Source: Rhodovibrionaceae bacterium
Lineage (GTDB): Bacteria > Pseudomonadota > Alphaproteobacteria > Kiloniellales > DSM-21159
Direction: 5' to 3'
Assembly (NCBI GenBank): GCA_028282405.1
Contig: JANQIA010000059.1
Span: 1-38,195 of the forward strand
Length of the DNA stretch: 38,195 nt
In this document: positions 1 through 38,195 of the stretch, piece by piece
How the letters are laid out: the number at the start of each line of letters is the position of its first letter
How positions within the stretch are numbered: position 1 is the stretch's first letter
Translations under genes and position numbers: made by a program
Notes under the pieces: generated by a model
Told to the model about the DNA's origin: nothing
Seen by the model: the letters and a program-made list of their open reading frames with translations, nothing else
Databases searched by the model: none

Positions 1-129
1 GTCCTCTCCCATGTCGTCTTTCGTCCGGGCCTTGGGCCCGAGAGACAGATAGGGAGAGTCTAGGCGGCGTGCCGCCGCTTCGTTGTCGCCATTGCGCCCA
101 TGGGGGGCACAGGGGCGACCGCCTGGCCG

Positions 130-789
130 CTATGCCTGCCGTTCGGCCCAGGCGTCCGGGTCGTTCAGGAAGGCCCTCACTTCCGCAAGCCCCTCGCCGG
201 ACAGATAGCCCTCGGCTTCGGCGACGGCGAGGGCATCGTGCCAGGTGGCCAGCGCGTGCAGGCTGACGCCGGCCTCCTCCAGCCGCTTCAGACCCTCAGG
301 AAAGATGCCGTAGTGGAAGATCACGGCGGTGTGGGCGCAGAGACCGCCCGCCTGCCGGATGGCCTCGACGAAGTTGAGCTTGCTGCCGCCGTCGGTCGCC
401 AGGTCTTCGATCAGGAGCACCCGGTCACCGGTGTTGAGGGTGCCTTCGATCTGCGCGTCCCTGCCGAAGCCCTTCGGCTTCTTGCGAATGTAGATCATCG
501 GCAGGGCCAGCAGCTCGGCGATCCAGGCGCCGAAGGGGATGCCTGCCGTCTCGCCGCCGGCCACCACGTCAATGGACTCGTAGCCCACCCGCTCCATCAC
601 CAGCTCGCTGAGCGATGTCATGAGCTGGCGGCGTGCCCGGGGAAAAGAGATGATCTTGCGGCAGTCGACGTAGACCGGGCTCTTGCGGCCCGACGTGAAG
701 GTGAAAGGGTCTTCGGGGCGGAACAGGATCGCCTCGATTTCCATGAGTATCCGCACCGCGGTGCGGGCCGTATCGCTGGGCGCGGCCAT
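130..789 (-). CDS. pyrE: Orotate phosphoribosyltransferase
   Basis: Catalyses transfer of ribose phosphate from PRPP to orotate, giving OMP in cytosolic de novo pyrimidine synthesis. The 219-residue product has the usual size of the family. A PRPP-binding motif of type I phosphoribosyltransferases is visible at about residues 124-136 (VLLIEDLATDGGS), and the orotate-side segment FTSGRKSPVYVDCR lies at about 31-44. The start at 789 is chosen because AAGGAG sits a few bases upstream on the minus strand; the frame stays open further upstream, but that extension has no family-like sequence. It diverges from thiE, with about 80 bases between the two start codons. Downstream, a GC-rich inverted repeat near 63-78 could act in termination, but it lacks a clear T tract. 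Confidence 0.95.
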   Translation of the reverse strand: MAAPSDTARTAVRILMEIEAILFRPEDPFTFTSGRKSPVYVDCRKIISFPRARRQLMTSLSELVMERVGYESIDVVAGGETAGIPFGAWIAELLALPMIYIRKKPKGFGRDAQIEGTLNTGDRVLLIEDLATDGGSKLNFVEAIRQAGGLCAHTAVIFHYGIFPEGLKRLEEAGVSLHALATWHDALAVAEAEGYLSGEGLAEVRAFLNDPDAWAERQA

Positions 790-868
790 GCCGTCTCCTT
801 GGCATCTTGCTTGCACTCTTGCGGCGCCTCTCATATCGACTGCTGGCAGTCCGAGCAACGGCGGTAGA

Positions 869-1546
869 ATGGCAGGCCTCTCCCAAAACGAGCATACCCC
901 CTTCGACCTCTCGGTCTATTTCGTGGTCGGGGAGGCGGATGTCGGCGACCGCGACCTCCTGTCCATCGTCTCGGCAGCGGTGCGCGGTGGGGCGACCCTG
1001 ATCCAGTTGCGGGAGAAGGACGGCCGGCAAGAGCAGGTCGTGGCCCTAGCCCGAGCGCTGAAAGCCGCGCTGCCCAGTGATGTCCCGCTCATCCTCAACG
1101 ACAATGCCGAAGCGGTCCTCGCGTCCGGCGCCGACGGCGTGCATCTCGGCCAGGACGACGGCTCGCCAAGCGAGGCGCGCGCGCTCTTGGGGCCGAAGGC
1201 GATCATCGGCCTTTCGGTCGGCAACCTCGCCGAAGCGGCGGTCAGCGATGTCAGCGAGGTCGATTACCTCGGCGTCGGGCCGGTCTTTGCCACCGGCACC
1301 AAGGCCGACGCCGGCGCGGCCATCGGGCCAGAGGGCGTGCTGCCCGTCCGTCAGGCGCTCGACCGCCCCGCCGTGGCCATCGGAGGCATCGCCCTGGACT
1401 CGGCGGAATCCGTCGTCGCGGCCGGTGCCGACGGGGTTGCCGTGGTCTCGGCCATCGCAAAGGCCGCCGACCCGGAGGCCGCGGCGCATGCGCTTAAGCA
1501 AGCCGTGCTTGCCGGCCGCCACCATCGCACCCCAGATCATGATTAG
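869..1546 (+). CDS. thiE: Thiamine-phosphate synthase
   Basis: Condenses the HMP-pyrophosphate and thiazole-phosphate moieties to thiamine phosphate in the cytosol. The TIM-barrel signatures are present: QLREKD at about residues 47-52, LILNDN at 74-79, GVHLGQDD at 90-97, the phosphate-loop region GVGPVFATGTK at about 135-145, and AIGGI at 170-174 followed by GADGVAVVSAI. The product is 225 aa, normal for ThiE. The ATG at 869 is preferred because the open frame upstream of it overlaps the pyrE coding region on the other strand and is not family-like. The next gene starts 22 bases after the stop, so the two may be co-transcribed. I see no TPP riboswitch upstream. Confidence 0.93.
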   Translation: MAGLSQNEHTPFDLSVYFVVGEADVGDRDLLSIVSAAVRGGATLIQLREKDGRQEQVVALARALKAALPSDVPLILNDNAEAVLASGADGVHLGQDDGSPSEARALLGPKAIIGLSVGNLAEAAVSDVSEVDYLGVGPVFATGTKADAGAAIGPEGVLPVRQALDRPAVAIGGIALDSAESVVAAGADGVAVVSAIAKAADPEAAAHALKQAVLAGRHHRTPDHD

Positions 1547-1568
1547 GTCCCAACCAGGAGACAGCCCC

Positions 1569-2363
1569 ATGCCCGACAGCGCCCCGAGCGACGCCATCTA
1601 CGTCACCCGAGAGGGGCCCATCGCCACCGTGGTGCTGAACAACCCGGAGCATCGCAACGCCCTCAATCTCGCCATGTGGATTCGCCTCGGCGAGGTGATG
1701 CAGGAGCTCAATGCGGACGACTCGCTCCGTTGTATCGTGCTGCGTGGGGCAGGCGGGAAGGCCTTCGCCGCCGGTGCCGACATCGCCGAGTTCGAGGCGC
1801 TGCGCTTCACGGCCGAGCAGGCCGAGGCTTACGGGGAGCAGATGCATCCCGCCTTTGAGGCCATCGAGCATTCGCCCCATCCGACCGTGGCCCTGATCGA
1901 GGGCGCTTGCGTCGGCGGCGGCCTGGAGCTGGCGCTGAAATGCGACCTGCGCATCTCCAATCGGAGCGGCAAGTTCGGCTGTCCGATCAATCGCTTAGGG
2001 CACGTTCTTCCCTGGGTAGGTATGCTGCCGTTGGTGCAGCTCTGCGGCCGGGCCGTGGCCCTGGAGATCCTTGTCGAAGGCCGAATCCTCACGGCCGAGG
2101 AGGCCTACGTGAAAGGCCTGGTCAACCGCGTGATCGCCGACGAGGAGGTGGAGGCCGAAGCCTATGGCACGGCCAAGCGCATCGCCAATGGCGCGCCTTT
2201 GGCCGCGCGCTGGCACAAGCGACTCTCCTTACGCGCGCTGGACCCTCGCCCCCTCAGCGAGGAGGAGGCTCGGGAGCCTTACCGTTCCTGCGACACGGAG
2301 GACTACAAGGCTGGTGTGCGCGCCTTTCTCAACAAGGAGAAGCCGGTCTTCTCCGGTCGTTAA
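1569..2363 (+). CDS. Enoyl-CoA hydratase/isomerase (crotonase) family protein
   Basis: A 264-residue crotonase-fold protein expected to act on an acyl-CoA thioester in the cytosol. The oxyanion-hole segments are visible at about 66-75 (AFAAGADIAE) and 112-120 (GACVGGGLE). E120 matches the first catalytic glutamate of enoyl-CoA hydratase. The second catalytic glutamate, which falls in QPEILLG in the mammalian mitochondrial enzyme, aligns by eye with I140 in GCPINRLG, so a canonical hydratase mechanism is doubtful. The start at 1569 has AGGAG about 10 bases upstream and follows thiE closely. No other fatty-acid genes are adjacent. It could be an isomerase, a hydrolase or another crotonase-fold enzyme; the family is certain, the reaction is not. 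Confidence 0.85.
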   Translation: MPDSAPSDAIYVTREGPIATVVLNNPEHRNALNLAMWIRLGEVMQELNADDSLRCIVLRGAGGKAFAAGADIAEFEALRFTAEQAEAYGEQMHPAFEAIEHSPHPTVALIEGACVGGGLELALKCDLRISNRSGKFGCPINRLGHVLPWVGMLPLVQLCGRAVALEILVEGRILTAEEAYVKGLVNRVIADEEVEAEAYGTAKRIANGAPLAARWHKRLSLRALDPRPLSEEEAREPYRSCDTEDYKAGVRAFLNKEKPVFSGR

Positions 2364-2368
2364 ATCGA

Positions 2369-2986
2369 TCAGAACGGCACCATGACGTGGACCTTGTAGG
2401 CAGGCCGCTCTTGCAGGCTTGCGTAGTAGGCCTCGATGCCGGGCAGGCTGGGGCGCTCGATCGCCATATTGAAGTAGCGATAGAGATTGCCGCCGAAGGA
2501 AATGTCGCCGAAGGTCAGGGCGTCGCCCGCGACGAAGCGCCTGCCGGTAAGCATCTGTTCCGCAAGCTGAAAGCTCTTGTTGAGCCGGACCAGGGCGCTT
2601 TCGACCAGATGCATGTTGCGCTCGGTCTCGGCCACCCGATGCAATTCCCAGAAGACCGTGATGAAATCGGGATAGAGCACGTTGGCGGTCCATTCGACCC
2701 ACTGGTCGGTCTCCGCGCGTGCCTGGGGGTCGACCGGCCAGAAGCTGCCGGCGCCGTACTTGGCCCCGAGATAGCGTACGATGGCATTGGACTCCCAGAG
2801 CACGAAGCCGTCGTCTTCGATGACCGGGATCTTGGCGTTGGGGTTCCGGGCCAGGAATTCGGGGCTGTCCAACCCGCCATAAGTGCCGCCCGCGTCGATG
2901 CGCACGTGGGGGACATCGAGCTCACCGACGGTCCACATGACCTTTTGCACGTTTGAGGAGTTGGCGCGGCCCCAGACCGTCAGCAT
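2369..2986 (-). CDS. Glutathione S-transferase family protein
   Basis: A 205-residue cytosolic GST. The N-terminal thioredoxin-like domain (about 1-78) begins LTVWGRANSSNVQKV, with candidate catalytic serines at 10-11. It also contains the cis-proline segment KIPVIEDDG (52-60) and the glutathione-binding ESNAI motif (65-69). The helical C-terminal domain carries the fold-stabilising FGDI box near residue 160. GGAGG sits just upstream of the ATG on the minus strand, supporting the start. It converges with the crotonase gene, leaving only 5 bases between the stops, and is about 215 bases from ilvC on the other side. The substrate is unknown; beta/theta-like bacterial GSTs of this layout have broad or uncharacterised roles. 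Confidence 0.9.
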   Translation of the reverse strand: MLTVWGRANSSNVQKVMWTVGELDVPHVRIDAGGTYGGLDSPEFLARNPNAKIPVIEDDGFVLWESNAIVRYLGAKYGAGSFWPVDPQARAETDQWVEWTANVLYPDFITVFWELHRVAETERNMHLVESALVRLNKSFQLAEQMLTGRRFVAGDALTFGDISFGGNLYRYFNMAIERPSLPGIEAYYASLQERPAYKVHVMVPF

Positions 2987-3174
2987 GGTGTCCTCCGAAA
3001 GATCTCTATTTGCGGACTGTCCGCCTTCACGCGAACCTAGATCGACAAGCTTTCCAATTCATTTGCCCCAAGGCTACTGCATCGCTCCCACGCGGCGATG
3101 AACATTGCACCGCTCCCCGCCCGACGATAGAACACGCCCGCGCTGGCGCCCGCGACAGTACGGGGCCTGCATAA

Positions 3175-4221
<1,047 letters not shown>

Positions 4222-4325
4222 GCTAAATCAAAACTCTCTCTGACGCCGTATCGGATGGTGGCTATTCAGGCGCACGCGTTGCGCTTGAGAACGCCATGAT
4301 GGCCGCAAAGGTTCGGATTGGGCCG

Positions 4326-5024
4326 CTAGGGCGCTACTCTGAAGATTTGGGGCGGATTGGAGTGGAGCCGGATGTAGTCCACGCGGTCGCCGTTCCAGTG
4401 GTAGTCATAGTGGTTGCCCTGGACGGGGATGCCGGCCACGTCAGGCCAAAAGATGCCGATGCAGCTGCCGGTATCGCAGCGGACGCTCGGATAGACGACC
4501 CCGTCGCTGCCGGCGTTCCTGAGGCTCGCTCCTAGATCCTGAGCGGCAGAATAGTCGTCGGGATCGAGCACGCCTGGCGCATCTTTCACGTCGTGCAACT
4601 CGGCATCGATTTGGCCCATGAGAACGCGGAACTGAGATGTCCAGCCCGGCATCTCGTCGGTCGCGGCCATGGTTCGGGCGTGATGGTGGGCGGTCTCGGC
4701 GATCGCGGCCTCTTCGCTGTCGCTGGCGTAGTAGAGACCATAATCGCCGCGCGAAAAGCGGCTCGGACAGCGGCGCGAGCAGTGAACGAACGGCGCCATC
4801 ACGAGTGACGCTCCTGGTCCCGAAACGCGCCGGTCGATGGGGACCTTCGAGAGATCGCCATGGCTCTGAATGGCGCGTGCGTTGAGTTTGGCCTCGGCCG
4901 AGGCGACGGCTTCCCAATCCGCCGGGTCGGCGATGTCTTCGAAGAGATCGATCGGTGGGAAGATCGAGCGGATGATGCGATAAGTCCGGTCCCACCGCAC
5001 CTGCACCGTCGGCGGCAGGATCAC
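4326..5024 (-). CDS. RES-domain toxin (NAD+ phosphorylase-type) of a type II TA module
   Basis: A 232-residue protein with a RES domain, a family whose characterised members deplete NAD+ by an ADP-ribosyltransferase-like fold. The defining features are visible: an arginine-rich stretch before RGDYGLYYASDSEEAAIAET (conserved Gly, Tyr and Glu) at about 91-111, and GVVYPSVR near 175-182, which supplies the conserved serine. The gene appears to begin with GTG. Its first bases overlap the antitoxin stop (GTGA, 4 bases), indicating translational coupling. Antitoxin-first order is normal for RES-Xre pairs. It converges with ilvC. The family assignment is strong; toxicity is inferred from family and context. 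Confidence 0.88.
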   Translation of the reverse strand: MILPPTVQVRWDRTYRIIRSIFPPIDLFEDIADPADWEAVASAEAKLNARAIQSHGDLSKVPIDRRVSGPGASLVMAPFVHCSRRCPSRFSRGDYGLYYASDSEEAAIAETAHHHARTMAATDEMPGWTSQFRVLMGQIDAELHDVKDAPGVLDPDDYSAAQDLGASLRNAGSDGVVYPSVRCDTGSCIGIFWPDVAGIPVQGNHYDYHWNGDRVDYIRLHSNPPQIFRVAP

Positions 5025-5431
5025 AGACCGCGCTCTGCCGCCAAATAGTCGCGGACGTCGAGGAGGTCGGTGATCTCGCCGCGCAGCATGATGTCGAGCG
5101 CACTCGCGCCGCCGAAGGCTGCATTCGCCTTACGGACCCAGCCATAACCCCGCTGCGGTTCGCGAAAGAGGTAGTGGAGGCCCTTGTGGACCCCCATCAG
5201 AATCGCCATGCGTGAGCGCCGGTCGCGCGGGATCTCACCGATCTCGCCGCGCTTCCAGCGGGCCCAGGTGCTCGTCGACATTTCGCCGAGGAGTGTGCAA
5301 GCCTCGGCGTCCCGCAGCCCCCATTTTGCGAACAGGTTCACGGTTGTCCGAGCGAGGGCACGCGCTTCCTCGTCCGTGATCCGGTCAGTGCCGTACCCCG
5401 CAGACGTAGCATCGATTGATTGGAGACGCAT
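5021..5431 (-). CDS. Xre/MbcA/ParS-type antitoxin of a RES-Xre module
   Basis: A 136-residue protein with a helix-turn-helix-like N-terminal part (roughly residues 22-85, including LLGEMSTSTWARWKRGEIG). Its C-terminal part resembles the MbcA/ParS toxin-binding region (AFGGASALDIMLRGEITDLLDVRDYLAA, about residues 104-131, with the typical spacing of aromatic, Leu and Tyr positions). It lies directly upstream of and overlaps the RES toxin, the standard layout in which the antitoxin neutralises the toxin and represses the operon. An A/G-rich tract, AAGGAAAAAGG, precedes the ATG. The upstream region is strikingly AT-rich compared with its surroundings, as expected for an operator. Confidence 0.85.
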   Translation of the reverse strand: MRLQSIDATSAGYGTDRITDEEARALARTTVNLFAKWGLRDAEACTLLGEMSTSTWARWKRGEIGEIPRDRRSRMAILMGVHKGLHYLFREPQRGYGWVRKANAAFGGASALDIMLRGEITDLLDVRDYLAAERGL

Positions 5432-5463
5432 GTCAGAAGACCTTTTTCCTTATCATATGACAC

Positions 5464-5492
5464 TATATAATATTTATGAAGTCACTTGACAA
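5464..5492 (-). promoter_or_regulatory. Predicted promoter/operator of the RES-Xre operon
   Basis: On the minus strand TTGTCA (5492-5487) is followed after 17 bases by TATATA (5469-5464), a plausible -35/-10 pair about 35 bases upstream of the antitoxin ATG. The surrounding 5445-5490 stretch is AT-rich in an otherwise GC-rich window. It contains imperfect repeats (AGTGACTTCATAA and AGTGTCATATGATAA on the minus strand) and GTCA/TGAC half-sites that could bind the antitoxin. The same segment also shows TTGACA on the + strand. This is prediction by eye only. Confidence 0.45.
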
Positions 5493-5759
5493 TGATTTGC
5501 TCTCGGCCATTGCGTCGCTCGGCCCTCTTCCTGCCGCGTGAAACACTCCTGGTTGAGGCCTGTAAGGAGAGTGGGAAACGCGCCATCGACAGTGCGAAGA
5601 ACCAAGCTCACCTCTCTAGATATCTCCGGATCGGCTATCGATAGGGTTTAAGTCTTCGTTCACCACTATGCGGCGATTCTTGCGCAGAGTCCGCCTGGCT
5701 AGGGGGCGGACCGCCGTGTCCGTCAGCCCTGCTGACACTCCGTGAACGAAGGAGGGATC
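5493..5759. other. Intergenic region between the TA module and a small gene
   Basis: No convincing gene. A 50-codon + strand frame (5492-5644) is open but lacks a ribosome-binding site and recognisable features. A short inverted repeat, GTCAGC-CCT-GCTGAC (5722-5736), lies just before the start region of the next gene, and GGCGG-A-CCGCC lies near 5705-5715. These could be regulatory or chance in GC-rich DNA. I see no other structure. Confidence 0.3.
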
Positions 5760-6101
5760 ATGCATCCCAAGCTCGGCGACAAGCTCGCAACTCCGGGCAA
5801 GCCGCCAATGGCGGCGGCTCAGCCGAACGCCGCCGCCGGCGACGAGGCCGCGACGATCAGTGACACCGCCCTGGTGCAGGCGGTTCACGCGGTCTATCGC
5901 GGCGACACCGATCGTCATCTCGGCCTCTTGCGACAGTCCGGTCTGCTGGCCGGCGCAGTGGCCGGCAAACGCGTGGGCTCGAGCGTCAGCTCAGCCGCTC
6001 CGTTGAAGGCCGTGCCGAAGGAACCCAACAAGCAGCCTAAGCCGTCCGGCAAGAGCGAAGTGGCGCGGCGCATCCAGAAGGCGCTTTCCTTCAGCTTCTA
6101 G
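5760..6101 (+). CDS. Small hypothetical protein, low-complexity, basic C-terminus
   Basis: A 113-residue protein I do not recognise. The start at 5760 is preferred over an in-frame ATG at 5742 because a very strong Shine-Dalgarno (AAGGAGGGATC) lies immediately before it. The N-terminal third is rich in Ala, Pro and Gly. The middle (about residues 36-70) could form helices (ALVQAVHAVYRG, HLGLLRQSGLLAGAVAGK). The C-terminus is Lys/Pro-rich, ending KSEVARRIQKALSFSF, which looks like an amphipathic basic helix. There is no signal peptide or clear membrane segment. It precedes the creatinase by about 110 bases in the same direction and may be co-transcribed. The strong ribosome-binding site is the main argument that it is real. 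Confidence 0.5.
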   Translation: MHPKLGDKLATPGKPPMAAAQPNAAAGDEAATISDTALVQAVHAVYRGDTDRHLGLLRQSGLLAGAVAGKRVGSSVSSAAPLKAVPKEPNKQPKPSGKSEVARRIQKALSFSF

Positions 6102-6210
6102 CGTCTTGGCTTGAGTTGGCACCTGCCGCGGCTTGCCGCCCGGCTGGAAAAGCTTGACCTCCCACCCGCGCCGTCGGAAAGCGGGCGCTTCGGATAGGGA
6201 GGTCTGGTCG

Positions 6211-7416
6211 ATGGAAGAAACCCTCAAGATCGAGAATGGGCCGAAGGCGCCCGCTACCTTCTCTCAGGCGGAGATGGAGCGGCGGGTTGCCGGGCTGAGA
6301 AATCTGCTTGAAGAACAGCAGCTTGACGCGGCGTTCTTCACCTCAATGCACAACATCGCTTACTACAGCGACTTCCTCTACTGCTCCTTCGGGCGGCCCT
6401 ACGGCCTGGTGGTCGGTGACGGCACGCACAGCACCATCTCGGCCAAGATCGATGGCGGCCAGCCCTGGCGGCGCAGCTTCGGCGACAATCTGGTCTACAC
6501 CGACTGGCAGCGCGACAACTTCTATCGCGCGGTCCGGAGCCTGCTCGGCAGCGGCAAGCGCCTCGGCGTCGAGTTTGATCATATGACCCTGGAGGCCCGC
6601 GCCAAGCTGGAGGCGGCCCTGCCGGGGGTGGTCCTGACCGACATTGCGCCTGCGGTGATGCGCCAGCGCATGATCAAGTCGCCGGAAGAGCATGTCATCA
6701 TTCGCGACGGTGCCGCGGTGGCGGACATCGGCGGCTGGGCAGTGGTCGAGGCCATGGGCGAGGGCGTGCCCGAGCACGAAGTGGCACTGGCCGGCACCGC
6801 GGCCATGACGCGGGAGATCGCCAAGCGCTATCCCCACTCGGAGATTCGCGACACCTGGGTCTGGTTCCAGTCCGGCCTCAACACCGACGGCGCGCACAAT
6901 CCCGTCACCACGCGGCCTCTGGAAGCCGGCGACATCCTGAGCCTTAACTGCTTTCCCATGATCCAGGGCTACTACACCGCCCTCGAGCGCACCCTCTTTC
7001 TCGGCCATGCGAGCGACGCCCATCTCAAGCACTGGGAGGTCAATTGTGAGGTCCACCGCCGCGGGCTGGAGCTGATCAGGCCCGGCGCCCGCTGCTGCGA
7101 CATCGCCGCCGAGCTCAACGAGATCTACGCCGGCCACGATCTGCTGCGCTATCGCAGCTTCGGCTACGGCCACTCCTTCGGCGTGCTGAGCCACTACTAC
7201 GGCCGGGAAGCGGCCTTGGAGCTGCGCGAGGACATCCAGACGGCGCTAGAGCCCGGCATGGTGGTCTCCATGGAGCCCATGATCACCATTCCCGAAGGTC
7301 AGCCCGGCGCCGGCGGCTACCGCGAGCACGACATTCTGATCGTGACGGAGGCGGGCGCGGAGAACATCACGGGATTTCCTTTCGGCCCAGAGGATAACGT
7401 CATCGCTCTGCGATGA
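6211..7416 (+). CDS. Creatinase (creatine amidinohydrolase)
   Basis: Hydrolyses creatine to sarcosine and urea in the cytosol. The 401-residue product closely resembles the Pseudomonas creatinase as I remember it, including the N-terminal block around FTSMHNIAYYSDFLYCSFGRP (residues 43-63) and ISAKIDGGQPWRR. The active-site region SGLNTDGAHNPVTTR has H229 at the position of the catalytic histidine (H232 in the Pseudomonas enzyme). The later blocks ALERTLF, GYGHSFG, SMEPM and GAGGYREHDILIV are also present. It has the pita-bread fold of the M24 family but lacks the aminopeptidase metal-ligand pattern, as creatinases do. GGGAGG lies just upstream of the ATG at 6211. No sarcosine oxidase, creatininase or urease gene is nearby. 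Confidence 0.92.
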   Translation: MEETLKIENGPKAPATFSQAEMERRVAGLRNLLEEQQLDAAFFTSMHNIAYYSDFLYCSFGRPYGLVVGDGTHSTISAKIDGGQPWRRSFGDNLVYTDWQRDNFYRAVRSLLGSGKRLGVEFDHMTLEARAKLEAALPGVVLTDIAPAVMRQRMIKSPEEHVIIRDGAAVADIGGWAVVEAMGEGVPEHEVALAGTAAMTREIAKRYPHSEIRDTWVWFQSGLNTDGAHNPVTTRPLEAGDILSLNCFPMIQGYYTALERTLFLGHASDAHLKHWEVNCEVHRRGLELIRPGARCCDIAAELNEIYAGHDLLRYRSFGYGHSFGVLSHYYGREAALELREDIQTALEPGMVVSMEPMITIPEGQPGAGGYREHDILIVTEAGAENITGFPFGPEDNVIALR

Positions 7417-7452
7417 CGCCAAAACGATAAAGGCTAACCCATTGAAGAGAAA

Positions 7453-7485
7453 AGCGGGCGAGTCTCGTTTCCGAGACCGCCCGCT
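7453..7485 (-). terminator. Rho-independent terminator, leftward
   Basis: AGCGGGCG (7453-7460) pairs with CGCCCGCT (7478-7485). After a single unpaired A, GTCTCG (7462-7467) pairs with CGAGAC (7472-7477) around a TTTC loop. On the minus strand the stem is followed by TTTCTCTTC, so it best fits termination of the leftward hydrolase unit whose last gene stops at 7619. On the + strand no T tract follows, though it may still protect the creatinase transcript. The 7486-7618 stretch shows nothing else. Confidence 0.75.
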
Positions 7486-7618
7486 GGAAAGTTCAGCTTG
7501 ATGAGGGGAGTCATCACGTCGGTTTCAACGACTTAGAAGATGCTGCTCGCTCTTGGCGAGACCGGGGCCGGAAAGTGACGACTTCTGGGCGACTCGATTA
7601 AGGAATGGACGGTCCAGC

Positions 7619-8755
7619 TCACTGCTTGAGAGCCCCGTCGCGGGCCGCCATCAGGTCGTAGCAGGCGCGCAGCAAGGTCCAGCCGTCGGCCAGGCTGTCG
7701 AGGTTCAGCTCCACATGGGCCAGGTTTTTCAACAGGTAGAGCCGGCTGTTAGGGGCAGCATCGGCCAAGCGAACGCTCTCGCTCGCGGGCAGGATGGGGT
7801 CGTTGTGGCCGTGGACCAGAAGAAGCGTCGTGTCCAGGTCGGTCAGGTCCCGGCGGGCCAGGCTGAGCGCCTCGATCTCCTGCTGCAGGGCGGGGGGCAG
7901 GGCGCCGATCAGCGCTGGCGTCTTCGCCGGGTCGCTGTTTTGCGCCAACCGGAGAACCGCGCGTCCGTCAGGGGAGAGACCTTCGATCAGCGGTGTGAGA
8001 TCGACCGGCTCGTCGGCGCCGCGCAAGGACGCGATCTGCCGCAGCAGGGCCGCATCCTCGATACGGTCGAGGAAGGGCGTGTTGCTGAGCACGAAGACCC
8101 ACTTGCCATAGTCGTTGAAGGGCATGCCGCGCCAGCGGTCGGCGGTCCGGTCGTAGAAGTAGCCCGTGGTGAAGAAGGTGATGGCCGCTTCGCTGTCGTA
8201 GTAGCCGCCGATGCCGAGCAGGAAGTCGGGTTGTTCGCCGGCCGGCGAGTCGGCGGCGGCCAGCACCGCAGGGCCGACCGAGTAGGATAGCGCGGCGATG
8301 CCGACCGGCGCTCCCGCCGGCAAGCGGCCCTTGGCTCTCACGTGCGCCACCGCCTCTTGAATGGGCTCGGCCTGGGCGGAGGATATTCTGAGCGCGCGCA
8401 AGCCCGGAACATCGGGCACCAGGACCGCGAAGCCAGCCTCGGCCAAGCCCTTGGCCAAGGCGACGAGCTGCGGCTGCTGGCGTCCGTCGCGCTGCGCGCC
8501 GGTGACCAGCACGAGGCCGGCTTTCGGCTCGTCCTGCCAATAGAGATCGGCCAGGAAGGCGCCGTTCGCGCCATCTATCAGCTGCGGCTCCCCTCGGACA
8601 TCCGTCGGCGCTTTGACCGTGGCCAGGCGATAGACCAGCCAGAGCGCGTCGATGCTGCGCTGGGTGGCCGGGAGGCTGGCCGCGCCGACGGCAAGGCCCA
8701 CAAGCACCAGAAGGGCAAGCGCAAGCTTGCGCCGTCGTGACAGCCGTTGCGTCAT
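7619..8755 (-). CDS. Alpha/beta hydrolase fold protein with N-terminal membrane anchor
   Basis: A 378-residue protein with a basic N-terminus and one hydrophobic segment (about residues 10-28), suggesting a signal anchor or uncleaved signal peptide and an extracytoplasmic hydrolase domain. The likely nucleophile is S159 in ALSYSVGP, a variant elbow with Ser replacing the first Gly of GxSxG. A conserved Asp (HGHNDPILP) and His (NLAHVEL) follow near the C-terminus in the usual order. The ATG at 8755 overlaps the stop of the preceding gene by four bases (ATGA), so translation is probably coupled. The frame is open upstream but lies inside the neighbouring gene. The substrate is unknown. It is last in a three-gene leftward unit and is followed by a good terminator. 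Confidence 0.8.
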   Translation of the reverse strand: MTQRLSRRRKLALALLVLVGLAVGAASLPATQRSIDALWLVYRLATVKAPTDVRGEPQLIDGANGAFLADLYWQDEPKAGLVLVTGAQRDGRQQPQLVALAKGLAEAGFAVLVPDVPGLRALRISSAQAEPIQEAVAHVRAKGRLPAGAPVGIAALSYSVGPAVLAAADSPAGEQPDFLLGIGGYYDSEAAITFFTTGYFYDRTADRWRGMPFNDYGKWVFVLSNTPFLDRIEDAALLRQIASLRGADEPVDLTPLIEGLSPDGRAVLRLAQNSDPAKTPALIGALPPALQQEIEALSLARRDLTDLDTTLLLVHGHNDPILPASESVRLADAAPNSRLYLLKNLAHVELNLDSLADGWTLLRACYDLMAARDGALKQ

Positions 8756-9402
8756 GCCGCTTGGGGTCGGGCCACGCGGCCTTTCCATATCAGCAGCACG
8801 CTCGACAGCACGCAGAGGGCGGCGAGCGCGGTCTCGGCCGTCAGGGCGAGCGTCCAGGCCGTTGCGGCGGCCGCGAGCGCCCAAAGCAGCGGGATGACGG
8901 TGAGATGCAATGGTGTCTTGCCTGCCGTCAGCAGGAGCACCCCAACGGTGAACAACACGGTCGGTAACGGCATGAGTCCCACGAGCCGAAGCTGCATCCA
9001 GCCGGTGCCCTGGAACCATACGGAGGCCGGCAGCAGGAAAACAGCGATCAAGAACAGCAGCATGGCGACACTACCGTAGAGATCGAGTCGCGGCGCCCAA
9101 CTCAGCGCGCCGCGAATTACGCCGGTCCAGAGCAGCAGCAGGCCTTGCAGCAGAAACGCCCCGCCGTAGAGCGGCGCGCTGAAATCGATGCTGCCCAGGC
9201 GCACGACGTAGTAGACCCAGCCGACCCACAGCCAGCCGGCCGCGAGGATGACGGCAATGGCCTGGCCGCCCCATCGGCGCGGGAAGACGAGCAGCAGCAA
9301 GGCCAGCAGCATCAAACTCCCAGCGATGAGCTGACCCGGCCAAACGGCCATGTTGTAGTGCGCGATCAGCGACTGGAGAACCTCGGCCGTGTAGGAGAGC
9401 AC
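8752..9402 (-). CDS. DUF6064-like integral membrane protein
   Basis: A 216-residue, very hydrophobic protein with about six or seven predicted membrane segments and few charged residues. The opening (LSYTAEVLQSLIAHYNMAVWPGQ) and the following membrane pattern resemble the DUF6064 family, from memory. No enzymatic motif is visible. The start appears to be GTG at 9402, only 8 bases after the stop of the aldo/keto reductase gene, and the end overlaps the hydrolase start. It therefore sits inside a tight three-gene operon of a Tat-exported reductase, this membrane protein and an anchored hydrolase. The function is unknown. Confidence 0.78.
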   Translation of the reverse strand: MLSYTAEVLQSLIAHYNMAVWPGQLIAGSLMLLALLLLVFPRRWGGQAIAVILAAGWLWVGWVYYVVRLGSIDFSAPLYGGAFLLQGLLLLWTGVIRGALSWAPRLDLYGSVAMLLFLIAVFLLPASVWFQGTGWMQLRLVGLMPLPTVLFTVGVLLLTAGKTPLHLTVIPLLWALAAAATAWTLALTAETALAALCVLSSVLLIWKGRVARPQAA

Positions 9403-9410
9403 GGCGGGCC

Positions 9411-10352
9411 CTAGACCGCTTCGAGGTCGCGGGCCATCCGTCGGCGCAGAGCCTCGTCCGGCAAGCGCCCGGTCATGGCGCCCATGTTCTCCTCCATGTG
9501 CGCGACCTGGGACGTGGCGGGAATGGCGCAGGTCACGGCCGGGTGGGAGACGATGAACTTGAGGAAGACTTGCGCCCAGTTGGCGCAGTCGATCTCGGCC
9601 GCCCAGCTTGGCAGCGGCTTGCCTTCCACCGGCGGGAAGAGGGCGCCGCGCCGGAACGGCCGATTGACGATCACAGCCAGCTTGCGCTCGGCCGCCAGCG
9701 GCAGCAGGCGCTGCTCGGCCTCCCGGTCGACCACGTTATAGGTGAACTGGACGAAATCGATCGGCTGAGTTGCCATGATCTCTGCCAGCTCTTCGTGGCG
9801 GCGCCCGTGGGACGTGGTGACGCCGATGTAGCGGACACGCCCCTCGGCCTTGTCCCGCAGCAGCGTCTCGAGATGGTCTTCCCAGCCCAAAAGATTGTGG
9901 ATCTGCATCAGATCGAAGCTTGGCAAACCCCAAAGGCGGCGGGAGTCGGCCATCTGCGCTTCGCCGGCGGAGCCACGCCGGGTCCAGACCTTGGTGGCGG
10001 AAAAGAGCGTCTCTTGTGGGCCGAGGCGCGCGAGGCCGTCGCCGACCACGGCCTCGGCCGAGCCGTACATGGGCGAAGAGTCGATCATACCGCCCCCGAG
10101 CGCGAAGAAGCGTTGCATCACCTCGCTGCGCTTCCTGCGTAGCGCCTCGTCCTCGCCGACGTTGAAGGTGATCCAGGTACCCATGCCGATGGTCGGCAGG
10201 GCTTCGCCGCTCGCGGGAATCGGGCGGGTGTGGATGGCACCCGTCGCGCCCGCCGAGAGCGGCAGGGCCGCGCCGAGGCCGCAGGCGGCCATGCCGGCGA
10301 GCAGGCTCCGGCGGTTCATCATGCCGTCGAACCGGCGAGAGGGGGAATCCAT
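9411..10352 (-). CDS. Aldo/keto reductase with Tat signal peptide
   Basis: A 313-residue NAD(P)H-dependent oxidoreductase of the AKR family. The N-terminus carries a twin-arginine signal (NRRSLLAG followed by a hydrophobic stretch ending near LSAGATGA). This implies export in folded form to the periplasm, unusual for a nucleotide-dependent enzyme. The catalytic Asp and Tyr are in MIDSSPMYGSAE, the Lys in SATKVW and the His in LMQIHNL. The start at 10352 is supported by GGAGGAAGG just upstream; a later start (MNRRSLL) is possible and would keep the signal. It is first gene of the leftward unit and diverges from the leuA leader. The substrate is unknown. Confidence 0.85.
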   Translation of the reverse strand: MDSPSRRFDGMMNRRSLLAGMAACGLGAALPLSAGATGAIHTRPIPASGEALPTIGMGTWITFNVGEDEALRRKRSEVMQRFFALGGGMIDSSPMYGSAEAVVGDGLARLGPQETLFSATKVWTRRGSAGEAQMADSRRLWGLPSFDLMQIHNLLGWEDHLETLLRDKAEGRVRYIGVTTSHGRRHEELAEIMATQPIDFVQFTYNVVDREAEQRLLPLAAERKLAVIVNRPFRRGALFPPVEGKPLPSWAAEIDCANWAQVFLKFIVSHPAVTCAIPATSQVAHMEENMGAMTGRLPDEALRRRMARDLEAV

Positions 10353-10449
10353 GCTGTGCCTTCCTCCGGGAGCCATTCAGTCTTTTGCTCTTGCCTCCGA
10401 ATGAGGATTGGCTTACCTAACAAGCAGGAAAAAGGCGAATTTTCGGTCG

Positions 10450-10569
10450 ATGAACCAGTGTCTGACCATTTCGAGCATCAACACCGCCCCGAACGGGCGC
10501 GCGGTGCTGCTCGACCTTTTCGCCCCTGAGCTTCCTCTCAGCGACCTCCTCCTCCTTAGCAACCCCTGA
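10450..10569 (+). CDS. leuL: Leucine-rich leader peptide of leuA
   Basis: A 39-codon ORF ending with TGA about 100 bases before leuA. It has 11 leucine codons, nine of them in the second half, including a run of four (codons 33-36, 10546-10557). The peptide ends LPLSDLLLLSNP. A leader peptide loaded with the regulated amino acid directly upstream of leuA is the hallmark of ribosome-mediated attenuation, known for branched-chain amino acid operons of proteobacteria. AAGG lies about 14 bases upstream of the ATG, so the ribosome-binding site is modest. Mutually exclusive stem segments overlap and follow the ORF. The gene symbol is by analogy with enterobacterial leuL; the peptide itself is not homologous by sequence. 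Confidence 0.82.
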   Translation: MNQCLTISSINTAPNGRAVLLDLFAPELPLSDLLLLSNP

Positions 10570-10633
10570 GCGCTACAGCCGCAAGAGCGGCAGGCGAGCA
10601 GGGGATGACGTGATCACGAGGGGCCAGCGCCCC
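10526..10633 (+). promoter_or_regulatory. Putative leuA attenuator (alternative stem-loops)
   Basis: Four segments can pair in alternative ways. CTGAG (10526-10530, segment 1) pairs with CTCAG (10537-10541, segment 2). Segment 2 can instead pair with CTGAG (10566-10570, part of segment 3). Segment 3 in turn, as CCCCTG (10563-10568), pairs with CAGGGG (10599-10604, segment 4) and encloses an inner hairpin, GCCGC-AAGA-GCGGC (10578-10591). A further hairpin, GGGGC-CAGC-GCCCC (10620-10633), follows. The leader stop codon lies inside segment 3. No run of T follows any of these stems, so termination may be factor-dependent or control may be at another level. The pairings are exact, but the 1:2 and 2:3 stems are only 5 bp. 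Confidence 0.55.
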
Positions 10634-10667
10634 AAGCCATAGCAGTCAGCTAAGAGGAGAACGCGCC

Positions 10668-12287
10668 ATGAGCGCCGAAATCGTTTCCAGCCAAACCAAG
10701 ACCAGCGTCGATCGCGACGCCTTCGCCGACTACGCCCGCCGACCGAGCGAGGACGGCTACGTCCGCATCTTCGACACCACCTTGCGAGACGGAGAGCAGG
10801 CGCCCGGCTGTTCCATGAACCTCGAGGAGAAGATCCAGGTTGCGGAGATGTTGGAGTCCTTGGGTGTCGACATCATCGAGGCCGGGTTTCCAATTGCTTC
10901 GAACGGCGACTTCGAGGCGGTCAGCGAGATCGCAAAGCGGGTGAAGACCTCCCAGGTCGCCGGTTTAGCCCGCGCGACGGAGAAGGACATCAATCGCGCC
11001 TGGGAAGCCTTGCAGCATGCGGCCGCCCCGCGCATCCACACCTTCATCTCCACCAGCCCGCTGCACATGAAGTACAAGCTGCAGATGGAGCCGGATGCCG
11101 TCCGCCAACGCGTCATCGACAGCGTCTCCATGGCGCGGAACTTCTGCGAGGATGTGGAGTGGTCTCCGGAAGACGGCACCCGCACCGAGCATGATTTCCT
11201 CTGCAGCTGTGTGGAAGCCGCCATCAAGGCCGGTGCCTCGACCATCAACATCCCGGATACGGTCGGCTATACGGTGCCGGAGGAGTTCTACGCCCTCATC
11301 GACATGCTGATGAACCGGGTGCCGAACATCGACCAGGCGGTCATCTCGACCCACTGCCACAACGACTTGGGCCTGGCGGTCGCCAATTCCTTGGCGGCGG
11401 TGCGGGCCGGTGCGCGGCAGGTCGAGTGCACCATCAACGGCATCGGCGAGCGGGCCGGCAACGCGGCCATGGAAGAGATCGTCATGGCCTTGCGCACGCG
11501 CCCCGATGCCATGCCCTACACGACTCGAATCGAATCGACGCACATCACGCCGGCGTCCCGGCTCTTGTCGACGATCACCAGCTTCTCGGTGCAGCCCAAC
11601 AAGGCCATCGTCGGGGCCAATGCCTTCGCCCACGAATCGGGCATCCACCAGGACGGCATGCTGAAGAACGCTCAGACCTACGAGATCATGACGCCGGAGT
11701 CGGTCGGCCTGCACCGCTCCAGCCTGGTCATGGGCAAGCACTCCGGCCGCCATGCCTTCAAGGCAAAGCTGGAGGAGTTGGGCATCGCGCTCAACGACAA
11801 CCAGCTCAACGACGCCTTCGTGCGCTTCAAGGACTTGGCCGACCACAAGAAAGAGATCTTTGACGAGGACATCATCGCCCTCGTGGAAGACGCCGCTCTG
11901 CGCCACAACGACGTCATCAAGTTCGTTTCGATGCATGTGAACTGCGGCAGCCACGGGCCGAACGTGGCCGACATCGCCCTCGACGTTCAGGGCGAGCGCA
12001 AAGAGGTGCGTGCCGAAGGGCAGGGACCGGTCGATGCGACCTTCGCGGCGATTCGCGAAATCGTCCCGCATGACGCGAGTTTGCAGCTCTATCAGGTGCA
12101 TGCCGTGACCGGCGGCACCGATGCGCAGGCAGAAGTCACCGTGCGCCTGGAAGAGGACGGCAAGTCGGTGAACGGGCAGGGTGCCGACTACGACACCTTG
12201 GTCGCTTCGGCGCGTGCTTACGTCAACGCTCTCAATAAGTTATTGGTAAAGCGAGAGAAAACAGCGCCCGAGGCAATGACGGCCTGA
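10668..12287 (+). CDS. leuA: 2-isopropylmalate synthase
   Basis: First committed step of leucine synthesis: condenses acetyl-CoA with 2-oxoisovalerate. The 539-residue product matches the bacterial LeuA form. The catalytic barrel contains DTTLRDGEQ (about 36-44), STHCHNDLG near 225-233 with the metal-binding HxH, and NGIGERAGN. The linker includes HESGIHQDG and GKHSGRHAF. The C-terminal leucine-binding regulatory domain (from about residue 400) is full length, so feedback inhibition is likely. AGAGGAG precedes the ATG. A leucine-rich leader ORF and alternative stems lie upstream, suggesting additional control by attenuation. A strong terminator follows about 50 bases after the stop, so leuA appears monocistronic apart from its leader. 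Confidence 0.96.
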
Positions 12288-12339
12288 CGCTGGAACGCTG
12301 CGCCGGCCGAACGCAGGCGGGCGGGAAACAGGATTGATG

Positions 12340-12375
12340 GGCCCGTGCGGCTGTGGCTGCACGGGCCTTCTTTCT
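12340..12375 (+). terminator. Rho-independent terminator after leuA
   Basis: GGCCCGTGC (12340-12348) pairs perfectly with GCACGGGCC (12359-12367), a 9-bp stem with a 10-base loop, followed by TTCTTTCT. It separates leuA from the mreB promoter region. Confidence 0.85.
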
Positions 12376-12493
12376 GCCTATCGCGGTCTGCCTGGGGATG
12401 CATTGCTTGAAATCGCTCCGGGCGCACGTTAACCAAACCGACAGAGGGCGTTCCCCGTTAACGCTAATCGTTTTTTAAGCAGCCTCACGGTAA

Positions 12494-13543
<1,050 letters not shown>

Positions 13544-13663
13544 CTTGAAACGACGTTTTATCATCTGTAAACGAAAACTTGCTAATTAAGAAGTGGCCCT
13601 GGTTCTTCGGGGTCACAGAATCGCCTGAATTGATTTCGCCTACTGTCGGTGCAGGAGGCTCGC

Positions 13664-14578
13664 TTGCACAATCGCGCCCAAAGTGTCGCACGTATAACGA
13701 CCCCGCTTAGGGCGTGGGCGCAGCGACTCGGCGTGACCTTCCTCCTGCTCTGCGCCCTTGGGCTGACAATCGTCAGCCGCAGCGACCAGGGAACGATTCA
13801 GCAAGCGCGTATCGTCGTTACGGATGCGGTTGCACCCATCCTGGCGGCCATTTCCAGCCCCATCGCCACCGTCGAAGAAGCCGTCAACGCCGTCAGCGAG
13901 CTGTCCCACCTGCGTGCCGAGAATGTCGCCCTGCGCGCCGACAACGCGCGGCTAGCGGGTTGGTATCAGCAGGCCGAGACTCTGAAGGCGGAAAACCTGG
14001 TGCTGCGTCGCATGCTCAACGTGCCCGACCAGACCGAGTTCCGCTATGTGACCGCCCAAGTCATCGCCGACGTGCGCGGTCCCTTCCTCCACAGCGTTGT
14101 GGTCCAGGCCGGTCAGGCCGACGGCGCAAGAATTGGTCTACCGGCGCTTGGAGAGCAGGGCCTGGCCGGGCGGGTTGCCCAGGTGGGGGAACGCGCCTCG
14201 CGCGTTTTGCTGATCACGGACATCAACAGCCGCATTCCGGTGCTCGTCGGCTCGGGTCGGGAGCGTGCCATCCTCGCCGGCGACAACTCGCCGTTCCCGC
14301 GTCTGGAATTCGGGTCTCAGGACGTGGCGTTCATGCCCGGCGACCGGGTGGTGACCTCGGGCCACGGCGGCCTCTTCCCGCGAGGTCTCGCCATCGGCAC
14401 GGTCGAGTCGCTGGACGACAAGGGGGCCCGCGTGCGCCCCTCCGTCGACTGGTCGCACATGGAGTACCTGCGCTTGCTACAGCGTCAGCCGCTTTCCTTC
14501 GAGCAACTCGGCGCCGCTGCCGACGCCAGCCCCCTGGTTGGCCAAGCGGTGACCCTCTCGGCTGCGGCTTCACGCTAA
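13664..14578 (+). CDS. mreC: Rod shape-determining protein MreC
   Basis: Bitopic inner-membrane protein whose periplasmic domain links MreB to PBP2/RodA. One membrane segment at about residues 21-37 (LGVTFLLLCALGLTIVS) is followed by a coiled-coil-like stretch (about 70-115, ELSHLRAENVALRADNARL) and the beta-rich MreC core with GLAGRV and LITDINSRIPV. The best start is TTG at 13664, because AGGAGG lies five bases before it. An in-frame GTG at 13649 would place that Shine-Dalgarno inside the gene. The product is then 304 aa. mreD begins three bases after its stop. Confidence 0.93.
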   Translation: MHNRAQSVARITTPLRAWAQRLGVTFLLLCALGLTIVSRSDQGTIQQARIVVTDAVAPILAAISSPIATVEEAVNAVSELSHLRAENVALRADNARLAGWYQQAETLKAENLVLRRMLNVPDQTEFRYVTAQVIADVRGPFLHSVVVQAGQADGARIGLPALGEQGLAGRVAQVGERASRVLLITDINSRIPVLVGSGRERAILAGDNSPFPRLEFGSQDVAFMPGDRVVTSGHGGLFPRGLAIGTVESLDDKGARVRPSVDWSHMEYLRLLQRQPLSFEQLGAAADASPLVGQAVTLSAAASR

Positions 14579-14581
14579 GCG

Positions 14582-15109
14582 ATGGACGACAGCGGTTTCT
14601 GGAACAGGCTCGATCTCCTCGCCCGTTCGCTGTTTCCCTTCGTCGCCTCCGCTCTTCTCATAATCATCGGGTTCGCGCCGCTCAGGGCGCCGGAGATCGC
14701 ACCGGCATTGCCCCTCTTCGGCATGGCTGCGGTCTATTACTGGTGCGTCTTTCGGCCGGACCTCATGCCGCACTGGGCGATCTTCCTGCTGGGCCTGTTC
14801 AGCGATCTTTTGGGCGGCACCCTGGTGGGCTCGTCCATTCTGGCCTTCTTCGCCCTTTACTTGGCGATTTCTTCCCAGCGGCGCTTCTTTGCGCATGCCT
14901 CCTTCTTCCTGCTCTGGCTGGCCTTCGCGCTCTTTGCTCTGCCGGCCTTCTTCATCATGTGGTCGCTGGCCTGCTGGAACGCGGGCGCGATTATCACGCC
15001 GGCGCCCTCGGCGCTTCAGTACGTCTTGACGGTCGCCGTGTATCCCATGATTGCTTGGTTTTTCGGGCAGTCGCAGCAGGCTATCCTGCAGTCCGGCGGC
15101 CGCGGCTGA
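14582..15109 (+). CDS. mreD: Rod shape-determining protein MreD
   Basis: A 175-residue polytopic inner-membrane protein with about five predicted membrane segments, short as MreD proteins are. Typical features are the internal FRPDLMPHWAIFLLGLFSDLLGG stretch (about residues 57-79), where MreDs have a conserved Pro, Asp and Gly pattern. It starts three bases after mreC and ends 24 bases before mrdA. Sequence conservation in this family is low, so the call rests on hydropathy, the Asp/Gly pattern and its place between mreC and mrdA. Confidence 0.93.
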   Translation: MDDSGFWNRLDLLARSLFPFVASALLIIIGFAPLRAPEIAPALPLFGMAAVYYWCVFRPDLMPHWAIFLLGLFSDLLGGTLVGSSILAFFALYLAISSQRRFFAHASFFLLWLAFALFALPAFFIMWSLACWNAGAIITPAPSALQYVLTVAVYPMIAWFFGQSQQAILQSGGRG

Positions 15110-15133
15110 CGCCAGCAGAGATAGAAGGCTGAA

Positions 15134-17038
15134 ATGGGTACCACACCACCGAACGACGAGCAGGAACGGGACAAGACCTTCACCCGTCGCAGCCTAATTG
15201 TCGGCGGCGGGATGACGGCGCTGCTCTCCACCCTGGTCGCGCGCATGTACTACCTGCAGGTCATCGAAGCCGACCGCTTCCTGACAATGGCGGAAGAGAA
15301 CCGCATCAACCTGCGCCTCATCCGGCCAAGCCGCGGCAAGATCCTGGATCGCTTCGGCGAGCCGCTTGCCGTCAATCGCCAGAATTTTCGCGCCCTCATC
15401 GTCGCCGAGGACGCCGGCGAGGTGGAGGAGACCTTGGACCGCTTCTCCCAGATCGTGGCGATCGACCAGGAGACGCGCGACCGCATCATCCGCGACATCC
15501 GCCGCAAGCGGAAGTTCGTTCCGGTCACCATGCGCGACAACCTGACCTGGGACCAGGTCAGCCGCCTGGAGGTCAACGCCCCCAATCTGCCTGGCATCAC
15601 CATCGAGGTGGGCGAGACGCGGCACTACCCTTATCGCAGCCTGACCTCCCAGGTGATCGGCCATGTCGGCGCCGTGTCCGAGAAGGAGCTGACCGGGGAC
15701 CCGGTGCTCGAGCTGCCCGGCTTCCGCATCGGCAAGAAGGGCGTGGAGCGCCAGAACGATCTGGCGCTGCGCGGAACGGCCGGCCGCCGCCAGGTCGAGG
15801 TCAACGCCATGGGCCGCGTCATCCGGGAGCTCAACCGGGACGACGCGCTGCCTGGCAGCGATACGGTGCTGACGATCGATGCCAAGCTGCAGGTCTTTGC
15901 CCAGCAGCGTATGATGGGAGAGAAGAGCGCCTCCGCCGTGGTCATGGACGTGCACACGGGCGAGGTCCTGGCGCTCGCATCCGTGCCGAGCTTCGACCCA
16001 GAGCTCTTCGTACGTGGTCTCAGCACGCAGGAATGGCGCAACCTGATCAACGATCCGCTCGGGCCGCTCAACAACAAGGCCATCTCCGGGCTCTACAATC
16101 CCGGCTCGACCTTCAAGATGCTGGTTGCCATCGCCGCCCTCGAGTCCGGCATTGGGCCCGGCTACACGGTCTATTGCCCCGGCCATATGCGGCTCGGCAA
16201 CCACCGCTTCCACTGTTGGCGCCGTTGGGGCCACGGCAAGCTCGACATGCGGGACGCGCTCAAGCAGTCCTGCGACGTTTGGTACTACGATGTCGCCTGG
16301 AAGGTCGGCATCGAAAAGATCGCCGAAGTGGCCCGCCGCTTCGGCCTCGGCGAGCGGGTGGGCATCGACCTGCCTGGCGAGCGCGGCGGGGTGGTGCCGA
16401 CCAAGGCCTGGAAGCTCGCCAACATCGGCGAGCCGTGGCAGGGCGGCGAGACCCTAGTCAACGCCATCGGCCAGGGCTTCGTGCTGACCTCGCCGCTGCA
16501 GCTCGCGGTGATGACCGCCCGTCTGGTCAACGGCGGCAAAGCGGTGACGCCGCGCCTGACCCGAGGCTTCCATTTGGAGGATCCCCTGGCCAGAGAGCAG
16601 CCGCCGGTGCAGGGACCTTTCCCGGACATCGGCGTTTCCGAGCATCACCTGGCGCTGATGCGCGACGCCATGGACGCTGTGGTCAACGAGCGTCGCGGTA
16701 CCGCGCGTGGCTCGAAGATCGAGGAAGAGGGCTTCGAGATGGGCGGCAAGACCGGCACCAGCCAGGTTCGCCGCATCACCAAGGAAGAGCGTGCAGCCGG
16801 CGTGATCAAGAACGAGGACCTGCCCTGGCACCGCCGCGACCATGCTCTTTTCGTCGGCTATGCCCCGACCAAGTCGCCGCGCTACTGCTGCTCCGTGGTG
16901 GTCGAGCATGGCGGCGGCGGCTCCAAGGCAGCGGCGCCCATCGCCCGCGACTTGCTGCTCGAGGCGCAGAAGCGCGACCCGATCAACCGGGCCGGGGTGC
17001 GGGTGGTCTCGCTCGGGTCCCCGTCGCAGGGGTCTTAG
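15134..17038 (+). CDS. mrdA: Penicillin-binding protein 2 (peptidoglycan DD-transpeptidase)
   Basis: Class B PBP that cross-links peptidoglycan during cell elongation, anchored in the inner membrane with its catalytic domain in the periplasm. The product is 634 aa. One N-terminal membrane segment lies at about 19-35, then the pedestal/dimerisation domain (RPSRGKILDRFGEPLAVN at about 56-73), then the transpeptidase domain. The active-site motifs are S325-T-F-K, S379-C-D (the SxN/SxD box) and K539-T-G. GAAGG precedes the ATG. It is co-transcribed with mreBCD and rodA, the usual alphaproteobacterial order. Confidence 0.96.
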   Translation: MGTTPPNDEQERDKTFTRRSLIVGGGMTALLSTLVARMYYLQVIEADRFLTMAEENRINLRLIRPSRGKILDRFGEPLAVNRQNFRALIVAEDAGEVEETLDRFSQIVAIDQETRDRIIRDIRRKRKFVPVTMRDNLTWDQVSRLEVNAPNLPGITIEVGETRHYPYRSLTSQVIGHVGAVSEKELTGDPVLELPGFRIGKKGVERQNDLALRGTAGRRQVEVNAMGRVIRELNRDDALPGSDTVLTIDAKLQVFAQQRMMGEKSASAVVMDVHTGEVLALASVPSFDPELFVRGLSTQEWRNLINDPLGPLNNKAISGLYNPGSTFKMLVAIAALESGIGPGYTVYCPGHMRLGNHRFHCWRRWGHGKLDMRDALKQSCDVWYYDVAWKVGIEKIAEVARRFGLGERVGIDLPGERGGVVPTKAWKLANIGEPWQGGETLVNAIGQGFVLTSPLQLAVMTARLVNGGKAVTPRLTRGFHLEDPLAREQPPVQGPFPDIGVSEHHLALMRDAMDAVVNERRGTARGSKIEEEGFEMGGKTGTSQVRRITKEERAAGVIKNEDLPWHRRDHALFVGYAPTKSPRYCCSVVVEHGGGGSKAAAPIARDLLLEAQKRDPINRAGVRVVSLGSPSQGS

Positions 17039-17065
17039 GCGCGGGCGGGGACAAACGGCACGACG

Positions 17066-18223
17066 ATGGCGGTCTTCGACGATCCCCTAAGACGCGACCA
17101 CCAGATGACGCTCGCCGAGCGCTTCTGGCACATCAACTGGGGCCTGCTGCTGGTCATCGCGGCGATCGCCGGCCTGGGCTTCGCCATGCTCTACTCAGCC
17201 GCCGGCGGCGACTGGGATCCCTGGGCCAAGCGTCAGCTCATCCGTTTCGGCGGTGCTTTCGGCCTCTTCTTCATCTGCGCGATGATCGACATCCGCTTCT
17301 GGTTCCGCTGCGCTTACCTGATTTACTTTGGTGCTTTCATGCTGCTCGTTGCCGTGGAGCTCTTCGGCAGCGTCGGCATGGGTGCGCAGCGCTGGATCGA
17401 CCTCAAGGTCATGCAGCTCCAGCCCTCCGAGGTCATGAAGGTGGCTCTGGTGCTGGTGCTGGCCCGCTACTTCCACGGCCTGCAGGTCACCGAGGTGCGG
17501 CGTATCGGCCCGCTGATCTGGCCCATCCTCCTGGTGTTGGCGCCGGTGGCGCTGGTCCTCAAGCAGCCCGACCTGGGCACCGCCGCCATGCTCGCCATGG
17601 CTGCCGGTGCCATGTTCATGATCGCCGGCGTGCGCTGGTGGAAGTTCGCGCTGGTCGGTGCGGCCGCCGCCGCCGCCGTGCCGGTGATCTGGAACTTCCT
17701 CCGCTCCTATCAGAAGGAGCGGGTGCTGACCTTTCTCAATCCCGAGCGCGACCCACTAGGCGCCGGCTACCACATCATGCAGTCGCAGATCGCGCTGGGC
17801 TCCGGCGGCGTCACCGGCAAGGGCTTCCTGGCCGGCACCCAGAGCCATCTCAACTTCCTGCCCGAGAAGCAGACCGACTTCATCTTTACCATGCTGGCCG
17901 AGGAGTTCGGCATGATCGGCGGGCTCATCCTGCTGGGGCTCTACTTCATCATCTTCGTCTACGGCTTCGCCATCGCCTTTCGCGCCCGCAACCACTTCGG
18001 GCGCCTCCTGGCCGCGGGCCTGACGGTCAACCTCTTCCTCTATGTCTTCATCAACATCGCCATGGTGATGGGCCTCCTGCCCGTGGTCGGCGTGCCTCTC
18101 CCGCTGATCTCCTACGGCGGCACGGCCATGCTGACGGTGATGATCTCCCTCGGCATCATCTCCTCGGTCTCGGTGCATAAAGACGTGAGGATTCCGCGCC
18201 GAGGCCCGTCGGACGGCTGGTAA
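17066..18223 (+). CDS. rodA: Rod shape-determining peptidoglycan glycosyltransferase RodA
   Basis: SEDS-family polymerase that works with PBP2 to build glycan strands. The 385-residue protein has about ten membrane segments. Family marks include GAQRWIDL near residues 107-115, the LKQPDLGTA segment (about 165-173) with the catalytic-region Asp, FTMLAEEFGMIGG, and the C-terminal LPLISYGGTAML. It starts 27 bases after mrdA; an in-frame ATG at 17105 is an alternative start and gives a more typical N-terminus. It is last gene of the elongasome operon. A very long imperfect hairpin lies about 50 bases downstream. Confidence 0.95.
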   Translation: MAVFDDPLRRDHQMTLAERFWHINWGLLLVIAAIAGLGFAMLYSAAGGDWDPWAKRQLIRFGGAFGLFFICAMIDIRFWFRCAYLIYFGAFMLLVAVELFGSVGMGAQRWIDLKVMQLQPSEVMKVALVLVLARYFHGLQVTEVRRIGPLIWPILLVLAPVALVLKQPDLGTAAMLAMAAGAMFMIAGVRWWKFALVGAAAAAAVPVIWNFLRSYQKERVLTFLNPERDPLGAGYHIMQSQIALGSGGVTGKGFLAGTQSHLNFLPEKQTDFIFTMLAEEFGMIGGLILLGLYFIIFVYGFAIAFRARNHFGRLLAAGLTVNLFLYVFINIAMVMGLLPVVGVPLPLISYGGTAMLTVMISLGIISSVSVHKDVRIPRRGPSDGW

Positions 18224-18272
18224 GGCGGATCTTCTGATTTGGCGCGCTGACGCACGCCAAATGCTCGGTACC

Positions 18273-18340
18273 GCCCACACTCCCGCCCGACCAACTCATG
18301 CCATGGTACCCTAGTGGGTTGGTCGGGCGGGGGTATGGGC
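18273..18340. repeat. Long imperfect hairpin downstream of rodA
   Basis: Bases 18273-18295 pair with 18318-18340 over 23 positions, with one mismatch (18278/18335) and one G-T pair. The central 14 bp (18282-18295 with 18318-18331) are perfect and GC-rich. The 22-base loop contains NcoI-like and KpnI-like palindromes, and GGTACC recurs just before the left arm (18267-18272) and in the loop (18305-18310). No T tract follows in either direction, so it is not a textbook terminator. It may stop or stabilise the elongasome transcript, or be a copy of a dispersed palindromic repeat. The rest of 18224-18467 shows nothing I recognise. Confidence 0.7.
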
Positions 18341-18467
18341 TGGAGCCGCACGGCGCCAAAGGCGCCCTAGAAAGACTCTCGATGGCCGCTTATCTCCGCT
18401 CGACAAGCAGAAGCGGGGCTGCTATCACGCCGCTCTTCGCACGGCTGCCCTGGCGGCCTTCTGGTGC

Positions 18468-18543
<76 letters not shown>

Positions 18544-18726
18544 ATCTTTTCAAAGATTTAGGCGGCAGTCCAAAAATCTTAGCTACGCTATAGCTACTGG
18601 ATGTAAGGCTGCGATAGCCTGTCGAGAGGGCGTAGGTGCTTTCTCCCTGCGATCTGCGCCGGATCTGATGTTTCTGGTTGAGAACCGACGGGTCATACTA
18701 TCAAGGCGCTGTGCCGAGAGAGAACA

Positions 18727-19689
18727 ATGACAGCCTTCCCGCATTTCGAGCCGAAAGGGGTGATCCCCGCGACCCTTCTCGCACTCGACGAGGACTTTGG
18801 CATCGATGAAGCAGCATCCCGCCGCCATCTTGCCGACTGTGCGCTGATCGATGGTGTCGCGGCCGTTACCGTCAACGGCCATGCTTCGGAAGTGCATGCC
18901 TGCACCTTCGAGGAGCAGCAGCGCATTCTCGCTTTCTCCCTCGACGAGGTGGGAGACAGGGTGCCGGTGATTAGCGGGATCTATGCCGACGGTGGCCATG
19001 AAGCGGCCCGCATCGCTCGAATGATGGCTTCCGAAGGTGCCTGCTGCCTGCTGGTTTTTCCGCCACAGAGTCTCGGCATGGGGCTGGTGGAGCGGCCGGA
19101 GACAGTGATCGGCCATTTTAAGCGCATAGCCGATGCTACAGACTTGCCGTTGATCGCTTTCCGCTATCCGGCTGCGTCCGGCCTTGCCTATGGCTTCGAG
19201 ACACTGCTCTCGCTGTTCGAAGCGGTGCCTACGGTCCGTGCAATCAAGGACTGGTGCAACGACCCCATGCTGCACGAACGGCATATCCGCACCTTCCAGT
19301 CCCTTCCGCGCAAGGTCAATGTGCTGACGACCCACAGCGCCTGGCTCATGGCGTCCCTCGCCATGGGCGCGAACGGCCTGCTGTCCGGTGCAGGCAGCGT
19401 CATCGCCAACCTGCAGGTCGCGCTGTTCCGAGCTATCCAGGCCGACGATCTCGCGGAAGCCAGGCAGTTGAACGATCGAATCTACCCGCTCACGCAAGCT
19501 TTCTACACGGCGCCATTCGGCGACATGCACAACCGCATGAAGGAGGCTCTTGTGATGCTTGGCCGGCTCGATAAGGCTGTGGTGCGCCCGCCCTTAGCCA
19601 AGTTGAACGATGCCGAGTTGACGCGGCTCCGTGCTGCTCTCACCCAAGTGGGGCTGCTGACCGAGGAGTCCGCCCAGCAGGTGGCGTAG
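18727..19689 (+). CDS. DHDPS/NAL-family aldolase or dehydratase
   Basis: A 320-residue (beta/alpha)8-barrel protein of the dihydrodipicolinate synthase/N-acetylneuraminate lyase superfamily, class I aldolases that form a Schiff base with a 2-oxo acid. The catalytic lysine is K174 in RAIKDWC, and the conserved tyrosine is Y147 in FRYPA. The GTTGE phosphate/carboxylate loop of true DapA is replaced by VNGHASE (about residues 49-55). Lysine biosynthesis is therefore unlikely and another 2-oxo acid is expected. GAGAGAG lies just upstream of the ATG. It is in the same orientation as the GntR regulator that follows, and opposite to the TRAP operon. A second, only distantly similar DHDPS-family gene lies at the far end of the block. 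Confidence 0.85.
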   Translation: MTAFPHFEPKGVIPATLLALDEDFGIDEAASRRHLADCALIDGVAAVTVNGHASEVHACTFEEQQRILAFSLDEVGDRVPVISGIYADGGHEAARIARMMASEGACCLLVFPPQSLGMGLVERPETVIGHFKRIADATDLPLIAFRYPAASGLAYGFETLLSLFEAVPTVRAIKDWCNDPMLHERHIRTFQSLPRKVNVLTTHSAWLMASLAMGANGLLSGAGSVIANLQVALFRAIQADDLAEARQLNDRIYPLTQAFYTAPFGDMHNRMKEALVMLGRLDKAVVRPPLAKLNDAELTRLRAALTQVGLLTEESAQQVA

Positions 19690-19940
19690 AGCAAAAGCAA
19701 CGTTTGAGCAGCCAAGCAGGAATGGTCGCCCTGGTCGATCTGGAGTCCACTTTTGTGCGGCTCTAGCCAGATCGGCCTGACATCGAGAGCAAGTTGATGC
19801 CTAAATGAAACCTGGCTGCGCCGTAGACGCCACGTCCGGTGGGGTCTTGGCCATACCGACATGCAGGATTTGGCCAGCCGCGGGACGAGATGATATGCCT
19901 CTCGGGCCCGTACCCTGAAAGCGTTACAGAAGCGGCTTGA

Positions 19941-20711
19941 ATGGAAAAATCAACAAACGGTAACCGACGGGGCCACGGAGCGGCGCGTGTCTATTCGCAA
20001 CTCCGGGAGGATATTCTGCGTCTGACGTTGGCGCCGGGTGAAGCGCTGGACGAAACCACCATTAGCAGGACTTTCGGGCTGTCGCGCTCGCCGGTCCGCG
20101 AGGCCATGGTGCGGCTGGCCAGCGAGGGGCTGGTCAAGACCCTGCCCAACAAGAACACCATTGTCTCGCCGCTGAACATCGCCGAATTCGCAACCTATGC
20201 GGATGCGCTGGATCTGGTGCAACGGATCACCACCCGGCTCGCGGCGCGCCTGAGGACAGGCAAGCAGCTTGATGAGATCAAGGCACGCCAAGCGGCCTTT
20301 CGGCGCACAATGGAAAAACGCGACGCGCTGGCCATGATCGCCAGCAATCGCGATTTCCACGTCGCGGTGAGCGACGCATCGCAAAACCGCTATCTCAGCG
20401 ATTTCAACTCTCGCCTTCTGGATGAAGGCAGGCGGTTTCTTCGCCTCTACTACAAGTCCTTCGACGATGTCCTGCCCGAAGAATTCGGCCATGAACACGA
20501 TGAGATCATAGCGGCCATCGAGGGCAGAGACGAAGAGTGGGCCGAACAACTGGCCCACCGGCACGCCGAACAGGTAAGAGCGCGGTTCCTGGAACACCTG
20601 TTGCGCACAGAAGTGGACGGCTTTTCGGTACTGCCGCCTCAGCCGAACGTCGAAGACCGGGACGCAGGAGCCCGCTCCACCGATGCGGCTATCGAGCCGG
20701 GGATAAACTGA
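19941..20711 (+). CDS. GntR-family regulator, FadR/FCD subgroup
   Basis: A 256-residue transcription factor with an N-terminal winged helix (about residues 16-78, including ISRTFGLSRSPVREAMVRLASEGLV, the usual GntR recognition helix). The C-terminal helical FCD ligand-binding domain (about 85-225) has candidate metal-binding His/Asp residues (NRDFHVAV, GHEHDEIIAAI, HRHAEQV). FCD regulators usually repress transport and catabolic genes until an organic acid binds. It converges with the TRAP operon, whose last gene ends 10 bases away. A candidate operator (TTGTACACAA) lies in front of that operon. The 250 bases between it and the upstream gene hold no feature I recognise. Confidence 0.9.
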   Translation: MEKSTNGNRRGHGAARVYSQLREDILRLTLAPGEALDETTISRTFGLSRSPVREAMVRLASEGLVKTLPNKNTIVSPLNIAEFATYADALDLVQRITTRLAARLRTGKQLDEIKARQAAFRRTMEKRDALAMIASNRDFHVAVSDASQNRYLSDFNSRLLDEGRRFLRLYYKSFDDVLPEEFGHEHDEIIAAIEGRDEEWAEQLAHRHAEQVRARFLEHLLRTEVDGFSVLPPQPNVEDRDAGARSTDAAIEPGIN

Positions 20712-20720
20712 GCGAAGCTC

Positions 20721-22034
20721 TTATTGAAACAACAATCGCGGCAGCCATAGCGCCAGCGCAGGGAACAGAACGATCAGCAAGACCGCCACGAGCTGAAGTC
20801 CGATGAAGGGCAGGCTCGACCAATAGATGTCTGATAGACGGACATGCGCCGGCGTCACGCTTTTCAGATAAAACAGCGCAACCCCGAATGGTGGGGTGAT
20901 GTAGGCGGCTTGCAAAAGCGTCATGAAGATGATCGCCCACCACAAGGGATCGAACCCCATCTGCAACATGATCGGCGAAAGAATGGGGGCGGCCAGCATA
21001 ATGATCGCCATGGTTTCGAGAAACATGCCAAGCAGAAAGATAAAGGCGATTGAAAGCAGCAGGACGCCCCACTCGCCACCGGGCATGTGAAGCGCGATGT
21101 TGGCGATAACCTGATTGCCGCCAATGCCGGCAAACACCGCGCTGAACGATGCGGCGCCGCCAATCATCCACGCAATCATGCTGGAGACTTTCAGCGTCTC
21201 GATCATGCTTTGCTGGAGAATATCGAAGGTGAAGCGCCGCCGCACGATGCTGAACAGAACTGCGCCGAACGCGCCCACCGCAGCACCTTCTGTAGGCGTC
21301 GCCGCACCCGACAGAATCGAGCCCACGGTCGCGACGACCAGAAATCCGGGCAGGATCAAAACCCGTAAAGAGGCGAACTTTTCGCGCCAGCCGACGCGTT
21401 TGTCGGCCGGAAGCGATGGGCAGAAGTCCTTTTGAAGATAAGATCGGATAAGGATGTAGAGGCTGAAAAGCGCCACCAGCAGTAAGCCGACGCTGACGCC
21501 GGACGCGAAAAGCTGGCCGACCGACACTGAGGTCAGCGCACTGTAGACGATCATTACCAGAGCCGGCGGAATGATCTGGCCAAGCGTCCCGCCGGACAGG
21601 ATGGAACCGAGATTAACACCCTGATTGTAGCGGTACTTGGCCATCTGGGGGAAGGCAATGACGCCGAGCCCGATGACACCGGCTGCAACGACGCCCGATA
21701 CCGAACCGATGAGTGCGCCGACGAAGATCGTCGCAATGGCAAGACCGCCGCGCAGTGCGGCCGACCATTTGTAAAAGCAATCGTAGACGTCGGCGACGAG
21801 GTTCGATTTCTCCAGGATCATCGCCATGAAAATGAACAGCGGAATGGCGAGAAGGGGAAAGTTGTTCATCATCCCCCAGATCGACATGACGATGGTGTTC
21901 ATGCCGGCTGTGCCCCACAGGAAATAGGCAAAGCCCAGCGCGATGGCGTAGAGGCCGAAAGAGATATGAAGCCCTGCCGCAAGCGTCAGGAACAGCGCCA
22001 GAAACATCAGGAGGGAAAGCGTGTCGTAGTCCAT
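20721..22034 (-). CDS. dctM: TRAP transporter large permease (DctM)
   Basis: A 437-residue inner-membrane protein with about twelve hydrophobic segments, the transport channel of a tripartite ATP-independent periplasmic transporter driven by Na+ or H+. Family-typical stretches are FPLLAIPLFIFMAMIL (about 59-74), VGALIGSVSGVVAAGVIGLGVI, LSGGTLGQIIPPALVMIVY, SGAATPTEGAAVGAFGAVL, and the C-terminal ITPPFGVALFYLK. It starts 14 bases after dctQ, which fits co-transcription and stable coexpression of the two membrane subunits. It is last gene of the leftward operon. Confidence 0.95.
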   Translation of the reverse strand: MDYDTLSLLMFLALFLTLAAGLHISFGLYAIALGFAYFLWGTAGMNTIVMSIWGMMNNFPLLAIPLFIFMAMILEKSNLVADVYDCFYKWSAALRGGLAIATIFVGALIGSVSGVVAAGVIGLGVIAFPQMAKYRYNQGVNLGSILSGGTLGQIIPPALVMIVYSALTSVSVGQLFASGVSVGLLLVALFSLYILIRSYLQKDFCPSLPADKRVGWREKFASLRVLILPGFLVVATVGSILSGAATPTEGAAVGAFGAVLFSIVRRRFTFDILQQSMIETLKVSSMIAWMIGGAASFSAVFAGIGGNQVIANIALHMPGGEWGVLLLSIAFIFLLGMFLETMAIIMLAAPILSPIMLQMGFDPLWWAIIFMTLLQAAYITPPFGVALFYLKSVTPAHVRLSDIYWSSLPFIGLQLVAVLLIVLFPALALWLPRLLFQ

Positions 22035-22048
22035 TCTGGGCGCTCAGC

Positions 22049-22549
22049 TTAGTGTTTGCCGTCAATCGGGCGAAAAATCTTCATCACTTCCGCCACGGCC
22101 TGGATGCCGACGATCGTGGCGGAGAATGGAATGATCCAGCGGTACCACCAGATCGGCGGATCGAACGGGGTTTGCAGCGATGAGCGTTCCAGCCGCAGCG
22201 TCGAAGACCATGCGGCCTTGGTGCCCAGATAGACGATGACGGCGCAGACCAGGATGATGATCGCGAGGCTCAGCGTATCGAGATACCGGCTCCATTTCGG
22301 CCCGATATAGCTCGCGATGATATCGACACGGACATGCGCTTTGTACTTGAGGGTATAGCCACCGCCGACCATCACCATGATGCCGAATAGGAAAAGCGAT
22401 ACCTCAAAGGCCCAGTCGACGACGTCGTTGAAAAAGTACCGGAAGACCACCGAGTAAACGACAGTCAGCATCAGCGGAAGAATGAGATAGAGCGCAAACC
22501 GTCCGGTGTATTCGGATATGGCGTCGGCGATCTGGACAAACCTGTTCAT
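22049..22549 (-). CDS. dctQ: TRAP transporter small permease (DctQ)
   Basis: A 166-residue membrane protein with four predicted membrane segments, the small subunit that pairs with DctM. Typical DctQ features are VVFRYFFNDVVDWAFEVSLFLF (about 34-55) and the KAHVRVDII segment at about 70-78. The start at 22549 (MNRFVQIADAISEYTGR) gives a family-like N-terminus and has GGGAAG a short distance upstream. In-frame ATGs at 22564 and 22573 are alternatives. About 106 bases separate it from the ProC-like gene upstream. Confidence 0.9.
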   Translation of the reverse strand: MNRFVQIADAISEYTGRFALYLILPLMLTVVYSVVFRYFFNDVVDWAFEVSLFLFGIMVMVGGGYTLKYKAHVRVDIIASYIGPKWSRYLDTLSLAIIILVCAVIVYLGTKAAWSSTLRLERSSLQTPFDPPIWWYRWIIPFSATIVGIQAVAEVMKIFRPIDGKH

Positions 22550-22655
22550 TCGGAGGCTTCCCATCAATTGCATTTCACAGGCAAGGACGTCGCGAGCGGC
22601 GCGCCCTGGAAAGGGAAGGGGCCGGTGCGGCTCCCGTCTGGTGCCTGGAGGACGA

Positions 22656-23468
22656 TCAATGCCCGCCATCCAATACGACAGAGCATGACGGGCGTGTTGA
22701 GCTGAGTTCCCCTTCCGTGAGCCGGCGATACACCTGATCGAGACCACGCTCGATTTCAGCCGAAAGGCCGGCGTCCGTCAGCCTTTGGCGCATCATGACG
22801 TTCAAGCCGCCGGGCGTTGCAACCTTTTGCGCCCCTGCCTTGAGGCTGCCGGTCACCGAACTTTGGACATCCGCGAACAGTGCCCTTGCATAGATTTCTG
22901 CCGTCGTCGCCTCGACACCGGACCTTTCGAGCCATTCGGCGGCTACCTCACCGACCATGATGATGGATGAAAGCAGCGCCGTGATCGACCAGAAAGCGAT
23001 AAGCTGTTCTTCGGTTTCGGCCGCAATGAGCGTGTTGGTCTTGCCGAACAGCGCGTCCACCGCCGGGATTCTCGGATGTACGGGAAGCGTTTGGCCGCCG
23101 CCGGCCACCGACGGAAGCGCCAGCAGGCGGCACCGATGGCCCGCTGCTTCGGTGAGCGAATCCAGCTCCGATAAGCCCATCTCGGCCATCAGGCTGACGA
23201 TCCGATGACGGCTTTCGAACTCAAGCTCGGGGAGCACGTCGCGGGCATCCGCCGCGCCGAGAGCAATCAGTACGACGTCACAATGATGCAGGACGACCCG
23301 AGGTTCGGCGACTTTGACGCGACGGTCCTGTGCAACAAGCCGAGCCACGCGGTCGCTGCTGCGGGGTGTTACATAAAGCGCCGGCAGCCCGGAATCGGAC
23401 AAGAGCGCCGAAGCGACCGCTTCTCCCAGACGCCCCACACCCACAATGCCGACAGCATGCTCTGTCAC
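22656..23468 (-). CDS. ProC-like NAD(P)-binding oxidoreductase
   Basis: A 270-residue protein resembling pyrroline-5-carboxylate reductases. A Rossmann motif, GIVGVGRLGEAVASALL, lies at about residues 6-22, followed by a helical C-terminal domain with KVATPGGLNVMMRQRL near 220-235, where ProC has a PGGTT-type motif. The Thr-Thr of ProC is missing (PGGLN), and the central segment is divergent, so proline synthesis is not assured. The start is GTG at 23468; no ATG fits, and the open frame upstream runs into the TRAP binding-protein gene. GGGAAAACC precedes the GTG. It lies between the TRAP binding protein and permease genes, where one expects transport genes only, so it probably acts on the imported compound or its product. 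Confidence 0.75.
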   Translation of the reverse strand: MTEHAVGIVGVGRLGEAVASALLSDSGLPALYVTPRSSDRVARLVAQDRRVKVAEPRVVLHHCDVVLIALGAADARDVLPELEFESRHRIVSLMAEMGLSELDSLTEAAGHRCRLLALPSVAGGGQTLPVHPRIPAVDALFGKTNTLIAAETEEQLIAFWSITALLSSIIMVGEVAAEWLERSGVEATTAEIYARALFADVQSSVTGSLKAGAQKVATPGGLNVMMRQRLTDAGLSAEIERGLDQVYRRLTEGELSSTRPSCSVVLDGGH

Positions 23469-23595
23469 GGTTTTCCCGTTTTGTTGAGGACCGTTGCATC
23501 GACGGCCAACGGTTTTGCTCGCATTTGCAGGGCGGCCCCACGGAACGGGAAGAGAGTGGTCCCGCGGGGCCGATTGATCGCTGCAGGCTTGCCGC

Positions 23596-24666
23596 CTATT
23601 CGGCGCCGAACGTCTTGGCGAGTTCGGTGTAGCCGAGTTCCCGAAGGGTCTCGGCATAGATGCGCACGTATTCAGCGGCTTCGGGGCTGCGATCGGCAAA
23701 GTCCAAAATGACCTGCGCGGCGACCTTTCTGGCCTCGGCCACGTCTTCGTCGGGCAGCGTGATCACTTGGACGCCGGCCTCTTTCCACTCTTGCTTGGCT
23801 CGCTCGTTGGCGACGCCATAGGCAATGGACGACAGGTATCGGGCCTGATCGCGGCACGCCAGAATAACGCTCTGAAGATCCTCGGGCAGTTCGTTCCAGG
23901 CCTCCGGGTTGACGATCAGTTCCTTGTCGTCGGTCGAGCCGGCGTGAAGTGCCGGTTCGATGATGTACTTGGTGACCTCGTGGAAGCCCATTTCCATGTT
24001 GACCAGCCAATCGTTGAACTCGGCCATATCCACCGTGCCCAGTTGCAGCGCTTGGTAGATCTCGGTGCCGGTCAGCGTCATTGCCGAGGCGCCCAACTCG
24101 CCGTAGAAGGTGGCGCCCAGACCGCCGGACCGGACAGTCTTGCCCTGGAAGTCCTCCAGGCTTCTGACCTCCACGGCCGAGTTCAAGATTTCGGCCGACG
24201 CGAAGTCGAAGGCGCCTAGGCTGATCACGCCCTGCGCCTCGTAGGCGGCCGCGACGACTTCATGCAGGCGTTCGGCCCGGTAGAAATTCTCGCTGAACGA
24301 GGTAATCGGATCGCCGGGGCGACTGCCGGCCAGGGCGAACATCGGATTGACGCCGGCCCAGTATCCCGACCAGACCATGCCCATCTGGACAATGCCGTTC
24401 CGGATCGCGTCCAGGCTGTCGGAGATCGGGTGCAGCACGCCGCCGCCGAACGCCTGAATTTCCATCCGGCCGCCGGACGCATCACTGACGCATTGGGTGA
24501 AGGGCGGGATGGTTCCATCATAGCGGGCCGTTCCGGGAAGCTGGTGCGTCACGGCACGCCAGGAGTACTCCTGCGCGGTAGCGGTTCCTGCAATGCCTCC
24601 GCTGATCATCAGCATGGCTCCTGCCGCAAAGCTCGTCAGGCCCGCACTCATTACTTTTTTGTTCAC
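23596..24666 (-). CDS. dctP: TRAP transporter substrate-binding protein (DctP)
   Basis: A 356-residue periplasmic binding protein of the DctP/SiaP type. The signal peptide covers about residues 1-31 (ending TATAQ). The binding domain includes FASAEILNSAVEVRSLEDFQGKTVRSGGLG (about 153-182), where the Arg of KTVRSGG corresponds to the arginine that holds the substrate carboxylate, and ALQLGTVDMAEFNDW. The start is GTG at 24666, with GAGGAGG six bases before it; an ATG five codons later is the alternative. The ligand is probably a carboxylate, judged only from the family. It lies between the aldehyde dehydrogenase and the ProC-like gene. Confidence 0.93.
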   Translation of the reverse strand: MNKKVMSAGLTSFAAGAMLMISGGIAGTATAQEYSWRAVTHQLPGTARYDGTIPPFTQCVSDASGGRMEIQAFGGGVLHPISDSLDAIRNGIVQMGMVWSGYWAGVNPMFALAGSRPGDPITSFSENFYRAERLHEVVAAAYEAQGVISLGAFDFASAEILNSAVEVRSLEDFQGKTVRSGGLGATFYGELGASAMTLTGTEIYQALQLGTVDMAEFNDWLVNMEMGFHEVTKYIIEPALHAGSTDDKELIVNPEAWNELPEDLQSVILACRDQARYLSSIAYGVANERAKQEWKEAGVQVITLPDEDVAEARKVAAQVILDFADRSPEAAEYVRIYAETLRELGYTELAKTFGAE

Positions 24667-24765
24667 GGAAACCTCCTCTTCGTTCTGTTATGAAACAATC
24701 ACCGGCATTGTCCTTTGTCCGGCCAACCATGGAAAAAGCGAACGCCTAACGCCTCGTGTCAGGCT

Positions 24766-26292
24766 CTAATCCAGTTTGTTTTCGACGTTTGAATCGGACA
24801 CATCGATCCAGACCGTCTTCATTTCGGTGTACTGGTCGTGGGCGTGGATCGAGTTGTCGCGCCCGCCGAACCCGGATTGTTTGAAGCCGCCGAACGGTGT
24901 CGTGATATCGCCTTCGCCGTAGCAGTTCACCGTCACGGTTCCGGCTCGCAGCGCACGCGATATGCGGTGAGCGCGTTTGACATTGCTCGTAAAGACCGAG
25001 GCGGCGAGCCCGTAGTTGGTGTCGTTGGCGACCCGGACGGCCTCGTCTTCGTTGGAAACGGTGATCACCGACAGCACGGGACCGAAAATCTCGTCGCGCG
25101 CGATAGTCATATCCGGGGTTACGTCGTCGAAGATGGTCGGCTCGACGAACCAGCCGCCATCCGTTTCGATCGGATTGCCGCCCAGTAGGGTTTTCGCGCC
25201 TTCCTGCTTACCGAGCTCGATGTACTTGACGATGCTGTCGTACTGCTCCTGCGAGACGATGGCGCCCAGGCGATTGGCCGGGTCGAGCGGATCGCCCGTT
25301 CGCCAGTCGCGCACCCGGTGCAAGATGCGCTGCAACAAATCGTCCTTGATGTCCCGATGCACGATCAGTCGGGAGTTCGACGAGCAGTTCTCGCCCATGT
25401 TCCAGAAAACGGCCGTCGTGGCGTGCTCGGCCACCACGTCGAGATTGTCGGCGTCGTCGAGAACCAGGCAAGGGTTCTTGCCGCCGCATTCCAGGACGAC
25501 CTTCTTGAGATTGCTGTGCGCCGAATACTCCAGGAATTTGCGTCCCACCTCGGTGGAGCCGGTGAAGGAGACCATGTCCACGTCATTGTGCAGGCCAAGC
25601 GGCGCGCCTGCGGCTTCGCCGGAACCTGTGACGACATTGAGAACGCCCGGCGGCAGGCCCGCCTCGCAGGCCAGCTCGGCCATTCTGAGCGTTGCCATGC
25701 TGGTCTGCTCGGCCGGCTTGACGACGACGCTGTTGCCGGCCGCCAGCGCGGGGCCTGCCTTCCAGGCCATCATCAGCATCGGAAAGTTCCACGGCAGCAC
25801 GCAAGCCACCACGCCGATCGGCTCGCGTACGATCATGGCGACCGCGTCATCGCCGGCAGGCGCCAACTGGTCGTAAATCTTGTCGGCAGTCTCGGCGTGC
25901 CATTCCAGGCAGTGCAGCGTCTCGGGAAGATCGAGCGTCTCGATCTCCTGAATGGGCTTTCCGCTTTCAATGCTCTCCAGGACGGCGAGCTCATGCCTGT
26001 GTCGCCTGATCAGCTTGCACCACTTGATCAGGACCTTCTTGCGCTCGGTGGGGTGACGCTTCGACCATCGCCCGCTGTCGAACGCCTCTCGGCTCTTGAG
26101 AACCGCCAGGTCGACATCCTTGGCGCCGCAAGCGGCGATTGCGTTCAGCGGTGCACCGGTGGCTGGATTGACCGTCTCGAAGGTTTCTCCGGACGCGGCG
26201 GCGCGCGCCCGGCCATCGATGAAGGCGCCCGATGGCAGGGCGATCGAGTTGGCGAGAGCGCCGTACTCGTCACGCGTTAAGACTGATGACAT
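24766..26292 (-). CDS. NAD(P)-dependent aldehyde dehydrogenase
   Basis: A 508-residue ALDH that oxidises an aldehyde or semialdehyde to the acid. Active-site residues are in place: N169 (LPWNFP), K192 (VVKPAEQ), E268 (LECGGKNP) and the nucleophile C303 (MGENCSSNS). The cofactor turn FTGSTEVG is at about 243-250. The ENCSSNSRL pattern and overall layout suggest the group acting on amino or oxo-acid semialdehydes (PuuC/KauB-like), but this is by memory only. The ATG at 26292 has GGAGG upstream and lies inside the end of the preceding gene (23-base overlap), so translation is probably coupled. It is second gene of the leftward operon. Confidence 0.92.
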   Translation of the reverse strand: MSSVLTRDEYGALANSIALPSGAFIDGRARAAASGETFETVNPATGAPLNAIAACGAKDVDLAVLKSREAFDSGRWSKRHPTERKKVLIKWCKLIRRHRHELAVLESIESGKPIQEIETLDLPETLHCLEWHAETADKIYDQLAPAGDDAVAMIVREPIGVVACVLPWNFPMLMMAWKAGPALAAGNSVVVKPAEQTSMATLRMAELACEAGLPPGVLNVVTGSGEAAGAPLGLHNDVDMVSFTGSTEVGRKFLEYSAHSNLKKVVLECGGKNPCLVLDDADNLDVVAEHATTAVFWNMGENCSSNSRLIVHRDIKDDLLQRILHRVRDWRTGDPLDPANRLGAIVSQEQYDSIVKYIELGKQEGAKTLLGGNPIETDGGWFVEPTIFDDVTPDMTIARDEIFGPVLSVITVSNEDEAVRVANDTNYGLAASVFTSNVKRAHRISRALRAGTVTVNCYGEGDITTPFGGFKQSGFGGRDNSIHAHDQYTEMKTVWIDVSDSNVENKLD

Positions 26293-27226
26293 TGACGTCC
26301 TCCCCTTCACCCTCATCAGGGCTCTTGCCCGCCTCGATCTGCGACATGGTGTGCTTCAAGGTGCGCAAGGTCATTTCAAGCTCGCGCTTTTCGTCCTTGA
26401 ACAGTGGTCTGAGCGGCTTGCGTACCGGACCGGCGGGCAGGCCCTGCAGTTCACAGGCATATTTGACGATCTGAATAAGCTTGCCGCCCTGTTCGAGGAT
26501 ACGCATGAACGGCATCAGCGCCGACATGATGCGCCGACCCTTCACGATGTCGTTCTCGACCGCGACGGCCCGATAAAGGGCAAGATGCTCGGCCGGCAGG
26601 CAATTGCCGCCGGCGCAGACCCAGCCGGCCGCGCCCCAGGCGAAGAACTCCAGCGCCTGATCGTCCATCCCGCAGATAAGCTGGATGTGCGGGAACTCGC
26701 GCGCCAGCATGTGCAACTGATTGATGTCGCCGGTGGATTCCTTGACGGAGGCGAAGTTCGGGCTGCGGCCGACGCGCTCAAAGAACTCACGCTCCATCGT
26801 CGTCCCGGTGCGGCCCGGATAATTGTAGAGCATGATCGGCAAATTGACCGCGCGATCGACGGCGAGCGCATGGTTGATCAGCTCAAGCTGTGTCGGCACG
26901 GCGTAGTAGGGCGACGGCATCAATATGGCGTCGGCGCCATGCTCGCGCGCGGTCACGCCATAGTCGATGCAGTCCTCGGTGCGGATTGCCCCGATGCCGA
27001 CAATAAGCGGCACGCGGCCGTCGATGACATCGCGTGCGATGCGCATCAGCTCAACGCGTTCGGCCTTCGTCTGGGCATAGTATTCGCCGGTCGTGCCGCC
27101 AACCACGACACCGTGGACCGAAGAGTCGATCAGATACTCGATCATGGCCGTGAAGCCATCGTAATCGATCGCTCCATCGTCTTTGAACGGTGTGATCACG
27201 GGCGGAATGATGCCGCGAAAATCCAC
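26270..27226 (-). CDS. DHDPS/NAL-family lyase, first gene of the TRAP operon
   Basis: A 318-residue class I aldolase-fold protein with the standard DapA-like motifs: GGTTGEYY (43-50), catalytic tyrosine Y136 in LYNYPGRTG and Schiff-base lysine K162 in SVKESTGD. The start is GTG at 27226 with GGAGGGGAAGGG upstream. It overlaps the aldehyde dehydrogenase gene by 23 bases. A DHDPS-family lyase followed by a semialdehyde dehydrogenase is also seen in 4-hydroxyproline and sugar-acid (2-keto-3-deoxy) catabolism, where the lyase product feeds the dehydrogenase. Here no epimerase or amino-acid oxidase accompanies them, so the pathway stays open. Confidence 0.88.
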   Translation of the reverse strand: MDFRGIIPPVITPFKDDGAIDYDGFTAMIEYLIDSSVHGVVVGGTTGEYYAQTKAERVELMRIARDVIDGRVPLIVGIGAIRTEDCIDYGVTAREHGADAILMPSPYYAVPTQLELINHALAVDRAVNLPIMLYNYPGRTGTTMEREFFERVGRSPNFASVKESTGDINQLHMLAREFPHIQLICGMDDQALEFFAWGAAGWVCAGGNCLPAEHLALYRAVAVENDIVKGRRIMSALMPFMRILEQGGKLIQIVKYACELQGLPAGPVRKPLRPLFKDEKRELEMTLRTLKHTMSQIEAGKSPDEGEGEDVNVISLNA

Positions 27227-27272
27227 GTCCCTTCCCCTCCAATTTGATGTTTAATCACGATGCGAGCCCATC

Positions 27273-27282
27273 TTGTACACAA
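27273..27282. promoter_or_regulatory. Candidate GntR/FCD operator, TTGTACACAA
   Basis: A dyad with half-sites TTGT and ACAA around a 2-base centre, about 50 bases upstream of the GTG of the first operon gene. FCD-type GntR regulators often bind short dyads of this TTGT-NN-ACAA kind. A matching regulator gene lies in the same block. I did not find a second clear copy. The link is inference. Confidence 0.4.
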
Positions 27283-27490
27283 ACTGTCGGCAAGAACAAC
27301 AGCTTTGCTACCATTGCTTATGGAGAGGCTGCTCAACCGCCGGAATCCGATTGCCGTGCCGCGCCAACCGAGCTCGGTTTTGGCGCGCGAATTGCGAAGT
27401 TGCGATCGCCATCATCGACGCCCATATGCGCGCCCCTTCTCCGACGGCACCGGCCACAAGACCGAACGTGAAGCGGAAGGGAACAGCAGG

Positions 27491-27574
27491 CACTTCGCTC
27501 ATGCTCTCGCCATCCAGCAAGCGGTCGACAAAGCGAAGACGTTCCTCCATCACCGAACACTCTCTCCACGGCAT
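27491..27574 (-). pseudogene. IS481-family transposase, N-terminal remnant
   Basis: From an ATG at 27574, with GGAGG close upstream, the minus strand encodes MPWRECSVMEERLRFVDRLL followed by DGESMSEV. I recognise this as the N-terminus of IS481-family transposases. The similarity stops after about 28 residues. The frame then continues for about 60 residues that do not look like the helix-turn-helix and DDE domain expected next. The catalytic core is absent. This is a truncated, non-functional fragment, joined to unrelated DNA between here and the operon promoter. Confidence 0.7.
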
Positions 27575-27650
27575 CAACACCTCCGGCCAAAGGACCAGAA
27601 GTGTTACCCATGTGTCCGGTACGAAACGTCATCCATGTCTCGGGTCGGGC
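27491..27650 (-). mobile_element. Truncated IS481-family insertion sequence (one end)
   Basis: Contains the transposase start plus the preceding terminal region. On the minus strand the motifs GAGACATGGATGAC and GACACATGGGTAACA occur near 27615-27645, the repeated tip-like motif I associate with IS481-group ends. The other end is not seen. The exact outer boundary is uncertain. It lies at the right edge of the catabolic block that begins after tRNA-Lys. Confidence 0.6.
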
Positions 27651-28030
27651 ACCCAGCGGGCTTGCCTAGTCCTCCGAAGCAGCCGCTTCGGCTGCGAAGG
27701 CCGGACGGGTGGCAAGACAGCCGAAACCGCAAATTGGCGAAGGAGGATTTCAAACTCTCCTCCTCCTGCGCTTCTGCCAATCGCTTGTTGTGCAAGTTGC
27801 GGCTTGGCAGGCCAGCCTGCGATGGCTCCACGTAGCTGGTGAAGCCCTAGCCGTGCTTTTGTCACGTCCTGACAATCCGAACTTAACGGCTTGAAAGCTC
27901 GCCTGACTGTGCGAAGCTTGTTCCCCGGTCGATTGCTCTCTCGAAGGATGTGTTCGCGAGGAGAGCGATGACGCCGGAAAACGAGACTAAGGCCCGACGA
28001 AACAAGGCCACACAGGAACAGGAGCGAAAC
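27651..28030. other. Non-coding stretch between IS remnant and tctC
   Basis: No credible gene. A perfect 7-bp hairpin, GCAGCCG-CTT-CGGCTGC, lies near 27678-27694. A second, looser one (GGAGGA pairing with TCCTCC) lies near 27744-27766. Several frames are open but have no ribosome-binding sites or family features. The last part (about 27900-28030) should hold the tctC promoter; a start-like frame at 27950 lacks support. This looks like decayed mobile-element surroundings. Confidence 0.4.
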
Positions 28031-29017
28031 ATGCCCATTTCCCCGCAGCGTTTCCCAGTGCGATCTCTAATTGCATCTTTCGCCATCGCCGCGGCGGCGT
28101 TCTATACCGCGCCCTCTGGCGCGGCCGCCGCTGAGGTCGAGAAGATCCACTTCCTTATCCCCGGCGGAGCCGGCGGCGGTTGGGACGGCACCGCGCGCGG
28201 CGTCGGCGAGGCCCTAACCAAGTCCGGCTTGGTCGGCCAGGCCTCCTACGAGAACATGTCGGGCGGCGGCGGCGGCAAGGCGATCGCTCATATCATCGAG
28301 ACGGCGGAACGCCAGTCGGGAACTCTGATGGTGAACTCGACCCCCATCGTGCTGCGCTCTCTACGCGGGCGCTTTCCCCAGTCGTTTCGCGATCTGACGC
28401 CAATCGCAGCCGTCATCGGCGACTACGGCGCCTTCGTGGTCAGGGCCGATTCGCCTTTGCAGTCCTGGGACGACGCTGTCGCGGCGTTCAAGGAGAATCC
28501 GCGCAAGGTCAAGGTGGCAGGCGGTTCTGTAAAAGGCAGCATGGACCATCTGGTGACCGCCATGGCCTTCAGGGCGGCGGGGGCTGAGACCACCAAGGTG
28601 CGCTACATTGCCTACGACGCCGGCGGCAAGGCGATGGCCGGCCTGCTGTCGGGCGAAACCACCATGCTCTCGACCGGCCTTGGAGAAGCGCTCGAACAGG
28701 CCAAGGCCGGCCAAGTCCGCATCCTTTGCATTACCGCGCCGGAATCGGTGGCCGGCGTGGCGCCCTGCGGCAGCGGCATAACCTTCGTCAACTGGCGCGG
28801 CTTGTTCGGCGCGCCCGGTCTCGACGCGGCGACGGCCGACGCTTACGCGGCGACCTTGGGCAAGATGTACGACACGCCGGAGTGGGAAGCGGTGCGTGAG
28901 CGCAATGGCTGGGTCGACATCTACAAGCCGCGCGCCGAGTTCGTCGCTTTCTTGGAGGAGCAGGAAGAGGAGATGAAGGCCCTGCTCAACGGGTTAGGTA
29001 TCGAGACCGTGCGCTAG
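28031..29017 (+). CDS. tctC: Tripartite tricarboxylate transporter binding protein (TctC/Bug family)
   Basis: A 328-residue periplasmic solute-binding protein. The signal peptide covers about residues 1-35 (basic start, hydrophobic core, ending GAAAAE). The mature protein begins with the family pattern EVEKIHFLIPGGAGGGWDGTAR, the first carboxylate-binding loop. YDAGGKAMAGLLSGE follows near 198-212, matching the second loop region. The ATG at 28031 is preferred because AGGAG lies seven bases upstream; an upstream in-frame start at 27950 would bury the signal peptide. It precedes tctB and tctA in a standard order. The ligand is probably a di- or tricarboxylate but not determined. Confidence 0.93.
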   Translation: MPISPQRFPVRSLIASFAIAAAAFYTAPSGAAAAEVEKIHFLIPGGAGGGWDGTARGVGEALTKSGLVGQASYENMSGGGGGKAIAHIIETAERQSGTLMVNSTPIVLRSLRGRFPQSFRDLTPIAAVIGDYGAFVVRADSPLQSWDDAVAAFKENPRKVKVAGGSVKGSMDHLVTAMAFRAAGAETTKVRYIAYDAGGKAMAGLLSGETTMLSTGLGEALEQAKAGQVRILCITAPESVAGVAPCGSGITFVNWRGLFGAPGLDAATADAYAATLGKMYDTPEWEAVRERNGWVDIYKPRAEFVAFLEEQEEEMKALLNGLGIETVR

Positions 29018-29090
29018 CCGCGCGCCGGCCGTCTAGCACCATCGCCGGCCGGCCGCGCTGCCGCGGCTTGGCCGAGATCGGGAGGTTCCC

Positions 29091-29564
29091 ATGGCAATCA
29101 CGCGCGACCGCATCTCAGCCTTGTTCTTTCTCGCCCTTTCGGTCGCCTACTACCTGGGGGCGATGCAGATCGAGCTCTATCCCGGCGATGAGGAAGAGCT
29201 GATCACCGCCCAGACCTTCCCGAAGTTCATCGGCCTCATGGCCGGGATCTTCTCCTTCCTCATCCTCGTGCTGCCGGCCAAGGGCGAGGAGGAGAAGATC
29301 GAATGGGCCAAGTTCGACTGGCTGCGCCCGCTGCTGCTCGCCGGCCTCATGGTGCTCTACGGTTTGACCATCAAATGGCCGGGCTTCTTTCTCGCCACCT
29401 CGTTTTTTCTGATCGGCGGCTTCCTAGTGCTGGGCGAACGCCGCTGGTGGGCCATCCTCGCGCTTTCGGTGCCGGTCGCCGCCGGCTTCGAGATCGTGCT
29501 CGACGGCCTGCTCGGCATCTACATCGAAGATCCCTTCGTCACCTGGCTCGGATTGAAGTCATGA
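29091..29564 (+). CDS. tctB: Tripartite tricarboxylate transporter small permease (TctB)
   Basis: A 157-residue membrane protein with about four hydrophobic segments. It has the TctB pattern: an N-terminal helix (RISALFFLALSVAYYLGA), then a short extracytoplasmic loop with TAQTFPKFIGLMAG, where the Phe-Pro is typical. GGGAGG lies just upstream of the ATG. It is 73 bases after tctC and 30 bases before tctA. The intergenic part before it is very GC-rich with CCGGCC repeats and may slow or process the transcript. Confidence 0.9.
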   Translation: MAITRDRISALFFLALSVAYYLGAMQIELYPGDEEELITAQTFPKFIGLMAGIFSFLILVLPAKGEEEKIEWAKFDWLRPLLLAGLMVLYGLTIKWPGFFLATSFFLIGGFLVLGERRWWAILALSVPVAAGFEIVLDGLLGIYIEDPFVTWLGLKS

Positions 29565-29594
29565 TCAGAGCGAAGCCATGAACGGGCCAAGACC

Positions 29595-31118
29595 ATGATC
29601 GAAGGCATCCTTACCGGACTATCGACGGCGCTGACGCCGACCAACCTCCTGATGGTGATGGTCGGCTGCTTCGCCGGTACTTTCATCGGCATGCTGCCGG
29701 GCTTGGGGCCGATCTCGGCCATCGCGTTGATGATCCCCATCACCTACGGCTTCGACCCGGCTTCGGGCATGATCCTCATGGCCGGCGTCTACTACGGCGC
29801 GATCTTCGGCGGCTCGACCTCCTCCATCCTGATCAATGCGCCGGGGGTCGCCGGTACCGTGGCAACCTCCTTCGACGGCTACCCCATGGCCCGCTCCGGC
29901 CATGGCGGCAAGGCCTTGGCGATCGCGGCCTATGCCTCCTTCAGCGGCGGCACCATCGCCGCCGTCTTTCTGCTGCTGGCCGCTCCGGCGCTGGCTCAGG
30001 TCGCGCTGTCCTTCCAGTCGGCCGACTACTTCGCGCTCATGGTGCTTGGCCTCACGGCGGTTTCCGCCTTTGCCGGGCGCGGCCAGTTCCTCAAGGCGAT
30101 GCTCATGGTCTTCCTCGGTCTCGGCCTCGCGACCATCGGCCAGGACACATCCTCGGACATTACCCGCTTCACCTTCGGCTCGATCGATCTCCTGGACGGC
30201 ATCAGTTTCCTGCTGCTGGCGATGGCCGCCTTCGCCTTGTCGGAGGCGATCATGACCGTCCTCAAGCGCGACACCGTTTCCGAATCCGCGGTTCAGGCGG
30301 CGACCGGCAAGATGGGGTCGCTCAAGATCAGCCGCGCGGAGGCCAAGACCATGGCGCCGGTCATCGGCCGCTCCTCGGTACTCGGCTTCTTCATTGGCGT
30401 GCTGCCCGGCGCGGGCGCCACCATCGCCTCCTTCCTGGCCTACGGCATGGAGCGCAACATTGCCCCGAAGGCCGAGAAGCAGAAGTTCGGCAAGGGCTCG
30501 CTGCGCGGCCTGACCGCGCCCGAGACGGCCAACAACGCGGCCTGCTCCGGCTCCTTCGTGCCGCTTTTGACCCTCGGCATCCCCGGCTCCGGCACCACGG
30601 CGGTGATGCTGGGGGCGCTGATCTCCTATGGTGTCCAGCCGGGCCCGACGTTGTTCACCGACCGGCCGGAGGTCTTCTGGGCGGTGATCATCTCCATGTA
30701 CATCGGCAACATCATTCTGCTGGTTCTCAACCTGCCGCTCATCCCCTATATCGCCCGCCTGCTGATGCTGCCGCCGCAGCTCCTGGTGCCGCTGGTGCTG
30801 TTCTTCTCGCTCTGTGGCGTCTACCTGGTCTCCTTCAACACCTTCGACATCCATCTGATGGTCGCCTTCGCCGCGGGCGCCGTGGTGCTGCGCCTCTTCG
30901 GCTATTCCATGGCGCCGATGATCCTCGGCTTCGTGCTCGGCCGCCTGATGGAGGAGAACCTGCGCCGCGCGCTGGAGATCTACGACGGCTACAGCTTCCT
31001 TTGGGAGCGGCCGATCACGCTCGGCATCATGATCCTGACGGCGCTCATCCTGCTGGCGCCGCTGCTCCGCTGGTTCAAGGAGCGCCGCGGCCTCGCCACT
31101 GCCGGCGAGGGGGGATAG
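29595..31118 (+). CDS. tctA: Tripartite tricarboxylate transporter large permease (TctA)
   Basis: A 507-residue channel subunit with about eleven or twelve membrane segments. Family marks are strong: GTFIGMLPGLGPISAIALMIPITYG (about 28-52), YYGAIFGGSTSSILINAPG (about 67-85), PVIGRSSVLGFFIGVLPGAGATIASFLAYG (about 255-284), and TAPETANNAACSGSFVPLLTLGIPGSGTTAVMLGAL. It is downstream of tctC and tctB, giving a complete secondary transporter. No tctDE-type two-component regulator is present in the window, so control is unclear. Confidence 0.96.
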   Translation: MIEGILTGLSTALTPTNLLMVMVGCFAGTFIGMLPGLGPISAIALMIPITYGFDPASGMILMAGVYYGAIFGGSTSSILINAPGVAGTVATSFDGYPMARSGHGGKALAIAAYASFSGGTIAAVFLLLAAPALAQVALSFQSADYFALMVLGLTAVSAFAGRGQFLKAMLMVFLGLGLATIGQDTSSDITRFTFGSIDLLDGISFLLLAMAAFALSEAIMTVLKRDTVSESAVQAATGKMGSLKISRAEAKTMAPVIGRSSVLGFFIGVLPGAGATIASFLAYGMERNIAPKAEKQKFGKGSLRGLTAPETANNAACSGSFVPLLTLGIPGSGTTAVMLGALISYGVQPGPTLFTDRPEVFWAVIISMYIGNIILLVLNLPLIPYIARLLMLPPQLLVPLVLFFSLCGVYLVSFNTFDIHLMVAFAAGAVVLRLFGYSMAPMILGFVLGRLMEENLRRALEIYDGYSFLWERPITLGIMILTALILLAPLLRWFKERRGLATAGEGG

Positions 31119-31239
31119 GAGCTGCATCTCTTCCAAAGACGGCAATGTGCGCCGGAGCCCGCGGTAAGCCATCCCGTTGAATCATCACCATGATGCGCCC
31201 ATTCTTGCGGGCACCGAACGAACGTCGCCGACTGTTCTC

Positions 31240-32382
31240 ATGATCCCCCAGCTTCTTTCCGCACCCTTCATGCGTGCTCTTGTTCCAGCGCTTCTGCTCG
31301 TCGCACTTGTCGCGCCCGCTTCCGCCCAGTCCGATGGCTGCGTGCAGCCGGAGCCGGTCTGCGAGGCGCGGGACGCAGTCTTCGCTGTCTCCGCCTTCGA
31401 CCCGATTGGCAGCGCCGTGCGCATCGGCGAAAGCCGGCTGGTGACCTCGCGCCATGTGGTGGCCGACGAGCAGGAGGTGACGCTCTTCACCGCCGAGGGG
31501 CGGCCGCTCATGGCCCAAGTGGTGCCGACCGACTATCCGGGCGATCTCATCCTGCTGGAAAGCAGTGACCTGCCGCCGGGGCCGGTGCTGACGCCGGAGG
31601 CGCTAGAGCCCGCGGCCGATCTCTTCACCGTCGGCGCCGACGTTGGCCTCAGGCGCATCCGCGCCTACGACCCCGGCCGGCTGCGCTTTGCGCCGCGCGC
31701 CGATCTGCCGCTCGCCCGTCTGCACCACGGTGCCTACAGCCAGCCGGGCAACAGCGGCGGTGCGCTGGTCGATCAGGATGGGCGACTGGTCGGCATCGTC
31801 GCCTCGGGCGGGGAGGGCCGCTTCGAAGCCATTCCGGCCGAGGCTATTGCCACCCTTGCGGTGCGCAGCGGCCCGGAGCATGCGGATGCCAGCGCGGAGA
31901 TCGGCGCGGCCGTTCGGGTCTGTGCCACGCTGCTCGATACCTACCGCAATCCCGGCCAGCGGCTGGAAGAGCAGCAGGCCAAGGCGGTGGAGACCGCCTG
32001 CCGCCGCTCGGGCAACCGCCAGTTCATGGACCTGGCCGGCCAGACCCTGGGGCGCAGCGGCCTGACCGAGCCGGCCATCCGGCTGTTCGAGCAGGGCCTG
32101 GCCGAAGACCCCGACGCCATCAACACCCGGCTGAGCTTGGCCATCACCTATCACCTGGCGCGCGACTTCGAGGCCGCCTTGCCGCAGCTGCAGTGGCTGA
32201 TGGCGCATGCCGACGACGACCTGCAGGTGCTGCGCCTGTCGATCCAGGCGGGAACCTGGGCCGGGGATGACGAATTGGCCGCGCGAGCCTTGGCGCGGCT
32301 GAAGGAGGTCAACCCGCAGAGCGCGCCGGCCGCCGAGCGCTTCGTCAACGACCCGCCGCCGCGTCCTCCCAAGCTTCAGTAG
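31240..32382 (+). CDS. Exported trypsin-like serine protease with C-terminal TPR-like region
   Basis: A 380-residue protein with an N-terminal signal sequence (hydrophobic stretch about 13-29 ending APASAQ), so it is probably periplasmic. The protease domain has the S1 triad in order: H72 (VTSRHVVA), D102 (YPGDLILLE) and S172 (QPGNSGGAL). After residue about 230 the helical C-terminal half carries tetratricopeptide-like repeats (RLFEQGLAEDPDAINTRLSLAITYHLARDFEAALPQL), likely for protein binding. No PDZ domain is visible, unlike DegP. The start is uncertain: ATG at 31240 or 31270, neither with a clear ribosome-binding site. It converges with a subtilase gene only 15 bases away. Confidence 0.85.
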   Translation: MIPQLLSAPFMRALVPALLLVALVAPASAQSDGCVQPEPVCEARDAVFAVSAFDPIGSAVRIGESRLVTSRHVVADEQEVTLFTAEGRPLMAQVVPTDYPGDLILLESSDLPPGPVLTPEALEPAADLFTVGADVGLRRIRAYDPGRLRFAPRADLPLARLHHGAYSQPGNSGGALVDQDGRLVGIVASGGEGRFEAIPAEAIATLAVRSGPEHADASAEIGAAVRVCATLLDTYRNPGQRLEEQQAKAVETACRRSGNRQFMDLAGQTLGRSGLTEPAIRLFEQGLAEDPDAINTRLSLAITYHLARDFEAALPQLQWLMAHADDDLQVLRLSIQAGTWAGDDELAARALARLKEVNPQSAPAAERFVNDPPPRPPKLQ

Positions 32383-32397
32383 ACGAGTGCGAAGCGC

Positions 32398-33702
32398 CTA
32401 GCCATCGTCGGTCGGATTGGGGATCCAGCCGACCGCCAGCCGTGGCGCACCGCGTTCGAGCGGCGGGACGGCGCGGGCGAAGATGGCCTGCTTGAGGTCG
32501 CTGGTCGTCCAGTCCGGATTTTCCTGCAGCAGCCGCGCCGCCAGCGCCGCCACCCGGGGCACGGCATAGCTCGAGCCCGAAGCGGTACCGCGCGCGCCGC
32601 GGTAGTCGGTCACTTCGAGGTTCTCGGCCGGCACCATCAGATCGACGCTGGCGGCGCCCCAGTTCGAGACGGGCGCCAGGCGCCCAAAGCCATCGGCGGA
32701 GGTGACCACGATCATGTTCTCCAGGGGCAGGCTGGCGGGGTAGAGCGGGGTGCTGTCGATGTCGCGCCCGTCGTTGCCAGCCGAGACGATGAACAGAATC
32801 TCCGGGTGCGCCGCGGCGGCATCGGCGAAGGCCGTCCAGTCCTCCTGTCGCCGACTGCCCATGGGCATGGCCACCACTCGAGTGCCGGCTGCCGCGGCGG
32901 TCTCCACCGCCTGGGCCATGCGGGTCATGTCCGGGCGGGGAAAGCGGATAGGGACAAGCCGTATCTCCGGCGCTTCCTTGACCAGCAGGCTGGCGACGGG
33001 CGTGCCGTGGCGGATGGGGAAGAAGGGCGAGCGTCCCTGGTCGCCGTCGAAGGGCCGGGCGTCATTGTCCCAGAGGTCGCGGCCGAGCGCGGTGCCTTCA
33101 GTGTCGCGGGCGAGGCGCGCCGCAATCTCCGGCAGCAGGTAGTTCACGCCGCTGTCGATGTGGGTGACGGTCACGCCGCCCGGGTCGCTGCCGTTCGGCA
33201 GCGGTGGGTTGAGCGGTTCGACCGTCTGAACGGTCTCGAGATCGGCCTCGAAGTGAACCAGCTCCTCCGCCATGCCGTCGCCGGCATAGCGGATGGCGCG
33301 GCCGTGCCGCACCCCACAGTCGCCACCTGCCAGCGCCATCATGATCGGGCGATCGTTGGTCAGCCCGTGCACTTCGAAGGTCACGCGGCGCAATCCGGCA
33401 GGGGAGCCCGATGCGAAGATGAGGAGCGCTTGATCGCTGTCCGGGTTCTCCAGGCGGATCTCGCGCCGGGCCCAGGTATCACCTCGGCCACGGTCTTCCA
33501 CCTCCGCCAGCACGAAGTCGGAGAACTGTTCACCGATGCCGGCCGGCTCCAGGATGCCGTCGGGGCAGAGAGCGGCCGGGGCTTGCTGAAGCGTGGCGCG
33601 GGCCAGACTTTCCGCACCGTCCTCCGCCATGGCCAGGGCCGGCACGGCCATTGCCAGCAGGCCAGCGAGCGCGAGTTGGTATCGACCTGCGGGAAACGTC
33701 AT
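32398..33702 (-). CDS. Exported S8 (subtilisin-like) serine protease
   Basis: A 434-residue protein with a signal peptide (about 1-27, ending LAMAE), a roughly 140-residue N-terminal region without clear match, and a subtilase domain. Active-site residues are D183 (VTHIDSGVN), H232 (RHGTPVA), oxyanion N310 (SAGNDG) and S378 in GSSYAVP, equivalent to the usual GTSMAxP. The ATG at 33702 shares one base with the stop of the MocR-type regulator gene (TGATG), so the two are translationally coupled. Two extracytoplasmic proteases of different folds thus face each other tail to tail. The role is unknown; periplasmic protein turnover or maturation of a secreted partner are possible. Confidence 0.87.
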   Translation of the reverse strand: MTFPAGRYQLALAGLLAMAVPALAMAEDGAESLARATLQQAPAALCPDGILEPAGIGEQFSDFVLAEVEDRGRGDTWARREIRLENPDSDQALLIFASGSPAGLRRVTFEVHGLTNDRPIMMALAGGDCGVRHGRAIRYAGDGMAEELVHFEADLETVQTVEPLNPPLPNGSDPGGVTVTHIDSGVNYLLPEIAARLARDTEGTALGRDLWDNDARPFDGDQGRSPFFPIRHGTPVASLLVKEAPEIRLVPIRFPRPDMTRMAQAVETAAAAGTRVVAMPMGSRRQEDWTAFADAAAAHPEILFIVSAGNDGRDIDSTPLYPASLPLENMIVVTSADGFGRLAPVSNWGAASVDLMVPAENLEVTDYRGARGTASGSSYAVPRVAALAARLLQENPDWTTSDLKQAIFARAVPPLERGAPRLAVGWIPNPTDDG

Positions 33703-35231
33703 CAAACGGCGGCTCTTTTTCTGGCTTCGGCGGCGTCTCCGCTGCCGACGCTCTCCAGCGCCTCGCCGAGCACGTCGATGCCGGCGCGGATATCGCGCGG
33801 CGGGGTGCCGCTGAAGCCCAATACCAGGCCTTGCTGGTCGAGTGGCGTGAGGCTGAAGGCGCCGATGGGGGCGGCGGTGATCTCTCGCTCGGCCGCGGCC
33901 TCGCTGACGGCGGCTTCGCAGAGGCCGGGCGGCAAATGGCCGATGGTGTGCAGGCCGCTGCTGGTCGGCACCACCTCGAGCAGCCCGTCGAGGCGCTTGC
34001 GCGCGGCGCTCAACAGCGCCTGGTGGCGTTCCGCGTAGATCTTGCGCATGCGCCTGACGTGGGTGGCGAAATGCCCCTGCTCGATGAAGTCGGCCAACAC
34101 CACTTGCGGGTTGGAGGCGACGCCGTGGAGATAACTGCGCACCACCTTCTCGAAGATCCCGACCAGCGGTTCGGGCGCGAGCAGGTAGCCGAGGCGCATG
34201 GCGGGAAAGAGGGTCTTGCTGAAGGTTCCGACGTAGATCACGCAGCCTTTCGTATCGATGCTCTTGAGGGTGGGGAGGGGGCGCTTGCCATAATAGAACT
34301 CACCGTCGTAGTCGTCCTCGACGATGAAGGCGCCGGCCCGCTCGGCCGCGCGCAGGAGAGCGAAGCGCCGCTTCAGGCTCATGGTGACGCCGAGCGGTTG
34401 CTGGTGCATCGGCGTCACGAAGGCCAGGCGAAAGTCGGGCGCCAGACGCTGGCCTTCGTCGATCACCATGCCGTCCCGGTCGATCGGCAAAGGCACCAGC
34501 TCGGCACCGCTGGCCAAGAGGCTGTTGCGCGCGCCGATGGCGCCCGGGTTCTCGAACCAGACCTTGTCGCCCGGGTCGATGAACAGGCTGCCGATCAACT
34601 GAAAGGCCTCCTGCGCGCCGCAGAGAACGAAGATCTGCTCGGCCTCGCAGGAGATGCCGCGGTTGGCGCGCAGGTGCGCGGCGATGGCGCGCCTCAGCGG
34701 CCAATAGCCGAGCGGGTCGCCGTAGCCCATGACGATGTCGCGCCCGCTGCGCCAATGCTTGGCCATAAGCCGCGACCAAAGCGCCATGGGGAAGGCATCG
34801 AAGGCGGGCAGGGCCGTGGTGAAGCAGCGGTTCCGGTGCGGCAGCCGCTCGCTGATCAGGGCCGAGGCTTTCACCAGCGCGCGGGAGAGGGTGGGGGTGT
34901 GGCGCGGTTCCTCGTCCTCCTCTTCGATCGGTCCTTCGACCTCCTCCGGCAGGTCTTGGCCGATGGCTGTGCTGACGAAGGAGCCGGCTCCGACCTTGGA
35001 GGTGATCAGCCCCTCCGCAGTCAGCCGCTCATAGACGTCGATTACCGTCGTGCGGGAGACGCCAAGCTCCCGCGCCAAGGTACGGCTGGAGGGCAGGCGC
35101 CCGCCCGGCTCCAGCCGGCCGGAGAGGATCATCTCGCGCAAGGCGAGCTGCAGCTGGCTGCTGACGGTCTTGCCCGGGCCCTTCTCGATTTTGAGGGTCA
35201 GCAGCAGCGTTCCCGCCGGATACTTGACCAT
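33702..35231 (-). CDS. MocR/PdxR-type regulator (GntR winged helix fused to aminotransferase domain)
   Basis: A 509-residue fusion. The N-terminal GntR winged helix spans about residues 22-87 ([33 protein letters not shown]). The linker is acidic (about 92-110). The rest is a fold-type I aminotransferase domain with the PLP lysine K339 (GTFSKTLFP) and DDYDGEF (306-312). Proteins of this kind usually sense PLP or an amino compound and regulate a divergent gene. GGGAGGAAG lies just upstream of the ATG at 35231, which beats an in-frame upstream start. It diverges from the enolase-superfamily gene, with two dyads in between, and is coupled to a protease gene downstream, which is unusual. Confidence 0.92.
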
Positions 35232-35258
35232 CGCTTCCTCCCTGCAACGCGCAGTCCC

Positions 35259-35307
35259 GACCAATTGGTATGGTCTTTTCGTCAGAATGGACCTTTTGCA
35301 GGACCAT
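35259..35307. promoter_or_regulatory. Paired dyads in the MocR/enolase divergent region
   Basis: GACCA (35259-35263) and TGGTC (35271-35275) form an inverted repeat with a 7-base spacer. A second dyad, ATGGACC (35287-35293) and GGACCAT (35301-35307), has one mismatch and again a 7-base spacer. The two centres are 30 bases apart, close to three helical turns, fitting cooperative binding of a dimeric regulator on one face. The likely binder is the adjacent MocR-type protein. Confidence 0.6.
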
Positions 35308-35415
35308 TACGCAGCGCAGGATGCCCCCTGCGGTCTTAGGGGTAAAGTCGAAGGTGCCGACAAGCAGAACGCAAGGCGCCCATCCTGGACCGATTGTTGG
35401 GAGGTTTGCCGCTCT

Positions 35416-36534
35416 ATGAAGATTCAGAGCATCGAGACCTTTAGCACCCGCTTCGTTTGCCTGGTACGGGTACGTTGCGAGAATGGTGATGAGGGTTGGG
35501 GCCAAGTCGCGCCCTATCATGCGGACATCACTGCCCAGGTCGTTCATCGTCAGGTCGCGCCGCATGCGCTAGGCGCCGATGTCGATGACATCGATGGCTT
35601 GGTGGACCTGGTACCGGAGCGCGAGCACAAGTTTCCCGGCTCTTATGTCAATCGCGCGATGGGTGGCGTCGAGACGGCGCTTTGGGACCTGCGCGGCAAG
35701 CGTGAAGGCAAGACTGTCTGCGAACTGCTCGGCGGAACGCCCCGGCCGATCCGCGTCTACGGCTCCAGCATGAGCCGGGCCATCGCGCCGAAGGACGAGG
35801 CCGAGCGCATGCAGCGGCTGCGCGACGAGTGCGGCTATGACGCCTTCAAGTTCCGCGTCGGCAAGGAGTGCGGCCGCGACGAGGACGAATGGCCCGGGCG
35901 CACCGAAGAAATCGTCAAGACCATGAGCAAGGCCCTGAACGGGGAGGCCGACCTGCTGGTCGATGCGAACAGTTGCTATACGCCCAAGCGCGCCATCGAG
36001 GTCGGGCGGATGCTGGAAGACCACGGCATCTGCCACTTCGAGGAGCCTTGCCCCTATTGGGAGATGGCCTGGACCAAGGAGGTCGCCGACGCCCTCGACA
36101 TCGACGTGACCGGCGGCGAGCAGGACTGTCAGCTATCGATCTGGCGGCGCATGATCGACATGCGCGCGGTCGACGTGGTGCAGCCCGACGTCTGCTATCT
36201 CGGCGGCATCAGCCGGACTCTGCGGGTTGCCCAGATGGCGCGCGAGGCCGGCCTGACCTGCACGCCACATTCCGCCAACCTCAGCATGGTGACGGTCTTC
36301 ACCCTGCATCTGATGGGCGCGATCGAAGGCGGAGGGCCTTATGTCGAGTTCACCATCGAAGGGCCCGACTACTACCCTTGGCAGGACGGCATCTTTGAGC
36401 CGGCCCTAGTCGCTCGTGACGGCAAGGTGCAGATCCCCGACGGCCCGGGCTGGGGCGTGGAGATCAACGAGGACTGGCTCCAGTCCGCCGAGCATGGCAT
36501 CAGCGAGTTCGAGCGGGGGTGCGCCCATGGCTGA
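35416..36534 (+). CDS. Enolase-superfamily enzyme (mandelate racemase/acid-sugar dehydratase-like)
   Basis: A 372-residue enzyme with the enolase capping domain (about 1-115) and barrel. The metal ligands are D183 (VDANSCY), E209 (FEEPCPYW) and E235 (GGEQD), each 26 residues apart. On one face lies K145-x-R147 (FKFRVG), on the other H285 (TPHSAN), with D258 ([11 protein letters not shown]) nearby, the Asp/His dyad pattern of the mandelate racemase group. This predicts proton abstraction alpha to a carboxylate, as in acid-sugar dehydration. GGGAGG lies about 12 bases before the ATG. It overlaps the ABC ATPase gene by 8 bases, so the enzyme probably handles the compound taken up by that transporter. 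The exact substrate cannot be read. Confidence 0.88.
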
Positions 36535-37669
36535 GATCGTTCTCTCCGGCGTCACCAAGCGCTTCGGCTCGACGCTTGCCGTCGACGAAGTCTCCATGAC
36601 CATCGGCGACGGCGAGTTCATGGTTTTCGTCGGACCGTCGGGCTGCGGCAAGTCGACGACCCTGCGCATGATCGCCGGTCTGGAAACCGTGAGCGACGGT
36701 CAGATCCACATCGGTCCGCGGGAGGTCACGCGCCTCCAGCCCAAGGACCGTAACGTCGCGATGGTCTTTCAGAACTACGCGCTCTACGCCCACAAAAACG
36801 TCTACGACAACCTCGGCTTCGGCCTGAAGGTGCGCGGGACGCCGAAGGACGAGGTCGAACAGCGGGTACGCCGTGCCGCCGATCTCTTGGGCATCGGCGA
36901 GCTGCTGCACCGCAAGCCCAAGCAGCTTTCCGGCGGACAGATGCAGCGCGTGGCGCTGGGCCGTGCCCTGGTGCGGGACCCGGAGGTCTTCCTGCTCGAC
37001 GAGCCGCTCAGCAACCTCGACGCCAAGATGCGGGTGCGCATGCGCGAGGAGATCGGCAAGCTGCACAACGCGACCGGCACCAGCATGATCTACGTCACCC
37101 ACGACCAGATCGAGGCCATGACGCTGGGCGACCGCATCGCCGTCATGAAGGACGGCCGCGTCCAGCAGATCGGCCGGCCGCTCGAGATCTATGACCATCC
37201 GGTCAACATGTTCGTGGCCAACTTCATCGGCTCGCCGGAGATGAACCTGGTCGACGGGCGCTTCGAGAGCAACGCCGGTAGCATCCAGTTGGTCTGCGAC
37301 GGCTTCTCGATGACGATGCCCGAACAGCTCCTGTCGCGTCGTCCGCAAGGCGACAGCATCGTCCTCGGCCTGCGCCCGGAACATCTTTCGCCGGTCGGCG
37401 AGAGCGAGGGAATGATCTCGGCAGAGGTCAGTCACGTTGAGCAGATGGGGGCGCATACGCTGATCTTTTCGCATGCTGGGGGGACGACGCTGAACGCACT
37501 GGTGAGCCGTGACGACCATGTTCGGGGCGGCGATCGCATCGCGTTCAGCATCTCATTGGACCAGGTTCATCTGTTCGATCCGGTCGACGGGGAGAGTTTG
37601 CTTTCGGCTTCGAAGGCATACGAGGGGGAGCACCCTGAACACTCACAAAGGGAGGTAACCCATGGCTAA
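36527..37669 (+). CDS. ABC transporter ATPase, MalK/UgpC type
   Basis: A 380-residue ATPase with the nucleotide-binding domain (about 1-235): Walker A GPSGCGKS (36-43), Q-loop Q82, signature LSGGQ (134-138), Walker B VFLLDEP (154-160) and the switch His in YVTHDQ near residue 192. A C-terminal TOBE/MalK-like regulatory domain (about 250-365, LGLRPEHL) follows. This subgroup energises uptake of sugars, glycerol phosphate and related polyols. The ATG overlaps the enolase-family gene end by 8 bases, and the gene's own end overlaps the next start by 8 bases, so the three are an operon. The permeases should lie beyond the window. Confidence 0.93.
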
Positions 37670-38195
37670 GTCTGGAAAGAAGTTATCAAAAAGAACGATT
37701 GCTCAGCCTGGTGTCGGGTCCGGTAAGACGGTCTCGCGCCGTTCCGTGGTCAAGGCGGTCGGTGTCGCCGGTGGCGCTGCGGCGCTCGGCTTTCCGGCGC
37801 CGTTCGTAAACGCTGCTCAGAAAGAGATTCGTTTCCTCAACGGTGAACCCACCGTCGAGAGCGTGCGGGCGATGAAAGTCGCGGCCGCGCAGTACGAGAA
37901 GGAAACCGGCGTCAAGGTCCAGATGGACACGGTCCCGGTCGGCAAGGCCTTCGAAAAGCTGCAGACCGGTATCAAGGCCGGCCGGCCATACGACATCGGC
38001 ACCCTGTTCTTCATCGGTGACGTTGTGCTTCTGGCCAGCGAGGGGCAGCTCGCTCCGCTGAACGAGATCATCGAGCAGTACGAGTGGGGGCCGAATATCC
38101 TCTTCCCGATCGACGGGAACTACTACTGGTACCCCTACGACTACAATCTCTGTTGGATCAACTATCGCCGCGATCTCTACGACAAGCATGGCCTC
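37662..38195 (+). CDS. ABC transporter substrate-binding protein, family 1, partial
   Basis: The 5' part of a gene that runs off the right edge (178 codons visible, no stop). The first 50 residues contain a twin-arginine signal (SRRSVVKAVGV then a hydrophobic stretch ending PFVNAAQ), so export is through Tat. The mature part starts EIRFLNGEPTVESVRAMK and continues with a pattern typical of sugar-type binding proteins (AAAQYEKETGVKVQ, PYDIGTLFFIGD, GNYYWYPYDYNLCWINYRRDLYDKHG), in which the aromatic residues probably line the ligand cleft. A perfect GGAGGTAACC precedes the ATG, which lies in the end of the ATPase gene. This supports an acid-sugar or oligosaccharide uptake operon. Confidence 0.9.
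   Translation, partial: MAKSGKKLSKRTIAQPGVGSGKTVSRRSVVKAVGVAGGAAALGFPAPFVNAAQKEIRFLNGEPTVESVRAMKVAAAQYEKETGVKVQMDTVPVGKAFEKLQTGIKAGRPYDIGTLFFIGDVVLLASEGQLAPLNEIIEQYEWGPNILFPIDGNYYWYPYDYNLCWINYRRDLYDKHGL

Follow-up and report, generated by a model that had tools for sequence, protein, structure and literature searches.

A putative leucine-sensing translational attenuator in the leader of leuA in Alphaproteobacteria

The DNA analysed (the window, 38,195 nt) came from an alphaproteobacterial assembly that is fragmented into 536 contigs and is 88% complete. The leuA gene for 2-isopropylmalate synthase, the candidate regulated gene, was located at 10668..12287 on the + strand (NF002087 and TIGR00973, both above cut-off), and mreB was the next gene. 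An oxidoreductase-like gene lay upstream at 9411-10376 on the strand opposite to leuA. The gap of 291 bases between these two genes contained the leuA leader and, presumably, the leuA promoter. The part of the gap 5' of the leader ORF (10377-10455) was almost identical in a relative of the same genus and may be the location of the promoter; no sigma-70-like match was found in this part. Further downstream in the window, a tRNA gene was present at 18468-18540 on the + strand (Rfam RF00005, 74 bits).

A Leu-rich leader ORF of 39 codons (MNQCLTISSINTAPNGRAVLLDLFAPELPLSDLLLLSNP) with a putative start codon was found at 10450..10569 on the + strand, and its stop codon UGA (10567-10569) lay inside a hairpin. 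A sequence-only reading of the window had described this ORF about 100 bases before leuA; its length, its four consecutive Leu codons and its distance (98 nt from the end of the ORF to the leuA ATG at 10668) were confirmed, while the count of 11 Leu codons had to be corrected to 10. The four consecutive codons, CTC CTC CTC CTT at 10546..10557 (+ strand), are the presumed stall site, and were followed by AGC AAC CCC TGA. Between the window and the same-genus relative, 10538-10636 was identical, and most of the ORF before 10538 had diverged. The sequence CCCCTGAGC was present twice at a spacing of 40 bases, at 10523-10531 and 10563-10571; the same-genus relative does not preserve the first copy, which is probably due to chance.

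The coding signature was determined in 134 non-redundant homologous leaders, with 17 codons counted (-4 to -20). The leader frame had no stops in codons -4 to -20, and in 131 of the 134 leaders it stayed open over 30 codons or more, against 66 and 53 for the other two frames. Leu content over the 17 codons was 33.8%, compared with 13.3% in shuffled sequence. When the regions upstream of leuA in relatives were aligned, as the sequence-only reading had proposed, the Leu codons proved to be kept: codon -4 was Leu in 99% of the leaders (CTT or CTA), codon -6 was Leu in 91% (CTT, CTG, CTC and CTA all occurring), and codon -5 was Leu or Arg. These results indicated a genuine leader ORF, belonging to an RNA element that has copies across the Alphaproteobacteria. 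Many leaders ended in Leu-Arg-Leu, with CGA as the Arg codon, and not in Leu-Leu-Leu (e.g. L160 and L198). The choice of Leu codon was mostly CTT (44%) and CTC (30%) in the leaders and mostly CTG (54%, with CTT at 5%) in leuA.

Folding placed a conserved hairpin, CCCCTGA...CAGGGG, at 10563..10604 on the + strand, with the leader stop codon inside it and with arms CCCCTG (10563-10568) and CAGGGG (10599-10604). The helix CCCCUGA:UCAGGGG covaried across species: compensatory changes from G-C to A-U occurred in 6 sequences, where the stop codon was then UAA or UAG, and variants with CCUCUGA:UCAGAGG kept the pairing. Double changes in the hairpin numbered 80, compared with 38 in shuffles, and none of 500 shuffles was as high. 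The loop varied in sequence and length; the CCCC:GGGG core was almost invariant. A second small hairpin, GGGGC-CAGC-GCCCC, was predicted at 10620..10633 (+ strand) and was identical in the same-genus relative.

An attenuator with stems in the pattern 1:2, 2:3 and 3:4 had been proposed for this region. Compensatory changes were seen in its last stem, CCCCTG/CAGGGG, which is the stop-codon hairpin; the 1:2 and 2:3 stems were left without support. The segments CTGAG (10526), CTCAG (10537) and CTGAG (10566) are present in the window, but the first two read CCGAG and TTCAG in the same-genus relative, and the 1:2 and 2:3 stems were therefore rejected. Conserved, mutually exclusive antiterminator and terminator stems were not found for the proposed segments; the search of other alternatives was non-exhaustive.

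Pro preceded the stop codon in 128 of the 134 leaders, which would suit a direct sensing of leucine through arrest of the nascent peptide at its Pro-stop end, as in TnaC. However, several loci swapped Pro for Leu and carried the compensatory stem change CCUCUGA:UCAGAGG, and the sequence of the peptide outside the Leu-rich end was not kept, even within the genus. Since the loss of Pro goes along with a compensating change in the stem, such an arrest peptide is unlikely and only a slim chance is given to it.

In the minimum-energy fold of the leader, 10549-10560 paired with 10649-10659, a decisive pairing that the sequence-only reading had not described. The 5' arm of this base stem (CTCCTCCTTAGC, 10549..10560, + strand), the predicted anti-Shine-Dalgarno strand, consisted of three Leu codons (CUC-CUC-CUU) plus the codon that follows, and the 3' arm (GCTAAGAGGAG, 10649..10659, + strand) included the leuA Shine-Dalgarno GAGGAG at 10654-10659. 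Since pyrimidine-rich Leu codons and purine-rich Shine-Dalgarno sites give some automatic pairing, partners were swapped between species as a test. In permutations that take no account of phylogeny, native duplexes between the Leu run and the ribosome-binding site were about 2 kcal/mol better than swapped ones in the first set (z -6.2; non-redundant -5.7), and a z of -5.9 was obtained in a second set, which came mostly from a class-wide search with a model trained on the first set without the ribosome-binding site. None of the permutations was as good as native in either set. Controls taken before the ribosome-binding site, in the coding region and upstream of the Leu run gave z from +0.2 to -3.0, a few of them reaching -2 to -3. 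The leuA starts in relatives were set by rule and a few were wrong; distance filters served to discard implausible spacings.

Exact hexamer complements showed the same tendency, with 13 in native pairs compared with 3.5 in swapped pairs in one set and 20 compared with 5.1 in the other. The surplus pairing was located upstream of the Shine-Dalgarno core, as expected for a helix selected beyond the Shine-Dalgarno itself. Both arms changed together between lineages, the combinations being CTTAGC/GCTAAG, CTTATC/GATAAG, CTAATC/GATTAG, CTGCTG/CAGCAG and CTTCGA/TCGAAG. In many loci the base stem was short, and its spacing from the hairpin was highly variable. These comparisons indicated a species-by-species match between the leuA ribosome-binding site and the Leu codons. 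That pyrimidine-rich Leu codons simply pair to some degree with any purine-rich Shine-Dalgarno, with no regulation involved, agrees with the fair pairing of swapped partners (about -10 to -12 kcal/mol); the swap tests nevertheless control for automatic pairing and still gave z near -6 in two sets, and the element is conserved over the class and tied to leuA, so that pure chance is hardly credible.

A DNA search of relatives revealed short, strong matches (identity up to 87-88%) in other families of the order; they spanned roughly 10542-10613, where the Leu run and the hairpin with its stop codon lie. The regions upstream of leuA (80 loci and relatives) mostly had the same block, composed of Leu codons, CTTA and CCCCTGA...TCAGGGG, usually about 40-100 nt before leuA. 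A covariance model (R1) was built from 65 sequences, and its E-values are rough. Among 289 genomes spread over the class, R1 had a match in 106 at E<=0.01. At E<=1e-4, 80 of 85 matches lay just upstream of a leuA orthologue. Three more (L161, L204 and L226) lay before a leuA recognised by BLAST on a contig ending shortly after, and in L196 (433-2097) and L231 (424-2094) the element preceded a distant LeuA family (NF002991/TIGR00970). All 85 matches thus preceded a gene for 2-isopropylmalate synthase, which was directly next except in two loci with a cupin-like gene between. L196 and L231 indicated that the element follows function, not gene lineage.

At least 85 of the 134 sampled genomes with a leuA orthologue carried the element. 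In the window's own genome, leuA was the sole clear R1 match (E 3e-17; the next was 0.015), and in a phylum-wide sample all R1 matches below E 1e-4 were alphaproteobacterial. No Rfam 15 covariance model matched over the leader, and tblastn of the leader peptide against plasmids gave no match. In the literature on Alphaproteobacteria no description of the element was found; an earlier description may exist.

Taken over the sequences compared, control of leuA by a Leu-codon leader is strongly supported. The pairing of Leu codons with the Shine-Dalgarno points to control of translation initiation and not of transcription termination, and the element is probably a translational attenuator of leuA that senses leucine and whose sensing codons would themselves be the repressor strand. 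With enough leucine, the ribosome would pass the Leu codons, stop at the UGA in the CCCCUGA arm and leave. Once the ribosome is gone, the CCCCUGA:UCAGGGG hairpin would form, and the freed Leu-codon run would pair at and just upstream of the leuA Shine-Dalgarno and block initiation. When charged tRNA-Leu is scarce, the ribosome would stall on the Leu codons, where it would shield the 5' arm of the hairpin as well as the anti-Shine-Dalgarno strand, leaving the leuA ribosome-binding site open for the translation of leuA. We infer that the ribosome stalls, how the steps follow one another, in which direction leuA responds and that the control is translational rather than transcriptional; the stall, the leucine response and its sign are taken from how leader peptides generally work.

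When the Leu/stop region was blocked in the folding, as a stalled ribosome would do, the predicted access to the Shine-Dalgarno of the window rose from 0.002 to 0.40. Over 148 loci, the mean predicted access rose from 0.25 to 0.43, with 0.30 for an upstream control, and the gain was above 0.1 in just 77 of the 148 loci. Comparison and folding both placed the downstream Shine-Dalgarno in a pairing that a stalled leader ribosome would disrupt. Some leaders had just two or three Leu codons near the end (e.g. Leu-Arg-Leu), which counts against the attenuation model.

Translation attenuators of this general layout are known from ermC and cat-86, where stalling of the leader ribosome exposes a ribosome-binding site that is otherwise masked; for cat-86, the stall site and the masking strand overlap. 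In ermC and cat-86, a drug together with the nascent peptide brings about the stalling, whereas the stall proposed here would presumably come from missing charged tRNA-Leu at the codons. In the leu attenuator of Escherichia coli (leuL), a leader peptide with Leu codons senses leucine before leuA and acts on transcription via an intrinsic terminator. The alphaproteobacterial element shares the Leu-rich leader peptide with leuL but had no intrinsic terminator that could be found.

The leader might likewise act on transcription, its translation deciding whether polymerase stops before leuA, via an unusual intrinsic terminator or via Rho on the C-rich leader. In favour of this are the C-rich leader, the strong hairpin and the fact that leader-peptide attenuators of amino-acid operons are usually transcriptional. 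Within the same class, leader peptides of amino-acid operons have been described as transcription attenuators for Caulobacter ilvBN and Sinorhizobium trpL (PMC4117421, PMC10117765), and the main text of these two papers makes no mention of leuA as a target; papers on alphaproteobacterial leaders described ilv, trp and trpS leaders, and not leuA. However, no T tract and no site resembling an intrinsic terminator was found on the + strand of the window, and T runs of 5 or more between the hairpin and the ATG occurred in 3 of 124 loci, for which reasons an intrinsic terminator was rejected. The sequence-only reading had likewise noted that no T tract follows the last stems and had doubted a classical intrinsic terminator, and both points held. 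Transcription attenuation also does not predict a Leu run that matches the ribosome-binding site, and is considered unlikely, though with a real if minor chance. Under translational attenuation, the premature 3' ends near 10605-10640 that had been suggested as a readout are not expected to be the main output.

The closest relative in kind, set beside the alphaproteobacterial element by its published description, is the actinobacterial LEU element upstream of leuA (Seliverstov et al. 2005, PMC1262725), in which a Leu run pairs with the leuA Shine-Dalgarno to form the base stem. Both have a leader peptide with a run of Leu codons before leuA, and both have a base stem of the Leu run and the leuA Shine-Dalgarno with internal structure within it; a terminator is not described for the LEU element either. 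They differ in phylum and in the internal structure, which is a pseudoknot or an alternative hairpin in the LEU element and the stop-codon hairpin CCCCUGA:UCAGGGG here (nested structures being modelled). The authors of the LEU element left its mechanism open and favoured a regulatory protein because the effects of leader mutations were unlike classical attenuation (PMC1262725). A switch at the level of translation might explain part of these non-classical leader mutants.

A corresponding explanation for the alphaproteobacterial element is that a protein or small molecule binds the conserved hairpin and thereby controls the base stem, the leader peptide being secondary. Besides being the favoured idea for the LEU element (PMC1262725), it would account for the near-invariance of the CCCC:GGGG core, for which the translational attenuation model alone gives no explanation. 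However, neither the sequence nor the length of the loop is constant, compensated changes do occur in the core, and the strong Leu-codon signature would be left unexplained; such a binder is regarded as very improbable.

If translational attenuation is true, amino-acid attenuation can act on translation initiation, with sensing codons that double as an anti-Shine-Dalgarno, and the mechanism of the LEU element, open since 2005, becomes testable with a clear prediction. The element would also represent a conserved small ORF and an RNA family absent from Rfam in a major bacterial class that includes Bradyrhizobium, Methylosinus, Thalassospira and Rhodoblastus. The broader reading is favoured with some reserve: the element would be a class-wide and apparently unnamed alphaproteobacterial switch, with sensor and repressor in the same 12 nucleotides, which persists where LeuA is of a distant family or where a cupin-like gene comes before leuA, and which corresponds to the actinobacterial LEU element through either homology or convergence.

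The two loci with an intervening gene, L200 and L207 (reverse complement), belong to one alphaproteobacterial family and carried a small cupin-like gene (118 aa, assigned from its fold by eye and not by family search) between the element and leuA. The cupin-like ORF started 73 and 86 nt after the first base of the hairpin in L200 and L207, respectively. In both loci the Leu codons matched the ribosome-binding site of the cupin-like gene instead of that of leuA, the pairs being CTTAGC/GCTAAG in one locus and TCCTAATC/GATTAGGA in the second.
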